Assembly: GCA_016177845.1 (NCBI GenBank)
Contig: JACOUO010000001.1
Coordinates: 1 to 64,000 of the forward strand
Length of the DNA stretch: 64,000 nucleotides
Source of the DNA: Deltaproteobacteria bacterium
GTDB lineage: Bacteria; Desulfobacterota; GWC2-55-46
Direction: 5' to 3'
This document shows positions 1 to 64,000 of this stretch, piece by piece (within the stretch, counting starts at the first letter, position 1; every line of letters begins with the position of its first letter). A program made the position numbers and the translations under genes. The notes below the pieces were generated by a model. It saw only the letters and a list, made by a program, of their open reading frames with translations, was not told the origin of the DNA and did no database searches.

Positions 1-58
1 CCAGATATTGAATATCAGGAGCTTCATATATAGTCAGGTTAAGCTTATCAATTCCCAT
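1..58 (-). CDS. N-terminus of an unrecognised protein, cut by window edge
   Basis: On the minus strand an ATG at 58 opens a frame that stays open to the window edge and gives 19 residues starting MGIDKLNLTIYEAPD. A purine-rich stretch (AGAGAAAGAG) sits directly before the ATG and an AGGAG lies farther upstream. It would be the last of a minus-strand series with the small gene at 134-349. The fragment is too short to recognise. It could be chance, since only 58 bases are visible. Confidence 0.35.
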   Translation of the reverse strand, partial: MGIDKLNLTIYEAPDIQYL

Positions 59-133
59 CTCTTTCTCTTCTTATCTCCTTTTGATTTAGTAAAACTGTAC
101 GAGTTTGCCGGTTATTACCCATATCCGGCAAAC

Positions 134-349
134 CTAATCTTCATCATCTTCATCGTCTTGCGGTTGCGCTGTCCGCACATCCCCGCCAGAGGCGGGGGAA
201 GTCCGTCCAGCGTCCTCTTCTCTCTTAAGCTGTTCTTCTGTATACTCTTCCCAATCAACAAACCATTCGCACTCACTAAACTTTGCGAGTCCTTTTGAAC
301 ACCCATAATTGTCCAGCCACATACAACGAGTACAATCTCTTTTTTCCAT
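134..349 (-). CDS. Small cysteine-containing protein with acidic tail (71 aa)
   Basis: I chose the ATG at 349 over a longer frame because AAAGGAG sits 5-6 bases upstream. The protein starts MEKRDCTRCMWLDNYGCSKG and has cysteines at about residues 6, 9, 17 and 27 (CxxC plus two), a spacing that could bind a metal. It ends in a run of Asp/Glu. The family is not recognised. Residues about 46-61 (GRTSPASGGDVRTAQ) are read from a GC-rich palindrome that looks inserted into the gene, so the ancestral C-terminus was probably shorter or different. It lies downstream of the 320-aa gene but after that gene's terminator, so it is probably transcribed separately. Confidence 0.6.
   Translation of the reverse strand: MEKRDCTRCMWLDNYGCSKGLAKFSECEWFVDWEEYTEEQLKREEDAGRTSPASGGDVRTAQPQDDEDDED
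168..211. repeat. GC-rich interrupted palindrome inside a coding region
   Basis: The 44-base imperfect palindrome is centred on position 189. Its core is CCCCGCC-AGA-GGCGGGG, extended by (T)CCG...and GGAC-type arms out to GCTG/CAGC. It is far richer in G+C than the flanks and is read in frame by the small gene at 134-349. It looks like a REP- or RPE-like interspersed palindrome, but no second copy was found in this window. Confidence 0.5.
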
Positions 350-379
350 ATGATCTCCTTTGAGGTTTTTTAGCCCCAA

Positions 380-415
380 AATAAAAAAGGGGCCAACAGC
401 GTAAACTGTTGCCCC
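380..415 (-). terminator. Rho-independent terminator after the 320-aa gene
   Basis: Read on the minus strand, GGGGCAACAG and CTGTTGGCCCC form a stem with a TTTACG loop followed by TTTTTTATTTT. It lies about 60 bases beyond the stop codon at 478. Confidence 0.85.
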
Positions 416-477
416 ATTCTATTTATCTATCGACAAGGAGTCTAAGACATGAAAATCAATTTTTATGTCGGAAGATT

Positions 478-1440
478 CTAATCTGTTAAGATATTATTCT
501 TTTTCAAACGATTCACAAATGTTCTGAAGGTTTCAGGATCTTCCTGAATACGTAATCCACTTGCCTCAAGCAGGTCCATAAGTTCATTGTTCTCAAGTCT
601 GCAAAGCCCTAATTTCCAGAAAGAAATGAGTATCAAAATCAACTCACCATATTCAATATCATGCGCTAATGGGTCTTTCCCTATCGCCTCTGCCAAGCTT
701 TGAAAAAAATCCGCTTCACCTGAAAACTGAGCTTTCCTGATCCGTTTGCGAACCCAATCCAAATCAAAAAGAGTTTTGTTTATCTGTATAGCCTTAAAAA
801 GAGAATCGTCATTTCCTTTTCTTGCTTCCTCTATAAGTTCTTTTAATGGTCTCTTATGGGTAAGCTGGGATACAGTGTCATATATCAAAGATAATGAGGT
901 CTTTAATATATGTTTTCTGTTAACCTTAGTGGGCTTATTTATATTTGGCTTCTTAAGGTTCCAATATCCTTTTAACCCAGCCATCAGCAATAATACGGCC
1001 AAGTCTCTCGTCTGCTCTTTATTCAATTTCAAATCTTCTTTTAAAGCTCTTGCTGAACTAGAGGCTTTCATTTGTTTTTCAGCCTCAAAGAGATTAAATT
1101 GCCTTATGTAATAAGCCTTGCTCTCGGATGGTAACCCCTCAAGAATTTTTAATATCGACTTTTTTAAATTACTCTCCGAAAGATTTGCTACATATTTGAT
1201 GTCATTACTGACTCCGAATTGCTTAAAATCCTGTAACGCTTTTTTATTGAGGTTGGATTTACTTTGTTCGATCAAAGAGGGAAAGCCCTTAAGTTCCATG
1301 AACCTGAAAGAGTCATCATCAAGAGCTACGAAGCCTGAATTTGTTGGAAGATGACAGAGTTCGAGGAAGTTTCTATAGATTCTTATGAGTTCGTGGAAAT
1401 ATGGGTAGATTTTTGATTTCCAGTTATTTTTTTTATGCAT
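478..1440 (-). CDS. Unrecognised 320-aa protein
   Basis: This is a lysine-rich, predicted mostly helical protein with no signal peptide or clear membrane segment. A moderately hydrophobic patch (ELILILISFWKLGLC) lies near residue 255. I do not recognise a domain. It is AT-rich like the rest of the island and is followed by its own terminator, so it is a single-gene unit on the strand opposite to the RT/AbiGi pair. An ATG at 1440 is used. The upstream sequence has no strong Shine-Dalgarno. A role in defence is possible only by position. Confidence is for the gene being real. Confidence 0.7.
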   Translation of the reverse strand: MHKKNNWKSKIYPYFHELIRIYRNFLELCHLPTNSGFVALDDDSFRFMELKGFPSLIEQSKSNLNKKALQDFKQFGVSNDIKYVANLSESNLKKSILKILEGLPSESKAYYIRQFNLFEAEKQMKASSSARALKEDLKLNKEQTRDLAVLLLMAGLKGYWNLKKPNINKPTKVNRKHILKTSLSLIYDTVSQLTHKRPLKELIEEARKGNDDSLFKAIQINKTLFDLDWVRKRIRKAQFSGEADFFQSLAEAIGKDPLAHDIEYGELILILISFWKLGLCRLENNELMDLLEASGLRIQEDPETFRTFVNRLKKNNILTD

Positions 1441-1639
1441 TCCAAATTTTATATCAAATTAGAAATTAAAAAAAGACAATGTTTCTTGATTTGCTCAAAG
1501 CTGTTATGTAAGAATAAGAAATTAATAAAGGAGAATTTGTCATGCTCCTTATAAAGTGTTGATGAAATATTTAAAAATGCGGAAACAAAACATAGTTCTT
1601 GTTTTGTACAAAAAAGTCTTAGTGCTTCTTTAAGAATTT

Positions 1640-1888
1640 ATGAAAAAAACGGGCAAGACATATTTAAAATGCTTAGGCTCTGATAAAGAGCGCCCCGCAA
1701 AGCCAGGGCAATTATTTTTAAAAAAGCTTTTAGATGGACATGGCTATCCAAAAGAACGTATTCAGGTTGAGAAAGATGTTTGATTTGGCTCGTGGCGTGT
1801 CTGACAGCGTGCAGCTATCGTTGTATTGCAAAAAGAGTTGGAGCATCCTTTTATCATAGTCGAAGTGAAGAAGCTCGACCACATTTAG
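1640..1888 (+). pseudogene. Remnant of a type I restriction/methylase HSDR_N-type domain
   Basis: From ATG 1640 one frame reads MKKTGKTYLK...KERPAKPGQLFL...GYPKERIQVEKDV and stops at 1783. The homologous continuation is in other frames: FGSW near 1785, then IVVLQKELEHPFIIVEVKKLD from about 1819 to 1885. The pattern 'YPKERIxVE...V.FGS...(A)IVV...PFIIVEVKK' is that of the HSDR_N/HSDR_N_2 endonuclease-like domain of type I restriction and related DNA methylase proteins. At least two indels and one stop break it. A second broken frame just upstream (about 1535-1680, SVDEIFKNAETK...) may be another gene relic. Nothing else is seen in 1441-1973. Confidence 0.6.
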
Positions 1889-1973
1889 CGAATGCTTTAA
1901 AATTTACTAAGATTGGGTCCAGAAAAAAGCCATAAAAGGATGGCTTTATCGAATTGATTCGAGCAGGTAAGAC

Positions 1974-4058
1974 TTGGATAAATTATATAAAAAAATGTGT
2001 TCTTATGAAAATTTAGAATTGGCCTGGATTCGTGTAAAGACTTCACAGAATATCGGATACAAAAATTATTATAGAAATTTAATTCTTGCCTATGAACTTT
2101 CAGTTAAAGAAAATCTCCAAAGATTATCGGAAAGGCTAAATGGTGGCTCTTTTAAACCTAAAGAAGTTTTAAGATTTTATTTGCCAAAATCCTCAGGATT
2201 GCACAGACCTATAACGTTGTTGCATCTTGATGACTTGATAGTTTATCAGGCAATGGCAAATTTAATTGCTGATAAATTTTTAAAAAAGAGAAAAGAAGTA
2301 GAATTTAATACTATCTTCAGTCATATTTTAAATGAGAATAAACAAACACAAATTTTCTTTTTTAAAAAATGGCAAGAAGGATATAGAAAATTTCTGCAAC
2401 AAATTAAAAATTATTATAAGGATAAGAACGTTTGGGTTGCTCATTTTGACCTAGCTGCTTACTATGACACCATTGACCACTATGTATTAGCAAACCAAAT
2501 AAATAGAAAGGTATACAAAGATTTTACCGATTTATTTCTGACTTGTTTACAAGAATGGAGCACTCACAAGCAACACAAATTAACTCATGGTCTGCCACAA
2601 GGTCCGAATCCTTCTGGTCTACTTGCGGAAATTTATTTATTGCCAATCGACATTAAGCTTACAAAAACTGGAGTGAAATTTGTTCGATATGTTGATGATA
2701 TAAAAATTTATGGAAAATCAAGAGAAGAGGTCTTGGCTGGAGTAATACTTCTTGAGAACGAATGTAAAGAACGTGGGCTAATACCTCAGTCAAAAAAATT
2801 TGAAGTTATAAAGGCGGAAAGTTTAGAGGCTGCAATTGGGAAAACTCCCAGTATGCAGTCAAGCGAAAAAAAGATTATTCTTTCTGACCCAATAGAAACA
2901 TATCGAATGTTCAAAAAAGCTTTTGATAAAAATGAATTTGATATTTCAAAAATAAAATACATTTTAAAAGTTTCTGGCAAAAATCGAAAAATTTTAGACT
3001 TCATTTTAAAAAATATTAGTCACTATCCGGATTTATCAGACGAATTTTGCCAATTCTTAGAAAATCATATAAATGATAAAGATATAGGGAATAGAATATA
3101 TCAGTCATCACTCCAACAAATATCTCCATATATATATGCTGAAGGAAAATATTGGGAATTGATTGCACGTTGTGATTTTAAGAAAAGTGAAAAAGTACTT
3201 TTGTTGAATAAAGCAATTGAAAGATTAAAGGATGGAAGCTCTTACAAATATCCCTTGAAGCTGGGATTGTACAAATTCATCTGCTCTTCAAATAATTCTC
3301 TTATATTGGAATGGCTCAAGAGAGAAAATTCAGCATTGATTCAAGCATTCATTGTTCCATACATCCCAATAAATAATATCACTAAAGAAAAATATGTAGA
3401 TTTAATGCGTGTGCTATTTAAACGGTCAGATTATGAACCGGCTTTAGCATGCATAAAAGAACTTATCTATAATTTTAAAATGAGTGCTCTTGATGAAATG
3501 TCAGAGTTAAATAAGGATGACTCCGGTGTTATAAAAAATACTTTGGGAATGCCCGAAATGATAGATTCTATCGGCCAGATAATTAAAAACAGATATGAGA
3601 TTGCATATTGTGATAAATGGATATCTTTATTAGGTTCTGAGTACAATCATGCCAATGAAGTTATTTTTTTGGCTGATAATGCCTTTAATATAGATAGAAA
3701 TGCTTGGGTAAATTATACAGACTCTTTCAATGAAATTATAATAAGAAAATTTATATCTTTATTGGAAGTAAAAAGACTAGGTATTAAATGGCCAAAAATG
3801 ATTAATAGAATTGGCGAGAATGTCGATTTCGGGGTTTTAATGGTTAAGAATAATCAACTGTTTATAAATTTTCCTATAATAATTGATGGCTTTAAATTTT
3901 TACATGAAAGGAGAAGCAAAACTCCTTCTTCACATCCTTATGATAAAAAGACTAAAAAACAGACATCTATCGTAACTGGGAAAGAACAAAAGGAATTACA
4001 AAAAAAATTGGTACTAAGTTATGATACGTTAGCCAATGAGTTAAATAAACTACTTTAG
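1974..4058 (+). CDS. Reverse transcriptase of the Abi/DRT (unknown-group) type
   Basis: The 694-aa protein has an N-terminal reverse transcriptase domain. RT blocks 1-2 read RFYLPKSSGLHRPITLLHLDD (about 67-87). Motif A is HFDLAAYYDTIDH with the catalytic Asp at 159, motif B is GLPQGPNPSGLLAE, and motif C is YVDD at 239-242. The roughly 400 residues after the fingers/palm look helical and repeat-like, as in the alpha-helical repeat domains of AbiA/AbiK-class RTs. This differs from retron RTs (about 300 aa, with an msr-msd) and from group II intron proteins (no maturase/HNH seen). TTG at 1974 is the start, since an in-frame stop precedes it. ATG at 1995 would cut conserved-looking sequence. It is 88 bases upstream of, and co-directional with, an AbiGi-like gene. 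Antiphage function is inferred from family and context. The exact DRT/UG class is not assigned. Confidence 0.9.
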   Translation: MDKLYKKMCSYENLELAWIRVKTSQNIGYKNYYRNLILAYELSVKENLQRLSERLNGGSFKPKEVLRFYLPKSSGLHRPITLLHLDDLIVYQAMANLIADKFLKKRKEVEFNTIFSHILNENKQTQIFFFKKWQEGYRKFLQQIKNYYKDKNVWVAHFDLAAYYDTIDHYVLANQINRKVYKDFTDLFLTCLQEWSTHKQHKLTHGLPQGPNPSGLLAEIYLLPIDIKLTKTGVKFVRYVDDIKIYGKSREEVLAGVILLENECKERGLIPQSKKFEVIKAESLEAAIGKTPSMQSSEKKIILSDPIETYRMFKKAFDKNEFDISKIKYILKVSGKNRKILDFILKNISHYPDLSDEFCQFLENHINDKDIGNRIYQSSLQQISPYIYAEGKYWELIARCDFKKSEKVLLLNKAIERLKDGSSYKYPLKLGLYKFICSSNNSLILEWLKRENSALIQAFIVPYIPINNITKEKYVDLMRVLFKRSDYEPALACIKELIYNFKMSALDEMSELNKDDSGVIKNTLGMPEMIDSIGQIIKNRYEIAYCDKWISLLGSEYNHANEVIFLADNAFNIDRNAWVNYTDSFNEIIIRKFISLLEVKRLGIKWPKMINRIGENVDFGVLMVKNNQLFINFPIIIDGFKFLHERRSKTPSSHPYDKKTKKQTSIVTGKEQKELQKKLVLSYDTLANELNKLL

Positions 4059-4146
4059 CAAAGAGTATTTCTCGAATAAAATTTGAACTGAATTATAAAA
4101 TCTAAACACAGCACCTGGTAATTAAAAAATAAGAGGAAGAGAAGGT

Positions 4147-4899
4147 ATGAGTACAATTAGTTCAGACACACTTTTTCACTTTACTGGTTCAGCGGAAGAT
4201 TTAATAAATATTTTTAGAAATGAGTTTTATCCAAGATACAGTCTGGAGACTGTACGAGAGTTAGCAAATGGCAAAAAGGTTGATATTGCTGTTCCAATGG
4301 TTTGTTTTTGTGATATTCCATTATCTAAAATAAAAAATCATCTTAGTACATATGGTTATTATGGAATTGGAATGTCTAAAGAGTGGGCAAAAAAAGTTAA
4401 GCTTAATCCAGTATTGTATTTAAGAAGTGGCTCAGACTTAGAAAAATATTTAAAAATACTTCTTATTGATTTAGTAAAAAAAGATAAAATGGAAAAGGAA
4501 ATTGGGGCTGCGCTAAAGGCAGCCACTAATTTGCTCGGTTATATAAAGCTATATGAAGGTGATTTTTTAAGAAATGACACTGTAATTAAAAATGTTAAAT
4601 TTTATAATGAGAGAGAATGGAGATATGTTCCAGAGATGCCAGGAGAGGAACTACCATTTTTATTGCGTGAAGAATTTGAAAATCCCGTTACAAGAGCACA
4701 GGAAAATGTTAAGCTTCAATCGACGAAGCTTAGTTTTGAACCTAAAGATATAAAATATGTCATAGTTAAAGAGGAAAAGGAAATATTAGCAATGATGAGA
4801 GCTTTACAGCAAATTAAATCTAAAAAATATGATAAGGATACTGTTGAGCTTTTAACATCCAGAATTATAACTTCTGAACAAATAACTAAAGATTTTTAA
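4147..4899 (+). CDS. AbiGi-like abortive infection protein
   Basis: The 250-aa protein matches my memory of the AbiGi family (PF10899). It has LFHFTGS near the start, then EFYPRYSLE, IAVPMVCFCDIPLS, H..YGYYGIGMSKEWA, and a later FYNEREWRYVP segment. In Lactococcus AbiG, AbiGi is the partner of the nucleotidyltransferase AbiGii and is annotated as an antitoxin. Here no AbiGii gene follows. Instead the reverse transcriptase sits directly upstream. The RBS AGAGGAAGAGAAGG precedes ATG 4147. The protein is cytoplasmic with no signal or TM segments. I infer that it works with the RT as regulator or second component. It could also be an independent orphan. Confidence 0.75.
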   Translation: MSTISSDTLFHFTGSAEDLINIFRNEFYPRYSLETVRELANGKKVDIAVPMVCFCDIPLSKIKNHLSTYGYYGIGMSKEWAKKVKLNPVLYLRSGSDLEKYLKILLIDLVKKDKMEKEIGAALKAATNLLGYIKLYEGDFLRNDTVIKNVKFYNEREWRYVPEMPGEELPFLLREEFENPVTRAQENVKLQSTKLSFEPKDIKYVIVKEEKEILAMMRALQQIKSKKYDKDTVELLTSRIITSEQITKDF

Positions 4900-4953
4900 A
4901 TTCTTAACTTTGCTATACTAAATTGATTTTTTAATTTTATTGAGAGGTTGATT

Positions 4954-5252
4954 ATGGGGCACAAATAAATATAAATTTCCGTATAATAAGATTGCTAAAT
5001 TTTGTCAAAGGAATTACATAAAAAAGTTGTCATTTTTCGGCTCTGTATTGAGGGATGATTTTCGGCCTGATAGTGATGTGGATGTGCTTGTGGAATTTGA
5101 GCAAGACCACGTGCCGGGGCTTATTACATTTTCAGGCATGGAACTTGAGCTAACCGAAATCATAGGCCGCAAAGGATTTGAGAACGCCTGAAGACCTTAG
5201 CAGATTTTTCCGTAAAAATCTGATGGATTCCGCAGAGATCTTATATGAATGA
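4954..5252 (+). pseudogene. Broken MntA-type minimal nucleotidyltransferase
   Basis: A frame reads KYKFPYNKIAKFCQ...KKLSFFGSVLRDDF then RPDSDVDVLVEFE and stops after IIGRKGFENA. The rest (DLRTPEDLSRFFRKNLMDSAEILYE) continues in another frame to 5252. GSxxRxDxxxxSDxDxLVEF is the signature of the MNT/MntA antitoxin nucleotidyltransferases. The shift after IIGRK fits loss of two bases from an ancestral IIGRKVDLRTP. The 5' end is also broken, because ATG 4954 hits TAA after four codons. The gene is therefore inactive as read. Confidence 0.8.
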
Positions 5253-5420
5253 ATGGGATATAGTTCGTTTTTTTACGGCGATTTTGAAGCTGCTAAAGAT
5301 GCTTTAGTCTTTTGTAAAATCATTAGTACAGACAAGATGTTCAGGTTTTCTCTTGTGAGATGTATTGATATAATCGGGATAGAAGGAGAATTATGCCATT
5401 TAGGGAAATCATTTCGTTAG
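5245..5420 (+). pseudogene. Broken HepT-like HEPN partner of the nucleotidyltransferase
   Basis: ATG 5245 overlaps the end of the nucleotidyltransferase remnant by 8 bases, as in intact mntA-hepT pairs. The frame starts MNEWDIVRFF, then continues after a one-base shift as YGDFEAAKDALVFCK...RFSLVRCIDIIGIEGE. This recalls the '(A)LVRCLEIIGEAA' stretch of HepT toxins. It is much shorter than a real HepT (about 110-140 aa) and lacks a visible RxxxxH motif, so only a relic is left. The next gene starts inside it at 5393. Confidence 0.5.
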
Positions 5421-5644
5421 CTGGGAAAAATTTAAAAACAATTTTAATAACAGCCCGTGAGAAAGATGGAACTATTGAGACTAGAGAAGCGGAACCGTAC
5501 AGCTATAGAATCGAAACTGGAAATGTATATTTTTTTTGTTTTGATATAGCAAAAACGGGAATTCGAAAATTTAGAGTTGAAAATATAATAAATGTGAGTG
5601 CCACCAATAATTCATTTTCACCTAGATGGCCTATTGAAGTATAA
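5393..5644 (+). CDS. Small WYL-like domain protein (83 aa)
   Basis: The C-terminal half reads REAEPYSYRIETGNVYFFCFD...GIRKFRVENI...F.PRWPIEV. This resembles the second half of WYL domains, which bind ligands or nucleic acid in defence regulators, but the WYL triplet itself is not obvious. The RBS GAAGGAG is placed 5 bases before ATG 5393. It starts inside the HepT remnant and precedes the two-TM gene by 43 bases. It may be a stand-alone WYL-like sensor. No helix-turn-helix is present. Confidence 0.55.
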   Translation: MPFREIISLAGKNLKTILITAREKDGTIETREAEPYSYRIETGNVYFFCFDIAKTGIRKFRVENIINVSATNNSFSPRWPIEV

Positions 5645-5687
5645 AAAACAAAACATAACAAAATGCGATTTTTAAATTTAATTAAAA

Positions 5688-6224
5688 ATGTCAGCATCTA
5701 TAGATAAAAATAATTCAAATCACCCTGTTTGGAATGTTTATGACGAGTATAGAACGGCTCGCTTAAATGTTAGATATCTTGAAGAACAACTTAAAAATCT
5801 TCAAAAGAAAAATTTCTGGATTGAATTTTCTTTAGCTGTTTCGACTTCCTCTAGTGTAGCCGGACAATGGCTCTGGGAAAATGCTATTGGTGGTTATGCA
5901 TGGAAAGTAATAGGGCTAATTGCTGCTTTTTTAGCAATATTGAAACCAATTATAAAACTTACGGAAAAAATCCGGAAAAAAAGCGAAAAATTATCAGGTT
6001 ATAGGCTTCTGGAACATGAACTGCATAAAATTAAAATATTGATTAGTGAATACAATAAATATGATGAGAACCTTAGAAAACTTTTTTTGAAGGCGCTAGA
6101 TTTTAAAGGAGAGTTAATAAAGAAACATCCTGAAGAACATATAGACCATAAACTTAGGGAAAAATGCGAAAAAATAGTTAATAACGAATTGCCATCAAAC
6201 TCATTTTTTATACCGGAGGGTTAA
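5688..6224 (+). CDS. Two-TM membrane protein, SLATT-like layout
   Basis: The 178-aa protein has a helical N-terminal third (WNVYDEYRTARLNVRYLEEQLKNL), a pair of adjacent hydrophobic segments at about 48-62 and 72-93 (VIGLIAAFLAILKPIIKL), and a long charged helical tail. This layout (amphipathic helix, TM hairpin, coiled tail) is that of SLATT/DUF4231-type putative pore-forming effectors in nucleotide-signalling defence systems. The family call is an inference from topology and the YLEEQL region. No strong RBS is visible. The stop overlaps the leader of the next tiny gene, which starts one base later, so the two are a couplet. Confidence 0.6.
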   Translation: MSASIDKNNSNHPVWNVYDEYRTARLNVRYLEEQLKNLQKKNFWIEFSLAVSTSSSVAGQWLWENAIGGYAWKVIGLIAAFLAILKPIIKLTEKIRKKSEKLSGYRLLEHELHKIKILISEYNKYDENLRKLFLKALDFKGELIKKHPEEHIDHKLREKCEKIVNNELPSNSFFIPEG

Positions 6225-6225
6225 A

Positions 6226-6396
6226 ATGTCAAATGAAAAACCTATAATACCACCCCAACCCACTCCTAAACGTGATATACCTGTTCCGTCAAAACCTGAA
6301 AGACCTCAACCGAATAAAGAGCCTGATAGAAGAATAGGGCCAGATGTTATACCGGAACATTTAGAGCCCAGTAAGCCTTGGCCAAGAAAAGGATAA
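6226..6396 (+). CDS. Tiny proline-rich protein (56 aa)
   Basis: ATG 6226 begins one base after the upstream stop and has CCGGAGGG at the right distance. The product MSNEKPIIPPQPTPKRDIPV... has about a quarter proline, many lysines and arginines, and ends EHLEPSKPWPRKG. It has no signal peptide, TM segment or cysteine and is probably disordered. Good RBS, tight coupling and continuous codons make it a real gene. The function is unknown. It may bind or anchor the two-TM partner. Confidence 0.65.
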   Translation: MSNEKPIIPPQPTPKRDIPVPSKPERPQPNKEPDRRIGPDVIPEHLEPSKPWPRKG

Positions 6397-6557
6397 TTTT
6401 TTTGTGCTGTGCTAAAATTGTGCTAAATCGCTTCCAAACAGGCAATAAATCTGAAAACAGACAATTTCATTGGGGCTCTTTTAACCTCTTGAATTTAAAA
6501 GCAAAACGGGAAACCAAGCCGTAAATCAAGGGGTTAAGTTTTTTCAGTCCTTTTGGA
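6397..6557. other. Island end, possible relic of an integrase 3' end
   Basis: No intact gene is seen. One short frame near 6405-6440 reads NCAKSLPNRQ-stop, reminiscent of the loose C-terminal tails of tyrosine recombinases, but this is weak. The stretch leads directly into the tRNA-Glu half-gene. The composition stays AT-rich up to about 6557 and changes after it. Confidence 0.35.
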
Positions 6558-6601
6558 CTTTCACGGCGGTAACCGGGGTTCGAATCCCCGTGGGGACGCC
6601 A
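6558..6601 (+). other. 3' half of tRNA-Glu(TTC): island attachment site
   Basis: The stretch begins CTTTCACGGCGG (anticodon loop with TTC and 3' anticodon stem), continues GTAACC, a canonical T-arm GGGGTTCGAATCCCC, acceptor strand TGGGGAC, discriminator G and CCA. No D-arm, 5' acceptor or 5' anticodon stem lies upstream. The preceding bases are unrelated. This is what a tyrosine-recombinase integration into the anticodon loop leaves at the distal end. The intact tRNA-Glu should lie beyond the other end of the island, outside this window. It is not a functional tRNA by itself. Confidence 0.85.
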
Positions 6602-6756
6602 ACAAAATCAAAGGGTTACGGCATTTGCTGTAGCCCTTTTTTATTTAGTCCCCACATGGGATGAGAACCCCTGTTCGACAAATTTGCAGGATTGCAAATT
6701 TGCACTTTTGAGCGGAGCGAAAAGCCCGAAGGGTCGAGTCCATGGATGGACGAGAT
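6582..6756 (+). repeat. tRNA-tail repeat unit 1 (175 bp)
   Basis: The unit runs from the tRNA-Glu tail GAATCCCCGTGGGGACGCCA through a hairpin terminator, a degenerate inverted copy of the tail (GTCCCCACATGGGATGAG...), and a structured core (GCAGGATTGCAAA, AAAAGCCCGAAGGG, GTCCATGGATGGAC) to the next tail copy. It is repeated nearly identically from 6757. The core is shared with 41440-41570 next to tRNA-Arg. Confidence 0.9.
6613..6642 (+). terminator. Hairpin terminator behind the tRNA-Glu tail
   Basis: GGGTTACGGCA and TGCTGTAGCCC pair (with one GU/mismatch region) around a short loop, followed by TTTTTTATTT. A second copy lies at 6788-6818 in repeat unit 2. It is probably the native terminator of tRNA-Glu, duplicated with the tail. 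Confidence 0.8.
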
Positions 6757-6951
6757 GAATCCCCGTGGGGACGCCAACAAAATCAAGGGGTTACGGCATT
6801 TGCTGTAGCCCTTTTTTATTTAGTCCCCACATGGGATGAGAACCCCTGTTCGACAAATTTGCAGGATTGCAAATTTGCACTTTTGATCGGAGCGAAAAGC
6901 CCGAAGGGTCGAGTCCATGGATGGACGAGATGAATCCCCGTGGGGACGCCA
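6757..6951 (+). repeat. tRNA-tail repeat unit 2 plus a third tail copy
   Basis: Bases 6757-6931 repeat 6582-6756 with only one or two differences (for example CAAAGGG versus CAAGGGG, GAGCGG versus GATCGG). They are followed by a third copy of the tRNA tail at 6932-6951. After it comes unrelated sequence containing a long-loop AGCCGTAAT/ATTACGGCT hairpin with a T-run (about 6960-7015). Apart from that hairpin I see nothing in 7016-7255. Confidence 0.9.
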
Positions 6952-7259
6952 ACAAAAAATAGCCGTAATTCATTGAAAAATGCAGTAAAATAAAGGTATT
7001 ACGGCTTTTTTAATTTCTCTGAATGTTAAGATAAGGGATATTTAGGGATTAAAGGGTATAGTCCTTTTTATAGTCCTAAGCGTGAAAAAGTGAAAATCTT
7101 TAGTAGTTTTTATAGTAATTTTTCAGAGCTATTCAGGCTTGAGTTCTGATTTTTTATGAAGATGTTAAACGCTGTTGTTGAGGCCTTTTTTTTGTGCAAA
7201 AAACTAAACAAACAATATTTTTTATAATCTGCTAACCTCCTGATTTTTCAGCTACTTTC

Positions 7260-7290
7260 TAATCCTTCCTTAATCCTATTTCCGTATAAT
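7260..7290 (+). promoter_or_regulatory. Promoter with TAATC-N6-TAATC direct repeat (site 1)
   Basis: TAATC occurs at 7260-7264 and 7271-7275, exactly 11 bp apart. After 9 bases comes a perfect -10 box TATAAT at 7285-7290. There is no -35 consensus, so the repeat occupies the -35 region as an activator site would. It serves the small gene at 7350. Two other copies are at 15890 and 19305. Confidence 0.75.
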
Positions 7291-7349
7291 GGGAGTCAGG
7301 AAGAAGGAGAAAAACAAAAACAATCTTTAACCCGTAAGGAGGTAGCAAA

Positions 7350-7469
7350 ATGGACAGAGAACTTAAGGTCGCCAACAGGATTTATATAGCAGTAACCGTG
7401 TTTCTGACTACTGCAATGGTTGCAGGCGCGGCTCTTCTTCAGCACGCACCGCATAGCTTCTACGCGTAA
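7350..7469 (+). CDS. Small single-TM protein (39 aa)
   Basis: AAGGAGG precedes ATG 7350 by 7 bases. The protein begins MDRELKVANR, has one hydrophobic segment (about 11-30, IYIAVTVFLTTAMVAGAALL) and ends QHAPHSFYA. It is too short for common gene callers but has a strong promoter and RBS. It is likely inner-membrane, with the His-containing tail outside by the positive-inside rule. The function is unknown. It shares its promoter type with the exported small protein at 15976 and the HAD-like gene at 19368. Confidence 0.7.
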   Translation: MDRELKVANRIYIAVTVFLTTAMVAGAALLQHAPHSFYA

Positions 7470-7485
7470 TTATCGAGGTATGCAG

Positions 7486-7521
7486 GCAGTATCGGGCGGC
7501 TCTTGAGCCGCCCGATACTGC
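7486..7521. terminator. Perfect 16-bp hairpin after the small TM gene
   Basis: GCAGTATCGGGCGGCT and its exact complement flank a CTTG loop. A long T-tract is lacking, so it is either a weak terminator or an RNA-stabilising hairpin between the small gene and the porin. Confidence 0.6.
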
Positions 7522-7680
7522 TAAAACCCTCAACTTTCCCTTGCCTAAAATAGCCCTAATATGTTATATAATCTCGCTTTTCGATTCCCCTAAAAAATAA
7601 GGAACAGATCGTTTCAAAGGCACTCTACCGCTCTTCCTTTCGCTCATTTTCTTCGCCGGAAACCATCGACTGAATCCCTG

Positions 7681-8856
7681 ATGAGAAGATTCATTACTAT
7701 TATCCTGCTATTTCTATTGATGGCAGCCGCATATACTCCTGCGCACGCGGAGGGTTTTATCTTCGGAGATGAGACAAAAGGAGCGCTTTTTACTGCGGAT
7801 GACGCTAAATTAAATATCAGGCTCGGCCTTCAGCCCAGGCTTGATTACGGGGAGATAATAAAATCAAAGGACGGCAACTCTTATAGTAATGATAAAGACC
7901 TCTACATGAGGGCAATTGCCCTTGACCTGAGGGGCAATCTGAACGAGAACATAAGGTATTGTCTCGTAATCGTTGCCGATAAGTATGATAAAGCGAACTT
8001 CAATAATCAGGTAAATATTCTTTTTTCATATATGGAGTGGCTCGCAAGCCCGGGTTTTGGTCTGATGATAGGTAAAGAGAAGCTCCCGTTCTCAAGGATT
8101 TCCCTTTCTTCGACATTTGTGCAGCTCTTCATTGAAAGGCCTGTCTCATCCGAGACCGCCAAAAAGGCATTCGGCAAAACAGATGTCGTCTATCACAATC
8201 CTAAATTGGAGGCGCGCGGCGGGCTTTTAGAAGGTGTTGTCAGATACTATGCATCTGTTTCAGAGGGTTGGACCGTTGGCGAGCCCATTCAGTCGAATCG
8301 CACTGTTTACAAAGGCGGGCTCCTTTATGCCGGAAGACTTGAGCTTGCGCCTCCTGACTGGGTGGAGGCGATAAGGAGCGACGCGCACATCGGAAGAGGC
8401 AAGCACCTCTCTTTCGGCATTGATTATGCCGTACAGCCGACAATTATTTACAATGAGACGGATTACAAGGAAAAAAGGGCGCTTTGGAGCGTGGACCTGT
8501 CAGGCCATTACAAGGGCTTTACAGGTCAGATTGAGTACAATGAGTGGAGGGCAGATTCAGAGGACCCTGCCATAGCGGACACCAACCCCAAGGGATGGTA
8601 CGCGCAGGCGGCGTACATTATCCTGCCTTTATATATAGAACCGGCCGTGCGTTATGAGGTTTTCGACCAGGACTCAAAGAACAGCGGTAAAAAAGAGAGA
8701 ACGACCACTCTTGGAGTAAACTGGTATCTTAAAGGCCACAGCCTTAAGTCCTCCTTAAACTGGGTGCATACGAAATACGATGTCAACGCGACGGGAAAAC
8801 TGCCCGGAGATGATGATAAAGACATATACCAGCTTCAGGCCCAGATGCTCTTCTAA
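7681..8856 (+). CDS. Outer-membrane porin, phosphate-selective OprO/OprP-like
   Basis: The 391-aa precursor has a clear signal peptide (RRFITIILLFLLMAAAYTPAHA, cleaved after about residue 23) and then alternating amphipathic strands rich in Tyr/Trp. It ends in Phe (LQAQMLF), the usual C-terminal signature of outer-membrane beta-barrels. FGDETKGALFTADDAKLNIRLGLQPRLDYG and LMIGKEKLPFSR are typical of the OprO/P (porin_O_P) family, which in proteobacteria passes phosphate or other anions. Substrate here is not known. ATG 7681 has only a weak RBS. A TATAAT at about 7568-7573 may be its own promoter. Length is normal for the family. Confidence 0.75.
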   Translation: MRRFITIILLFLLMAAAYTPAHAEGFIFGDETKGALFTADDAKLNIRLGLQPRLDYGEIIKSKDGNSYSNDKDLYMRAIALDLRGNLNENIRYCLVIVADKYDKANFNNQVNILFSYMEWLASPGFGLMIGKEKLPFSRISLSSTFVQLFIERPVSSETAKKAFGKTDVVYHNPKLEARGGLLEGVVRYYASVSEGWTVGEPIQSNRTVYKGGLLYAGRLELAPPDWVEAIRSDAHIGRGKHLSFGIDYAVQPTIIYNETDYKEKRALWSVDLSGHYKGFTGQIEYNEWRADSEDPAIADTNPKGWYAQAAYIILPLYIEPAVRYEVFDQDSKNSGKKERTTTLGVNWYLKGHSLKSSLNWVHTKYDVNATGKLPGDDDKDIYQLQAQMLF

Positions 8857-9075
8857 CAACCACCCCTCCAATGCCGTGGAACAATATTCCTTGATTTTCA
8901 AGCAGTTTACAGTGTAAACTGTAGGCAAATTCAAAGTACCTTTGATTTATCCTGAACAGGCCGTTGCAAGGACACGGGCCTGTTTACCCGATTCGCAGAT
9001 TTTTCACCCCGCAGTTCACCTTGCCTGGCTTATGCCCCTGATAAATTAAGGGAATAACTTCGAAAGAAGGCCTTG

Positions 9076-12000
9076 ATGAAGAAGTCCCAAATCTCACTTT
9101 TGCATAAGGCTCTGCTTGCCATTTTAATAATCCTGCTGCCTATCTCCATAACCTTTTTCCATAGCTACAATAAAAGCAAAGAAAACCTGAAAAACTATAT
9201 ACTCAATGACCTCACAATAATGGCTGAGGCCTTCGAGGGACAGGTCTATCAATTCCTTGAAATGTCAAAGCGCCGCGCGCATGATTTTACTACCGACGGA
9301 GCAATAATAAGCGGCGTAAAGCGCATACTTGCGGGAGACAAGCAGACGGTCAAAAACCTGAATAGACATCTGATTAAAAATAAGCTCAGCATAGACGATA
9401 CCATTCAGCATATCGGAATCCTTTCGCCCGAAGGGAAGGTGATAGCTTCGACCGAAGAAAGCGAGTTAGGCAAAGATTTTTCAAATGAGCCTTTCTTCCG
9501 AAATGGAATCAAAAAGATAAGCGTTGTTGAAAGGAGCGACCATGGGGCGTTTGAGCCCGGGGTGGTGGTATCCGCACCTATTAAAGACCCTGAGACAGGC
9601 AAAACCATCGGGGTGCTTGCTAATTTCATCAGGTTCTTTGACCTTGATAAGGTTCTTAGCGGAGAGTTCAACCGTGAATTCGGCGCAGTTTCATGGAGCA
9701 AGGGCAACCGTAAGACCATGGAGGTCTATCTTGTCAATAAAGATCGGCTGATGATAACAAAGTCCATATTCGTGAAGGATGCGGTGCTCAGGCAAAAGGT
9801 GAATTCCATGCCTATAAGCGCGTGCCTGGAGCATTTAAAGGAGTATGACGGTTTTTATCCTGATTACAGGGGGATAATGGTTGCAGGCGCTTCGATGTGC
9901 ATGCCTGCAATGAATTGGGTGCTTCTTGTCGAGGTTGATGAGGAAGAAATTTTGGCCCCTGCCGCTGAGATACAAAAAGACGCCCTTATCACGGCAGGGG
10001 TAGTGCTCGGGCTGATGGGGGTGCTTTTCGGTGCGTTTTTAAGAGGGGTATTAAGGCCGCTTAGGATTATGTCAAGCGCTTCGGAGGCAATCGCCGGAGG
10101 CGATTATAATGTTGAAGTGCCGGTTGAATCAGGCGATGAGATAGGAAAGCTGTCTGTCTCTTTCAACAAAATGGCAAATGAAGTAAAGAACAGGACTGCT
10201 CTTCTGCGCGAAAGCGAAGAGAGGCTGAGGGCCATAATAGACAATTCAACTGCCATTATCTATTTGAAAGATATTCATGGGAAGTACCTCCTTGTAAACA
10301 GGAGGTACTTGGAGATTTTCAACTTATCCGCGGACGGCATATTGGGCAGAACGGATTATGAGATATTCCCGACTGAAGTAGCTGCTCTTTTCAGGGCAAA
10401 TGACACAAAGGTAATCGAAGCTAAGATGCCGATGGAGTTTGAGGAGAACGCTATTCAGGAAGACGGAGTGCATCATTACATCTCTATAAAGGTGCCTCTT
10501 ATTGACGCAAGCGGAGCTCCCTTTGCCACCTGCGGCATATCTACGGATATTAGCGAGCGTAAAAGAATGGAAGAGGCGCTCAGGGAAAGCGAAGAGAAGT
10601 ACCGGTCAGTCATCTCCAATATACCTGATGTCACCTGGACATCCGACGGAGAGGGCAATACCATCTTTATCAGCAGTAATGTCACTAAGATCTTTGGCTA
10701 TACTCCCGACGAGATATACGCGAGCGAGAAGAAAGCGTGGCTAAGTGCTATACATCCCGATGACCTGCACAGGGTAGTAAGCTCGTATAACGCACTATTT
10801 GCCGACAATGAGCACTACAATGTCGAGTACAGATTGAAAAGAAAAGACGGAAGCTGGATATGGATAAACGACAGGGCAATGACCTGTTATGAAAAGAACG
10901 GGGTGAAATACGCCGATGGAATCTTCTCTGATATCACCGAAAGAAAGATAGCTGAAGAAAAGATTGCCAGGCTCAACAGGCTTTACTCCGTATTGAGCAA
11001 GATTAATGAGGCTATCGTCCGAAATCGTGACACCCATGAGCTTTGCCAGCAGGCTTGCCATGTGGCGGTAGAGGACGGAGGCTTTTTGATGTCATGGATA
11101 GGGTTTGTGAACAGGACAACCATGACAGTCGAGCCGTTCGCGTCCTGGGGTGAAGATGTATCTTATCTTGATAACTTAAATATTAGCCTTAAAGACGAAC
11201 CTGAAGGCCGCGGAATGACCGGAAAAGCCATCAGGGAAGGCAAGCCTTTTATTTGCAATGATGTCGAGAAAGACCCTTGCATGGCCCTGTGGCGTGAAAA
11301 GGCGCTTAAATACGGTTTCCGCTCCTCTGCGGCAATACCTCTTCGCTCAAAGGGGATGGTGCTCGGCGCTCTTAACTTCTACTCGGGAGAAGCTAATTTT
11401 TTCAATAATGAAGAGATGAAGCTTATCGAGGCCCTTGCCGCTGATATTTCGTATGCGATTGAAGCTATCGAGTTCGAGAAAGAAGGCAAGAGGGCACAGG
11501 AGGAGCTTAATCTCCTGCAGACCGTCTCCCTTGACATCAGAGAGGCGGAGGATATCCATTCAGCCCTTAAACTGGCGATAACGAAAATATGCCATACCGC
11601 AGGATGGAGCCTTGGCGAGGTCTGGATCCCGAATCAGGACGGCACGGCCCTTGAGTATGCCGCCGTATCCTGTGAAGTCTGTGGGAAGGAGATGAATGAA
11701 CTGGTCGAGGCAAGTAAGCGTATCAGTTTTTCCATCTCAGAGGGACTTCCCGGAAGAGTATGGGCTAAAAAAGAAAATCTCTGGATAAAGGATATATCAA
11801 GGGAAAATGACTGCGTTAGGGCGGCACTGATAAGAAAGGCAGGCCTCAAGGCAGCTTTCGGCATACCGATAATCTCCGGTGACCGCGTACTGGCAATCCT
11901 TGTTTTCTTCATGAAAGAGGTAAAGGGAGAGGACCAGAGATCCATAGACCTGGTATCGGCAATATCAGCCCAGCTCGGCTCCGTTATCCAGAGGAAGTTT

Positions 12001-13524
12001 GCCGAAGAGGCCAGGCAGGAGCTTCAGCAGAGATACGAGGAGCTTGTGAACAGGCTCAGGATAGGCATATACAGGAACACAGCCGGCGAAGAAGGCCGTT
12101 TCCTGGAGGTGAACCCGGCTGTGGTATCCATAGTGGAAGCTGATTCAAAGGAAGAGGTGCTTAAGCATAATGTGAGCGATTTTTACGCTGACAAAAGCAA
12201 ACGCCTTGAGTTCAGCAATAAGCTCCTGAAGTTCGGTTTCATCAGGAATGAGGAGTTGGAGTTCATAACGCTCAAGAACAGAAAGATATGGGTTGCAGTG
12301 AGCGCGATGAAAAAGGAGAAGGACGGCGGTATTTATTTTGACGGCGTTATTGAGGATATAACCGAGCATAAGAGGCTTGAGGAGCAGCTCAGGCAGGCTC
12401 AGAAGATAGAGGCTGTCGGCCAGCTCGCCGGCGGAATTGCCCATGACTTCAATAACATACTTACAGCGCTCATAGGTTACGGAAACCTGCTCATGCTGAA
12501 AAAATCAGATGATGAGCTTGTGAAGACTTATGCGGGGCAGATGCTCAATCTTTCAGAGAAGGCTGCGACCCTTACGCAGGGCCTGCTTGCCTTCAGCAGA
12601 AAGCAGATAATGAACCCGAAGGCGGTTGACCTCAATGACCTTGTAAAGCGCGTTGAGAAGATACTTTTAAGGATTATCGGCGAAGACATTCAGTTAAAAG
12701 CTATTATTGACGATAAGGAATTGATAATCAAGGCCGACTCGACCCAGATAGAACAGGTAATAATAAATATCGCCACAAACGCAAGGGACGCCATGCCCGG
12801 CGGCGGCTCGCTGATAATAAAGACAGAGACCCTGCAGATAGACAAGCATTTTATTGAAAAGCACGGGTACGGCGAGCCTGGCAGTTACGGTTGCATCACA
12901 ATATCCGATACCGGGACCGGGATTGAAGCTTCGGTGCAGGAGAGGATATTTGAGCCCTTCTTTACAACCAAAGAGGTAGGCAAAGGCACGGGGCTTGGCC
13001 TTTCGGTCGTGTATGGGATAGTTAAACAGCATTACGGGTTTATCAATGTTTACAGCGAGCCCGGCAAAGGCACTACCTTCAGGATATATCTTCCGCTTTC
13101 GGATTCTTACGTTGCTCAGAGCATGGAGAAGGAGCATGAGCAATTACGGGGCGGAAAGGAGATCATCCTCCTTGCTGAGGACGAGGCGGATGTAAGGAAT
13201 ATTACAAGGGCAATGCTTCAGGAATTCGGCTACACGGTGATTGAGGCTGTTGACGGTGAAGATGCAGTCGCTAAGTTCATTGAGAATCAAGACTCGATAA
13301 ATATGCTTCTTTTTGATATGATTATGCCAAAAAAGAACGGTAAGGAAGCGTACGCTGAGATAGTAAAGATAAAGCCTCAGGTCAAGGCGCTCTTTACGAG
13401 TGGGTACGCCGCAGAGATAATGCGCACGAGAGGCATTCTGGATGAAGGGTTGAACTTCATCTCGAAACCTGTTTCTCCGGGGGATTTTCTTAATAAGGTA
13501 AGGGAGGTCTTGGACCATGAATGA
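9076..13524 (+). CDS. Large hybrid sensor histidine kinase (TM-sensor-HAMP-PAS-GAF-HK-REC)
   Basis: ATG 9076 is favoured over the adjoining TTG because GAAAGAAGG is well spaced to it. The layout of the 1482 aa is: TM1 at about 12-32, an extracytoplasmic sensor (Cache-like) to about 300, TM2 at about 303-325, HAMP, two PAS domains (about 380-500 and 505-620), two GAF domains (about 640-785 and 805-975), a third PAS (about 985-1105), HisKA with GGIAHDFNN (His1123), HATPase with NIATNARDAMPGGG and GKGTGLGL, and a C-terminal receiver with Asp1414 (LLFDMIMPKKNG). The IAHDFNN H-box is typical of hybrid kinases of this class. It overlaps the HD-GYP regulator by 8 bases, so the two are probably one signalling pair. 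The ligand is unknown. Confidence 0.93.
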   Translation: MKKSQISLLHKALLAILIILLPISITFFHSYNKSKENLKNYILNDLTIMAEAFEGQVYQFLEMSKRRAHDFTTDGAIISGVKRILAGDKQTVKNLNRHLIKNKLSIDDTIQHIGILSPEGKVIASTEESELGKDFSNEPFFRNGIKKISVVERSDHGAFEPGVVVSAPIKDPETGKTIGVLANFIRFFDLDKVLSGEFNREFGAVSWSKGNRKTMEVYLVNKDRLMITKSIFVKDAVLRQKVNSMPISACLEHLKEYDGFYPDYRGIMVAGASMCMPAMNWVLLVEVDEEEILAPAAEIQKDALITAGVVLGLMGVLFGAFLRGVLRPLRIMSSASEAIAGGDYNVEVPVESGDEIGKLSVSFNKMANEVKNRTALLRESEERLRAIIDNSTAIIYLKDIHGKYLLVNRRYLEIFNLSADGILGRTDYEIFPTEVAALFRANDTKVIEAKMPMEFEENAIQEDGVHHYISIKVPLIDASGAPFATCGISTDISERKRMEEALRESEEKYRSVISNIPDVTWTSDGEGNTIFISSNVTKIFGYTPDEIYASEKKAWLSAIHPDDLHRVVSSYNALFADNEHYNVEYRLKRKDGSWIWINDRAMTCYEKNGVKYADGIFSDITERKIAEEKIARLNRLYSVLSKINEAIVRNRDTHELCQQACHVAVEDGGFLMSWIGFVNRTTMTVEPFASWGEDVSYLDNLNISLKDEPEGRGMTGKAIREGKPFICNDVEKDPCMALWREKALKYGFRSSAAIPLRSKGMVLGALNFYSGEANFFNNEEMKLIEALAADISYAIEAIEFEKEGKRAQEELNLLQTVSLDIREAEDIHSALKLAITKICHTAGWSLGEVWIPNQDGTALEYAAVSCEVCGKEMNELVEASKRISFSISEGLPGRVWAKKENLWIKDISRENDCVRAALIRKAGLKAAFGIPIISGDRVLAILVFFMKEVKGEDQRSIDLVSAISAQLGSVIQRKFAEEARQELQQRYEELVNRLRIGIYRNTAGEEGRFLEVNPAVVSIVEADSKEEVLKHNVSDFYADKSKRLEFSNKLLKFGFIRNEELEFITLKNRKIWVAVSAMKKEKDGGIYFDGVIEDITEHKRLEEQLRQAQKIEAVGQLAGGIAHDFNNILTALIGYGNLLMLKKSDDELVKTYAGQMLNLSEKAATLTQGLLAFSRKQIMNPKAVDLNDLVKRVEKILLRIIGEDIQLKAIIDDKELIIKADSTQIEQVIINIATNARDAMPGGGSLIIKTETLQIDKHFIEKHGYGEPGSYGCITISDTGTGIEASVQERIFEPFFTTKEVGKGTGLGLSVVYGIVKQHYGFINVYSEPGKGTTFRIYLPLSDSYVAQSMEKEHEQLRGGKEIILLAEDEADVRNITRAMLQEFGYTVIEAVDGEDAVAKFIENQDSINMLLFDMIMPKKNGKEAYAEIVKIKPQVKALFTSGYAAEIMRTRGILDEGLNFISKPVSPGDFLNKVREVLDHE

Positions 13525-14620
13525 GAGCAGCGGAAATATACTTGTAGTGGATGATAATGTTTTTGTGCTGGACAGCACTACCCTGCTCCTGAAAGGCTAC
13601 GGCTACACGGTCTCGCCCTGCGGAGACCCCGAAGAGGCGCTTATAAAATTGCAAAATGACAATTTTGACACAGTGCTGACAGACATAAAGATGCCGAAGA
13701 TGACCGGCATGGAGCTGCTTGAAAAAGTACACCTGTACAACAAGGAGATACCTGTGGTGCTCATGACAGCTTACGCTGAGCTTGATGTGGCTGTCAACGC
13801 CATAAACAAGGGCGCCTTTGATTTTATTATCAAGCCGTATAAGCCTGATTACCTGCTTCGCTCAATGGAGAAGGCAGTGAAGTACTACAGGCTTCTGCAG
13901 ATAGAGAAGAACTACAAGCACAGGCTTGAAGAGGATGTAATAAAAAGGACGCAGGAACTTGCCGACGCCCTCAGCATGGTAAAGAGCATGAGCGAAGAGC
14001 TTGTCCACAGAATGACAATTATCGCCGAGCACAGGGATACCGATACCGGGTCGCATATCAAAAGGATCGGGCTTTATTCGAGTAAGCTTGCCGAGGCGTT
14101 TGGGCTTTCGCCATATATGATTGAAAAGATTGCGTTCGCAAGCCCTATGCACGACATAGGAAAGATAGGCATACCGGACAGCATACTTTTGAAGCCCGGC
14201 CCGCTTACCATTGAGGAATTCGAGATAATGAAGACACACACTAAGATAGGGGAAAAGATGCTTTCCGATTCTTCCCACCCGAGCATCCAGATAGCGGCTT
14301 CCATTGCGTTAAACCACCATGAAAGATGGGACGGCTCAGGCTATCCCAGAGGGCTTAAGGGCGAGAATATCCCCATCGAGGGAAGGATTGTAATGCTTGT
14401 GGACCAATACGACGCGCTCAGGAGCAAAAGGCCTTACAAAAAGGCATTAAGCCATGAGGAGGTCATTGATATAATCACAAAAGGCGATAACAGGACATCG
14501 CCGGCGCATTTTGACCCGAAGCTGCTTGCAGTCTTTAAAGAAATATCTCCCGTCTTTAATGAAGTTTTCAATACGCATCAGGATGTCTTGCTGGAATTCA
14601 ATGAGGCGGGCAATATTTAG
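13517..14620 (+). CDS. Response regulator with HD-GYP c-di-GMP phosphodiesterase domain
   Basis: The 367-aa protein has an N-terminal receiver (ILVVDDN, phospho-acceptor Asp56 in LTDIKMPKMTG, Lys in IIKPY) joined by a coiled segment (about 125-165) to an HD-GYP domain. It carries HDIGKIGIPD (His212-Asp213) and HHERWDGSGYPRG (from 267), so all catalytic motifs for cyclic-di-GMP hydrolysis are present. It overlaps the hybrid kinase by 8 bases and is its likely output, which links the sensed signal to c-di-GMP level. Its stop overlaps that of the convergent adenosine-specific kinase by 4 bases. Confidence 0.93.
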   Translation: MNESSGNILVVDDNVFVLDSTTLLLKGYGYTVSPCGDPEEALIKLQNDNFDTVLTDIKMPKMTGMELLEKVHLYNKEIPVVLMTAYAELDVAVNAINKGAFDFIIKPYKPDYLLRSMEKAVKYYRLLQIEKNYKHRLEEDVIKRTQELADALSMVKSMSEELVHRMTIIAEHRDTDTGSHIKRIGLYSSKLAEAFGLSPYMIEKIAFASPMHDIGKIGIPDSILLKPGPLTIEEFEIMKTHTKIGEKMLSDSSHPSIQIAASIALNHHERWDGSGYPRGLKGENIPIEGRIVMLVDQYDALRSKRPYKKALSHEEVIDIITKGDNRTSPAHFDPKLLAVFKEISPVFNEVFNTHQDVLLEFNEAGNI

Positions 14621-15099
14621 AGCTTATACCCGAATTTTCTGAGAAGTTCTTTTCTTGCTTTTTTGTCGTTCTCGCCTTCAACGCCCTTTGGCTTAAAGCC
14701 GTCTATTACGCCGAGTATGCCTCTGCCCTGTGCTGTTTCAGCTACGATAATCTCAAGCGGATTGGCCGTGGCGCAGTAAATCGAGCAGACTTCCTGGCAA
14801 TTCTTTATGGCATTGAGGATATTTACCGGGTAGGCGTCTTTTATGATGATGACGAAGACATGGCCTGCGCCGATTGACATTGCATTGTCAATGGCGGCTT
14901 TCTTAAGCGCTTCGTCATTGCCCTCAATCCTTATAAGGCAAGGCTCTGAGGCTTCGCAGAACGCTATCCCGAACTTTGCGCCGGGCACACTCCCTGCAAT
15001 TATTTCATAAAGGTCTTCGATGGTCTTTATGAAGTGCGTTTGTCCGATTATTATGTTTGCGCCTTCAGGAAAATCCGCCTTAATAGCCTTAAGTTCCAT
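14617..15099 (-). CDS. Adenosine-specific kinase (DUF355/PF04008)
   Basis: The 160-aa protein fits the adenosine-specific kinase family in full length. It has GANIIIGQTHFIKTIEDLYE at the start, KFGIAFCEASEPCLIRIEGND in the middle and IVAETAQGRGILGVIDGF near the end. The family was assigned from structures and is common in archaea and thermophiles. Direct enzymology is limited, so the activity is by homology. It is followed upstream on the same strand by deoC (42-base gap), so both may act in nucleoside handling. AT-rich leader with GGGGGAGAGATATGG gives a good RBS at ATG 15099. Confidence 0.85.
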   Translation of the reverse strand: MELKAIKADFPEGANIIIGQTHFIKTIEDLYEIIAGSVPGAKFGIAFCEASEPCLIRIEGNDEALKKAAIDNAMSIGAGHVFVIIIKDAYPVNILNAIKNCQEVCSIYCATANPLEIIVAETAQGRGILGVIDGFKPKGVEGENDKKARKELLRKFGYKL

Positions 15100-15141
15100 A
15101 TCTCTCCCCCATGTAAAATATTAGCAGAGCTTCCGTATCAG

Positions 15142-15807
15142 TCAAATCCCTGAGGAGAACTCCTCCATTATTTCAATCCCTGAACTTGTGCCTATCCTGT
15201 GGGCGCCTGCCTCAAGCATGAGAAGGGTAGCCTTAAGGGTCTTTATGCCGCCTGCCGCCTTTATCTTTATCATGCCTGCCGAGAGCTCTGAAAGAAGCCT
15301 TATGTCTTCGATTTTTGCCCCGCCTGTGCCGAAACCGGTTGATGTTTTTACGAAATGCGCCCCGCTGTCAATAACAAGTCCGCAGGCCCTCTTTTTTTCT
15401 TCAAGGGTCAGATAGCAGGTCTCTATGATGACTTTTATGGTCGCATCAGGAAGGGCTTTTACAATAGAAGAGATTTCATCTTCAGCCGGTTTAAATTCTG
15501 CCGATTTAAAATACGAGAGATTCATCACTACATCGATTTCCTTTGCGCCGGACTCAAAGGCTCTGACAGCTTCGAGCAGCTTGACGGCCGGCTCCGAGTA
15601 GCCCAGCGGAAATCCCGTAACGGTACAGACTTTTATAGGGCTGTTCCTGAGAAGGGCTGCGGCAAAGGCCGCATGGCAGGGCGCAATGCATACTGCAGCG
15701 AAAGGAAAAGGCAAGGCCCTGATTATCAGTCTTTCTATATCTTTTTTGGCCGCATCAGGCCGAAGAAGCGTGAGATCTATGGAGGCGGCAAGTTCCTCTT
15801 TCGTCAT
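15142..15807 (-). CDS. deoC: Deoxyribose-phosphate aldolase
   Basis: The 221-aa DeoC cleaves 2-deoxyribose-5-phosphate into glyceraldehyde-3-phosphate and acetaldehyde. Seen: IDLTLLRPDA, EIDVVMN (Asp92), KVIIETCYL, the Schiff-base lysine in HFVKTSTGFG (Lys154), and IKAAGGIK, the phosphate-binding loop. Length is typical of the short bacterial type. It is divergent from the 15976 gene, with the promoter region of the latter in between. It is probably co-transcribed with the adenosine-specific kinase downstream. Confidence 0.95.
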   Translation of the reverse strand: MTKEELAASIDLTLLRPDAAKKDIERLIIRALPFPFAAVCIAPCHAAFAAALLRNSPIKVCTVTGFPLGYSEPAVKLLEAVRAFESGAKEIDVVMNLSYFKSAEFKPAEDEISSIVKALPDATIKVIIETCYLTLEEKKRACGLVIDSGAHFVKTSTGFGTGGAKIEDIRLLSELSAGMIKIKAAGGIKTLKATLLMLEAGAHRIGTSSGIEIMEEFSSGI

Positions 15808-15889
15808 GAGTGAAATCTAACATAACGCCAAGGTTAAAGCAAGCCGGGCAGGAGTTTGTAAGAGCTTGTAATGTAATGATTTTTTTCTT

Positions 15890-15921
15890 TAATCTTGTTT
15901 TAATCTTGAGTGGCATATACT
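15890..15921 (+). promoter_or_regulatory. Promoter with TAATC-N6-TAATC direct repeat (site 3)
   Basis: TAATC occurs at 15890-15894 and 15901-15905 (11 bp apart), then 10 bases, then TATACT at 15916-15921. It is followed by a leader of about 50 bases to the small exported protein at 15976. Confidence 0.7.
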
Positions 15922-15975
15922 GAACTCAGGATAAAATCATATCTGTATTTAGTCCTTTATCTTGACGGAGGAATC

Positions 15976-16218
15976 ATGAAGTACCTTCTTAGCGCATTAA
16001 TAATCGTAGCAACTATTACACTTTTCTATGCCGGCCTCCATGCTTATGAGGACATTACTGTTATCAAATGCGATGTGCCTGTAAGCTCTTCAGAAGTCGC
16101 CCCGATGAATGTAGATTACAGCATCAAGCCCATTGAGGCGAATGTCACGGAAGCGCGCAATCTGCGAACGGAGAGGAGAGCGCTGAGCGTTCCCGATTGG
16201 GCCGTTAAGGAACAGTAA
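15976..16218 (+). CDS. Small exported protein (80 aa)
   Basis: The start is ATG 15976, with GACGGAGGAATC just upstream. A longer frame from 15910 would begin inside the promoter. An N-terminal hydrophobic segment (KYLLSALIIVATITLFYAGLHA) looks like a signal peptide with cleavage after AGLHA or a membrane anchor. The mature part has a single Cys (VIKCDVPV) and no known motif. It precedes a b-type cytochrome with its own promoter and a two-component pair, so it may be a periplasmic partner of that system. The family is not recognised. Confidence 0.7.
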   Translation: MKYLLSALIIVATITLFYAGLHAYEDITVIKCDVPVSSSEVAPMNVDYSIKPIEANVTEARNLRTERRALSVPDWAVKEQ

Positions 16219-16271
16219 CTATATCTCTTTGAAATCGTTGTGTTTTTCAGATTAATTGGCGCATGCCTCCA

Positions 16272-16300
16272 TTGACCCGAAATTAAAGGCGTGATATCAT
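16272..16300 (+). promoter_or_regulatory. Sigma70-type promoter of the cytochrome b gene
   Basis: TTGACC at 16272-16277, 17-base spacer, TATCAT at 16295-16300. It lies 41 bases before the ATG of the cytochrome and could also drive the two-component genes behind it. Confidence 0.6.
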
Positions 16301-16340
16301 CTGTGTAAAATTATAAACTTTAAAAAAGGAAATTAAACAG

Positions 16341-17015
16341 ATGAGTTTTAGCAATGACAGGGAACGCACTTTGACGGATGTATGGGATTGGCCTACCAGG
16401 ATACTCCACTGGACAAACGCCATACTTATAATCACGCTGGCCCTTCTCATGATAGGCAAAGAGGGCATGGAAATTCTGGGCGTTGAGAAAGCGCTCAGAA
16501 GGCCCGTAAACGAGCTGCACGCGTATATAGGCTATATCTTTGCCTTTACCTTTTCTTTAAGGATTGTTTGGGCTTTCATAGGAAATAAATATGCCAGATG
16601 GGCGGATATAATCCCTTACAGCAAAGAGGGCCGGCAGGCAATAGGCCATAATATAAAATGGTATCTGAGCGGCTTTAAGGGCAGGGCGGCAAAGGCCATT
16701 GGGCACGACCCTCTGGCGTCCCTCTTCTATATTGCGCTTTTCATTGTGCTTGCCTCACAGGTTGTAACAGGGCTGTTGCTCTCAGGCGCGGAGTTTAAGA
16801 TGTTCCCAGGCTCGCTTTTTACCTCCGGTCTTGGCGAGGAAGGCTTAGAGGCCCTTGAGGGAGCCCTTGAAGAAGTGCATGAGTTCGGATTCATGTTCAT
16901 CATATTTTTCTTCTTCGCCCACCTTGCGGGGCTTGTAGTGCATGAAGTGAAAGAGAAGACAGGCCTTTTCTCTTCAATGATACATGGCAGGAAATATTTC
17001 ACCAGGGACGAGTAA
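16341..17015 (+). CDS. Cytochrome b561-family (Ni/Fe-hydrogenase b-type) membrane protein
   Basis: The 224-aa protein has four TM helices, at about 18-40, 65-83, 128-148 and 180-202. Histidines placed for two b hemes are visible: WPTRILHWTN in helix 1, ELHAYIGY in helix 2, EVHEFGF and FFAHLAGLVVHE near helix 4. This is the cytochrome b561/CybB-HupC layout, which passes electrons between quinones and periplasmic or membrane partners. ATG 16341 follows AAAAAAGGAAA. It lies 35 bases before the OmpR/HK pair, so it is probably controlled by it or co-transcribed with it. The redox partner is not evident. Confidence 0.85.
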   Translation: MSFSNDRERTLTDVWDWPTRILHWTNAILIITLALLMIGKEGMEILGVEKALRRPVNELHAYIGYIFAFTFSLRIVWAFIGNKYARWADIIPYSKEGRQAIGHNIKWYLSGFKGRAAKAIGHDPLASLFYIALFIVLASQVVTGLLLSGAEFKMFPGSLFTSGLGEEGLEALEGALEEVHEFGFMFIIFFFFAHLAGLVVHEVKEKTGLFSSMIHGRKYFTRDE

Positions 17016-17050
17016 CTTAAACTTTAAAAACCTGTTTTAAAAAGAGGATA

Positions 17051-17725
17051 ATGAGAATATTACTTGTTGAAGACGAAAAAGACCTTGCGTACATAATCAA
17101 GCAGGGGCTTGAAGAAGAAGGTTATGTAGTTGATGTGGCTCATGACGGAGAAGAAGGTCTCTATATGGCTGAGACTTTCCCGCTCGATGCCATTGTGCTG
17201 GATATCATGCTGCCCCTTATGGACGGCCTTACGGTGCTTAGCACCCTGAGGAAAAAGGGGATAATGACACCGGTAATTCTCCTGACAGCAAGGGACGCGC
17301 TCCTTGATAAGATCAAGGGCCTTGATACAGGGGCTGACGATTATCTTACAAAGCCTTTTGTCTTTGAGGAGCTTCTCGCAAGGATACGGTCGCTCTTAAG
17401 GAGAAAGACCACAGTGAAAGAGGCCATTATCCGCATTGCCGACCTTGAGATAGATACCGCAAGCCATGAGGTCAAAAGGGGCGGAAAGCCCATAAACCTT
17501 TCCGCAAGGGAGTATGCGCTTCTTGAATACCTGGCCTATGAAAAGGGCAAGGTCGTCAGCCGTACTGATATAGTAGAGCATATCTATCATGAAGAGGCTG
17601 ATATGGACTCCAATGTGGTAGATGTCTATATAAATTATCTCCGCAACAAAATTGACAAGGATTTTTCCCATAAGCTCATTCACACAGTCCGCGGCGCCGG
17701 CTATATCCTGAAAGACGAAGAATAA
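17051..17725 (+). CDS. OmpR-family response regulator
   Basis: The 224-aa protein has a receiver domain (MRILLVEDEKDLA, phospho-acceptor Asp51 in IVLDIMLPLMDG, TARDA, Lys in YLTKPF) followed by a winged-helix domain (about 128-222) with SAREYALLEYLAYEKGKVVSRTDI and the recognition-helix region VVDVYINYLRNKID, ending VRGAGYILK. It is paired with the kinase 16 bases downstream. Members of this family bind direct repeats with about 11-bp spacing. The three TAATC-N6-TAATC promoters within 10 kb of this gene are plausible targets (inference). Confidence 0.95.
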   Translation: MRILLVEDEKDLAYIIKQGLEEEGYVVDVAHDGEEGLYMAETFPLDAIVLDIMLPLMDGLTVLSTLRKKGIMTPVILLTARDALLDKIKGLDTGADDYLTKPFVFEELLARIRSLLRRKTTVKEAIIRIADLEIDTASHEVKRGGKPINLSAREYALLEYLAYEKGKVVSRTDIVEHIYHEEADMDSNVVDVYINYLRNKIDKDFSHKLIHTVRGAGYILKDEE

Positions 17726-17741
17726 AAGGATAACTCATCAA

Positions 17742-19163
17742 ATGCTTAACTCCATCAAATTAAAGCTTGTCGTATTGTTTCTTCTGGTCTTCTCCCTGTT
17801 TTTTACGGGGCTGGAGATCTTCCTGTACTACAAGCTTGAGGAAGTAACCATCCATCTCGCGGATGAGCATATGGAAGCTGAGGTGCAGACCCTTGCGAAC
17901 CTTCTGGCAGTTGAAGAGGTGCAGGGCCAGCTTGAATCAGAGCTGCAGGAGCTTTCTACCGCTGTAACAGGCGTATATTCCGAGAAGCTCTCAGGCCATT
18001 ACTATCAGCTTGTCGACCAGAACGGCAATATCCTTGTCCGCTCTCCTTCGCTTGCCCTTGCCAGCGAGTCTTTGCCCTTTATCAGGGGGACCCATGCGGC
18101 TGATTTCAGGACCATATCGGGTCCCGGCGGAGTGCCTATCCGGATGATAACCCAATCTTTTGATTTCTCAATGGGTACGCTGACATTTCAGGCAGGAGAT
18201 TCACTTGAAGATACGCAGGAACTCCTTGGCTCATTCAGGAATATAGTATTGGCCATATTCCCTGCCGTATTTATAATCTGCGGCATAGGCGTATTCGTGA
18301 TGACAGGATGGGCATTGAGGTCGCTAAAGACCTTTAGCGCTAAGGTCGGCCAGATCACGGAGGAAAACCTCAATGACAGGCTGGAGGAGCGCGGGGTTGT
18401 TAATGAACTTAAGCCTTTGGCAAATTCATTCAATACAATGCTTGGCAGGCTTGAGGCTTCCTTCTCAAGGCAGAAGCAGTTCTTGTCAGACGCTTCGCAT
18501 GAGCTCAGGACCCCGACATCCATTATCAAAAGCTTCTGCGATGTTACCTTGAGCCGCGACAGGCAGGCAAGCGATTATAAAGAGGCGATAAGAAAGATCG
18601 GCGATACGGTCAACAGGATGTGCGATATCATCAACCGCATCCTTGTCATCTCAAGGCTTGATAATAAGACGATACAGTTCAAGCCGGTTAAAATTGACCT
18701 GATGGACCTGATGAAAGATGTCCTTAAGCTCATTGAGCCCTCTGCCAATAATAGAGGCATAAAGATAAAGATCGACGGGCAGGGCGTGCTTATAAAAGGG
18801 GACAGGGAAGGGCTTACGGAGGTTTTCACCAATATAGTTGAGAATGCCATTAAATATAATAAGAAAGACGGCTTTGTTGATATAGATGTAAACGAGGGGC
18901 TTGAGCAGGCTGTAATCTCCATAGAAGACTCGGGAATCGGCATACCTGAGGAAGAGAAAGAGCGTATCTTCGACAGGTTCTACAGGGTGGACGCGAGCAG
19001 GGGGGTAACAGTGGGCAGCGGACTTGGGCTTTCCATAGTACGCACCATAATCGAGGCCCACGGCGGCAGGGTCGAGGTAAAAAGCGAGATTGGAAAAGGC
19101 TCAAAATTCCAGGTATTCCTGCCTAAGAACATCGATTTGAAAAACGGGGAACTGAAATCATAA
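17742..19163 (+). CDS. Sensor histidine kinase, partner of the OmpR regulator
   Basis: The 473-aa protein has TM1 at about 8-27, a periplasmic region of about 130 residues, TM2 at about 164-187, HAMP, HisKA with SDASHELRTP (His253) and HATPase (NAIKYNKKDG, DSGIGIPEEEKERIFDRFYR, GSGLGLSIV). This is the classical EnvZ/CusS-like layout. The sensor region has no recognised motif. The role of the pair may be to sense an envelope or redox condition, given the cytochrome b and exported small proteins around it. A strong terminator follows directly. Confidence 0.95.
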   Translation: MLNSIKLKLVVLFLLVFSLFFTGLEIFLYYKLEEVTIHLADEHMEAEVQTLANLLAVEEVQGQLESELQELSTAVTGVYSEKLSGHYYQLVDQNGNILVRSPSLALASESLPFIRGTHAADFRTISGPGGVPIRMITQSFDFSMGTLTFQAGDSLEDTQELLGSFRNIVLAIFPAVFIICGIGVFVMTGWALRSLKTFSAKVGQITEENLNDRLEERGVVNELKPLANSFNTMLGRLEASFSRQKQFLSDASHELRTPTSIIKSFCDVTLSRDRQASDYKEAIRKIGDTVNRMCDIINRILVISRLDNKTIQFKPVKIDLMDLMKDVLKLIEPSANNRGIKIKIDGQGVLIKGDREGLTEVFTNIVENAIKYNKKDGFVDIDVNEGLEQAVISIEDSGIGIPEEEKERIFDRFYRVDASRGVTVGSGLGLSIVRTIIEAHGGRVEVKSEIGKGSKFQVFLPKNIDLKNGELKS

Positions 19164-19177
19164 ATCCTTTTAATTAG

Positions 19178-19206
19178 AAGGGGGGGCAAAAGCCCCCCCC
19201 TTTTGT
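19178..19206 (+). terminator. Terminator of the two-component operon
   Basis: The G7C-AAAA-GC8 hairpin is followed by TTTTGTTATTT, starting 15 bases after the kinase stop. Confidence 0.9.
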
Positions 19207-19304
19207 TATTTCATGCCAGCCCTGAACCAATTTTCCATCTAAAATCAGATAGTTGCCCTCCGGAAAAGGTTTTTTCTTTTCTTTCTTCTTTTTCTTGCAA
19301 CCTT

Positions 19305-19335
19305 TAATCTTTCTCTAATCTGCTCAGTATATAAT
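19305..19335 (+). promoter_or_regulatory. Promoter with TAATC-N6-TAATC direct repeat (site 2)
   Basis: TAATC occurs at 19305-19309 and 19316-19320 (11 bp apart), then 9 bases, then TATAAT at 19330-19335, the same geometry as site 1. It drives the gene at 19368, whose ATG is about 26 bases past the expected start point. Confidence 0.75.
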
Positions 19336-19367
19336 GGAACTGTAAGATACGGGAAACGAGACTTGCC

Positions 19368-19733
19368 ATGAATATCATCTTTGATTTATCAGGAACGGTT
19401 TTCGGCAGCAGTGACAGGTCATTGAGGCCGGGTATGAAAGAGGCGATACAGGCGCTCAGGGACAGCGGCAATACGGTTGAGTTCTGGACATCTGACCCGA
19501 GTGAGAATTTTGAGGAACTGCTTGGAAGAGAAGGTATAGAAGGCAGGGTGTTTTCAAAATGGGAGCCTCTTCCCTTTGTGCCTGACATATGCGTTGACGA
19601 TGAGCCGCACGGCTGGATGCCCGGCCATCACTACAAAGTCCCGAAGCATGTCTCAAGGCAATATCCGGGCAGTTCGATACTTGTGGCAGAGCTGATATAC
19701 ATATCGGAAAAAATGAATTTCTTTTGGGATTAA
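19368..19733 (+). CDS. Small HAD-like protein with altered first motif
   Basis: The 121-aa protein begins MNIIFDLSGTVFG, the place and spacing of HAD motif I (DxDx[TV]). The second Asp, which acts as general acid/base in phosphatases, is Ser here. VEFWTSDP fits motif II, and CVDDEPHGW may be the acidic motif IV. At 121 residues the cap and core are minimal. It may be a degenerate HAD phosphatase or a binding protein. It is expressed from the site-2 promoter and followed by two more small genes with good RBS. Confidence 0.65.
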   Translation: MNIIFDLSGTVFGSSDRSLRPGMKEAIQALRDSGNTVEFWTSDPSENFEELLGREGIEGRVFSKWEPLPFVPDICVDDEPHGWMPGHHYKVPKHVSRQYPGSSILVAELIYISEKMNFFWD

Positions 19734-19761
19734 GCGAGAAACCTTCAGGGGAGGTAGAGCC

Positions 19762-19995
19762 ATGGACAGAAGAGTAATAGAGATCGATTTAGCCGGTGAA
19801 GAAGATGTGGTAATTGTGAGCGCAAAGGGTACTGATTGCGGATGCAATTGCACAAAATGCACCTGCGGCGGAAAAAAGGGCGCTTATGAGGAAGACAGGC
19901 TTGTCGAGCTTAACTGTGGTGAAACGCTCCTCATAATGCCTGAAGCGACTCTTGAGCTCTGGGATAAATGGTTCTTAAGCAAGCAGGCAATATAA
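19762..19995 (+). CDS. Small cysteine-cluster protein (77 aa)
   Basis: AGGGGAGGTAGAGCC precedes ATG 19762. The protein reads MDRRVIEIDLAGEEDVVIV, then a dense cluster DCGCNCTKCTCGG (five Cys at about 26-36), then an acidic, hydrophobic second half with one more Cys. The cluster could bind zinc, copper or an Fe-S centre. No family recognised. It lies 28 bases after the HAD-like gene and 17 before the next small gene, so the three are one operon under the site-2 promoter. Confidence 0.65.
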   Translation: MDRRVIEIDLAGEEDVVIVSAKGTDCGCNCTKCTCGGKKGAYEEDRLVELNCGETLLIMPEATLELWDKWFLSKQAI

Positions 19996-20012
19996 AAAAT
20001 TTGGAGGTGCCT

Positions 20013-20231
20013 ATGCCGGAAAGAGGCGTTATCACTATAGACCTGATGGACCAAAAGCCTGAAGGCAAGAAGATCGAAAAATCCGGGAACAGGTTCCTGA
20101 ACGAGTTTAACTGCCTGGTCGAAGGCACGGAAAGGCTGCATAAGGTCATCGGTGAGATGAATGAGCATATCAAGACCATGAGGAACCTGAGGCAGAGGCC
20201 GTTTTTTATGAAAAGGAGCGGCGGAAATTAA
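20013..20231 (+). CDS. Small charged helical protein (72 aa)
   Basis: The start is ATG 20013 because TTGGAGGTGCCT lies just before it. A longer frame from 19968 would overlap the previous gene without an RBS. Begins MPERGVITIDLMDQKPEGKK, echoing the 'xRxVIxIDL' start of the preceding gene. The rest is predicted helical (NEFNCLVEGTERLHKVIGEMNEH). Unknown function. Its 3' end is 3 bases from the convergent stop of the PD-(D/E)XK-like gene. Confidence 0.6.
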   Translation: MPERGVITIDLMDQKPEGKKIEKSGNRFLNEFNCLVEGTERLHKVIGEMNEHIKTMRNLRQRPFFMKRSGGN

Positions 20232-20234
20232 AAC

Positions 20235-21008
20235 TCACCAGAACTCTTCCGCAGTCAGATGATGCTTTATACAGAACCCGATATTGCCAACGATATCGGG
20301 TTTGCTGTTTGTAATGTATATCTTATCTCCTATCAGGAATGTCTCTTCAACAAGCCTTTTCGCCTTAAATCCTTTTTTGCCCAGAAACCCTTCAAACATA
20401 GGCACAAGCTTGTCCTTCATCCTCAGCCTGGTATCTTCGAAGAATATGGCGCATGAGGGCTTCAGTTCCGTCACCCTTTTGATGAATGCCGCTACTTCCG
20501 CCTCTTCAATGTTTTTCGGAGGAGAGGATTTGACCTCGGTATATACAAGCCTTCCCTCTACAGAGGCTATCACATCGTAATCTCCGCCTGCTTCGATATT
20601 GGCAAGCCTCACGCCCCATAGGGCAGGAGAGCCGAACTCACGCTCAAACATATTCGCAACGAACCACTCAAGGGTGTCCCCGAAGCTGAATACTGCCTCT
20701 GCCTTAAGCCTGTACTGCGCGCCCCCCAAGCCCTCTACGATCCCTCTTTGCAAAAGGAACTCGATATACCGTTCAACCCATTCCTTTGTGGAATATCTAA
20801 GGAGGTCGTCGGCGCTGAATGATTTTTTGTTCTTTATCACATCCCTTATGAATATGCGGAAGGAGTACTTCTTTAAAATCTCATAAAGTTCGTCCTCGAA
20901 ACCTTTGTTCAGGTCAGGCGGGAAAAAAAGGTATTGGACGGGGTTTTGAAGCAGCACATCAAGACCCCGCCTCTTAAGCATCATTGCTACAGGATTTGTT
21001 GAAGGCAT
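20235..21008 (-). CDS. PD-(D/E)XK-like protein with helical N-terminus
   Basis: The 257-aa protein has a first 95-residue helical part with a winged-helix feel (SADDLLRYSTKEWVERYIEFLLQRGIVEG). A core follows with GGDYDVIASVEGRLVYTEVKSSPP at about 141-164, which is the Asp...Glu-x-Lys arrangement of PD-(D/E)XK nuclease folds. Later AIFFEDTRLR fits the next strand. The catalytic residues seem intact (Asp near 143, Glu and Lys in TEVK). Nuclease or restriction-like activity is inferred. No methylase or partner gene is adjacent. It starts at ATG 21008. Confidence 0.6.
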   Translation of the reverse strand: MPSTNPVAMMLKRRGLDVLLQNPVQYLFFPPDLNKGFEDELYEILKKYSFRIFIRDVIKNKKSFSADDLLRYSTKEWVERYIEFLLQRGIVEGLGGAQYRLKAEAVFSFGDTLEWFVANMFEREFGSPALWGVRLANIEAGGDYDVIASVEGRLVYTEVKSSPPKNIEEAEVAAFIKRVTELKPSCAIFFEDTRLRMKDKLVPMFEGFLGKKGFKAKRLVEETFLIGDKIYITNSKPDIVGNIGFCIKHHLTAEEFW

Positions 21009-21035
21009 TTTTTGAAAAGGGAAAAAGTTAGTTGT

Positions 21036-21656
21036 TTATGTGTTTATACGCTCAAGTTCCCGCTTATGGAGCCTGCCAAGCAGAAGCTGTGAGATAATTG
21101 AGCCTGAGAGCGCAAGGAACATGTCCCATTGGGTGTCCCAGATATCTCCCTGTGTGCCGAGGAATGCTGTGGAAGCCTCTCCCGTGATGAGGGCGACCCA
21201 CCATTCAATCAGTTCGTAGAAGGCGCTTATGGAGAGCGCTATGCAGACTACAATGAAAAAGAGCCATCTGCCTTTTTTCACAGGGGAGAGCCTTATAAGG
21301 ACCTCCCTTGAGATTATAGCAGGCACAAAGCCCTGCGCAAAGTGCCCGAGCCTGTCGTAATGGTTCCTGCCCAGCTCGAATGAGTCGCGTATCCAATCGA
21401 ATAACGGTACTTCGGCATAGGTATAATGCCCCCCAACCATAAGTATTATGGCGTGAGCCCAGATAAGGATATAGGCAATCCTGGTGAGCCTGAACCTATT
21501 GTGTGTGGCCAGTAAGATAAAAAAGCCTGCCACGGCAGGAGCAACCTCAAGCGCCCATGTCGGGTAGTCGTGCGGTTTGATTGCCGACCAGATAAAGACA
21601 ATGAATGAAGTTATTATAAGGAAAATCAGCATGTTTTTCTCTTTTACGGTATTCAT
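21036..21656 (-). CDS. YjdF-like (DUF2238) membrane protein
   Basis: The 206-aa protein has about six TM helices. Family landmarks seen are GGHYTYAEVPLFDWIRD, RNHYDRLGHFAQGFVPA, SAFYELIEWW and TQGDIWDTQWDMFLALSG, all typical of DUF2238/YjdF inner-membrane proteins. These have no established biochemical role, though conserved His/Asp/Glu near the membrane suggest a metal- or lipid-linked enzyme. It stands alone between the PD-(D/E)XK-like gene (27-base gap) and the aldo/keto reductase, possibly in a two-gene operon with the former. Confidence 0.8.
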   Translation of the reverse strand: MNTVKEKNMLIFLIITSFIVFIWSAIKPHDYPTWALEVAPAVAGFFILLATHNRFRLTRIAYILIWAHAIILMVGGHYTYAEVPLFDWIRDSFELGRNHYDRLGHFAQGFVPAIISREVLIRLSPVKKGRWLFFIVVCIALSISAFYELIEWWVALITGEASTAFLGTQGDIWDTQWDMFLALSGSIISQLLLGRLHKRELERINT

Positions 21657-21825
21657 GGCATCGATTCACTTTCTGATTTTGCCGAACCTGTTTCTGTGCG
21701 CGCAATTTAAGTATTTTACTCTTTTGAGCGGTAAAATCAAAGATGTTGCGGAATGAAGCAATCCGTTCGGTAAATTTTGTCTCATTCATATTCCTGAAAA
21801 CTGCCATTTGTCATATCAAAAAACA

Positions 21826-21854
21826 TTAGACTCAAAGATAATTACTGGTATAAT
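21826..21854 (+). promoter_or_regulatory. Promoter of the aldo/keto reductase gene
   Basis: TTAGAC at 21826-21831, 17-base spacer, TATAAT at 21849-21854 within CTGGTATAAT. The ten bases CTGGTATAAT recur at 21870-21879, immediately before the gene, so there may be a second -10 or the repeat of an operator. Confidence 0.6.
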
Positions 21855-21886
21855 CACACTAAAAAAATGCTGGTATAATAAAAACT

Positions 21887-22717
21887 ATGGCTATGGATAA
21901 ACCGATACCAAAGAGAAGGCTTGGAAAGACAGGGCTTGAGGTCACGATACTCGGGCTTGGCGGAGAGGGGATACTGCGCACATTCGGGCAGGATAAGGAA
22001 GCGGTTGAGCTGATAAGCGCGGCTGTTGACCTTGGGATTAATTATCTTGAATCTGCAAGGGCATACGCAGGCAGCGAACTCTACTACGGGCAGGCGCTTA
22101 AGGGCAAAAGGGATAAGGTCTATCTTGCGAGCAAATCCCACGCAAGGGATAAGGCCGGTGCGCTCGCTCATCTTCAGGAGACCCTTAAGAACATGGGCAC
22201 TGATTACCTTGATGTCTGGCAGATACACGATGTCAGGACAGAGGATGATATAAATAAGATATTTGCACCCGGCGGTGCCATTGAAGCCTTCGCAGAGGCA
22301 AAGGCAAAGGGGCTCGCAAGGTTCATAGGTGTTACCGGGCACGAAGACCCAGAGGTCTTGAAACGCTGCCTTGAGCTTTTTGATTTTGATACAGTGCTTA
22401 TTCCGGTCAATCCTGCCGAGCACGCTTACAAGTGCTTTTCTGAAGAGATAATACCCATTGCAGGGGCAAAGGATATGGGAGTTGTAGGGATGAAGGTTTA
22501 TATGAGGGGAAGGCTCAATGCCCCGAAAAAACTCCTCTTCAGCTATGCCCTGACCCAGCCTATTTCAACGGCTGTTGTCGGGTGCGACAGCATTGAGCAG
22601 CTTAATGAGAATGCCGAAGGCGCATCGAATTATCAGCCGTTTAAACTAAAAGAGATTGAAAGGCTCCATCACCTTGTCTCGCCGTACGCGCGCGAGCTGA
22701 TGTACTACAAACCCTAA
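21887..22717 (+). CDS. Aldo/keto reductase
   Basis: The 276-aa TIM-barrel oxidoreductase is NAD(P)H-dependent. RRLGKTGLEVTILGLGG and YLASKS (Lys) and WQIHDV (His) match the family, as does the C-terminal VVGCDSIEQLNENA cofactor loop. The active-site segment reads INYLESARAYAGSE, where most relatives have FDTAxxYG, so the catalytic Asp position holds Glu while Tyr is kept. It is shorter than the about 320-aa members but normal for bacterial short forms without the Fe-S tail. The gene is monocistronic, between its own promoter and a bidirectional terminator. Substrate unknown. Confidence 0.88.
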   Translation: MAMDKPIPKRRLGKTGLEVTILGLGGEGILRTFGQDKEAVELISAAVDLGINYLESARAYAGSELYYGQALKGKRDKVYLASKSHARDKAGALAHLQETLKNMGTDYLDVWQIHDVRTEDDINKIFAPGGAIEAFAEAKAKGLARFIGVTGHEDPEVLKRCLELFDFDTVLIPVNPAEHAYKCFSEEIIPIAGAKDMGVVGMKVYMRGRLNAPKKLLFSYALTQPISTAVVGCDSIEQLNENAEGASNYQPFKLKEIERLHHLVSPYARELMYYKP

Positions 22718-22722
22718 TTATC

Positions 22723-22757
22723 AAAAAAGGGCAGGGTCAAAAGACCCTGCCCTTTTT
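22723..22757. terminator. Bidirectional terminator
   Basis: AAAAAAGGGCAGGGTC-AAAA-GACCCTGCCCTTTTT serves both the aldo/keto reductase (+) and the convergent pirin gene (-). Confidence 0.9.
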
Positions 22758-22776
22758 AGCATTTCTGTTAACCCAA

Positions 22777-23505
22777 TTATTCTCCCCCGACAAGCCTTAC
22801 ATCCACAAGCAGTATCTCCGTATCTTCTTTTACCGCCTTGATTGAAATATTGTTCTCATCGGTTATTTTTGCGGCCCCGAGCACAGGCAAGGGGATGCTA
22901 TTCACCTCTACTTCTCCGCCTTCAAGCACATATACATAAGCGCCCCTGTTCTCCTCGAGCGTGTGGTAGACCTTTTTGCCTTTCTGGAGGAAAGACGCAA
23001 AGACCCTTGCGTCAGACGCTATGGGCAGGGCAAATTTATTTATAGGAGACACAAGCGGCAGCAGCTTGTTTGTCCTGTCCTTTTTATCTACGGGCCTCTG
23101 CTCTACCCTTGGCATCAGGTCAGGTTTGGAGGGGTAGAACCACATCTGGATAAACCGCATGGGCTTGTCAGGCTTGTTGTTTATCTCGGAGTGCCACATG
23201 CCGTGCCCCACGGTCGTATGCTGGACATCCCCTTTTTTTAAGATCCCGCCTGCCCCGTGTTCGTCTGCATGGCGGAACTCTCCGCCCGCGCAGTAAGTGA
23301 CGACTTCTATATCGTGGTGCGGGTGAAGGGGCCAGGTGGCCCCTGGAGAGAGGATGTCGTCATTTAAAACCCGCAGCGTGCCGAATCTCGTGTTCTCAGG
23401 GTCGTAATAATTGCCGAAGGAGAAGTGCCAGCGCCCGTCAAATGTGCCGTTCATAATATCACCGTGCACATGATAGATGTTCTCCGGGTTGCGTGTTATT
23501 ATCAT
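22777..23505 (-). CDS. Pirin-family protein (possible quercetinase)
   Basis: The start chosen is the ATG at 23505 (MIITRNPENIYHVHG), 4 bases after the upstream gene. The longer frame would run into the thiol peroxidase. The 242-aa bicupin has the pirin metal site in the N-terminal cupin: HPHHDIEVVTYCAGGEFRH plus HTTVGHGMWHSE (His-His-His-Glu set). The C-terminal cupin (AYVYVLEGGEVEVN) lacks an obvious site. YhhW-like members oxidise quercetin in vitro. Others are redox sensors. Context with tpx and a nitroreductase suggests an oxidative or electrophile stress cluster. Confidence 0.88.
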   Translation of the reverse strand: MIITRNPENIYHVHGDIMNGTFDGRWHFSFGNYYDPENTRFGTLRVLNDDILSPGATWPLHPHHDIEVVTYCAGGEFRHADEHGAGGILKKGDVQHTTVGHGMWHSEINNKPDKPMRFIQMWFYPSKPDLMPRVEQRPVDKKDRTNKLLPLVSPINKFALPIASDARVFASFLQKGKKVYHTLEENRGAYVYVLEGGEVEVNSIPLPVLGAAKITDENNISIKAVKEDTEILLVDVRLVGGE

Positions 23506-23509
23506 GGCG

Positions 23510-24046
23510 TTATCCCGCTTTTCTGACCCTTTCCCTTGAGACGAGATTTCTTGCCTCATCAAGGGCCTTATCGAAATTCACATTCTGGGCTACTTCATGC
23601 ACTATCTCCATGTACCGGATGACATCGTCCTTATCTATCACAAAGATGGAACGGGCCAAAAGCCGGAGTTCCTTTATCAGTACGCCGTAATTCATCCCGA
23701 ATGAAGCGTCTTTGTAATCGGAGAGCGTCGTTACACGGTCAATCCCTGCCGTAGTGCAGAACCGTTTAATGGCGAAGGGCAGGTCCATGCTGATATTGAT
23801 GACAGCGATATCGGGGATTGCGGCAGCCTCCTGGTTGAACCGCCTTGCCTGGTTGTCGCACACGCTTGTGTCAAGCGATGTCGTCACGCTTATAAGTTTT
23901 ACCTTGCCATCAAAATCCTTTAGCGTGACTTCTTTCAAATCGCTGTCATGCGCCCTGAAAACAGGCGCCCTCATGCCGATTTTAAGTTCCGTGCCTTCAA
24001 GCGTTACGGGGTTGCCCTTAAAAGAGACCAGATTTTTCCTTTCCAT
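23510..24046 (-). CDS. tpx: Thiol peroxidase (atypical 2-Cys peroxiredoxin)
   Basis: The 178-aa Tpx reduces hydrogen and lipid peroxides using thioredoxin. The peroxidatic Cys63 lies in TSLDTSVCDNQ and the resolving Cys97 in KRFCTTAG, the usual Tpx pair. GNPVTLEG at the N-terminus and LLARSIFVIDKDDVIRYMEIV near the C-terminus are family marks. A strong RBS (CAGGAGGATATT) precedes ATG 24046. It sits between the nitroreductase (12 bases upstream) and pirin (4 bases downstream), so the three are one operon. Confidence 0.95.
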   Translation of the reverse strand: MERKNLVSFKGNPVTLEGTELKIGMRAPVFRAHDSDLKEVTLKDFDGKVKLISVTTSLDTSVCDNQARRFNQEAAAIPDIAVINISMDLPFAIKRFCTTAGIDRVTTLSDYKDASFGMNYGVLIKELRLLARSIFVIDKDDVIRYMEIVHEVAQNVNFDKALDEARNLVSRERVRKAG

Positions 24047-24058
24047 AATATCCTCCTG

Positions 24059-24688
24059 TTAATAGGAGTTATAGGTTACGAACTCGTCAATTTCCCTCCT
24101 GAACGCCCTTGGAAGGAGATTGATGCCCTTTTTGAGATGCCCTACGGCAATTATCATAGGTATAATCTTATCAGCCGGTATATTGAACTCCTTTTTTATG
24201 CAGGCCTCGTCAAAACCGTCCATCGGGTGAGACTCAAGGCCAAGCCCCTTGGCCGCCAGCATCAGGTTCATCGCAAAAAGGCCTGTATTTTTTGTAGCGA
24301 ATATCTTTCTGGTAAGGCTGTCTTTTGCTCCGTAAAGGCTCTTCATCATATCCGCGTATGCGCCCCTCATCTCAGGCTTCATGTACCCAAGCTCCTGCCA
24401 ACTGCCGAGCACCCTGTCCATATTCTTTTCAACCCCGTCAGGGTCGGCTATCATTATTAATACTATGGAGGCCTCTTCAACTTTTTGCTGGTTCATGGCG
24501 CACCGGCGGAGCGTCTTTTTCCGTTCAGGGTCTTTTACGACTATGACCCTCCACGGCTGAAGGTCAAATGAGGATGGGGAAAGGTTTGCCAGGTTGAGCA
24601 GTTCCCTTATTTTCTCATCAGGCAGGTCCACGCCGGGTTCAAAGAAATTTATGGAACGCCTTTCCTTTATTGCCTCAATAGTGTCCAT
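24059..24688 (-). CDS. Nitroreductase-family flavoprotein
   Basis: The 209-aa FMN-dependent NAD(P)H oxidoreductase starts EAIKERRSINFFEPG, the usual 'RRSxRxF' FMN-binding N-terminus. Then come LANLSPSSFDLQPWRVIVV, NTGLFAMNLMLAAKGLGLESHPMDGF and IIPMIIAVGHLKKG. All are typical of the family, which reduces quinones and nitro compounds. It is the first gene of the stress cluster. AAAAAGGAGCC precedes ATG 24688. The exact substrate cannot be told. Confidence 0.9.
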   Translation of the reverse strand: MDTIEAIKERRSINFFEPGVDLPDEKIRELLNLANLSPSSFDLQPWRVIVVKDPERKKTLRRCAMNQQKVEEASIVLIMIADPDGVEKNMDRVLGSWQELGYMKPEMRGAYADMMKSLYGAKDSLTRKIFATKNTGLFAMNLMLAAKGLGLESHPMDGFDEACIKKEFNIPADKIIPMIIAVGHLKKGINLLPRAFRREIDEFVTYNSY

Positions 24689-25193
24689 TTACGGCTCCTT
24701 TTTAAAATATTTTTTTTAAGACCTTGTACCCCTCATAATCAAAGCGTATCAGATTGCCAAAACTTGTCAAATTGGGGTTGTTTTTAGGGGAAATTCTGGT
24801 GGAAAGCAGATAAATTTCCAAAAGAATAAAATATATAATTTTATTCTTTGTTTTTTAAAAACCCCGAGGGCGCAAATGGCGAAGCAGCCCCTAAGGGAGG
24901 AAGGGTGAGCGAGCCGAGGCAGCAGGAGCGCAGCGACTTAAGCTTTGAGGCGAGCGGATTGGGGAGGAGCCGGGGGTTGCGCACCCATTCGCCCGAAAAA
25001 GCACGGCAGGGCGTTAAAGTTAAACACCGCTGCGCTTCGAATTAAAACTTTTTTCATGCAGGATAGAGGGGAGGATAATTACGCTCATTTCTCCACTTTC
25101 ATCCCAATGATACTTTTCTGCTATAATTTTAAGGATGGCGTTCCTCTATTTCTGATATGGCGCATATGTTCAATTACCTGAAAAAGGAAAAAA
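24689..25193. other. Gene-free stretch with a GC-rich structured segment
   Basis: Up to about 24850 the sequence is AT-rich and featureless. From about 24863 to 25045 it turns abruptly GC-rich and purine-skewed, with AACCCCGAGGGCGCAAATGG, GCGAGCCGAGGCAGCAGGAGC, GGGGGTTGCGCACCC and GCACGGCAGGGCG. An open 65-residue frame across it (24848-25045) has no RBS and is full of Arg/Gly/Ser, so I do not call it a gene. It could be a dispersed repeat or a structured RNA. A TATAAT at 25122-25127 may be the -10 of the lipoprotein gene. Confidence 0.5.
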
Positions 25194-25670
25194 ATGTTCA
25201 AAGGCTTTGTCCTGTTCAGATGGATTGGTTTGCTTGCGTTCCTGTTTTTGTGCGGCTGTGCGGCAGCCCCTGTCACCTTGCTGCCTGCGGCGCTGCCCGC
25301 AATAATAACCGGCGCGGGAGGCGGTATTTCATATACCTTCACTAATGTCGCTTATAAGGTCACGACACATCCCATGGAAGAAGTTGATCAGGCAATGCGG
25401 CTGGCGCTCGATAAGATGACCGTAGATATTAAAAAAAGGAAAGAGAAAGAAAATCAGATAAAAATAAAGGCCAAGGTCAGGAAATTGACTATATATATTA
25501 CGCTTGATAAGATGACGGATAGTTTGACCAGGATTACCGTTAACGCCAAGAGGCTCTTTTTTTTAAAGGATAAAAATGTAGCGTTTGAAATAATTGCCCA
25601 GACCGAAGGCTTTCTTTATGAGCCTGAGGAACTGAGGGCAAAAAGATTGATGGAAGGTAACGGCCCTTAA
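25194..25670 (+). CDS. DUF3568-type lipoprotein
   Basis: The 158-aa precursor has a hydrophobic signal (GLLAFLFLCGC) ending in a lipobox LCG-Cys. Then comes an Ala/Gly-rich stretch (PAALPAIITGAGGGISYTFTNVAYKV) and a beta-rich domain (TTHPMEEVDQAMRLALDKM...ITVNAKRLFFLKDK). This matches the DUF3568 family of small exported proteins of unknown function in Nitrospirota and Deltaproteobacteria. It lies 3 bases before the rhomboid gene, so the two are translated together. AAAAAGGAAA precedes ATG 25194. Confidence 0.7.
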   Translation: MFKGFVLFRWIGLLAFLFLCGCAAAPVTLLPAALPAIITGAGGGISYTFTNVAYKVTTHPMEEVDQAMRLALDKMTVDIKKRKEKENQIKIKAKVRKLTIYITLDKMTDSLTRITVNAKRLFFLKDKNVAFEIIAQTEGFLYEPEELRAKRLMEGNGP

Positions 25671-25673
25671 CAG

Positions 25674-26345
25674 ATGATACCTTTAAAAGACAATATCCCT
25701 TCAAGCACTTACCCGTATGTGACAATTTCGATAATAGCAATCAATGTCCTTGTTTTTTTATATCAGCTGACATTAGGCATTCAGGGCGCAGAAAGCTTCA
25801 TATACAGGACAGCCGCGATACCTTATGAGATAACGCATCTGGCAGATACCTCTCCGGGCTCGATTTTGCCCCCGCCTTTTACTCTTTTTACCGCGATGTT
25901 CGTTCACGGCGGGCTTCTCCATCTGGCAGGCAACATGCTATTCCTTTGGATATTCGGAGATAATGTCGAGGACAGGTTCGGGCATGTAAGATTTTTGATT
26001 TTTTATCTGCTGGCAGGCATTGCCGGAAGCCTTGTCCATATTATGGTCGAGCCTTCTTCTACCATACCTATGGTGGGCGCAAGCGGCGCCATCGCGGGCG
26101 TCCTCGGGGCCTACTTCATACTTTACCCGAGGGCGCAGATAAAGACCCTCGTCTTTCTGCTCTTTTTCGTCACGATTGCGTATGTCCCGGCAGTTCTTTT
26201 TCTGGGACTCTGGTTCCTGTTCCAGATATTAAGTTCAGGCTATGCCACAGGGGTTGCATGGTATGCCCATATAGGAGGGTTTGTGGCAGGGGTTTTGACA
26301 GTCCTTATATTCAGGCCAAAGGTAAAAGGCAGGAGAAGCTGGTAG
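25674..26345 (+). CDS. Rhomboid-family intramembrane serine protease
   Basis: The 223-aa protein has six or seven TM helices. The catalytic dyad is visible: Ser137 in MVGASGAIAGVLG and His199 in WYAHIGGFVAG. HGGLLHLAGNMLFLWIFGDNVEDRFG is the L1-loop/helix-2 signature and supports an active protease. It cleaves membrane-protein substrates within the bilayer. Substrates here are unknown. It is 3 bases behind the DUF3568 lipoprotein and 22 ahead of nicotinate phosphoribosyltransferase. Confidence 0.93.
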   Translation: MIPLKDNIPSSTYPYVTISIIAINVLVFLYQLTLGIQGAESFIYRTAAIPYEITHLADTSPGSILPPPFTLFTAMFVHGGLLHLAGNMLFLWIFGDNVEDRFGHVRFLIFYLLAGIAGSLVHIMVEPSSTIPMVGASGAIAGVLGAYFILYPRAQIKTLVFLLFFVTIAYVPAVLFLGLWFLFQILSSGYATGVAWYAHIGGFVAGVLTVLIFRPKVKGRRSW

Positions 26346-26367
26346 CCCTTAATGCGGAGGCAGGCTT

Positions 26368-27528
26368 ATGTTCCATATCTCGGACCCGAAAGACATAAAG
26401 GACGGAAGGGTAACAGATGTTTATTTCGCGAGGACTCTTGAGATACTCAAGGCCAAAGGCATTGATAAGATGGTCAGGGCGGAATTCTTCGCCAAAAATC
26501 TTCCCAACGATGTGAGCTGGGCAGCCCTTGCAGGCATTGAGGAAGTAGCCTGGCTCATGCAGGGCAAAAATGTAAACATAAGGTGCTTCAGGGAGGGAGA
26601 GGTATTCAGGCCTTTTGAGCCTGTGATGGAAATAGAAGGGATGTATCAGGAGTTCTGCGTTTTTGAGACCGCTCTTCTGGGGCTCATCTGCGAGTCAACG
26701 GGGGTGGCGACAAAGGCCGCGCGCATACGGCTTGCGGCAGGAGATAAGACGGTAGTGAGCTTTGGCGCAAGGCGCATGCACCCTGCGATAGCGCCGATGA
26801 TAGAAAGGGCAGCCTACATAGGAGGGTGCGACGGGGTAGCGGTAATAATAAGTGCGCAACTTATCGAGGCAGACCCGATGGGCACCATGCCCCATACCCT
26901 GATACTGGTCATGGGAGATACTGTAGATGCCATAAAGGCATTCGATGATGTTGTTGATAAAAAGGTCAGAAGGGTCGCCCTCGTAGATACATTCAATGAT
27001 GAGAAGTTTGAATCCATCCGCGTTGCCGAGTCCATGAAAGGCAATCTGTACGCGGTCAGGCTTGATACGCCGGCTTCGAGAAGAGGGGATTTCTACCGCA
27101 TATTCGAAGAGGTCAGGTGGGAGCTTGACCTGAGGGGATTTAAGGATGTAAAGCTCTTTGCAAGCGGCGGGCTCAATGAAAGAGAGGTTCAGGAATTAAG
27201 CCCCATAGTGGATGCCTTTGGCGTAGGCACCTGTATCAGTAATGCCCCTGTAGTTGATTTTTCAATGGACATAATGGAGATAGACGGGAAACCCTTTGCC
27301 AAAAAAGGCAAATGGTCAGGGGCAAAGGATGTATTGAGGTGTATGGAGTGCGGGGAGAGAAAGATAGTGCCGCTTGGCTCAGAAAAAGGCAAGTGCCCTG
27401 TGTGCAAAGGAGAATTTGAAAGCCTTTTCGTGCCGCTGATAAAGAACGGCAAGGTAGTAGCCGACCTGCCCAAGCCAAAGATGATAAGGGAGCACCTTCT
27501 AAAAAGGATAAAAGACCTCGTTGTCTGA
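26368..27528 (+). CDS. pncB: Nicotinate phosphoribosyltransferase with zinc-ribbon tail
   Basis: The 386-aa enzyme joins nicotinate and PRPP to give nicotinate mononucleotide in the NAD salvage pathway. Seen: DVYFARTLEILKAKGIDKMVRAEFFAK, VVSFGARRMHPAIAPMIERAAYIGG (substrate-binding), ADPMGTMPHTL, ALVDTFNDEKFES, and LFASGGLNE for phosphate binding. This is the archaeal/thermophile type. The C-terminal 60 residues hold CMECGERK...CPVCKG, a zinc-ribbon found in that subtype. GCGGAGGC precedes ATG 26368. It may be co-transcribed with the rhomboid gene. Confidence 0.9.
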   Translation: MFHISDPKDIKDGRVTDVYFARTLEILKAKGIDKMVRAEFFAKNLPNDVSWAALAGIEEVAWLMQGKNVNIRCFREGEVFRPFEPVMEIEGMYQEFCVFETALLGLICESTGVATKAARIRLAAGDKTVVSFGARRMHPAIAPMIERAAYIGGCDGVAVIISAQLIEADPMGTMPHTLILVMGDTVDAIKAFDDVVDKKVRRVALVDTFNDEKFESIRVAESMKGNLYAVRLDTPASRRGDFYRIFEEVRWELDLRGFKDVKLFASGGLNEREVQELSPIVDAFGVGTCISNAPVVDFSMDIMEIDGKPFAKKGKWSGAKDVLRCMECGERKIVPLGSEKGKCPVCKGEFESLFVPLIKNGKVVADLPKPKMIREHLLKRIKDLVV

Positions 27529-27668
27529 TTTTGTTCGGGTAATCAGGCAGGCTTAAGGCGTCTGAGGCGGGCGCAACTCCAGAAAATTATTGAAAAAAGT
27601 GGTATTATTAAATATGATTACAGTTCGGCAAAGGCGTTTTTTTAAGGTTTTAAAAAAGGAGATGCCAT

Positions 27669-28133
27669 ATGCCAGCCAAAAACAAGTCTCGCAGTTTTGA
27701 CAGAATACTCTTTCCAACTGATTTTACGGATGCCTCAAGGGATGCCGCCGCATACGCGCTGATGCTGGCAAAGCAGAACAAATCACGGCTTTATATCCTT
27801 CATGTAGTAGATACCAGCAGGGAGGCGGCAGGTTTTTACCTGCCCCATCTGTCTTTTGAGAAGCTTGACAAGGAGATGCGCACAGGAGCGGCTGAGCTTT
27901 TGAAGAAGTTCTGCACGACATACTTCAGGGGCTACAGGAACATAGAGCAGCATGTGCTCGCCGGCGAGCCGTATAAAGAGATACTTAAGGTCGTGAAAGG
28001 CACGAAGATAAATGTTATTGTAATGGGGACTTTCGGAAAGGCCCGCATAGACAGGTTCCTTTTCGGCAGCACTACCGAGAGGGTGATGAGGAGGGCGACC
28101 TGCCCTGTCCTTGTCATTCCCCCTACTAATTAG
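27669..28133 (+). CDS. Universal stress protein
   Basis: The 154-aa UspA-fold protein has FDRILFPTDFTDASRDAAAYALMLA at the start, VLAGEPYKEILKVV mid-way and IVMGTFGKARIDRFLFGSTTERVMRRATCPVLVI at the end. The ATP-binding Gly motif G-2x-G-9x-G(S/T) is present as MGTFGKARIDRFLFGST. It is probably a nucleotide-binding stress protein. It sits just before the tat genes. AAAGGAG precedes ATG 27669. Confidence 0.92.
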   Translation: MPAKNKSRSFDRILFPTDFTDASRDAAAYALMLAKQNKSRLYILHVVDTSREAAGFYLPHLSFEKLDKEMRTGAAELLKKFCTTYFRGYRNIEQHVLAGEPYKEILKVVKGTKINVIVMGTFGKARIDRFLFGSTTERVMRRATCPVLVIPPTN

Positions 28134-28153
28134 CTTAAAAGAAACAGGGAAAA

Positions 28154-28432
28154 ATGTTCGGAATCGGGTTCACTGAATTTGTCCTCATCTTGATTGTAGC
28201 CCTTATTGCCATTGGCCCGGATAAGCTGCCGGATGTAGCCAAGGTGCTTGGAAAGGCGTACAGGCAATTCAAAAAGGCAACGGATGAGCTTAGAAGCAGC
28301 ATTGCTATGCCTGATGAAGGCGATGAGGAAGCCCATAAGCATCAGGAGACTGTCAGGCCAAAACCTGCGCCAACCCCTGAGACCGCGGTAAAGGAAGATA
28401 CTCAAGACAAGGAGCAGGGTAAGCAGGCCTGA
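28154..28432 (+). CDS. tatB: Twin-arginine translocase TatA/TatB-type subunit
   Basis: The 92-aa protein has a short N-terminal TM helix (FGIGFTEFVLILIVALIAIGP), the conserved hinge GPDKLPDVAKVLGKAYRQFKKA, an amphipathic helix and a loose polar tail. MFGIGFTEF and the Glu at position 8 favour TatB over TatA, but small Tat proteins can serve both roles. It overlaps tatC by one base. Together they export folded, often metal-cofactor, proteins to the periplasm. Confidence 0.9.
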   Translation: MFGIGFTEFVLILIVALIAIGPDKLPDVAKVLGKAYRQFKKATDELRSSIAMPDEGDEEAHKHQETVRPKPAPTPETAVKEDTQDKEQGKQA

Positions 28433-29205
28433 TGAGCGATATAGAGACAAGAATGCCTCTTACCGAGCACCTGCGGGAGCTTCGTAAAAGGCTTGTAATA
28501 TCGGTAATAGCCATAGCCATAGGCTTTGGCATTGCCTACAATTTTTCGGCTGAGCTTTACACTGTTCTAACCCGTCCACTGATACCCGCGCTTCCGCCCG
28601 GACAGGATTACCTTGTATTCTCAGGCATTGTAGAGCCTTTCTTTATCTACCTTAAAGTGGGTTTTGTCGGAGGGGTGATACTGGCAAGCCCGGTAGTCTT
28701 ATACCAGGTATGGGCTTTTGTCGCTCCCGCGCTTTACAATGAAGAGAAACGCTGGTTTATCTCAATTGTAATATTCTCTCTCGTTCTATTTATCTCAGGC
28801 GCGCTTTTTGCCTATTTCGTGGTCTTTCCCTTTGGGTTTAAATACCTTCTGGGCTATTCCAGCTCTGAGCTCAGGCCCCTTCTTTCAATGGGGGAATACT
28901 TCTCAATGGTGACAAAGCTTTTGCTTGCCTTTGGAGTTGTGTTCCAGCTTCCTCTGGCCATACTTGTCCTTGCAAGGCTTGGGATAGTCACTGCAGGCCA
29001 GCTCCTCAGGTGGTGGAGATACGCGATAGTTATAATCCTTATCGTCTCAGCCATACTTACGCCAACCCCGGATGTATTCAATCAGCTCCTGATGGCAGGG
29101 CCCCTTGCGTTCCTCTACTGTGTAGGCATAATCGTGGCAAAACTCTTCGGAAAGAAAAAAAAGGCCCCTTTACAGGAGCCTGAGACAGAAGATAAAGAGG
29201 AATAG
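28432..29205 (+). CDS. tatC: Sec-independent protein translocase TatC
   Basis: The 257-aa protein has six TM helices. MPLTEHLRELRKRL is the classical start, and FSGIVEPFFIYLKVGFVGG, PVVLYQVWAFVAPALYNEEKRW and TPTPDVFNQLLMAGPLAFLYCVG are the TatC signatures, including the conserved Glu after helix 2. The TatC recognises the RR signal peptide. The start ATG 28432 overlaps the tatB stop, so they are translationally coupled. A charged tail (KKKKAPLQEPETEDKEE) ends the protein. Confidence 0.96.
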   Translation: MSDIETRMPLTEHLRELRKRLVISVIAIAIGFGIAYNFSAELYTVLTRPLIPALPPGQDYLVFSGIVEPFFIYLKVGFVGGVILASPVVLYQVWAFVAPALYNEEKRWFISIVIFSLVLFISGALFAYFVVFPFGFKYLLGYSSSELRPLLSMGEYFSMVTKLLLAFGVVFQLPLAILVLARLGIVTAGQLLRWWRYAIVIILIVSAILTPTPDVFNQLLMAGPLAFLYCVGIIVAKLFGKKKKAPLQEPETEDKEE

Positions 29206-29206
29206 A

Positions 29207-30031
29207 TTAAGGGTAGACTCTTACGATATTTGATGCCTGCATACCTTTGTCGCCCTGCGTGAGGTCAAACTCAAATATCATCTCTCTGCTCGGAAGCAGG
29301 CTGATATCCGTTGAGGGGTCAAAGCATGACTCATGGGCAAAGGCAGTGCCGTACGGAGAATCACTTCTTCTGGTGTCGGTTATCCAGAGCCCGGGGCCTA
29401 TCCTGCTTAAAAAGCGCATGAAGCCGAAGTTTTTGGAGTGGTTATAGGTATAACAGATTCCCCTTACCCTTGAGCCTACATCTCCCCAGTTCTTTTTGGG
29501 GTCTGCTCCTTCTATGGGTAAAAGGTTAGGGATGAGAAAGCCCGACATGTAGAGGTCGACCTCTCTCTTGAGGTTTGAAGATACATTCTGGAACGCAACC
29601 GCCTCGACCCTGCACCCTTTGTTCTGAAGCGCCCTTACGACCTGAATAAAATCGCCGTCGCCTGTTGCCATCAAAACTTTTTCAAGGTTTTCGGACTGAA
29701 GCAGCGCGTCAACCGCCATATCAAGGTCGGCGTTGGCCTTTCCGAATCTGTTTCCTGCCTCGTCTATATACCATGACACGGTCTTCTCGATTACCTTGAA
29801 GCCGTAATCCCTTAAAGTCGAATGAAAGTTAAAGGTCCTCTCACGGTAGTCGTGGTCGGTCTTTGCCCTTTCTTCATCGTAGGCGACATAGGCATTAAGC
29901 CTTATGGGCTCGCCGTTGTCACGGCAGGCAAAATCACGTAGTATGTCGAACCTCATGCCGTAGCCGCCGTTCCTCGTGATATTGGCGACATCGATATAGA
30001 GGCCTATGCGCTGCATCTTCTGTTTTGTCAT
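29207..30031 (-). CDS. NYN-domain protein with cold-shock-like C-terminus
   Basis: The 274-aa protein has an N-terminal NYN/LabA-type domain of the PIN-like nuclease fold. The acidic residues are seen in GLYIDVANI, ADLDMAVDAL and MATGDGDFIQVV, enough for a metal site. The C-terminal 85 residues (VRGICYTYNHSKNFGFMRF, ...TAFAHESCF, EFDLTQGDKGMQASNIV) follow the cold-shock/S1-like pattern with RNP-like NFGFM and the GMQAxNI end. An RNA-binding ribonuclease is therefore inferred. It runs convergent to tatC with 1 base between stops and lies 18 bases downstream of gyrB. Confidence 0.85.
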   Translation of the reverse strand: MTKQKMQRIGLYIDVANITRNGGYGMRFDILRDFACRDNGEPIRLNAYVAYDEERAKTDHDYRERTFNFHSTLRDYGFKVIEKTVSWYIDEAGNRFGKANADLDMAVDALLQSENLEKVLMATGDGDFIQVVRALQNKGCRVEAVAFQNVSSNLKREVDLYMSGFLIPNLLPIEGADPKKNWGDVGSRVRGICYTYNHSKNFGFMRFLSRIGPGLWITDTRRSDSPYGTAFAHESCFDPSTDISLLPSREMIFEFDLTQGDKGMQASNIVRVYP

Positions 30032-30049
30032 TTATTTATACCCGCAATA

Positions 30050-32506
<2,457 letters not shown>

Positions 32507-32692
32507 TTAAGCTTCCTTCCTTTGATTGTTATTTGAAAGATAGCATTTTCAGAGGTGCGTTTTTTTGGTAAGGTTAACCCTATAATAATACCATAAAAAG
32601 GTGGGTTTTTACCATAAAAAAATACCTGTGTAAAAGGTGCGTGGAGAAAGGATGGTCTTGGTTTGTAAGTTGTGGATTTTACAAGGAAAAAA

Positions 32693-32769
32693 TGGGGTGG
32701 ACGAGGGGTTTCGAACCCCCAACCCCAGGAGTCACAGTCCTGTACTCTAACCGTTGAGCTACGCCCACC
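32693..32769 (-). tRNA. tRNA-His(GTG)
   Basis: A cloverleaf is read on the minus strand: GTGGGCG acceptor with an extra 5' G(-1), D-arm, anticodon stem CAGGA/TCCTG with loop CTGTGAC (GTG), T-arm GGGGGTTCGAAACCCC and encoded CCA. The G-1 opposite C73 is diagnostic of tRNA-His. No tail repeat unit follows it. Confidence 0.97.
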
Positions 32770-32929
32770 ATTGGAAAAGTTGTCTGAGGCAGATAGTCCG
32801 GGCGAGATTTCGCACGGGAAAATCTATCTTTATTTTTTAACATACGGGCACTGCTCTGTCAATCATAATGAAGTGGATTTTAGAAAAAAGCTGGAAGAGT
32901 TTTTGAAATATTTTGTTTGAAGTAGTATC

Positions 32930-35641
32930 ATGTGCTTTAATGGGTTTGAAATGAAAAATACCAATATAGCTGAGATTATCGGACTTATAAAAAACGGCAC
33001 ACCCGTCCTGACTGTAAATACCCGTCTTTCAAGGTATCTGCATACGGCATTCGACCTCCAGATGAAGGCACAGGGGTATCTTTCCTGGCAGACCCCTGTG
33101 ATTATGCCGCTGTCATCATGGATAGACAGGCTGTGGGAAGAAGGCTCGCCTGATGAGCCGCTCCTAAGTTCAACTCGCGCCAAGGCCCTGTGGGAGAAGG
33201 TCATTTCAAATGACAAGAACCTTGAAGGATTGCTTGTGGGCGGGGGAGTAGCCCAAAGCGCGCAGGACGCCTACGCCATCATTAATGAATATGAAATATC
33301 CCTGCCTGAGAGCGACTTTTACCTTACCGAAGAGGCAAAGGCGCTGAAGAAGTGGGCAAAGGCCTATGATGATGAGCTTAAAAGGCTTGGTTTCATTGAC
33401 AGGCTTTCGCTTCCGAAAAGGCTTACAAGGCTTGCTGAGGCGGGCAGCCTGAATTTGCCTCAAGAGCTTCTTCTTGCCGGGTTTGATGAAATAACCCCAA
33501 GGGTCTCTGATTTTCTGAAAACCCTTGAAGCCAAAGGGGTCAGGATAGAGTATGCCCTTTCAAATACTGAAAAAGATTTAGACCTTAAGTGTTCCGGGCA
33601 GCTTACTGTCAGGCCCTTTGAGGATGAGGCAACCGAGGCAGTTCAGGCCGCCAGATGGGTGAGGTCAATCTATAAGCCGGGGCTTAAGGTCGGCATTATC
33701 GTGCCTGAGCTTAACAGGTACAGGGATTTGATAATCAGGGAGTTCTCCGCAGAGCTGACGCCTTCTTTTGTTATGCCGTGGGTCGAAGGCAAGGACGCTT
33801 TCAATATATCCCTCGGGGTAGCCTTATATCACGAGCCTTTGGTTAAATCTGCCCTCAATATATTAGCCATAGGTGAGAGGGCGGAAGATATCGGCAAAAT
33901 CAGCCCGGTATTGATGTCGCCGTATTTCAGCGGCAAGGGCTTTCTCCTGTTCGCTTCGATTGACGCAAGGATAAAGGAAGACAACTGCCTTAAGGCAAGC
34001 CTCTTTGACATAAGGGGGCGGCTTAGGGAACATAAAGAGGCAAAGGTATTTGACGCATGGATCAGTGAGCTTAAGGAGTCCAGAAAAAAGGAATTTCCAA
34101 GCGCATGGGCAGTAAGTTTCAGCAGGTTTCTTAAAAAGCTTGGCTGGCTTGAAGGCGTCAAGCTTTCAAGCAGGGAGTATCAGGCGCTTAAGAGCTGGAA
34201 CAGGCTTCTTGAGGAGCTGGCCTCACTTGATGAGGTGCTTGGCAGGATAAGCCGTTCTGAAGCCTCTGCAAAGCTGACCTCGCTCTCACTCGATTCCATC
34301 CATCAGAGAGAGACTGCCGAGTGCGATATACAGGTGCTTGGACTGCTTGAGGCCGCAGGCATCTCTTTTGACAAGGTATGGATAATGGGCTGCCATGAGT
34401 ACGCCCTTCCGCGCCAGCCCTCCCCAAATCCGTTCATACCTCTGTATTTGCAGAAAACATATGACATACCCCACTCGACCCACGAAAGGGAGCTTAAATT
34501 TGCAAAGAACTCCTTAAAGAGAATTTTTGATAGCTCGCCTGAAATACAGGTCAGCTATCCTTTGCGCTCAGAGGGTAAAGAGCAGCAGATAAGCCCCCTT
34601 TTAAAAGGATTGGGCAGTGAGGATGCAACCGTTATCCTTGGGTCAGGCCGCATCAAGGATTTGCTCAGGAAAGAGAACAGGCTTGAAGAGGCCGATGATG
34701 TAATCCTTATCCCTGTGGGGCAGGATGAGCTTAAATCCATCTCAGGCGGGACAACCATAATAAAGAACCAGTCGCTTTGCCCCTTCAAGGCGTTCGCGGA
34801 GCACAGGCTTTTTGCCCGTGCAATTGCTACCCCTGTGCTTGGGCTTGATAATATGGAAAGGGGCAGCATCACCCATGAGGCCATGAAGCTCTTCTGGGAA
34901 GAGGTCAAGGATTCTGAAAAGCTTAAAGAACTTTCTCAAAGCGGCAGGATGGATCCTTACATAAAAGACCTTGCTGAGAGGATATTGAAAGAGGCCCGCA
35001 TCGCACCGCCGCTTTCAACGAGGTTTATAGAGATTGAAAGGGAGAGGCTTGAGTCTCTCCTTAAAGACTGGATAGCGACTGAGCTTAAGAGGGGGCAGGG
35101 CTTCAAGGTCAAATTCATAGAGGTAAAAAAGACCATTGAGGTTGAAGGGCTTACTATAAACGGCAGGATAGACAGGGTGGATACCCTTGAAGACGGCAGG
35201 GAAATAATACTCGATTACAAGAGCGGCGATATAAATAAGGCCGATTGGCTGACGGAAAGGCCGAAAGAGCCGCAGCTCCTGATATACAGCCTCATAGGTA
35301 AATACGATGCCATCTCATTTGCGAGGATAAGCCCCGGAGATTGTAAATTCGTAGGCATCTCAAGGGATGAGGGGATGTTGCCTGATGTAAAATCCCTGGA
35401 GGGCGACAAGGCGCTCAAGAAAAAGCTTGAAGGCATTGAGGGCTGGGACGATTTAATGGAGTTCTGGAAGTCAACAGTTGAGAGCCTTGCCCGCCAGTTC
35501 CTTGCAGGGGTTGCTGTAATAGACCCGAACGGAGACCTTAAGGGACAGAAGAGCCCGTGCGTTTACTGCGAGCTTAAAATACTGTGCAGGGTGGCCGAAA
35601 CTGACATGGCAGAGGCTAAAGAGGATGGGCAGGATGAGTAA
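32930..35641 (+). CDS. AddB-like PD-(D/E)XK nuclease with Fe-S cluster site
   Basis: The 903-aa protein resembles the 'probable DNA repair protein' family (TIGR03623-like), an AddB/RexB analogue. The N-terminal two thirds form an inactivated helicase-like scaffold without a Walker A. The C-terminus has the nuclease core GRIDRVDTLEDGREIILDYKSG (Asp and Asp-x-Lys). Four Cys suit an AddB/Cas4-type 4Fe-4S clamp: one in NQSLCPFKAF and three in CVYCELKILC near the end. ATG 32930 lacks an RBS, and ATG 32951 is an alternative start. The gene overlaps its helicase partner by 17 bases. It is likely the nuclease-scaffold half of a double-strand-break resection complex. Confidence 0.85.
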   Translation: MCFNGFEMKNTNIAEIIGLIKNGTPVLTVNTRLSRYLHTAFDLQMKAQGYLSWQTPVIMPLSSWIDRLWEEGSPDEPLLSSTRAKALWEKVISNDKNLEGLLVGGGVAQSAQDAYAIINEYEISLPESDFYLTEEAKALKKWAKAYDDELKRLGFIDRLSLPKRLTRLAEAGSLNLPQELLLAGFDEITPRVSDFLKTLEAKGVRIEYALSNTEKDLDLKCSGQLTVRPFEDEATEAVQAARWVRSIYKPGLKVGIIVPELNRYRDLIIREFSAELTPSFVMPWVEGKDAFNISLGVALYHEPLVKSALNILAIGERAEDIGKISPVLMSPYFSGKGFLLFASIDARIKEDNCLKASLFDIRGRLREHKEAKVFDAWISELKESRKKEFPSAWAVSFSRFLKKLGWLEGVKLSSREYQALKSWNRLLEELASLDEVLGRISRSEASAKLTSLSLDSIHQRETAECDIQVLGLLEAAGISFDKVWIMGCHEYALPRQPSPNPFIPLYLQKTYDIPHSTHERELKFAKNSLKRIFDSSPEIQVSYPLRSEGKEQQISPLLKGLGSEDATVILGSGRIKDLLRKENRLEEADDVILIPVGQDELKSISGGTTIIKNQSLCPFKAFAEHRLFARAIATPVLGLDNMERGSITHEAMKLFWEEVKDSEKLKELSQSGRMDPYIKDLAERILKEARIAPPLSTRFIEIERERLESLLKDWIATELKRGQGFKVKFIEVKKTIEVEGLTINGRIDRVDTLEDGREIILDYKSGDINKADWLTERPKEPQLLIYSLIGKYDAISFARISPGDCKFVGISRDEGMLPDVKSLEGDKALKKKLEGIEGWDDLMEFWKSTVESLARQFLAGVAVIDPNGDLKGQKSPCVYCELKILCRVAETDMAEAKEDGQDE

Positions 35642-38600
35642 GATGATTCCTGATTTGATGGAGAGGGAACGGGCATTAGACCCGAGGGAATCTTTTGTTG
35701 TGCAGGCCCCGGCTGGCTCAGGCAAGACAGAGCTTCTTATGCAGAGATACCTTGCCCTGCTTTCAATAGTGGAAAAGCCTGAAGAGATAATAGCGCTTAC
35801 ATTCACTAAAAAAGCCGCAGGAGAGATGCACAGCCGCATCATCAACTCCCTTATCAAGGCGAATGAAGGGATAATTGCTTCCGAGCCTCATGCCCAAAAG
35901 ACAATTGACCTTGCAAAAAAAGCATTGGAGAGGGACAGGCAGCAGGGATGGAGCCTGCTTGAGAACCCGGGCAGGCTCAAGGTGCAGACAATTGATTCTT
36001 TCTGTTCTTCCCTGATAAGGCAGATGCCTTTGCTCTCACGCATGGGCACGCAGCCCTCAATCACCGAAGAGCCAAAGGAATTCTACATAGAGGCCGCGCG
36101 CAGGACTGCGCAGATGGTAGAGGAGGACGGGGATTTTGGGGAGCCTGTAAGAAAGGCTTTGAAGCACCTTGATAATTCCATACCTGCCTTGATTGAAAGG
36201 CTTGTGATGATGCTTGGCAGGCGTGACCAGTGGCTCAGGCACATCAAAGGCAGCATTGATGACGACTATTTAAGGGAGAGACTCGAAGGCTCTTTACGAA
36301 AGCTTGTGGAAGCTGAACAGAGGGCTATAAAAGACGCCTTCCCCCTTGAGCATGAGAAGAGCCTTATATCATGCGCAAGGTTTGCCGCTTCCAACCTTAT
36401 TGATAATGAAAAGAGCAATATAAAAAATCTTTCAGAGCTTAAAAGGCTTCCGTCAACCGATGCTGATGATATGCATCTGTGGGCGGCAATCAGGGAGCTA
36501 CTTCTTACCAAAGAAAATAAGTGGCGTAAAAAGATAACAAAAAATGAGGGCTTTCCAGCAGAGGAAAAGGCAAGGAAACAGGAGTTTCAGGAACTCCTCG
36601 CAGCGCTTGAGCCCAATGATAATCTTTTGAAGCTGCTCTCAAGGATAAGCATCCTTCCCGCGCCTGCCTTTGACGAAGAGGAATGGGAGATACTTGATGC
36701 GCTTATTCATCTCCTGCCGATTGCAGAAGGACATTTAAAGCAGGTCTTTGGCGAGCATGGCGTAATAGATTTTCAGGCGATTTCAAGGGCAGCACTCGAT
36801 TCATTGGGGCCTGAGGACAACCCCACTGACCTTATGCTCTCGCTTGACCTTAAGATAAAGCACATCCTTGTTGATGAGTATCAGGACACTTCGCAGACGC
36901 AGCTTGAGCTTGTTAAAGCGCTCACAAGGGGCTGGGAGCAGGGAGACGGCAGGACGCTTTTTGTCGTGGGCGACCCCATGCAGTCCATCTATCTTTTCAG
37001 GGAGGCTGAGGTTGGTCTTTTCCTCGATGCCCGGATAAACGGCGTAGGCAGTATCAGCCTGAGTTCGCTTACGCTTAAGAGCAATTTCAGGTCACAGGAC
37101 AATATCGTCAGATGGGTCAACGGGTCATTTAGTGATGCCTTCCCTAAGGCAGAAGATATCTTTAAGGGCTCTATAAGATACTCCCCGTCAATTGCAGTCA
37201 AAGCTGCAATAGAAAATGCCGGGGCAGAGGTTTTTTTATTCAGCGCAAAGGATAATAAGGCCGAGGCTGATAAGGTAATCTCAATTCTTAAATCAATCGG
37301 AAGTGATGAGACCGCGGCGATACTTTGCAGGTCGCGCTCTCATCTTGCCGACATTATAAAGGCGCTTAAAAAAGAGGCCATAAGCTTCAGGGCGCAGGAC
37401 TTTGACCCGCTTGGCGAGAGGGTCGTCATACAAGACCTGCTTGCGCTCACACGGGCAATGGCGCACCCATTTGACAGGGTGGCGTGGCTTGCGATATTAA
37501 GGGCTCCGTGGTGCGCTATTACCCTTGATGAACTGCATAAGCTCTGCGTTAACGATAAGTACAGCCCTGTGTGGAGTCTGCTCAGTAGTGAAGACCGCCT
37601 TAATAATCTTTCAGTTGAGAGCCGCCAGAGGCTTTCAAAGTTGACTGCTGAGTTTGCCAAGGCATTGGAACTGCGGGGAAGGATAAGCCCGCGAGCACTC
37701 ATCGAAGGGCTTTGGATTTCCCTTGGAGGGCCTGCCTGCCTTAAGGAAGAGGCAGAGGCGAATGACGCAGAGTCGTTCTTCAACCTCCTTGATTCGATTA
37801 CGGTAGCAGGCGAGATAGAGTCAATGGAAGCCCTTGAGGCAGGCATGGAGAGGCTCTTTGCCGACCACGGCGGAAGTGCGGACTCAAGGGTTGACATAAT
37901 GACCATCCATAAGGCAAAGGGGCTTGAGTTCGACCATGTGATTCTGCCCGGCCTTGGAAAGACTCCCCGTAATGATGAAAAACAGCTTTTAATCTGGCTT
38001 GAGAATGGGGATGACCTCCTGCTTGCGCCTGTTGAGAAGAAGGCAGGCAATACGGAGAGCGCCATCTATGATTACCTCAGGGGCATAAATAAGGAGAAGA
38101 CAGAGCTTGAGCAGACACGCCTTTTCTATGTTGCCGCTACAAGGGCAAAGAAACAGCTCTACCTTTTGGGCCATGTAAAAACAGATGAAGAGAGCGGAGA
38201 GTTCAAAGCGCCGTCGAGGTCATTCCTTGAGTGCATAAGCCATATACTGAATTCGGAGATGATAATACCAGTTAATGAAGCTCAGAAGGAAGAGGCTGAT
38301 GAAGAGCCTGTAGTAAAGATAAAAAGGCTTCCGCAGGACTGGCAAATGCCGGAGCCTCCATCCGCCATAGAGCTTCCGCAGAATGAAAAGGAAGTGAATA
38401 TTGAAAAAGAACCTGAGTTCTACTGGGCAGGCGAGGCTATAAGGCACCTTGGAACTGCGCTTCACAGGTACTTCTGCATTATTGCAAGGCAAGGGCTTGA
38501 TAAGTGGGATGGCAATAGGATTGCGGGTGAAAAGGGCAGGCTTTCAGCCGTGCTTCGCTCACTCGGCTTAAGCAGCTCTCAAGCCGCTAAAACAGCGGCT

Positions 38601-38951
38601 CAGGGGATAAAGATTCTTTCAGAGGCCCTTAAAGACAAGAGGGGAAAGTGGATACTTTCAAGCCACTCGGAAGGGGCTACCGAGATGCCGATAACCGCAG
38701 TTGTGGATAACGAGATTGTCCATGCGGTAATTGACAGGACCTTTGTGGATGAGCATGGGGTGCGCTGGGTTATCGATTACAAGACCAGTACCCATGAGGG
38801 CGGCTCGATGGAGGAATTCCTTAAGAGCGAAAAGGAACGCTACAAAGGCCAGCTTGAAAGATACGCCGGGATACTTAAAAAAGGCGGAGAGAACAGAGAG
38901 ATAAAAAAGGGGATTTATTATCCGGCGCTATCGCAGTGGATTGAGTGGTAG
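35625..38951 (+). CDS. AddA-like UvrD/Rep-family helicase-nuclease
   Basis: The 1108-aa protein has Walker A VQAPAGSGKTELLMQRYL (about 29-45), motif Ia LTFTKKAAGEM, motif II VDEYQDTSQTQ, motif III FVVGDPMQSIYLFREAE, motifs V/VI IMTIHKAKGLEFDHVIL and FYVAATRAKKQLYL. The C-terminus adds a PD-(D/E)XK nuclease (VHAVIDRTFVDEHGVRWVIDYKTS). The helicase-plus-nuclease architecture is that of AddA/RecB. It starts within the last codons of the AddB-like gene (ATG 35625 or 35634), so both are made together. It takes part in end resection for recombination repair and often in degrading phage DNA. Confidence 0.92.
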   Translation: MGRMSKMIPDLMERERALDPRESFVVQAPAGSGKTELLMQRYLALLSIVEKPEEIIALTFTKKAAGEMHSRIINSLIKANEGIIASEPHAQKTIDLAKKALERDRQQGWSLLENPGRLKVQTIDSFCSSLIRQMPLLSRMGTQPSITEEPKEFYIEAARRTAQMVEEDGDFGEPVRKALKHLDNSIPALIERLVMMLGRRDQWLRHIKGSIDDDYLRERLEGSLRKLVEAEQRAIKDAFPLEHEKSLISCARFAASNLIDNEKSNIKNLSELKRLPSTDADDMHLWAAIRELLLTKENKWRKKITKNEGFPAEEKARKQEFQELLAALEPNDNLLKLLSRISILPAPAFDEEEWEILDALIHLLPIAEGHLKQVFGEHGVIDFQAISRAALDSLGPEDNPTDLMLSLDLKIKHILVDEYQDTSQTQLELVKALTRGWEQGDGRTLFVVGDPMQSIYLFREAEVGLFLDARINGVGSISLSSLTLKSNFRSQDNIVRWVNGSFSDAFPKAEDIFKGSIRYSPSIAVKAAIENAGAEVFLFSAKDNKAEADKVISILKSIGSDETAAILCRSRSHLADIIKALKKEAISFRAQDFDPLGERVVIQDLLALTRAMAHPFDRVAWLAILRAPWCAITLDELHKLCVNDKYSPVWSLLSSEDRLNNLSVESRQRLSKLTAEFAKALELRGRISPRALIEGLWISLGGPACLKEEAEANDAESFFNLLDSITVAGEIESMEALEAGMERLFADHGGSADSRVDIMTIHKAKGLEFDHVILPGLGKTPRNDEKQLLIWLENGDDLLLAPVEKKAGNTESAIYDYLRGINKEKTELEQTRLFYVAATRAKKQLYLLGHVKTDEESGEFKAPSRSFLECISHILNSEMIIPVNEAQKEEADEEPVVKIKRLPQDWQMPEPPSAIELPQNEKEVNIEKEPEFYWAGEAIRHLGTALHRYFCIIARQGLDKWDGNRIAGEKGRLSAVLRSLGLSSSQAAKTAAQGIKILSEALKDKRGKWILSSHSEGATEMPITAVVDNEIVHAVIDRTFVDEHGVRWVIDYKTSTHEGGSMEEFLKSEKERYKGQLERYAGILKKGGENREIKKGIYYPALSQWIEW

Positions 38952-39285
38952 AGAGTTTTAGTCCCAACACACTAAATTTAAATAAAAATGGAATTAATTT
39001 TGGATTTTGCGATATGAATCTAAAACGATTATTTTGAACATAGTTTTAGCTTTTATTTTTGGTTATTTTTTGTCTTTTTAGCTGCGTTTATAGCAGAAAC
39101 TCTGAGGAAAATTTTAAGGTGGTTTTGTTAAAACGAAAAAAGATCTTTTTTAATTTTATATCTTATTTTGTTGTTTGTCAGATAATTCATATTGTTTTTA
39201 TAAATTAGAGTAAAGTAGGTTGGGTTAGCGAAGCGTAACCCAACACAACTCCGAGTAATCAGCAATATCGCAGCCCGCCAAAGAA
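38952..39285. other. AT-rich intergenic stretch with one palindrome
   Basis: There is no gene-like frame with an RBS. The sequence is notably AT-rich. The only structure is the GTTGGGTTA...TAACCCAAC palindrome described separately. Confidence 0.6.
39219..39244. repeat. GTTGGGTTA hairpin palindrome
   Basis: Nine-base arms GTTGGGTTA and TAACCCAAC flank the loop GCGAAGCG. The same palindrome type is scattered between genes in many unrelated bacteria (from memory). A single copy is present in this window. Confidence 0.6.
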
Positions 39286-39687
39286 TTATAGAGGATATGG
39301 TGAGAACTGATCTGCCACAGCCCACCACTTGCCATTCTCTTTGATAAATACGAACATGTCACGGCCTCCCATGTTTATTGTTTGGCCACCCATATCAAAA
39401 GACATGTCAAAGTAATATGTTACTACAGCTGTATTGCCATAAATCTGGATTTGTGGGTCAATTTCTTTCCAGAAGTGTATTTTGGCTGTTTTAGCAAACC
39501 TATTCCAGGAGGCAAAGCAGGCATCTCGACCAACAAGGCGTTCACGGTCCGTGGCGGTTATTGCCACCATGTCTTTGTGAAAACATTCTTTCAGTTGTTC
39601 AGGATTTCCTTTCGTCCATGCATCGTTCAAATCACGCAAAGCCTGCCAGACTTCCTGTTTTGTTTTATCTTTAAATTGATTCGGCAT
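39286..39687 (-). CDS. NTF2-like (DUF4440/SnoaL-type) protein
   Basis: The 133-aa protein fits the NTF2-like fold: helical start (EVWQALRDLNDAWTKGNPEQLKECFHKDMVAI), central ERLVGRDACFASWNRFAK, and strands IQIYGNTAVVTYYFDMSFDMGG and RDMFVFIKENGKWWAVADQFSPYP. The ending 'KENGKWWxVxxQxS' is common in DUF4440/SgcJ-like proteins. Members range from enzymes to ligand-binding proteins, so the function is open. It has no signal peptide. It is the last of three minus-strand genes and is separated from the others by a bidirectional terminator. Confidence 0.8.
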   Translation of the reverse strand: MPNQFKDKTKQEVWQALRDLNDAWTKGNPEQLKECFHKDMVAITATDRERLVGRDACFASWNRFAKTAKIHFWKEIDPQIQIYGNTAVVTYYFDMSFDMGGQTINMGGRDMFVFIKENGKWWAVADQFSPYPL

Positions 39688-39755
39688 GCTGCCCCCCTTA
39701 TATAAACTGTATTTACAGGGCTTACCCTTGCCCCATTAAAAACTTGATTGAATCT

Positions 39756-39789
39756 AAAAAAGGGGCGGGCAATTGCCCACCCCTTTTTT
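39756..39789. terminator. Bidirectional terminator
   Basis: AAAAAGGGGCGGGCAATTGCCCACCCCTTTTTT folds into a stem with one bulge and A/T tracts on both sides. It lies 28 bases beyond the stop of the OB-fold gene at 39818. Confidence 0.85.
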
Positions 39790-39817
39790 AAAGCAGTATG
39801 TGTTATCAACTGAGATG

Positions 39818-40480
39818 TTATTTTGTGAAGGTTGCATCTTCGACAATGATGGAATAGAAGTATCCAAACCCAAAGTCTTTATCTGTGTCGACTGTTCCCT
39901 GGGCGGTGACAACAGAGCCGACTTCAGGGGTTGCGTTCTCAGTCCTGAAGATAAGCTTATTGGTGCCTTCAGAGCCGGTGCCGTCCTGGATATGTACCCA
40001 GTTCCTGCCCATTATGTTTTCAGAGACTTTGACTACATTGCCGCGGACTTTGACAAGGCGGCCTTTTAAATCAGACTTGTTGGAGTAGATTTCATCGATG
40101 GTATATGCCTTCGCGGCTTTAGGCTTAACTGCCTTTGGCTTCGAAGCGGTTGCCTTTGATTTGGACGAAGCTGATGAAGCCACCTCAACACCGCTTACGA
40201 ACAATATCTTATCAAAAGTGCGGTTCAACGCCTTGCTTGTAAAATTGGACATCCAGACCTGTTCTGAAAAGCTGACCTTTGCCCCTTTGCTTACGGCAGT
40301 TTCCGGGCCCGCAATCCAGAACTCATTCCCTTTTTCATTGATCTTCAGATATGTGTAGCCCCCGCCGCCCGCGGTCTCAAGGACGACCCCGGTGTGTGTG
40401 GCCGGTCCGGCCATTACATATGAGGCAGTCATTATCAAAACCGCCATTACGGTAGATAAAAATATTTTCGCGCGTGTCAT
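39818..40480 (-). CDS. Exported protein with two OB-fold-like domains
   Basis: The start is ATG 40480, preceded by CAGGAGGACAGC. The longer frame adds residues with no signal. The 220-aa precursor has a signal peptide (TRAKIFLSTVMAVLIMTASYVMA). Domain 1 reads TGVVLETAGGGGYTYLKINEKGNEFWIAGP...KVSFSE..WMSNFTSKALNRTFDKILFVSGV, the pattern of NrfJ-like periplasmic OB-folds. A Lys/Ala/Ser-rich linker follows, then domain 2 (LKGRLVKVRGNVVKVSENIMGRNWVHIQDGTG...VVTAQGTVDTDKDFGFGYFYS), a second OB-fold. A periplasmic binding role is likely. No ligand is evident. Confidence 0.8.
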   Translation of the reverse strand: MTRAKIFLSTVMAVLIMTASYVMAGPATHTGVVLETAGGGGYTYLKINEKGNEFWIAGPETAVSKGAKVSFSEQVWMSNFTSKALNRTFDKILFVSGVEVASSASSKSKATASKPKAVKPKAAKAYTIDEIYSNKSDLKGRLVKVRGNVVKVSENIMGRNWVHIQDGTGSEGTNKLIFRTENATPEVGSVVTAQGTVDTDKDFGFGYFYSIIVEDATFTK

Positions 40481-40586
40481 TGGTTTGCTGTCCTCCTGAT
40501 AAAGTTCGTGCGGAGATTCATAACGCAATCTGCCGCTCCCTGTAGTTTCGCAGGTTTTGCTCGCCCTGTAAATCCATTTTTACAGC

Positions 40587-41099
40587 TTACTGTATATTTG
40601 CAACTTTCTTCCTGTAGTCCTGTATTTCCTTCTTTGTTACCCTGCGGTCATCCCTTGATATCTCACGCAGGAGCGAGATTGCGGCCAAATCAGCATTTGA
40701 GCCGCCTTTTTCCACATTGACCTTGAACTCGGGGTCGTTGAGCATCTTGAATACTACGGCCTCTTCGTAATCCATTATTGCCCCGGCTTCAACCTCGTAC
40801 TTTATCTTGCCCTCAAAGAGAAGTATGGCCTTTGAGTTAGCGGATGCCTCAAGCTGTGAGGCGAGATCGCTCTTTTCCTTCTCGAAAGCAGTCTTTTGCG
40901 CCTGAAGCCTGTTTTCCGCTTCGGTGAGCTTCCTTGTAAGCTCGTCCTTTTCAGACTGAAGGCTGTCATATTCCTGTTTTGTTATCTTGATTATCCCGGT
41001 GCCTTTTGCGTTTTGCGCACCTGTGTTTCCTGCGCAGCCAGTCACAAAGGCTGCAAGCGCGGCAATACCCAAAAGATTCACATATTTTCTTTTCAGCAT
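40587..41099 (-). CDS. Lipoprotein with coiled-coil segment
   Basis: The 170-aa precursor has a signal (KRKYVNLLGIAALAAFVTGC) ending in lipobox VTG-Cys at about 22. A coiled coil runs from about 43 to 88 (QEYDSLQSEKDELTRKLTEAENRLQAQKTAFEKEKSD). The C-terminus is helical and charged. GGAGGTAAGTTC precedes ATG 41099. It lies 107 bases upstream of the OB-fold gene on the same strand, so the two may share a transcript. No specific family recognised. Confidence 0.75.
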   Translation of the reverse strand: MLKRKYVNLLGIAALAAFVTGCAGNTGAQNAKGTGIIKITKQEYDSLQSEKDELTRKLTEAENRLQAQKTAFEKEKSDLASQLEASANSKAILLFEGKIKYEVEAGAIMDYEEAVVFKMLNDPEFKVNVEKGGSNADLAAISLLREISRDDRRVTKKEIQDYRKKVANIQ

Positions 41100-41172
41100 G
41101 AACTTACCTCCTTACGCTGTCTTAACAACATATCGACATAATGCCGGACAGCTTAAAGGGATAATGATTTAA

Positions 41173-41313
41173 GGAACCTCTGATTAATTCATTGAGTAGT
41201 CTTTGCGAGCGCAGCGAAGCAATCTCGTTTTCAGGTAAATCAAGCAGTTAGAGATTGCTTCGTCGTTTCACTTCTCGCAATGACAGCAGAAACGAGAATT
41301 AATCAGAGCTTCC
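41173..41313. repeat. MITE-like element with 18-bp terminal inverted repeats
   Basis: Left end GGAACCTCTGATTAATTC (41173-41190) and right end GAATTAATCAGAGCTTCC (41296-41313) match as inverted repeats with one mismatch. Nested inside is a second inverted pair: TTGCGAGCGCAGCGAAGCAATCTC and GAGATTGCTTCG...TCTCGCAATGACAG. There is no gene inside. The inner repeat is the same type that flanks the GIY-YIG gene at 46081-46453. Confidence 0.85.
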
Positions 41314-41354
41314 AATTGAATTTGATGGATTTTTAACCTGAGGGATTCAAAAAA

Positions 41355-41614
41355 TGGTGCGCCTGATCATCCGTCAGGCTTAAATAAAAAAAGGAGGCAG
41401 GCACAAGGCCTTCCTCCTTTTATAATCTATGGTGCGCCTGACTGGATTCATCTCGTCCATCCCTGGACTCGCCCCTTCGGGCTTTTGCGTCTGCGCCGCA
41501 AAAGTGCAATTTTGCTATCCTGCAAAATTGTCGAACAACTTTCAGAGGTTCTCATCCGTCAGGCTCAGATAAAAAAAGGAGGCAGGCACAAGGCCTTCCT
41601 CCTTTTATAATCTA
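41355..41614 (-). repeat. tRNA-tail repeat unit beside tRNA-Arg
   Basis: Read on the minus strand from tRNA-Arg: terminator (41606-41571), degenerate inverted tail (GCCTGACGGATGAGAACC), the same core as at 6650-6755 (TTCGACAA, GCAGGAT-GCAAA, AAAAGCCCGAAGGG, GGATGGACGAGATGAATCC). Then comes a second tRNA-Arg tail with CCA at 41430, a second copy of the terminator (41421-41385) and a third short tail remnant ending at 41355. The unit length tail to tail is 185 bp. Confidence 0.88.
41571..41606 (-). terminator. Terminator of the tRNA-Pro/tRNA-Arg transcript
   Basis: On the minus strand AAAAGGAGGAAGGC-CTTGT-GCCTGCCTCCTTTTTTT forms a strong hairpin with T-tract immediately after the tRNA-Arg CCA. 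A second, nearly identical copy is at 41385-41421. Confidence 0.88.
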
Positions 41615-41691
41615 TGGTGCGCCTGACTGGATTCGAACCAGTGGCCTACTGCTTAGAAGGCAGTTGCTCTATCCAGCTGAGCTACAGGCGC
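41615..41691 (-). tRNA. tRNA-Arg(TCT)
   Basis: The cloverleaf on the minus strand has acceptor GCGCCTG/CAGGCGC, D-arm GCTCAGCTGGATAGAGC, anticodon loop CTTCTAA (TCT), T-arm CTGGTTCGAATCCAG and encoded CCA. It is followed by the tail repeat. Confidence 0.97.
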
Positions 41692-41712
41692 ATTGTGGAT
41701 TGGCTTTTTTAC

Positions 41713-43231
<1,519 letters not shown>

Positions 43232-43261
43232 GCCCTTACATAGAAAAAAAGAGGTTTGGAT

Positions 43262-44098
43262 TTGAGACAGGTAGCAACAACAAAAATAACCAAGGCAGTC
43301 AGAGACCTTTGCCTCAGTGCGGCATATGACCTTGAGCCGGATGTAGCCTCAGCAATCAGGGCTGCCCGTGACAGGGAAGAGTCCCCGCTCGGCAAGGAAG
43401 TCCTTGAGCAGATAATAAACAACTTTGAGATAGCGGGCAAGGAATCGCTCCCCATGTGCCAGGATACGGGCATCTCCGTATTTTTTGTAGAGGTCGGCAG
43501 GGAAGTGATGCTGGACGGCTCTCTTGAAGAGGCGATAAATGAAGGCGTGCGTCAGGGCTACAAGGAAGGCTACCTGAGAAAATCGGTATGCCACCCTTTA
43601 AAAAGGCTCAATACCGGAGATAATACCCCTGCCATCATTCACACCACCTTCATCGAAGGCGACAAGATAAAGATAAAGATAGCCCCCAAAGGCGCAGGCA
43701 GCGAGAACATGAGCAAGCTTAAGATGCTCAAGCCTGCCGAGGGCATTGAAGGCATAAAGAAGTTTGTGGTAGAGAGCATAAAAGAAGCAGGCGGAAACCC
43801 CTGCCCTCCGATAGTTGTCGGGGTAGGCATTGGCGGCAGTTTTGAAAAGTCCGCCATTCTTTCGAAAAAGGCCCTTTTACGGCCTGTAGGCTCAAAGAAC
43901 GAAGACAACGATGTGGCCGCGCTTGAAGCGGAGCTTCTTGATAAAGTAAACGCCCTCGGCATAGGTCCGATGGGTTTTGGCGGAACAGTTACGGCCCTTG
44001 GCGTGCATGTGGAGATATACCCGTGCCACATAGCAAGCCTTCCTGTTGCCATAAACATCCAGTGCCATGCTGACAGGCATAAGGAAATAACAATCTAA
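43262..44098 (+). CDS. fumA: Fumarate hydratase class I, alpha subunit
   Basis: The 278-aa N-terminal half of a two-subunit [4Fe-4S] fumarase. KESLPMCQDTGISVFFVEVG carries one cluster Cys. SVCHPLKRLNTGDNTPAIIHT, IAPKGAGSENMSKLKML, GGSFEKSAILSKKALLRP and GFGGTVTALGVHVEIYPCHIASLPVAINIQCHA are family landmarks. TTG 43262 is preferred over TTG 43256 because GAGG (43251-43254) is better spaced to it. It hydrates fumarate to malate together with the beta subunit downstream. L-tartrate dehydratase is a related alternative, but the TCA context favours fumarase. Confidence 0.93.
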   Translation: MRQVATTKITKAVRDLCLSAAYDLEPDVASAIRAARDREESPLGKEVLEQIINNFEIAGKESLPMCQDTGISVFFVEVGREVMLDGSLEEAINEGVRQGYKEGYLRKSVCHPLKRLNTGDNTPAIIHTTFIEGDKIKIKIAPKGAGSENMSKLKMLKPAEGIEGIKKFVVESIKEAGGNPCPPIVVGVGIGGSFEKSAILSKKALLRPVGSKNEDNDVAALEAELLDKVNALGIGPMGFGGTVTALGVHVEIYPCHIASLPVAINIQCHADRHKEITI

Positions 44099-44145
44099 GC
44101 CTTGTCCCGTGCCCGTGTACGCGCACGCTGACTATATTGAAAACT

Positions 44146-44718
44146 ATGACTGAACCTATTAAAATCACGCCTCCTCTTACTGATGCTCAAGTTGAAAAGT
44201 TGAGGGCAGGGGACAAGGTCCTCATTACAGGGGTCCTGTATACTGCCAGGGATGCCGCCCACAAAAGGCTCATCGAGCTTATTGAAAACGGCAAGGAACT
44301 GCCCTTTGAACTCAAAGGCCAGCTTATCTACTATGTCGGACCTACTCCGGCAAAGCCGGGTCAGGTAATCGGGTCGGCAGGCCCCACGACAAGCGGCAGG
44401 ATGGACGCATACACAGTAAAACTTCTTGAGCTTGGACTTAAGGGAACTGTAGGCAAAGGCGCAAGGAGCAAGGAAGTCCTTGAAGCCATGAAAAAGCACA
44501 AGGCAGTTTACATGGCGGCTGTAGGCGGAGCAGCGGCTTTAATAGCGCGCTCCATAAAAAAGGCTGAGATAATAGCCTATGAAGACCTCGGCCCTGAAGC
44601 TGTCAGAAGGCTTGAGGTAGTCGATTTCCCGGCAATCGTGGTCAATGACGCCTTTGGCGGCGACCTCTTTGCGCAGGGAGTTGAAAAGTACAGGAGGGCA
44701 GGCTGCATTGAAGATTAA
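44146..44718 (+). CDS. fumB: Fumarate hydratase class I, beta subunit
   Basis: The 190-aa C-terminal half of the two-subunit fumarase. LRAGDKVLITGVLYTARDAAHKRL, YYVGPTPAKPGQVIGSAGPTTSGRMD and GKGARSKEVLEAM... are typical, as is the end PAIVVNDAFGGDLF. ATG 44146 is chosen over TTG 44137. Neither has a clear RBS, but coupling to fumA (47 bases) is likely. Its last 11 bases overlap hdrC, so metabolic and electron-transfer genes are one transcript. Confidence 0.92.
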   Translation: MTEPIKITPPLTDAQVEKLRAGDKVLITGVLYTARDAAHKRLIELIENGKELPFELKGQLIYYVGPTPAKPGQVIGSAGPTTSGRMDAYTVKLLELGLKGTVGKGARSKEVLEAMKKHKAVYMAAVGGAAALIARSIKKAEIIAYEDLGPEAVRRLEVVDFPAIVVNDAFGGDLFAQGVEKYRRAGCIED

Positions 44719-45115
44719 ACTTGCGCAAGAAGAGATAAATAGCTCCCTCATAAAGAAGATCGAGCGCATCAGCGGCGAAGACCTCAAGATGTGTTACCAG
44801 TGCGGCAACTGCTCAGGCGGCTGCCCCGTATCATATGCAATGGAAATCCCTCCGAGCCAGGTAATGAGGTTTTTACAGCTTGGCAAGGTAGAGCAGGTAG
44901 CAAAGGCAAACTCGATGTGGGTCTGCGTAGGCTGTCTCCAGTGCTATTCAAGGTGCCCGAAAGGCGTAAGCGTTGCCGCGGTGCTTGAAGGGATGAGGCA
45001 GTTGACATTGAGAAAAGGCGAGGACAACCAGAAGATACAGGATATTCCGTTCCCGTTCTTGAAGAAGGCCCCGCAGCAGGCATTGGTCTGTGGTTTCAGG
45101 AAATTTGTAAGTTAG
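44708..45115 (+). CDS. hdrC: Heterodisulfide reductase subunit C-like Fe-S protein
   Basis: TTG 44708 with AGGAGG upstream gives 135 aa (MKIKLAQEEINSS). Two [4Fe-4S] motifs: CYQCGNCSGGCPVS and CVGCLQCYSRCPKG. The length and motif spacing are those of HdrC, which passes electrons from HdrA to the HdrB catalytic site. It starts inside the fumB stop region and is followed 10 bases later by hdrB. Confidence 0.93.
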   Translation: MKIKLAQEEINSSLIKKIERISGEDLKMCYQCGNCSGGCPVSYAMEIPPSQVMRFLQLGKVEQVAKANSMWVCVGCLQCYSRCPKGVSVAAVLEGMRQLTLRKGEDNQKIQDIPFPFLKKAPQQALVCGFRKFVS

Positions 45116-45125
45116 GATCGCAATC

Positions 45126-45995
45126 ATGAAAATACCATATTACCCGGGTTGCACTTTAAATACCGTAGCGAAAAATTTTGACGAGTCGGCAAGGATCTCG
45201 GCTGAGGCGGTTGGCTTTGAGATGGCTGAGCTTAAGCAGTGGAACTGCTGCGGAGCTACCTTCCCTCTGACCCCTGACAATGTAATGGGCCTTACAGCCC
45301 CTGCCAAGGTGCTTTCAAACGCAAGCAAAGAGGGCGACACGCTCACTACCCTTTGCTCTGTCTGCTATAACGTATTGAAGCGCACCAACAAGGTCATAAG
45401 GGATAATAAAGAAAAGAGAAATCTTATAAACGGGTTCATCGAGGAGCAGTATGACGGAAGCGTCAATGTCGTTCACTACCTCGAAGTGCTCAGGGACAAG
45501 ATTGGTTTTGATAAGGTAAAAGAGGCGGTAAAAAGGCCGCTTAAAGGCTTAAAGGTAGGCACATATTACGGCTGCATGCTCCTGCGTCCTTTCGAGGACA
45601 TGGGCATAGATAACCATGAGAGGCCGACTATTTTTGAAGATTTGTTGAAGGCCCTTGGCGCGGAGCCTGTGGACTTCCCGAACAAGATAGAGTGCTGCGG
45701 CGCTCATCAGGCAATGGGCAACGAAGATATCGTAACAAGGCTTTCAGGAAATGTAATGACATCTGCCGTAGGCAGGGGAGCGGAGCTTATAGTTACAAGC
45801 TGCCCGCTCTGTCAGTATAACCTTGAGAAGAGCCAAAGCAAGATAGCTGAACAGACCTCAGGCTACGCAGGCGTGCCGATTGTTTATTTTACTCAGATTA
45901 TAGGTGTTGCCCTTGGGCAGGACTTAAATGCGCTCGGGTTTGAGAAAAATGTCTCTGATATAATGCCCCTGCTGCAAAAGAAGGGGATTGTATAA
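45126..45995 (+). CDS. hdrB: Heterodisulfide reductase subunit B (CCG protein)
   Basis: The 289-aa protein has two CCG domains: CTLNTVAKNFDESARISAEAVG...WNCCGA with LCSVCYNVL, and YGCMLLRPF...IECCGAHQA with TSCPLCQYNL. The repeated CX(n)CCGX(n)CxxC motifs hold the noncubane [4Fe-4S] clusters that cleave heterodisulfides in methanogens. In non-methanogens the disulfide or trisulfide (for example on DsrC) is unknown. It is followed by the GIY-YIG cassette, which separates it from hdrA. Confidence 0.95.
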   Translation: MKIPYYPGCTLNTVAKNFDESARISAEAVGFEMAELKQWNCCGATFPLTPDNVMGLTAPAKVLSNASKEGDTLTTLCSVCYNVLKRTNKVIRDNKEKRNLINGFIEEQYDGSVNVVHYLEVLRDKIGFDKVKEAVKRPLKGLKVGTYYGCMLLRPFEDMGIDNHERPTIFEDLLKALGAEPVDFPNKIECCGAHQAMGNEDIVTRLSGNVMTSAVGRGAELIVTSCPLCQYNLEKSQSKIAEQTSGYAGVPIVYFTQIIGVALGQDLNALGFEKNVSDIMPLLQKKGIV

Positions 45996-46080
45996 GCAGG
46001 TTGAGTTGTTTTTAGATTGCGAAGAGCATCCGTAGGTTATGCGGGGCAGGCATGATTGGTAATCCAAAATCGTTTATAAG

Positions 46081-46116
46081 TCATTGCGAGGCTGCGGAAG
46101 CTGCCGAAGCAATCTG
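46081..46116 (+). repeat. Left inverted repeat of the GIY-YIG cassette
   Basis: TCATTGCGAGGCTGCGG...CGAAGCAATCTG pairs in inverted orientation with 46421-46453 (CTGGATTGCTTCG...CTCGCAATGACAG). Ends match over about 10 + 10 bases with a variable middle. It is of the same family as the inner arms of the MITE at 41173-41313. Confidence 0.8.
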
Positions 46117-46122
46117 ATTTTT

Positions 46123-46407
46123 TTGAAACAGTATTATCTGTATATAATGACCAATAAGTCCTACAAGGTGTTATATACCGGCATTACAAATGATCTTAAA
46201 AGAAGGGTCTTTGAACATAGGGAAAAGCAGGCCAAAGGATTTACAAAGAAATACAATGTAAATAAATTGGTCTATTATGAGGTTTTTGAAGACCCTGAGA
46301 ATGCGATTGTTCGGGAAAAACAGATAAAGGGCGGCTCAAGGGCCCGGAAAATAGAATTGATAAACAGGATGAACGCGGACTGGAGAGATTTGTACGAAGA
46401 GATTTAG
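46123..46407 (+). CDS. GIY-YIG nuclease-family small protein
   Basis: The start TTG 46123 gives MKQYYLYIMTNK, the normal beginning of the UPF0213-like GIY-YIG proteins. The upstream ATG 46084 lies inside the inverted repeat and would add translated repeat sequence. The 94-aa protein has YLYIM...VLYTGITNDLKRRVFEH (GIY-YIG motif as YLY-YTG, with catalytic Arg), KYNVNKLVYYEVFEDPENAIVREKQIKGGSR and ends WRDLYEEI. It is a single-domain nuclease-like protein, bracketed by inverted repeats, in the middle of the hdr operon. No RBS is obvious. Confidence 0.85.
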   Translation: MKQYYLYIMTNKSYKVLYTGITNDLKRRVFEHREKQAKGFTKKYNVNKLVYYEVFEDPENAIVREKQIKGGSRARKIELINRMNADWRDLYEEI

Positions 46408-46420
46408 ATTACTTTAAAAA

Positions 46421-46500
46421 CTGGATTGCTTCGCCTTTGGCTCGCAATGACAGTAATATAATATGATTTAGATTGTTTCGCTTTCAGGCTCGTAAATGAT
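46421..46500. repeat. Right inverted repeat plus a decayed extra copy
   Basis: 46421-46453 reads CTGGATTGCTTCGCC...GGCTCGCAATGACAG and is the partner of the left repeat. From 46469 a worn copy in the same orientation (AGATTGTTTCGC...GGCTCGTAAATGA) follows, so repeats occur in tandem on this side. Confidence 0.75.
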
Positions 46501-46562
46501 AAATTTTTAACAACTAAAGCGGGGGATTGGTTGCCCCGCATGACAAGGTTGCAGAGGTTCCC

Positions 46563-48536
46563 ATGCCAAGAATAGGCGTTTTTGTCTGCCAGTGCGGAAA
46601 TAACATAGCGGCTACCGTTGATACCAAAAAAGTTGCCGAGGAGATGTCCAAGATACCCGGTGTCGTCTACACATGCGACTATAAGTTCATGTGCTCTTCT
46701 CCGGGGCAGGAGATGCTCAAGCAGGCTATCAAGGAAAACAAGCTTGACGGCGTGATTGTATCTGCCTGTTCACCCCATATGCATGAGAAGACCTTCAGAA
46801 AGGCTTCTGAGGCTGCGGGGCTCAACCCTTACCAGTGCGAGATAACAAATATCCGTGAGCAGTGCTCATGGGTGCACCACGACAGCACCAAAAAGGTCGG
46901 CACCCTTAAAAGCACAGACCTTACAAGGATGACCATCGAGAGGCTTAAGAAGAACGCGCCTCTTAAGAAGATAAAAATACCAATCAAGAAAAAGGCACTT
47001 GTAATCGGCGGCGGCATTGCCGGCATACAGGCTGCCCTTGACATAGCCGAAGGCGGCAGGCAGGTAATCCTTGTTGAGAGGGAGCCTTCAATCGGCGGCA
47101 ACATGGCAAGGCTTTCAGAGACATTCCCAACAATGGACTGCTCTCAGTGCATCCTTACGCCAAAGATGGTCGAGGCCGAGCTTAATGAGAATATCACACT
47201 CCTTACTTATTCAGAGATAGAAAAGGTTGACGGCTACATCGGAAACTTTACCGTCCAGATAAGAAGGAAGTCCAAATATGTTGATGAAGAACGCTGCACA
47301 GGCTGCGGCGAGTGCATGGAAAAATGCCCGTTCAAGACTGAAAGCCAGTTTGAGCTCGGGCTTAACAAGCGTAAGATCATCTATACTCCGTTTCCCCAGT
47401 CAGTGCCCAATGTCCCTGTAATCGACGCGCCTAACTGCCCGAAGATACAGAAGGACAAGTGCGGAGCCTGCGCGGTTGTCTGCGGCCCCAAGTGCATTGA
47501 CTTCAAGATGGAAGACAAGATAGTAACCGAAGAGGTCGGCGCAATAGTTGTGGCAACCGGCTATCAGCTCATGCCCAACGAAAGGTTCGGCGAGTACGGC
47601 TACGGCAGGATAAAAGATGTAATAAGCGGCATGCAGTTCGAGAGGCTTGCCTCTTCATCAGGCCCCACAGGCGGCGAGATAAGAAGGCCCTCTGACGGCA
47701 AAGTGCCGAAAAATGTCGTCTTTATCCAGTGCGTAGGCTCAAGGGATGAGAAAAAAGGTGTTTCATACTGCAGTAAAATCTGCTGTATGTACACAGCCAA
47801 ACATACAAAGCTCTACAGCCACAAGGTCCACGGCGGACAGTCCTATGTATTCTATATGGACATCCGTTCAGGCGGCAAACGCTATGAAGAGTTCGTAAGG
47901 GGCGCGATAGAGCATGACGGCGCCATGTACCTCAGGGGCCGCGTTTCAAGGGTCTATGAAAAGGACGGCAAGGTAATCGTTCAGGGCGCGGACACCTTAA
48001 GCGGCAGCCAGGTAGAGATAGAAGCGGATATGGTCGTGCTGGCAACAGCCATTGTCTCAAGGACAGGGGCGGACACGCTTGCTCAGAAGCTTGGCATCGG
48101 CTATGACAAATATAAGTTCTACAATGAGTATCATCCGAAACTGAAGCCTGTTGAGACAGTGACGGCTGGTATCTTCCTTGCGGGCACATGCATGGGTCCC
48201 ATGGATATCCCTGAATCCGTTGCGCAGGGAAGCGCGGCAGCAAGCAAGGTGCTTTCCCTCTTCTCAGCCGATGAGATGGCAAGGGAGCCGATAACATCAG
48301 TCGTAAACAAGACCACCTGTAATGCCTGCTGGGACTGTGTAACAGCGTGCCCGTACTCGGCTATTGAACGGGATACAATAAAGAACAGGCAGGGCGAGAT
48401 ATTAAGATGGGTAGCAAAGGTCAATGACGGAGTATGCCAGGGCTGCGGAGTCTGCGTAGCCGCATGCAGAAGCAAGTCAATAGACCTTAAGGGATATACG
48501 GACGAGCAGGTTTTTGCTGCCATTAACGCATTTTAA
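46563..48536 (+). CDS. hdrA: Heterodisulfide reductase subunit A (flavin/Fe-S)
   Basis: The start ATG 46563 follows GAGGTTCCC. A longer frame from TTG 46527 lacks an RBS. The 657-aa protein begins MPRIGVFVCQCGNNIAATVD, has ALVIGGGIAGIQAALDIAE (FAD-binding), GGNMARLSETFPTMDCSQCILTPKM, a 4Fe-4S motif CTGCGECMEKCPF, an NADPH/FAD-type ATGYQLMP stretch and a C-terminal ferredoxin domain with CNACWDCVTACPYSAIE and CQGCGVCVAACRSKSI. This is the electron-bifurcating core of Hdr complexes. It is linked to HdrBC upstream and to the MvhD-like protein downstream. Confidence 0.95.
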   Translation: MPRIGVFVCQCGNNIAATVDTKKVAEEMSKIPGVVYTCDYKFMCSSPGQEMLKQAIKENKLDGVIVSACSPHMHEKTFRKASEAAGLNPYQCEITNIREQCSWVHHDSTKKVGTLKSTDLTRMTIERLKKNAPLKKIKIPIKKKALVIGGGIAGIQAALDIAEGGRQVILVEREPSIGGNMARLSETFPTMDCSQCILTPKMVEAELNENITLLTYSEIEKVDGYIGNFTVQIRRKSKYVDEERCTGCGECMEKCPFKTESQFELGLNKRKIIYTPFPQSVPNVPVIDAPNCPKIQKDKCGACAVVCGPKCIDFKMEDKIVTEEVGAIVVATGYQLMPNERFGEYGYGRIKDVISGMQFERLASSSGPTGGEIRRPSDGKVPKNVVFIQCVGSRDEKKGVSYCSKICCMYTAKHTKLYSHKVHGGQSYVFYMDIRSGGKRYEEFVRGAIEHDGAMYLRGRVSRVYEKDGKVIVQGADTLSGSQVEIEADMVVLATAIVSRTGADTLAQKLGIGYDKYKFYNEYHPKLKPVETVTAGIFLAGTCMGPMDIPESVAQGSAAASKVLSLFSADEMAREPITSVVNKTTCNACWDCVTACPYSAIERDTIKNRQGEILRWVAKVNDGVCQGCGVCVAACRSKSIDLKGYTDEQVFAAINAF

Positions 48537-48557
48537 AAAGTATTCAAGGATCCAAAG

Positions 48558-49025
48558 ATGAGCGGACACTCAGAAGAAGCGGTTTCAACCGCGGGCGGTT
48601 ACGAGCCCAAGATAATGGCTTTTGTATGCAACTGGTGCACATACGCGGGCGCTGACCTTGCGGGCACAAGCAGGATGGAGTACAGGCCCAATGTGCGCAT
48701 CATTAAATTGCCGTGCACAGGCAGGATAGACCCTCTCTTTATAATCAAGGCATTTGAGAACGGGGCTGACGGAGTGCTTGTGTCAGGCTGCCATCCCGGA
48801 GACTGCCACTACACTACGGGAAATTATCACGCGAGGAGAAGGTGGATAGGTTTCAAGCACCTGATGGAGTTCGCGGGCATAGACATGAAGAGGCTTCACT
48901 TCTCATGGGTATCTGCTTCAGAGGCTATCAAATGGGTTGACCTCATCAATAATGTGACAGACGAGATAAAAAAGCTCGGCCCGTTCATGGAATATAAAGG
49001 ACTTAAGGAAAAGTCGGCGGAATAA
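48558..49025 (+). CDS. flxD: MvhD/FlxD-type hydrogenase iron-sulfur subunit
   Basis: The 155-aa protein has the [2Fe-2S]-type motifs: AFVCNWCTYAGADLAGTSRMEY and VRIIKLPCTGRIDPLFIIKAFENGADGVLVSGCHPGDCHY. This protein links electron donors to HdrA (MvhD in methanogens, FlxD in Flx-Hdr clusters). Here no hydrogenase genes are near and an NAD-linked FlxA-like gene is, so the FlxD role is favoured. It lies 21 bases after hdrA. Confidence 0.92.
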   Translation: MSGHSEEAVSTAGGYEPKIMAFVCNWCTYAGADLAGTSRMEYRPNVRIIKLPCTGRIDPLFIIKAFENGADGVLVSGCHPGDCHYTTGNYHARRRWIGFKHLMEFAGIDMKRLHFSWVSASEAIKWVDLINNVTDEIKKLGPFMEYKGLKEKSAE

Positions 49026-49040
49026 AGGAGCTAATCTTTA

Positions 49041-49262
49041 ATGGGTAATGAAATATCCGTTAGCGTGGTAATTGTTGAGAAGGATGACGGAACTTACAAA
49101 TCGACCTGCCCCGACCTTGGAATAGATGCGCAAGGGGCAAGCGCGGATGACGCATTAAGCAACCTGAAAGACTCGATACTGGAACATATAAGGGCAGTAG
49201 GGGCCGACAATCTGCAGTTAAGCTCGGTCAAATGCATGAAAATCAAGATCCCTGTCGATTGA
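49041..49262 (+). CDS. HicB-like small protein in the flx-hdr operon
   Basis: The 73-aa protein fits the HicB-like fold: VSVVIVEKDDGTYKSTCPDLGIDAQGASADDALSNLKDSILEHI. This is the partial RNase H-like domain of HicB antitoxins without the DNA-binding tail. No HicA lies beside it, so a toxin-antitoxin role is not supported. AAAGGAGC precedes ATG 49041. Its place between flxD and the next Fe-S subunit is unusual and hints at regulation or assembly of the complex. Confidence 0.75.
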   Translation: MGNEISVSVVIVEKDDGTYKSTCPDLGIDAQGASADDALSNLKDSILEHIRAVGADNLQLSSVKCMKIKIPVD

Positions 49263-49300
49263 TGAGGGATAAGGCAAGTTAAATATAAAGGCTCGGTAAC

Positions 49301-50194
49301 ATGGAGAATACATTAAGGCAGAAGGCAAAAGAACTCCTCGAAAGCGGGGAGGTAAAGGTCGTAATAGGCTACAGGTGGAACCGCACCAGGACAAGGACAA
49401 CCCCTGTTTTCATAACAAAGCCTGAAGATACCGACCAGCTCATCTTCAACCCCCTTTGCGTAAATAACCTTTCACTCTACCTTACGAGGAAGTTTAAGGA
49501 TATTCAGGCGCTCGGAAAACCCGCAATCGTCGCCAAAGGCTGCGATATCAAAAATATCGTTGTGCTTATAACAGAGGCGCAGGTAAAGAGGGAAGATGTA
49601 TTCATTATAGGCATGGTCTGCAACGGCATGGTCTATAAGCAGGAACTCTGGAAAGGCGAGCTTACGCCCCAGATAATGCCTACAAAGTGCCACAACTGCG
49701 ATGTCAGGAATCCCCATGTCGCTGACTTTGTTATCGGAGAGAGATCGACATTCACCCCTCCTGAGAAACCCGAAGGCATGGTGTTCGATAAGATAAAGGC
49801 GCTCGATTCAAAGGACCCGTCAGAGAGATGGGCCTTCTGGATAAATGAATTTTCAAGGTGCATCAAATGCTACGCCTGCAGGCAGGTATGCTCGCTGTGC
49901 TTCTGCGAAAGGTGCATCACCGAGAAGAATATGCCCCAGTGGATAGAGACATCGGCACATCCGAGAGGGAATCTCTCATGGAATCTTACAAGGGCAATGC
50001 ACCTTGTTGGAAGATGCACATTCTGCGGAGAGTGCGAGAGGGCTTGCCCGGTAAATATACCGCTTAACCTCATCAACCAGAAGATGATACAGGTTGTTGG
50101 CGAGGCGTTTGATTTCAAATCAGGCTACGATGAAAAGGTCCATCCGCCAATGATAGTATTCAGCCCGGATGATAAAGAGAACTTCATTAAATAG
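49301..50194 (+). CDS. Fe-S protein of the Flx cluster (FrhB-like N-terminus)
   Basis: The 297-aa protein has an N-terminal part resembling F420-reducing hydrogenase beta subunits (NPLCVNNLSLYLTRKF, KPAIVAKGCDIKNIVVLITEAQVKRED, VCNGM) followed by Cys-rich Fe-S binding segments: KCHNCDVRNPH, SRCIKCYACRQVCSLCFCERCI and RCTFCGECERACPVNIP. It probably corresponds to FlxC or FlxB. The exact one cannot be told. It wires FlxA to the HdrA/FlxD relay. No F420 genes are near. Confidence 0.8.
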   Translation: MENTLRQKAKELLESGEVKVVIGYRWNRTRTRTTPVFITKPEDTDQLIFNPLCVNNLSLYLTRKFKDIQALGKPAIVAKGCDIKNIVVLITEAQVKREDVFIIGMVCNGMVYKQELWKGELTPQIMPTKCHNCDVRNPHVADFVIGERSTFTPPEKPEGMVFDKIKALDSKDPSERWAFWINEFSRCIKCYACRQVCSLCFCERCITEKNMPQWIETSAHPRGNLSWNLTRAMHLVGRCTFCGECERACPVNIPLNLINQKMIQVVGEAFDFKSGYDEKVHPPMIVFSPDDKENFIK

Positions 50195-50211
50195 TTGTAA
50201 TCAGGGATTTT

Positions 50212-51222
50212 ATGGCAGATAAATTACTCAAAAAAGAAAATCTCGGCAAATTGATCGAGTCTGTTTTAGGCAAGGGCGGCAGGTTTATCGCCCCTTCAAC
50301 CGATGCCCGCCAGGTGGTATTTAAGGCAGTGGCAAAGGCTGAAGACCTTGCCTCCGACTATATCCTTGCAAGGAACTCATATAAGGAATTCCTCTTCCCC
50401 CAGACTGAAGTCGTTGCCGAATTCACAGTAGGCAAAGACGGAGTTGACCTCAGGGGTACGGATGTAAACCCGAAGGATACCGTCATATTCGGCTCAAGGC
50501 CGTGCGAGGCCGCAAGCTTATCAGCCTTGAGAGCAGTATTTACATGGGATTTCATAGATGAGTTCTACACAAAGAGGGAAGATAAGACCGTAGTCCTGAC
50601 AGTTGCCTGCACAAAGGGAGATGAAGCCTGCTTCTGTACGACAGTGGGCCTTTCGCCTGAGACAAAGGACGGCTCAGATGTCTATCTGAAAGAGACGGAG
50701 AGCGGCGATTATATAATCGAAGCCGTAACCGATAAAGGCAAGGCGTTCGTTGAGAAGCATGCCGCAGTATTCGAGGACGGCAGTGCGACTGCTAAGCCCC
50801 TCTTTATCCCGGCGAAGATAGAAGGCATTGACCTTGATAAGATAAAGGAAAGGCTTGCGAAGACAGAGAATTACGCAGACCCGGTCTGGGGAGAGCTTAC
50901 AAAGAAGTGCATAGGCTGCGGAGCCTGCACATTCGTCTGCCCCACATGCCATTGTTTCGATATAACGGATGAAGGAACCGCTTTTGAGGGCGAGAGAAGG
51001 AAGAACTGGGACTCATGCCAGTACGAAAACTTCACATTGCACGCAAGCGGCCACAACCCGAGGGATTTCCAGCACAAGAGATGGCGCAACAGGTTTATGT
51101 GCAAATTTAATTATTATCCGAACAAGTTCTCATCAAAAGGCTGCGTTGGCTGCGGCAGGTGCATCAGGGTATGCCCTGTCAGGCTTGATATAACAGAAGT
51201 CATGGAGGCAATGTCTAAGTAG
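50212..51222 (+). CDS. 4Fe-4S dicluster protein of the Flx cluster (AsrA/HydB-like)
   Basis: The 336-aa protein resembles the beta subunits of sulfhydrogenases and AsrA-type sulfite reductase. N-terminal half: RQVVFKAVAKAEDLASDY, DTVIFGSRPCEAASLSAL, TVACTKGDEACFCTTVGLSP. C-terminal half: KCIGCGACTFVCPTCHCFDI and SKGCVGCGRCIRVCPVRLDI, two [4Fe-4S] clusters. It precedes the FAD/NAD subunit at 51283 just as AsrA/AsrB or HydB/HydG pairs do, which fits FlxB-FlxA. It is 17 bases behind the previous gene. Confidence 0.85.
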   Translation: MADKLLKKENLGKLIESVLGKGGRFIAPSTDARQVVFKAVAKAEDLASDYILARNSYKEFLFPQTEVVAEFTVGKDGVDLRGTDVNPKDTVIFGSRPCEAASLSALRAVFTWDFIDEFYTKREDKTVVLTVACTKGDEACFCTTVGLSPETKDGSDVYLKETESGDYIIEAVTDKGKAFVEKHAAVFEDGSATAKPLFIPAKIEGIDLDKIKERLAKTENYADPVWGELTKKCIGCGACTFVCPTCHCFDITDEGTAFEGERRKNWDSCQYENFTLHASGHNPRDFQHKRWRNRFMCKFNYYPNKFSSKGCVGCGRCIRVCPVRLDITEVMEAMSK

Positions 51223-51282
51223 TTCGCGCTTTTTGACCTCCTGTTTGCGGCGCGGACTTTAAAGAGGACTGATAGACTGATT

Positions 51283-52116
51283 ATGAACAACATTTATTTG
51301 CCGAATCTCGTAACCATAGAAGATATCTACGAAGAAGCCCCTGATGTAAGAAGTTTCAGGCTTGTTTTCAAAGACCAGAAACTCCGCGACAGCTTTGAGT
51401 TCAAGGCAGGGCAGTTCGGGCTTTACTCGGCTTTCGGGCTTGGCGAGTCAACATTCTGCATAGCCTCTTCCCCTACGCGCAAGGGCTACATCCAGTGCAC
51501 ATTCAGGAAGACCGGAAGGGTTACGGGCGGGCTTGCCAATCTTTCAATAGGCGACACAATGGGCTTCAGAGGCCCTTACGGCAACTCCTTCCCAGTAGAT
51601 GAATGGAAGGGCAAGGATATAGTATTTATCGCAGGCGGCATAGGGCTTCCTCCTGTGCGTTCCGTCATCTGGAATGTGCTGGACAGGAGAGAGGACTTCG
51701 GCAAGGTCACAGTAGTTTACGGCGCAAAGACGGTGGCCGACCTTGTATATAAAAATGAACTTCAGCACTGGGAAGAGAGGAACGATGTTACCCTCGTCCA
51801 GACAGTTGACCCGGGCGGAGAGACCCCCGACTGGAAGGGCAAGATAGGTTTTGTCCCCACAGTATTGGAAGAGGCTGCCCCAGGCGCGAACAATGCGGTT
51901 GCGGTTACATGCGGCCCTCCGATAATGATAAAATTCGTTCTCAATACCCTGCTTAAGTTAGGGTTCAATGAGAACAGCGTATATACAACGCTTGAGAACA
52001 AGATGAAGTGCGGAGTCGGTAAATGCGGCAGGTGCAATGTGGGCGACATATATGTCTGCAAGGAAGGCCCCGTATATACCGCGGCTGAAATAAAGAAGAT
52101 GTATAACGATTTCTAA
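51283..52116 (+). CDS. flxA: FAD/NAD(P)-binding oxidoreductase subunit (FlxA/AsrB/HydG-like)
   Basis: The 277-aa ferredoxin-reductase-fold protein has an FAD site (DSFEFKAGQFGLYSAFGLGESTFCIAS), an NAD(P) site (KDIVFIAGGIGLPPVRSVIWNVL, VVYGAKTVADLVY) and a C-terminal [2Fe-2S] motif (MKCGVGKCGRCNVGDIYVCKEGPV). Such proteins take electrons from NADH or NADPH. In FlxABCD-HdrABC clusters this is the NADH-oxidising entry point. Nucleotide preference is not readable here. Confidence 0.88.
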   Translation: MNNIYLPNLVTIEDIYEEAPDVRSFRLVFKDQKLRDSFEFKAGQFGLYSAFGLGESTFCIASSPTRKGYIQCTFRKTGRVTGGLANLSIGDTMGFRGPYGNSFPVDEWKGKDIVFIAGGIGLPPVRSVIWNVLDRREDFGKVTVVYGAKTVADLVYKNELQHWEERNDVTLVQTVDPGGETPDWKGKIGFVPTVLEEAAPGANNAVAVTCGPPIMIKFVLNTLLKLGFNENSVYTTLENKMKCGVGKCGRCNVGDIYVCKEGPVYTAAEIKKMYNDF

Positions 52117-52153
52117 AAATTGTATAATGATTTAGCTTGTTAAACTCGGGAGA

Positions 52154-52945
52154 ATGACCATGGCAGAAGATAAGAAGTTAAAAACGCTCGCTACCGGCGA
52201 TAAGACAATACCGCCTGAAGGCGCCAAAATGATACCCATATACATTATGGGCAGGGAATACATGGTGCCTGAAACGCTGACTATCATGAAAGCGGTCGAG
52301 TACGCGGGTTACAGTTATGTCCGCGGCTGCGGCTGCAGGGGCGGCATATGCGGTGCGTGCGGAACTTTCTACCGTTTCCTCGGCGACTACAGACTGAGAT
52401 CTGGCCTTGCCTGCCAGACAGTAGCAGAGCCGAACATGGTTATCATGCAGCTCCCGTTTTTCCCGGCAAACAGGCCCGGATATGACCTTGAAAATATGCA
52501 GGGCAACCCGCACGAAGAGCTCAGAAGGCTTTATCCTGAGGTCTTCAAATGCGTGGGCTGCGGCACATGCACAAGGACATGCCCGATGGATATAGATGTA
52601 ATGGACTACATCGCCCTTATGAAAAGGGGAGATTTAAGGGGCGCGGCATTAAAGAGCTTTGACTGCGTAATGTGCGGCCTTTGCACTTCACGCTGCCCCG
52701 CTCAGATATCCCAGTACATGGCCGCGATGTTTGTAAGAAGGGTATTCGGCAAATTCATACTGCCCAAGGCAGAGCACCTCTCAAAGCGTGTCGAGGAAGT
52801 AAAGAGCGGCAAGTACGAGAAGAAGCTTAAAGAGCTTATCGGAATGAAGCAGGAAGATGTCAAAAAGCTCTATGTTGAGCGCGAGAGGGAGCCTGACCTC
52901 GCGGAAGCGGGCAAATGGATGCCGAAGGACACGACAAACCTTTAG
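52154..52945 (+). CDS. SdhB/FrdB-like 2Fe-2S plus 4Fe-4S protein
   Basis: The 263-aa protein has an N-terminal [2Fe-2S] domain with YVRGCGCRGGICGACGTFYRF and a later SGLACQTV, then two [4Fe-4S] motifs: CVGCGTCTRTCPM and CVMCGLCTSRCPAQ. The order is that of SdhB/FrdB or TfrB iron-sulfur subunits but the C-terminal motif set is more HdrC-like. ATG 52154 is read in frame as MTMAEDKK. It is 37 bases after FlxA and 50 bases before a flavoprotein, so it probably connects the Flx/Hdr complex to that flavoprotein. Confidence 0.85.
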   Translation: MTMAEDKKLKTLATGDKTIPPEGAKMIPIYIMGREYMVPETLTIMKAVEYAGYSYVRGCGCRGGICGACGTFYRFLGDYRLRSGLACQTVAEPNMVIMQLPFFPANRPGYDLENMQGNPHEELRRLYPEVFKCVGCGTCTRTCPMDIDVMDYIALMKRGDLRGAALKSFDCVMCGLCTSRCPAQISQYMAAMFVRRVFGKFILPKAEHLSKRVEEVKSGKYEKKLKELIGMKQEDVKKLYVEREREPDLAEAGKWMPKDTTNL

Positions 52946-52995
52946 GCCTATTAAAAACCTGTTTTTTAAAATGGTAAGGGATTAACGGAGGAAAG

Positions 52996-54648
52996 ATGAG
53001 CAGCGGATATACACCGGCTCTGATGGAGCTGATAAAAAAAGTTGAGGCCACAAGGCCTGCCCGAGTTGAAAAAGCAAGGAAGGGTGAACACTTCCCGGCC
53101 CTCACGATGGAGCAGAGGCAGGAGTGGCTCAAAAAATACCACCCCGACTACAAGAACGACGGCAGACGCCAGGTAATAGTAGGGCCGAACAAGGGCACAG
53201 TGCTCCCCGAAGAGGTCGCAAGCCTCCTTGAGTCAAAGAGCAGGATAAACCCCGCTAACTTTGACCTTTCAAGGGCGGACTATACAACAGACCTCCTCGT
53301 AATAGGCGCGGGCGGCGCAGGCACAGCCGCTGCCTTGGCTGCGCAGGAAGCAGGCCTTAAGGTATTAATCTCAACCAAGCTTCGCCATGGCGATTCAAAT
53401 ACAGTAATGGCAGAGGGCGGAATACAGGCCGCTGACCAGGAAGGCGACTCCCCGTATTTCCATTATCTTGATGTCATAGGCGGAGGACATTTCAGCAATC
53501 AGCCTGAGCTGGTCGCTGCAATGACAAATGACGCGCCTTTAATCATCCACTGGCTTGAGAGCCTTGGAATGATGTTTGATAAGATGCCTGACGGACGCAT
53601 GAAGGTAAGGCACGGCGGCGGCACAAGCAGGAAGAGGATGCATTCAGCCGGCGACATGACAGGCGCCGAGATAATGAGGGTCGTCAGGGACGAAGCGAGA
53701 AACCGCACCAATGATATAAAGCTGCTTGAGTTCACACCGGCTGTGGAGATACTGCTTGATGAGAATGGCAGGGCCGCAGGCGCGGTATTATATAACCTCG
53801 AAACAAAGGAATACTACATCGTAAGGGCAAAGGCGGTACTTATCGCCACAGGCGGCTTCGGAAGGCTCCACATACAGGGCTTCCCGACAACAAACCACTA
53901 TGGCGCAACCGCTGACGGCTGCGTAATGGCATACAGGGCAGGAGTAAGACTTCAGGACATGGATTCCACCCAGTACCATCCCACAGGGGCAATATTCCCT
54001 GAGCAGAATGTAGGGCTTCTCATTACTGAGAAGGTCAGGGGCCTTGGCGCACAGCTTTTAAATACCGAGGGCGAGCAGTTCTGTTTCCCGCTTGAACCGA
54101 GGGATGTTGAATCAGCATGCGTAATCAGGGAATGCCTTGAGATAGGAAAGGGCATTGTAACACCCACAGGCAGGTTCGGCGTGTGGCTTGACTCCCCGAT
54201 GATAGACATGCTCCACGGCGAGGGAACCGTAAGAAAAGAGCTTCCGGCAAAGTATATCCAGTTCAAGCGTTACGATATCGATATAAGCAAGGTCCCGATG
54301 CTCATATATCCGACACTCCATTACCAGAACGGCGGTATAGCCATAAACGAGTGGTCAGAGACATCTGTAGAAGGTCTTTTCAGCGCAGGCGAGGTCGCAG
54401 GCGGAGTCCACGGCAGAAACAGGCTCATGGGCAACTCCCTCCTTGATGTCCTTGTCTTCGGAAGAAGGGCAGGCATCAGGGCAGCCGAGTACGCAAAGGG
54501 CAACAATCCGAGCGGCAAGGTAACTCTCAGCCATGTAGATAACTTCAATAAAGAGATAGACAAGGCAGGCATCAAAGACCCCGGTGTCGGGCCGATCCTG
54601 TTGCCTGATTATGCCCCTGACCATGTCAGGGAGAGGCAGGTAGGCTGA
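52996..54648 (+). CDS. Fumarate reductase/SDH-like flavoprotein, divergent
   Basis: The 550-aa protein has about 95 N-terminal residues not usual in SdhA, then the FAD-binding Rossmann fold LLVIGAGGAGTAAALAAQEAG, the covalent-FAD-type region AEGGIQAADQEGD, SRKRMHSAGDMTG, VLIATGGFGRLHIQGFPTTNHYGATADG, STQYHPTGAIFPEQNVGLLITEKVRG (substrate) and FSAGEVAGGVHGRNRLMGNSLLDVLVFGRRAG. The catalytic HPTG and Arg-containing segments are kept. It is not the same lineage as the SdhA at 60185. Fumarate reductase or another 2-ene/2-ol oxidoreductase is possible. GGAGGAAAG precedes ATG 52996... last gene before the terminator. Confidence 0.85.
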   Translation: MSSGYTPALMELIKKVEATRPARVEKARKGEHFPALTMEQRQEWLKKYHPDYKNDGRRQVIVGPNKGTVLPEEVASLLESKSRINPANFDLSRADYTTDLLVIGAGGAGTAAALAAQEAGLKVLISTKLRHGDSNTVMAEGGIQAADQEGDSPYFHYLDVIGGGHFSNQPELVAAMTNDAPLIIHWLESLGMMFDKMPDGRMKVRHGGGTSRKRMHSAGDMTGAEIMRVVRDEARNRTNDIKLLEFTPAVEILLDENGRAAGAVLYNLETKEYYIVRAKAVLIATGGFGRLHIQGFPTTNHYGATADGCVMAYRAGVRLQDMDSTQYHPTGAIFPEQNVGLLITEKVRGLGAQLLNTEGEQFCFPLEPRDVESACVIRECLEIGKGIVTPTGRFGVWLDSPMIDMLHGEGTVRKELPAKYIQFKRYDIDISKVPMLIYPTLHYQNGGIAINEWSETSVEGLFSAGEVAGGVHGRNRLMGNSLLDVLVFGRRAGIRAAEYAKGNNPSGKVTLSHVDNFNKEIDKAGIKDPGVGPILLPDYAPDHVRERQVG

Positions 54649-54666
54649 TTTATTTTGTCCCTTTAA

Positions 54667-54697
54667 GGGCGGGCGCTTTTTGGCCCGCCTTTTTTTT
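54667..54697 (+). terminator. Terminator of the mdh-fum-hdr-flx operon
   Basis: GGGCGGGC and GCCCGCC form a stem with loop GCTTTTTG followed by nine Ts, 18 bases past the stop codon. Confidence 0.9.
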
Positions 54698-54828
54698 GGT
54701 TTTTTGTTCCGGGCCGGCTCATTTGCCTGGATTCGGCAGGTAGTTAAAAAAGCTTGTAACGCACCCTTCATTTAAATAAAATACATCTTATTAAAATAAA
54801 ACAATACGGATTCTGGAGGGCACTCTTA

Positions 54829-55998
54829 ATGAACATTCATGAGTACCAGGCAAAACAGATACTCGCCAAGTTCGGCGTGGCTGTGCCGAAGAGCAAGATC
54901 GCTTTCACGCCGTCTGAGGCTGAGGAGATCTCACAGGAGTTTCTGGGAGAAGGCAAACCTGTCTGTGTCGTAAAGGCGCAGATACATGCCGGAGGAAGGG
55001 GAAAGGCAGGCGGAGTAAAGCTTGCGAAGAGCAGGGAAGATGTAGCGAATTTTTCCAGAGAACTTCTGGGCAAAATCCTTGTCACGCACCAGACAGGGCC
55101 TCAGGGCAAGGAAGTAAAAAAGGTATTGATAGAAGAAGGCTGCCAGATAGACAGGGAGCTTTACCTCGGAATGGTCGTTGACAGGGCAACGCACAAGGTC
55201 TGCCTGATGGCCTCGACAGAGGGCGGCATGGAGATCGAGGAAGTAGCCGCAAAGACCCCTGAGAAGATTCTTAAAGAGTACATCGACCCGGCTGTGGGCT
55301 TCATACCCTTTCAGGGCAGAAAGATTGCCTTTGCGCTCGGTATCGATAAGGCGCTTGTAAATAAGGCTGTAAAGTTCATGACAGGCCTTTATAACGCGTT
55401 TGTCTCCTGCGACTGCTCAATGGCGGAGATAAACCCGCTCGTAGTCACAAAAGGCGGGGACATCATGGCGCTTGACGCAAAGATTTCATTTGATGATAAC
55501 GCCCTTTTCAGGCACAAGGACATAGAGGGCATGAGGGACCTCGATGAAGAGGACCCCAAGGAAGTAGCCGCTTCACGCTTCAACCTCAACTATGTCTCCC
55601 TTGACGGCAACATAGGCTGCATGGTAAACGGAGCAGGCCTTGCAATGGCCACAATGGACATGATAAAGCTCTCCGGCGGAAGCCCCGCCAACTTCCTTGA
55701 CGTAGGCGGCGGAGCCAACAAGGAACAGGTAACAGCGGCCTTCAAGATAATCATGTCAGACCCGAATGTCAAAGCCGTGCTCGTCAATATCTTCGGCGGC
55801 ATCATGAGGTGCGACATCATCGCGGAAGGCATTATCGCAGCAGCAAAGGATGTAGGCATAAAGGTGCCGCTCGTAGTAAGGCTTCAGGGCACAAATGTCG
55901 ACCAGGGCAGGAAGCTTCTCGCGGACTCAGGCCTCAATATCATCACCGCTGACAAGATGGACGAGGCTGCTCAGAAGGTCGTTGCCGCCACAAAGTAA
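54829..55998 (+). CDS. sucC: Succinyl-CoA synthetase, beta subunit
   Basis: The 389-aa ATP-grasp protein begins [21 protein letters not shown]. Other landmarks: [22 protein letters not shown] (nucleotide), [23 protein letters not shown], and [16 protein letters not shown] near the CoA/phosphate site. Length matches the family. It pairs with sucD 89 bases downstream. CTGGAGGG precedes ATG 54829. The reaction is reversible, so succinyl-CoA can be made (reductive) or used (oxidative). Confidence 0.97.
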
Positions 55999-56087
55999 AA
56001 TGAACCCTCGCCTGGGCTTGATATCCCCAGGGTTTTTGGAGAACGCAGTAAATAAATTGAATGAAACCCCTCGGAGGTTTTGGTTAA

Positions 56088-56966
56088 ATGAGCATATTGA
56101 TAAATAAAAATACAAAAGTAATCTGCCAGGGCATCACGGGCGAGCAGGGTACATTCCATACCCGCCAGATGGTTGCCTACGGCACAAAGATGGTCGGCGG
56201 AGTAACGCCGGGCAAAGGCGGTACAAATGTCGACGGCATCCCTGTATTCGATACCGTCGATGAGGCTGCTAAAAAGACAGGCGCTGACGCATCCGTCATC
56301 TATGTCCCCGCGGCTTTCGCGGCAGACGCGATAATGGAAGCGGTGGACGCGGGAATAGGGCTTGTGATCTGCATTACCGAGGGCATCCCTGTGCTTGATA
56401 TGGTAAGGGTAAGGACATTCATGAGGGGCACAAAATCAAGGCTGGTAGGCCCGAACTGCCCAGGTGTCATCACACCTGATGAATGCAAGATAGGCATCAT
56501 GCCAGGCCATATCCATAAGGCAGGCTCTATCGGCGTAGTATCCAGAAGCGGCACCCTGACCTATGAGGCGGTTGACCAGCTCACAAGGCTCGGCCTCGGG
56601 CAGACAACATGCGTCGGCATCGGCGGAGACCCGGTAAACGGCACCAACTTCATAGATGTGCTTGAGCTCTTCCAGCAGGACCCCGACACGCAGGGCATCG
56701 TAATGATAGGCGAGATAGGCGGAAGCGCAGAGGAAGAGGCAGCGGACTTTATCAGGAAGAATGTCACAAAGCCTGTTGTAGGCTACATAGCAGGCGTGAC
56801 CGCCCCCAAGGGCAAGAGGATGGGGCACGCCGGAGCCATCATCTCAGGCGGCAAAGGCACAGCCGATGAGAAGATGGAAGCCATGCAGGCCGCGGGCATC
56901 AGGGTCACCAGGAGCACCGCCGAGATAGGTAAAACTATGTTGGAAGTCCTCCAGAAGGTATGCTAA
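56088..56966 (+). CDS. sucD: Succinyl-CoA synthetase, alpha subunit
   Basis: The 292-aa protein has a CoA-binding N-terminus ([27 protein letters not shown]), [33 protein letters not shown] and the phosphohistidine in [15 protein letters not shown]. All active-site pieces are present. CTCGGAGG precedes ATG 56088. It is followed 118 bases later by the kor genes, which supply or consume its succinyl-CoA. Confidence 0.97.
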
Positions 56967-57084
56967 GATATTGTATTGACTAACTTTAAGGCTTATGGTA
57001 TTTGTTTGTCCTTAAAAAATTCCGTGCCAATCCTGTCAGCATTGGTTCTAAAGGATAAAGTTCACGGTTCTACATGGAGGGAAC

Positions 57085-57291
57085 ATGTCTGAGGCGGCTG
57101 TAAAGAAACTGCCAAGAATAGTCATAAATGAAAAATTCTGCAAGGGCTGCAGCATATGCATTGATTTCTGCCCTACCGATGTGCTGGAACTCAAAGGCAA
57201 CTGTGTCGCCGTAAAAAATCTGGAAGCCTGCACAAGGTGCCAGCTCTGCGACCTAAGGTGCCCGGACTTCGCAATACAGGTCTTTGATTGA
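57085..57291 (+). CDS. korD: 2-oxoglutarate:ferredoxin oxidoreductase, ferredoxin-like delta subunit
   Basis: The 68-aa 2[4Fe-4S] ferredoxin-like protein has CKGCSICIDFCP and CTRCQLCDLRCP, the standard spacing. It lies 45 bases ahead of the alpha subunit, as in four-subunit Kor and Vor enzymes. It receives electrons from the beta-subunit clusters and reduces or oxidises ferredoxin. ATGGAGGG precedes ATG 57085. Confidence 0.93.
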   Translation: MSEAAVKKLPRIVINEKFCKGCSICIDFCPTDVLELKGNCVAVKNLEACTRCQLCDLRCPDFAIQVFD

Positions 57292-57336
57292 TAATTAAAC
57301 TCAAACTATCTTGGCTCCACAACAGGGGGTTTTTAA

Positions 57337-58467
57337 ATGTCTGAGAAAAAAAAGAAGCTCCTTCAAGGCAATGAGGCATGCGTTGAAGGGGCCATATATG
57401 CCGGCTGTAAATTTTACGCAGGCTATCCTATTACGCCTTCAACGGAAATAGCCGAGGGTATGTCGGTAAGGCTGCCCAAGGTCGGCGGGAAATTCATCCA
57501 GATGGAAGATGAGATCGCCGGCATGGCAGCAACCATCGGCGGCTCGCTCGCAGGTTTTAAATCACTTACGGCCACATCAGGCCCGGGTTTCTCGCTTAAG
57601 CAGGAAGCTTTAGGCTATGCCTGTCTCGCCGAGATACCGTGCGTTATCGTCAATGTCATGAGGGGCGGCCCGTCAACAGGCTATCCTACAGGCCCTTCGC
57701 AGTCTGATATAATGCAGGCCAAATGGGGCACTCACGGAGACCATCCCGCGATTTCAGTGACACCGGCCTATGTTCAGGAAATCCTTACCGAGACAGTAAG
57801 GGCGTTTAACCTTTCCGAAAAATACAGGACACCCGTTGTAGTGCTCTACGATGAGATCGTAGGCCACATGAGGGAGCCGATAACAATCCCCGCACCCGGT
57901 GAGCTTGAGGTAATCGACAGGGCAAAGCCCGACTGCAAGCCTGAGGAATACTTCCCGTACGATGACCGTTATCTCATAGCCCCGCTTGCCCCGTTCGGCA
58001 GCGGTTACAGGTTCCATGTAACAGGCTTGAACCACAAGCAGGACGGTTTTCCCACAAACGATTCAAAGGTGATCCGCGAGAACAACGAAAGGATCATGAG
58101 AAAGATAGAAGACAACAAGGAAGATATCTGGAAGAATGAGGAGATATTCCTTGATGACGCTGAGATAGCTGTATTTGCCATCGGCTCAACCGCAAGGTCA
58201 GCCCGCTTCGCTGTCGAGAAGATGAGGGCAGAGGGCATCAAGGCAGGTCTTTTAAGGCCGCTTACAATCTGGCCGTTCCCTGATAAGGCTGTAAGGGAAC
58301 TTTCAAAGAGGGTAAAGGCCATAATCGTACCTGAGATGAACCTTGGGCAGATGGTCCTTGAGGTCGAACGCTGCAGCAAAGGCGCAGAAGTGCTCGGCAT
58401 CCACAGGGTTGACGGAGAGCCTATAAATCCGGGCCAGATAATCGAAGCTATAAAAAAATTCAAGTAA
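57337..58467 (+). CDS. korA: 2-oxoglutarate:ferredoxin oxidoreductase, alpha subunit
   Basis: The 376-aa protein starts KKKKLLQGNEACVEGAIYAGCKFYAGYPITPSTEIAEGM, the pyrimidine-binding domain of 2-oxoacid:acceptor oxidoreductases. FIQMEDEIAGMAATIGGSLAG and TATSGPGFSLKQEALGYAC (catalytic Thr/Ser region) follow. RGGPSTGYPTGPSQSDIMQAKWG and the insertion with FHVTGLNHKQDGFPTN point to the 2-oxoglutarate subtype. Sits between korD and korB in one operon with sucCD. Confidence 0.93.
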   Translation: MSEKKKKLLQGNEACVEGAIYAGCKFYAGYPITPSTEIAEGMSVRLPKVGGKFIQMEDEIAGMAATIGGSLAGFKSLTATSGPGFSLKQEALGYACLAEIPCVIVNVMRGGPSTGYPTGPSQSDIMQAKWGTHGDHPAISVTPAYVQEILTETVRAFNLSEKYRTPVVVLYDEIVGHMREPITIPAPGELEVIDRAKPDCKPEEYFPYDDRYLIAPLAPFGSGYRFHVTGLNHKQDGFPTNDSKVIRENNERIMRKIEDNKEDIWKNEEIFLDDAEIAVFAIGSTARSARFAVEKMRAEGIKAGLLRPLTIWPFPDKAVRELSKRVKAIIVPEMNLGQMVLEVERCSKGAEVLGIHRVDGEPINPGQIIEAIKKFK

Positions 58468-58494
58468 AATAGAGTACATCCACGGAGGCTCATT

Positions 58495-59358
58495 ATGTCA
58501 GCACCTGCCGTTACAGAAAAAAAAGAAAAGATAAGCGTGCCTTTTGACTATAACAAGTACTTAAGGCCGAATAAACTGCCTCATATCTGGTGTCCGGGCT
58601 GCGGCCACGGCATCGTACTTAAGGCAATGCTCAGGGCCATACACAATGCCGGCCTTGACCAGGATAAGGTATGCGTAGTGTCCGGTATCGGATGCTCAAG
58701 CAGGACCCCCGGCTATGTTGACTTCAACACCCTCCACACGCTTCACGGAAGGGCGCTTTCATTTGCCACAGGCATAAAGTTCGCCAAGCCGGACATGAAG
58801 GTCATAGTCGTAACAGGCGACGGAGACGCGCTGGCCATCGGAGGAAACCACTTCATCCACACATGCCGCAGGAACATCGACCTTACAGTCCTTGTCTTCA
58901 CAAACGCCACATACGGAATGACCGGCGGGCAGTATTCACCGACTACCCCAATCGGCTCACAGGCAACAACAAGCCGCTACGGTTCAATCGAGCCTCCCTT
59001 TGACGCCTGCGAGATGGCAAAGGCGGCAGGAGCGACATTTGTGGCAAGGGGCACAGCCTACCATACGCTTGAGCTGGAAAAGACCATACTTGAGGCGATA
59101 AACCACAAGGGAACTTCGGTAGTCGATATCATCGATGCGTGCCCGACATACTTTGGCCGCATGAACAAGTATAAGAGCGCCACCCACATGATGGAAGTTA
59201 TCGAGAAGGACGGCACGGTAAATGTGAAGCAGGCAGATAAGCTCCCTCCCGAGAAGGTACAGGGCAAGGCCTTAAGGGGCGTGCTCCATAAGGTAGAGCG
59301 TCCCGAATACTGCGAACAGTATGAATCACTCATCATGGAAAAGGCTAAAGGAAAATAA
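58495..59358 (+). CDS. korB: 2-oxoglutarate:ferredoxin oxidoreductase, beta subunit
   Basis: The 287-aa TPP-binding subunit has LPHIWCPGCGHGIVLKA with SGIGCSSR (cluster Cys), VVTGDGDALAIGGNHFIHTCRRN (TPP/Mg motif), and NATYGMTGGQYSPTTPIG. Together with korA it cleaves or makes 2-oxoglutarate from succinyl-CoA, CO2 and reduced ferredoxin. CGGAGGCTC precedes ATG 58495. Confidence 0.94.
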   Translation: MSAPAVTEKKEKISVPFDYNKYLRPNKLPHIWCPGCGHGIVLKAMLRAIHNAGLDQDKVCVVSGIGCSSRTPGYVDFNTLHTLHGRALSFATGIKFAKPDMKVIVVTGDGDALAIGGNHFIHTCRRNIDLTVLVFTNATYGMTGGQYSPTTPIGSQATTSRYGSIEPPFDACEMAKAAGATFVARGTAYHTLELEKTILEAINHKGTSVVDIIDACPTYFGRMNKYKSATHMMEVIEKDGTVNVKQADKLPPEKVQGKALRGVLHKVERPEYCEQYESLIMEKAKGK

Positions 59359-59420
59359 GAGGCCGCTACAGCAGTACGGAATTCCGTACGAAAGCGGCAT
59401 TAACGGAGGCTTCGGAGAAA

Positions 59421-59966
59421 ATGAGCGAAAGATATGAAATCCGTTTCAGCGGATCAGGCGGTCAGGGAATGATTCTTGCCGGCATCATCATGGCAGAGGC
59501 CGCGGCGATATATGGCGACAAGAACGCTGTCCAGAGCCAGTCATACGGCCCTGAGTCAAGGGGCGGCGCAAGCAAGGCTGAGGTCATCATCAGCGGCAGC
59601 CCGATCGACTACCCGAAGGCGACAGCCATTGACTGCATGCTCGCGATGACGCAGGAAGCATGCACAAAGTACCACTACGATGTAAAAGAAGGCGGAATAC
59701 TTCTTATTGACTCTGAAGAAGTGAAAAATGTGCCGCAGGGCAAGTTCAAGCTCCTGAGCTATCCGATTATAGGCACAGCGAGGGAAGAGCTTGGCAAGAC
59801 AATCGTTGCCAACATCATCTCCCTTGGCATGATAACCGAGCTTACAGGCATTGTCCCCCATGAGGCAATTGAAAAGGCAGTCCTTTCAAGGGTGCCTGCA
59901 GCATTCCTCGACCTGAACAAGAAGGCCCTTGAAATTGGTTTTGACAGGGCAAGCAAGTTAAAGTAA
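59421..59966 (+). CDS. korC: 2-oxoglutarate:ferredoxin oxidoreductase, gamma subunit
   Basis: The 181-aa protein has EIRFSGSGGQGMILAGIIMAEAAA, SQSYGPESRGGASKAEVIIS and DCMLAMTQEACTKY, standard for the gamma (CoA-binding) subunits. It completes the korDABC set. GAGGCTTCGG precedes ATG 59421. A terminator follows within 20 bases. Confidence 0.93.
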   Translation: MSERYEIRFSGSGGQGMILAGIIMAEAAAIYGDKNAVQSQSYGPESRGGASKAEVIISGSPIDYPKATAIDCMLAMTQEACTKYHYDVKEGGILLIDSEEVKNVPQGKFKLLSYPIIGTAREELGKTIVANIISLGMITELTGIVPHEAIEKAVLSRVPAAFLDLNKKALEIGFDRASKLK

Positions 59967-59979
59967 TAAATTCAGATTA

Positions 59980-60011
59980 AAGGGCCGGCCCTTCAAAGGG
60001 CCGGCCTTTTC
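59980..60011 (+). terminator. Terminator of the sucCD-korDABC operon
   Basis: AAAGGGCCGGCC-CTTCAAA-GGGCCGGCCTTTT forms a strong stem with a short T-run. Confidence 0.85.
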
Positions 60012-60184
60012 AGTTTGGCCCGTCAGCATTTTCTGTCCCGTTCCCGCAGTTTTTTTTTAAAATCCAGTTTCCCTTTTTGAATTCAATACTCCCTAAATTG
60101 ACGAACTAAAGTATTGCTGATAAGATAAATTCTATGTCTTGGAATCTTCCATTTCAGTAAAAACCCTGATTAACGGAGGCTTAT

Positions 60185-61855
60185 CTGGTTACGCATGATG
60201 TCATAGTGGTGGGCGCCGGACTTGCCGGCATGAGGGCCGCGATAGAGGCTGCCCGTGCAGGGCTCAATGTCGCGGTTGTCACAAAAATATATCCCGTAAG
60301 GAGCCATTCGGTGGCCGCCCAGGGCGGAATAAACGCGGCCCTTAAAGAGACCGATTCCTGGGAAGCCCATATGTTCGATACCATTAAAGGGAGCGATTAC
60401 CTTGGGGACCAGGACGCGATAGAGGCGCTCTGCAAAGAGGCCCCCTCTGACATAATGGAGCTGGAGAGGATGGGCGCGATATTCAGCCGTGACGCGCACG
60501 GCCATATTGCCCAGAGGCCATTCGGGGGCGCAGGGTATCCGCGCACCTGCTATCTTGCCGACAGGACAGGCCACAGCCTTCTCCATGTCATGTTTGAGCA
60601 GTTAATGAAGCATGGCATCTATGTTTACGACGAATGGCATGTAGTAAAGCTTGTAGCAGAGGATAATATCTCAAAGGGAGTAATAGCTATTGAACTGAGC
60701 ACAGGAAAGCTCCACCGCCTGCATTCAAAGGCAACTATTATCGCTACGGGCGGCTACGGCAGGGTCTATAAGACCACCACTAACGCCCTTTCATCCACTG
60801 GTGACGGCATGGCGCTTGCGCTAAATGCAGGGGTAGATTTGATGGATATGGAGTTTGTCCAGTTCCACCCCACGGTACTGCCGAGGACAGGGATATTGAT
60901 GACAGAGGGCGCAAGGGGAGAAGGAGGTTTTCTCCTTAACTCCAAGGGCGAGAGGTTCATGGAGAAGTATGCCCCAAAGGTAAAAGAGCTTGCAAGCAGG
61001 GATGTTGTGAGCAGGGCTGAACAGACAGAGATAGAAGAAGGCAGGGGAGTGAACGGCTGCGTGCTTCTTGACCTTCGCCACCTTGGCGCGAAGAAGATAA
61101 ATGAGAGGCTCTCGCAGATAAAAGACCTTGCCATAAATTTTTCAGGCGTAAACCCCATTGAAGAACCTGTGCCTGTAAAGCCGGGCGCGCATTACTCAAT
61201 GGGCGGTATAGCCACTGATAATGACGGGGGCACAAAGGTAACAGGTCTTTTTGCCGCAGGCGAGGCTGCCTGCGTAAGCGTGCACGGCGCGAACAGGCTT
61301 GGCGGCAATTCACTGCTTGAGACGATAGTATTTGGAAGGCGGGCGGGACTTAAAGCGGCGCAGTTCTGCAAAGACGCAAAACTATACCCTTTTCCCGACA
61401 GGTTCCTGAAAGACGCTTCGCAGGAGGTCGCCGTTATCTATGAGCGTGAGAACGGAGAGTCGATATTCAAAATAAGAAATGAGATGAACGACGCAATGGA
61501 GGCGCACTGCGGTATCTTCCGTGACAGGGACAGGCTCACTAAGGGGTATGATAAGATAAAAGAATTGAAGGAGAGATTTAAAAAAGTATCCCTTACGGAT
61601 AAGAACGATAATTACAATAATGAGCTTCTTCACATCTTTGAGGTCGGGCAGATGCTCGATATCTCAGAGGCGATATTAGTAGGCGCAATCAACAGGCAGG
61701 AGAGCAGGGGCTCGCATTACAGAAGGGACTTTCCGAAGAGGGATGATGAGAACTGGCTCAAGCACACGCTTATCTATAAGGATGGAGAAGAGTTTAAGAT
61801 AAGGTACAGGGATGTAAGGGTGACAAAGTTCAAACCCGAGGAAAGGAAGTATTAG
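60185..61855 (+). CDS. frdA: Fumarate reductase/succinate dehydrogenase flavoprotein subunit
   Basis: I place the start at CTG 60185, since GGAGG (60175-60179) is 5 bases before it and the FAD beta strand ([14 protein letters not shown]) is then complete. Starting at GTG 60206 would lose it and leave no RBS. The 556-aa protein has [14 protein letters not shown] (covalent FAD), [60 protein letters not shown] and [21 protein letters not shown]. It forms a soluble three-part enzyme with the next two genes. Direction (fumarate reduction or succinate oxidation) is not decidable. Confidence 0.93.
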
Positions 61856-61886
61856 GCTGCCCAACGACACCTATGCTACGGAATCC

Positions 61887-62861
61887 ATGAAAATCAAATT
61901 CAATATAAGAAGATTCAACCCTGATGACTCGAAACTAAATGAGCCTTATTTTCAGGCTTATGATGTCGAGGTCACAGAGGGAATGACAGTGCTTGAGGCG
62001 CTCCTTAAGATAAACGAGGAGCAGGACCCCACGCTCGCTTTCAGAAAATCGTGCAGGTCCGCGATATGCGGCTCCTGCGCCATGAAGGTAAACGGCTTTT
62101 CAAAACTGACCTGCAGCCTTCAGGTAATACCTGAATATAAGAAAAAAGGCAGGATGGTCATAGAGCCTCTTGCCAACCATAAGCAGGTCAAAGACCTTGT
62201 GGTTGACCTGAACCCTTTCTGGAAAAAGATAGAGAAGGTAACGCCTTATCTTACCCCTATGGATAAGGAGCATGAGGAGAGGTCGGTATCAGAGGAAGAT
62301 GAGAAGACGATTGACCAGAGCCAGAGATGCATCATGTGCGGCTGCTGCAACTCCGAATGCAATGCCCTTGAGATAGACTCTAAATTCATCGCGCCTGCGG
62401 CATTGGCCAAGGCGTGGCGGTTTGTGGGCGATGTCAGAGAGGGAGATAAAAAGAAAAGGCTTGAGCGCTTAAGCGAAGAGCACGGCATGTGGGACTGTGT
62501 AAGGTGCATACACTGCACGCAGTACTGCCCGAAGGATGTAGCGCCTTTGAAGCAGATAGAGATGCTCCGCTCCTCAGCAATGAAGGCAGGCATACTTGAT
62601 AACCCGGGCGCCAAGCATGTGGAGGCAATGGCTGATTCAGTGAGAAGGGTAGGCAGGCTCGATGAGGCTGCAATGACATTTAAGACACTTGGTTTTTTAA
62701 GGTCGATAGGCATGATACCTTTCGGGCTTAAGATGGAGCTGCACGGCAAGATGCCTCTGCCCATCCTCTTCCCGAAGATAGAAAAGATAGAGGAAGTTAA
62801 AAAGATATACGAAGAGGCGGCAAAACAAGGGACTGAGCAGGAAAAGAAAAAGGAAGAATAA
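61887..62861 (+). CDS. frdB: Fumarate reductase/succinate dehydrogenase iron-sulfur subunit
   Basis: The 324-aa protein has an N-terminal [2Fe-2S] domain (FRKSCRSAICGSCAMKVNGFSKLTC) and two [4Fe-4S]/[3Fe-4S] motifs: CIMCGCCNSECNALE and CVRCIHCTQYCPKDVAPLKQIE. At 324 aa it is longer than typical SdhB (about 240). The extra C-terminal 70 residues are helical and charged. ATG 61887 lies 31 bases after frdA. It is followed with 1 base gap by the CCG subunit. Confidence 0.94.
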   Translation: MKIKFNIRRFNPDDSKLNEPYFQAYDVEVTEGMTVLEALLKINEEQDPTLAFRKSCRSAICGSCAMKVNGFSKLTCSLQVIPEYKKKGRMVIEPLANHKQVKDLVVDLNPFWKKIEKVTPYLTPMDKEHEERSVSEEDEKTIDQSQRCIMCGCCNSECNALEIDSKFIAPAALAKAWRFVGDVREGDKKKRLERLSEEHGMWDCVRCIHCTQYCPKDVAPLKQIEMLRSSAMKAGILDNPGAKHVEAMADSVRRVGRLDEAAMTFKTLGFLRSIGMIPFGLKMELHGKMPLPILFPKIEKIEEVKKIYEEAAKQGTEQEKKKEE

Positions 62862-62862
62862 A

Positions 62863-63738
62863 GTGGCTGATAAATTAAGATACGCATATTATCCGGGCTG
62901 CGCCTCTCAGGAAATCACAAAAGAGGCGAATGTAACTACAAGGCTTGTGGCAAGAAAGCTTGGCATAGAACTGCATGATATGCCAAAGGCGAGCTGCTGC
63001 GGGGCTGGGCTTCTCACGGACTATGACTACCAGCTGTATATTGCCATTAACGCGAGGATATTTGCCGAGGCTGAGCAGATGGGCATGGACATAATGACGA
63101 TATGTTCGACATGCCTGATGGTGATGAGGACGGCGAACTATAATCTTAAGACCTCGCCGGAGCTCCTTGCAAAGACGAATGAGATACTTGCAACCGTCGG
63201 CCTCCATTACAGGGGCACTGTTGAGGTGAAGCAGCTCCTGTGGGTGCTGGCAGGCGAATACGGGCTCAATAATCTTAAAAAAAAGGTGGTCAAGCCGCTT
63301 GACTGGATGAAGATAGCCCCGTTCTACGGCTGCCACAGCCTTAGGCCCTCAAACGCATTGGGCTTTGACGACCCCGAGATGCCCCAATCACTTGATAAGG
63401 TAATAGAGGCTCTTGGGGCTCAGCCTGTTGATTACAGCGGAAAGACAAAATGCTGCGGCTTTCAGGTGGACCTTGTGGCTGTAGAGACCGCTGAGGTAAT
63501 GACTGCTACAAGGCTTCTTGACGGAAAGAAACACGGCGCGAACTGTTTTGTGACCCCGTGCCCGTTCTGCCATATAAACCTCGATAATTACCAGAACCTG
63601 GCCGAGAAGCAGGTGGAGAAAAAGATAGAGATGCCGGTATTCCATCTCTCACAGCTTGTCGGTCTTGCCTTGGGTCTTACGCCTCAGGACATCGGGTTAT
63701 CAAGGCACCTTGTCTCCCCTTCACGCATACTCAGGTAA
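62863..63738 (+). CDS. HdrB-like CCG subunit (SdhE/TfrB-type) of fumarate reductase
   Basis: The 291-aa protein starts at GTG 62863. Two CCG domains: YPGCASQEI...ASCCGAGLL with CSTCLMVM, and YGCHSLRP...TKCCGFQ with TPCPFCHINL. In SdhABE-type (archaeal/epsilon) and TfrAB enzymes this protein replaces the heme-b membrane anchor. No cytochrome-b anchor is encoded here, so electrons likely go through thiol/disulfide or a quinone-interacting amphipathic site. It is 1 base after frdB and ends the operon. Confidence 0.92.
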   Translation: MADKLRYAYYPGCASQEITKEANVTTRLVARKLGIELHDMPKASCCGAGLLTDYDYQLYIAINARIFAEAEQMGMDIMTICSTCLMVMRTANYNLKTSPELLAKTNEILATVGLHYRGTVEVKQLLWVLAGEYGLNNLKKKVVKPLDWMKIAPFYGCHSLRPSNALGFDDPEMPQSLDKVIEALGAQPVDYSGKTKCCGFQVDLVAVETAEVMTATRLLDGKKHGANCFVTPCPFCHINLDNYQNLAEKQVEKKIEMPVFHLSQLVGLALGLTPQDIGLSRHLVSPSRILR

Positions 63739-63744
63739 TGAAAT

Positions 63745-63780
63745 TAAAAAAGGCATGGGAAATAATCCCATGCCTTTTTT
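63745..63780. terminator. Bidirectional terminator
   Basis: AAAAAAGGCATGGGA-AATAA-TCCCATGCCTTTTTT separates the fumarate reductase operon from the convergent PEBP gene. Confidence 0.92.
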
Positions 63781-63787
63781 GTGTTGG

Positions 63788-64000
63788 TTACTGTCTCTGG
63801 TAGATACCCGTTATCTTCGCCTCTGCCAATACATGGCCCTGCATTGCCATCTCCACTTCACTCTTCGTAGCTCCGTCAGGAAGACCAAGGCTTGGGATAT
63901 CGAGCGCCCTGATGATGAAGTTGTACCTGTGTCTGCCATGTCCTTTCGGAGGGCAGGGGCCGCCGTAGCCAGAGTAGCCGAAATCCGTTGATCCCTGCTT
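63788..64000 (-). CDS. PEBP/YbhB-YbcL-family protein, C-terminal part
   Basis: On the minus strand the frame ends at the stop 63788-63790 and is open to the window edge, giving the last 70 residues. GYGGPCPPKGHGRHRYNFIIRALD and the closing MAMQGHVLAEAKITGIYQRQ are the typical ends of the phosphatidylethanolamine-binding-protein (Raf kinase inhibitor-like) family, with the conserved GP-P..G-H-R anion site. The function in bacteria is poorly known. The N-terminal part lies beyond the window. Confidence 0.88.
   Translation of the reverse strand, partial: KQGSTDFGYSGYGGPCPPKGHGRHRYNFIIRALDIPSLGLPDGATKSEVEMAMQGHVLAEAKITGIYQRQ

Follow-up and report, generated by a model that had tools for sequence, protein, structure and literature searches.

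tRNA-linked repeats (TLRs) have been known in E. coli since 1978 and, to our knowledge, have no accepted function. E. coli has 22 TLR genes at ten loci; in each gene, 18-19 bp of the 3' end are identical to the end of the upstream tRNA or rRNA; RrA, RrB and RrF are transcribed with the stable RNA and processed (PMC8144298). In a pull-down with RrB, CsrA was the most enriched protein, the KD of RrB-CsrA binding is around 100 nM, and changing GGA 1, 2 and 5 of RrB to UUU abolishes the CsrA shift (PMC8144298). The 19 tRNA-operon TLRs were predicted to lack CsrA binding, the effects of deleting rrA,B,F were only modest, and such binding was judged to be special to the three rRNA-linked copies (PMC8144298, 2021).

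Repeat units in the window

The window analysed here, a stretch of 64,000 nucleotides from a Deltaproteobacteria bacterium (contig JACOUO010000001.1), carries repeat units beside two tRNAs. The features are as follows, with scores from the models R1 and R2:

6558..6601 (+): 3' half of tRNA-Glu(TTC), from the anticodon loop to CCA, non-functional as a tRNA gene; same as the intact gene on contig C10 from 6558 onwards
6610..6639 (+): terminator T1, between tRNA tail and unit 1; 13-bp stem and T tract
6649..6776 (+): predicted TLR unit 1, consisting of antisense 5' arm, H1, H2 (loop AGGAUU), H3, H4 (CCCGAAGGG), H5 (loop AUGGAU) and the 19-nt tRNA-Glu tail; R1 120.2 bits and R2 106.5 bits, with this unit in the training sets of both models; fold z -4.3
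6758..6776 (+): first copy of the duplicated tRNA-Glu tail, AATCCCCGTGGGGACGCCA
6785..6814 (+): terminator T2, from the terminator scan
6824..6951 (+): predicted TLR unit 2, tail at 6933-6951; 99% identity with unit 1
6956..7011 (+): probable terminator T3, inverted repeat I3 followed by a T-rich stretch; missing from the terminator scan output that lists T1 and T2
41355..41379 (-): core-deleted 25-nt hairpin remnant, its 5' arm fused to the tRNA-Arg tail (GCCTGACGGATGATCAGGCGCACCA), seen in the sequence
41430..41565 (-): predicted TLR unit 3' of tRNA-Arg, with the exact 19-nt tRNA-Arg tail; R1 135.3 bits, R2 108.4 bits
41615..41691 (-): intact tRNA-Arg(TCT)

Beside the tRNA-Glu fragment there are two direct repeats of 175 nt each (6582-6756 and 6757-6931), which are 99% identical, and the 26-nt tail is present a third time at 6932-6957. 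Per unit, the tRNA-Glu end is followed by a terminator, the 5' arm, the core and a repeat of the last 19 nt of tRNA-Glu. The Glu 5' arm is a degenerate reverse complement of the T-arm and acceptor (GTCCCCAC-AT-GGGAT-GA-GAACCCC vs GTCCCCAC-G-GGGAT-TC-GAACCCC). The Arg unit is built alike, with 185 nt from one tail to the next, and the genome holds a further unit at tRNA-Asn(GTT) on contig C23 as well as a decayed Asn-derived copy. The intact arrangement of a tRNA with a unit directly downstream is kept at tRNA-Arg and tRNA-Asn, whereas the Glu units follow a 3' tRNA fragment. No intact tRNA-Glu was called by ARAGORN near 6582. An earlier note on this DNA had described a recurring design beside tRNA-Glu (two units of 175 bp) and tRNA-Arg (one of 185 bp); the repeats and their periods stand, but the intact tRNA-Glu at 6582 does not. 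Its proposal of a common core is borne out by core matches of 120-135 bits for the Glu and Arg units, which were themselves included in the model, and by folds better than those of 200 shuffles.

Homology to the E. coli repeats

As judged from their sequence, the units are TLRs and homologues of the E. coli repeats rtT/rttR and rrA/rrB/rrF. R2, a covariance model of 20 units (alignment A3) without any enterobacterial sequence, finds the E. coli rrB TLR between the two rrnB terminators at 2e-11 and the four E. coli rtT repeats at 1e-10 to 3e-9. The best match after these, which is background, has only 2.6; E-values of such models are rough owing to a short calibration. Besides this core homology, the unit tails are identical to the 3' end of their own tRNA in 19/19 positions for Glu, Arg and Asn, with the copy starting in the T-loop. 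The earlier note knew of no named element of this design; the TLR class is one, both its rrB and its rtT type being found by R2.

Like the E. coli TLRs, including RrA, RrB and RrF, the units sit 3' of a stable-RNA gene, past its terminator, and their 3' end copies the end of the host gene. The similarity extends to rrB having GGA in the same two apical loops. In the E. coli tyrT-tyrV operon, 178-bp repeats have the same design as the 175-bp repeats of the window, and rtT/RttR (RF00391) shares tandem units, a 19-nt tRNA tail, a similar hairpin layout and the motifs GGATGAGAA, TTCGAC and CCCGAAGGG. Unlike RrA, RrB and RrF, the units of this genome lie at tRNA-Glu, -Arg and -Asn rather than 5S rRNA, in a deltaproteobacterial host; unlike the E. 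coli TLRs, they have a 5' arm antisense to the T-arm and acceptor. The rtT loops, unlike those of the units, are without GGA.

RF00391 gave zero matches at the Rfam gathering score in the window or its genome. This family is narrow and gave no match at any non-E. coli locus tested; an R2-type model reaches far more widely. For the core, no other Rfam family was retrieved at gathering or permissive thresholds; weak matches to BjrC68, CsrC and mascRNA fell on terminators or the T-arm. No previous report of TLRs in this lineage or at these tRNAs was found in the literature searched, although reports outside Enterobacterales may exist.

Predicted RNA structure and covariation

The Glu and Arg units are predicted to fold into a closed multi-branch structure, in which the 5' arm and the tail form the outer helix around hairpins H1-H5. 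Fold stability lies above that of all 200 shuffles for each unit (z of -4.3 for Glu and -4.8 for Arg). In an alignment of 85 distinct units, which was fitted to the tested structure and is biased in its favour, standard pairs occupy 96.1% of pair cells vs 69.4% in shuffles, two-sided changes number 455 vs 143, and the covariation score is 0.650 vs 0.161, with slid controls at 0.04-0.08. An independent MAFFT alignment shows two-sided changes in 14/21 pairs.

While the stems vary, the GGA of the H5 loop (C-ANGGA) is invariant in 20/20 aligned sequences, and the base 5' of it is free to vary (AGGGAT, ATGGAT, AAGGAT, ACGGAT). Among the 67 tRNA-linked units described below, 57/65 have GGA in the H5 loop, a motif absent from the collection pattern but carried by the models. 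H2 reads AGGA or GGGA in most units, a count biased by search patterns some of which required the H2 motif. In the window units, unit 2 like unit 1, the GGAs of both loops are predicted to be unpaired with a probability of 0.98-1.0. The stem covariation and the conserved GGA loops point to selection on the RNA.

Distribution and match to the host tRNA

The core is carried by 26/97 genomes when the genome of the window and its relatives are considered. Among the matches listed in a scan of a wider collection are deltaproteobacterial MAGs, Desulfuromonadales, Idiomarina, Microbulbifer, Aeromonas, Lysobacteraceae and others; matches in Streptomyces look like chance, as they fall in coding sequence. 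In a sample of Gammaproteobacteria, the class of Idiomarina, 64/143 genomes have matches at 1e-5 or better. For the best matches in 40 of these 64, a same-strand tRNA or tmRNA lies within 700 nt upstream in 35/40 and its tail is matched at 15/19 or better in 28, both counts being biased upward by the training of R2 on tRNA-linked units. The host tRNAs met are Glu, Arg, Asn, Lys, Ser, Pro, Asp, Ala, Gln and Tyr. Units were also seen 3' of tmRNA genes (L178 at 755-1254 (-), L295, L148 and L219), so hosts are not confined to tRNA genes.

The match to the host was evaluated on 67 units that have a tRNA or tmRNA upstream; they were kept if their end was tail-like, identity to the own tail not being required. 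Over the variable 11 nt of the tail, the units match their own tRNA at 9.9/11 positions vs 4.1/11 for other tRNAs, and the summed own-tail match is 662 vs a maximum of 396 in 2000 permutations. A first arm test on the whole tail was weak because AATCC is common to most tRNAs, and it was redone on the variable part: the arm duplex with the own tail has a mean of -11.9 kcal/mol vs -9.3 kcal/mol with others (Wilcoxon p 1.3e-6), yet the own tail is among the top 10% for only 21/67 arms. Nearly every unit thus follows the own-tail rule, while the antisense arm is frequent without being a constant feature. This agrees with two statements of the earlier note, namely that the ends match the host tRNA and that the 5' arm is a degenerate inverted copy of the own tail. 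Its suggestion that the unit captures tRNA 3' ends found no support here.

Two other arrangements were observed. Head-to-tail arrays of the core alone, with a 71-81 nt period and no intervening tails, occur in L112 (6112-6240), L166 (5398-5511) and L245. In L028, L055, L095 and L091, a second module stands 5' of the core or replaces it behind some tRNAs; this module consists of GGGATTCGAA-GCG and, after it, hairpins that contain GGA, and it likewise opens with an antisense T-arm.

Putative link to CsrA

In the Csr/Rsm family, the fuller motif is ANGGA in a C-G-closed hexaloop. The canonical CsrA motif is a stem-loop that carries GGA in its loop (PMC8144298). When the GGAs of rrB are counted along the sequence, numbers 2 and 5 fall in H2 and H5 by our own assignment. 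The two nearly unchanging hairpin loops suggest that the units may take up the global regulator CsrA. The genome of the window has csrA, as do 23/26 unit-bearing genomes vs 30/71 without units (Fisher p 5.5e-5, uncorrected for phylogeny). Within the family of the window, units are present in 15/22 genomes with csrA vs 0/8 without it (p 0.002, likewise uncorrected). Against this reading, rtT is a true homologue and has no GGA in its loops; the negative prediction for the 19 tRNA-operon TLRs and the modest deletion effects in E. coli also count against it. So does one relative, G034, whose genome is rated 100% complete: its core copies are strong and keep their GGA loops (L100 and L101), yet it gave no csrA match; no tRNA was called near these copies.

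Like CsrB/CsrC and RsmY/RsmZ, the units have GGA in hairpin loops (ANGGA). Unlike the units, those RNAs have their own promoters and many GGA hairpins (about 18 in CsrB), whereas the units have two GGA loops, a tRNA-derived end and no above-threshold Rfam match. A promoter-like site was looked for beside the window units and none was found.

Overall, the units probably give rise to RNAs by read-through of tRNA transcription; these would have a tRNA-like 3' end and would bind CsrA outside E. coli as well. This reading draws directly on the homology, the structure, the tail identity, the covariation and the conservation of GGA. Each unit would be a multi-hairpin RNA of ~130 nt lying 3' of a stable-RNA gene and its terminator, and it would be made by read-through of that terminator. 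Pairing of the 19-nt tail copy with the 5' arm would create a tRNA-like 3' end, so that the unit could be excised and trimmed by the tRNA maturation machinery. The unpaired GGAs of the H2 and H5 apical loops would then most likely bind CsrA in this clade, and tRNA transcription might therefore supply a modest CsrA sink. If the units do bind CsrA, tRNA production would be tied to CsrA control.

Beyond the three copies of E. coli, the data indicate that GGA hairpins, and with them probably CsrA binding, are general to the TLR class. More tentatively, and with slightly more doubt than belief, TLRs might be an ancient CsrA-sequestering family, found in the lineage of the window and in Gammaproteobacteria at many tRNAs and tmRNA, that couples stable-RNA transcription to the Csr regulon; GGA-less rtT would then be a derived exception, and the core would also have spread in some genomes in REP-like palindromes. 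Given how widely the units occur and that two GGA loops are conserved, a general and testable claim can be made, namely that the stable-RNA operons of many bacteria carry a built-in CsrA ligand.

Dispersed copies and alternative explanations

The core is not strictly bound to tRNAs. In relatives such as G004, G015, G022 and G027, most of the core copies examined lie away from them. The earlier note had regarded core copies mostly away from tRNAs as evidence against its proposal; this is indeed the situation in several relatives, many of the copies being in REP-like palindromes, but the own-tail match holds over the 67 units. Around the core, deltaproteobacterial relatives (L044-L050, L056-L063, L086-L097) show palindromes of the type TGTCATTCTGAG..core..AGAATCTC or CATTGCGAG..core..GCAATCTC. 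A literature search on these palindrome sequences found nothing, and a model search found no palindromic core copies in the genome of the window.

These dispersed palindromes in some relatives resemble REP elements or REP-associated palindromes. The core could therefore be REP-like mobile DNA inserting in the T-loop palindrome (GGTTCGA^AATCC) and similar palindromes, the tRNA match then resulting from the way targets are chosen. In the set examined, at least 27 of the 89 matches other than E. coli tyrT lie in TGTCATTCTGAG..core..AGAATCTC, at the equivalent point CGA^A(G)AATC, and single genomes can hold many copies (34 at most). This explanation is nevertheless unlikely. Unlike REP elements, the core is a multi-hairpin RNA with covariation, and its covarying stems and conserved GGA loops indicate selection at the RNA level; the model search found no palindromic copies in the genome of the window; and plain insertion alone leaves unexplained a 5' arm that fits the acceptor of each tRNA.

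Another possibility might be a tRNA processing or quality device, the antisense arm either pairing with the tRNA tail in the primary transcript or offering RNases a decoy 3' end, and the core being a spacer. Pairing of the arms is indeed stronger with the own tail than with foreign ones, the tail copies the portion recognised by 3'-end processing enzymes, and RNase E has been suggested to recognise the copied end (PMC8144298). Since the own tail falls within the top 10% for only 21/67 arms, and since a spacer would not retain covarying hairpins and GGA loops over such distances, a processing device appears distinctly unlikely, and CsrA-binding read-through RNAs remain the preferred reading.

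A probable integrated element at tRNA-Glu

Contig C10 carries an intact tRNA-Glu(TTC) with a tyrosine integrase gene just 3' of it, and the window is near-identical with C10 from 6558 through the terminator to about 6640. Because of this identity, 6558-6640 is read as the attR of an integrated element, the first 6.56 kb of the window as the far end of that element, and the two Glu units as the original downstream neighbours of the intact tRNA-Glu(TTC). On this reading, the Glu units are separated from their promoter by the integrated element. tRNA-Glu(CTC), with an intact gene on C9 and an attR plus a truncated (decayed) unit on C16, appears to have undergone the same kind of integration.

With integrated elements at two tRNA-Glu loci and units on the attR side, the units might be taken for decoy integrase attachment sites or scars of repeated integration at the tRNA. 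This is very improbable and was rejected: units also occur in E. coli rRNA operons, and the att identity begins at the anticodon loop and extends over 83 bp (6558-6640), while only the last 19 nt are copied in the units. A functionless, ordinary tandem duplication is scarcely credible, since the 99% identity of units 1 and 2 is as expected of a recent duplication but the covariation and the core homology, from the lineage of the window to E. coli, point to long-term selection.

Some further observations concern this region. Both tRNA-Glu genes of the genome have apparent integration sites at the anticodon loop, with a TLR left on each attR side. The end of the element encodes a UG19-type defence reverse transcriptase (DRT; 1974-4058 (+), 4.6e-146), followed by an AbiGi-family protein (4147-4899 (+), 6.1e-54), and this pair is likely an anti-phage defence cargo of the integrated element. 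Further downstream, at 7486-7521, the window contains a perfect 17-bp inverted repeat with a 2-nt loop (GCAGTATCGGGCGGCTC/GAGCCGCCCGATACTGC).
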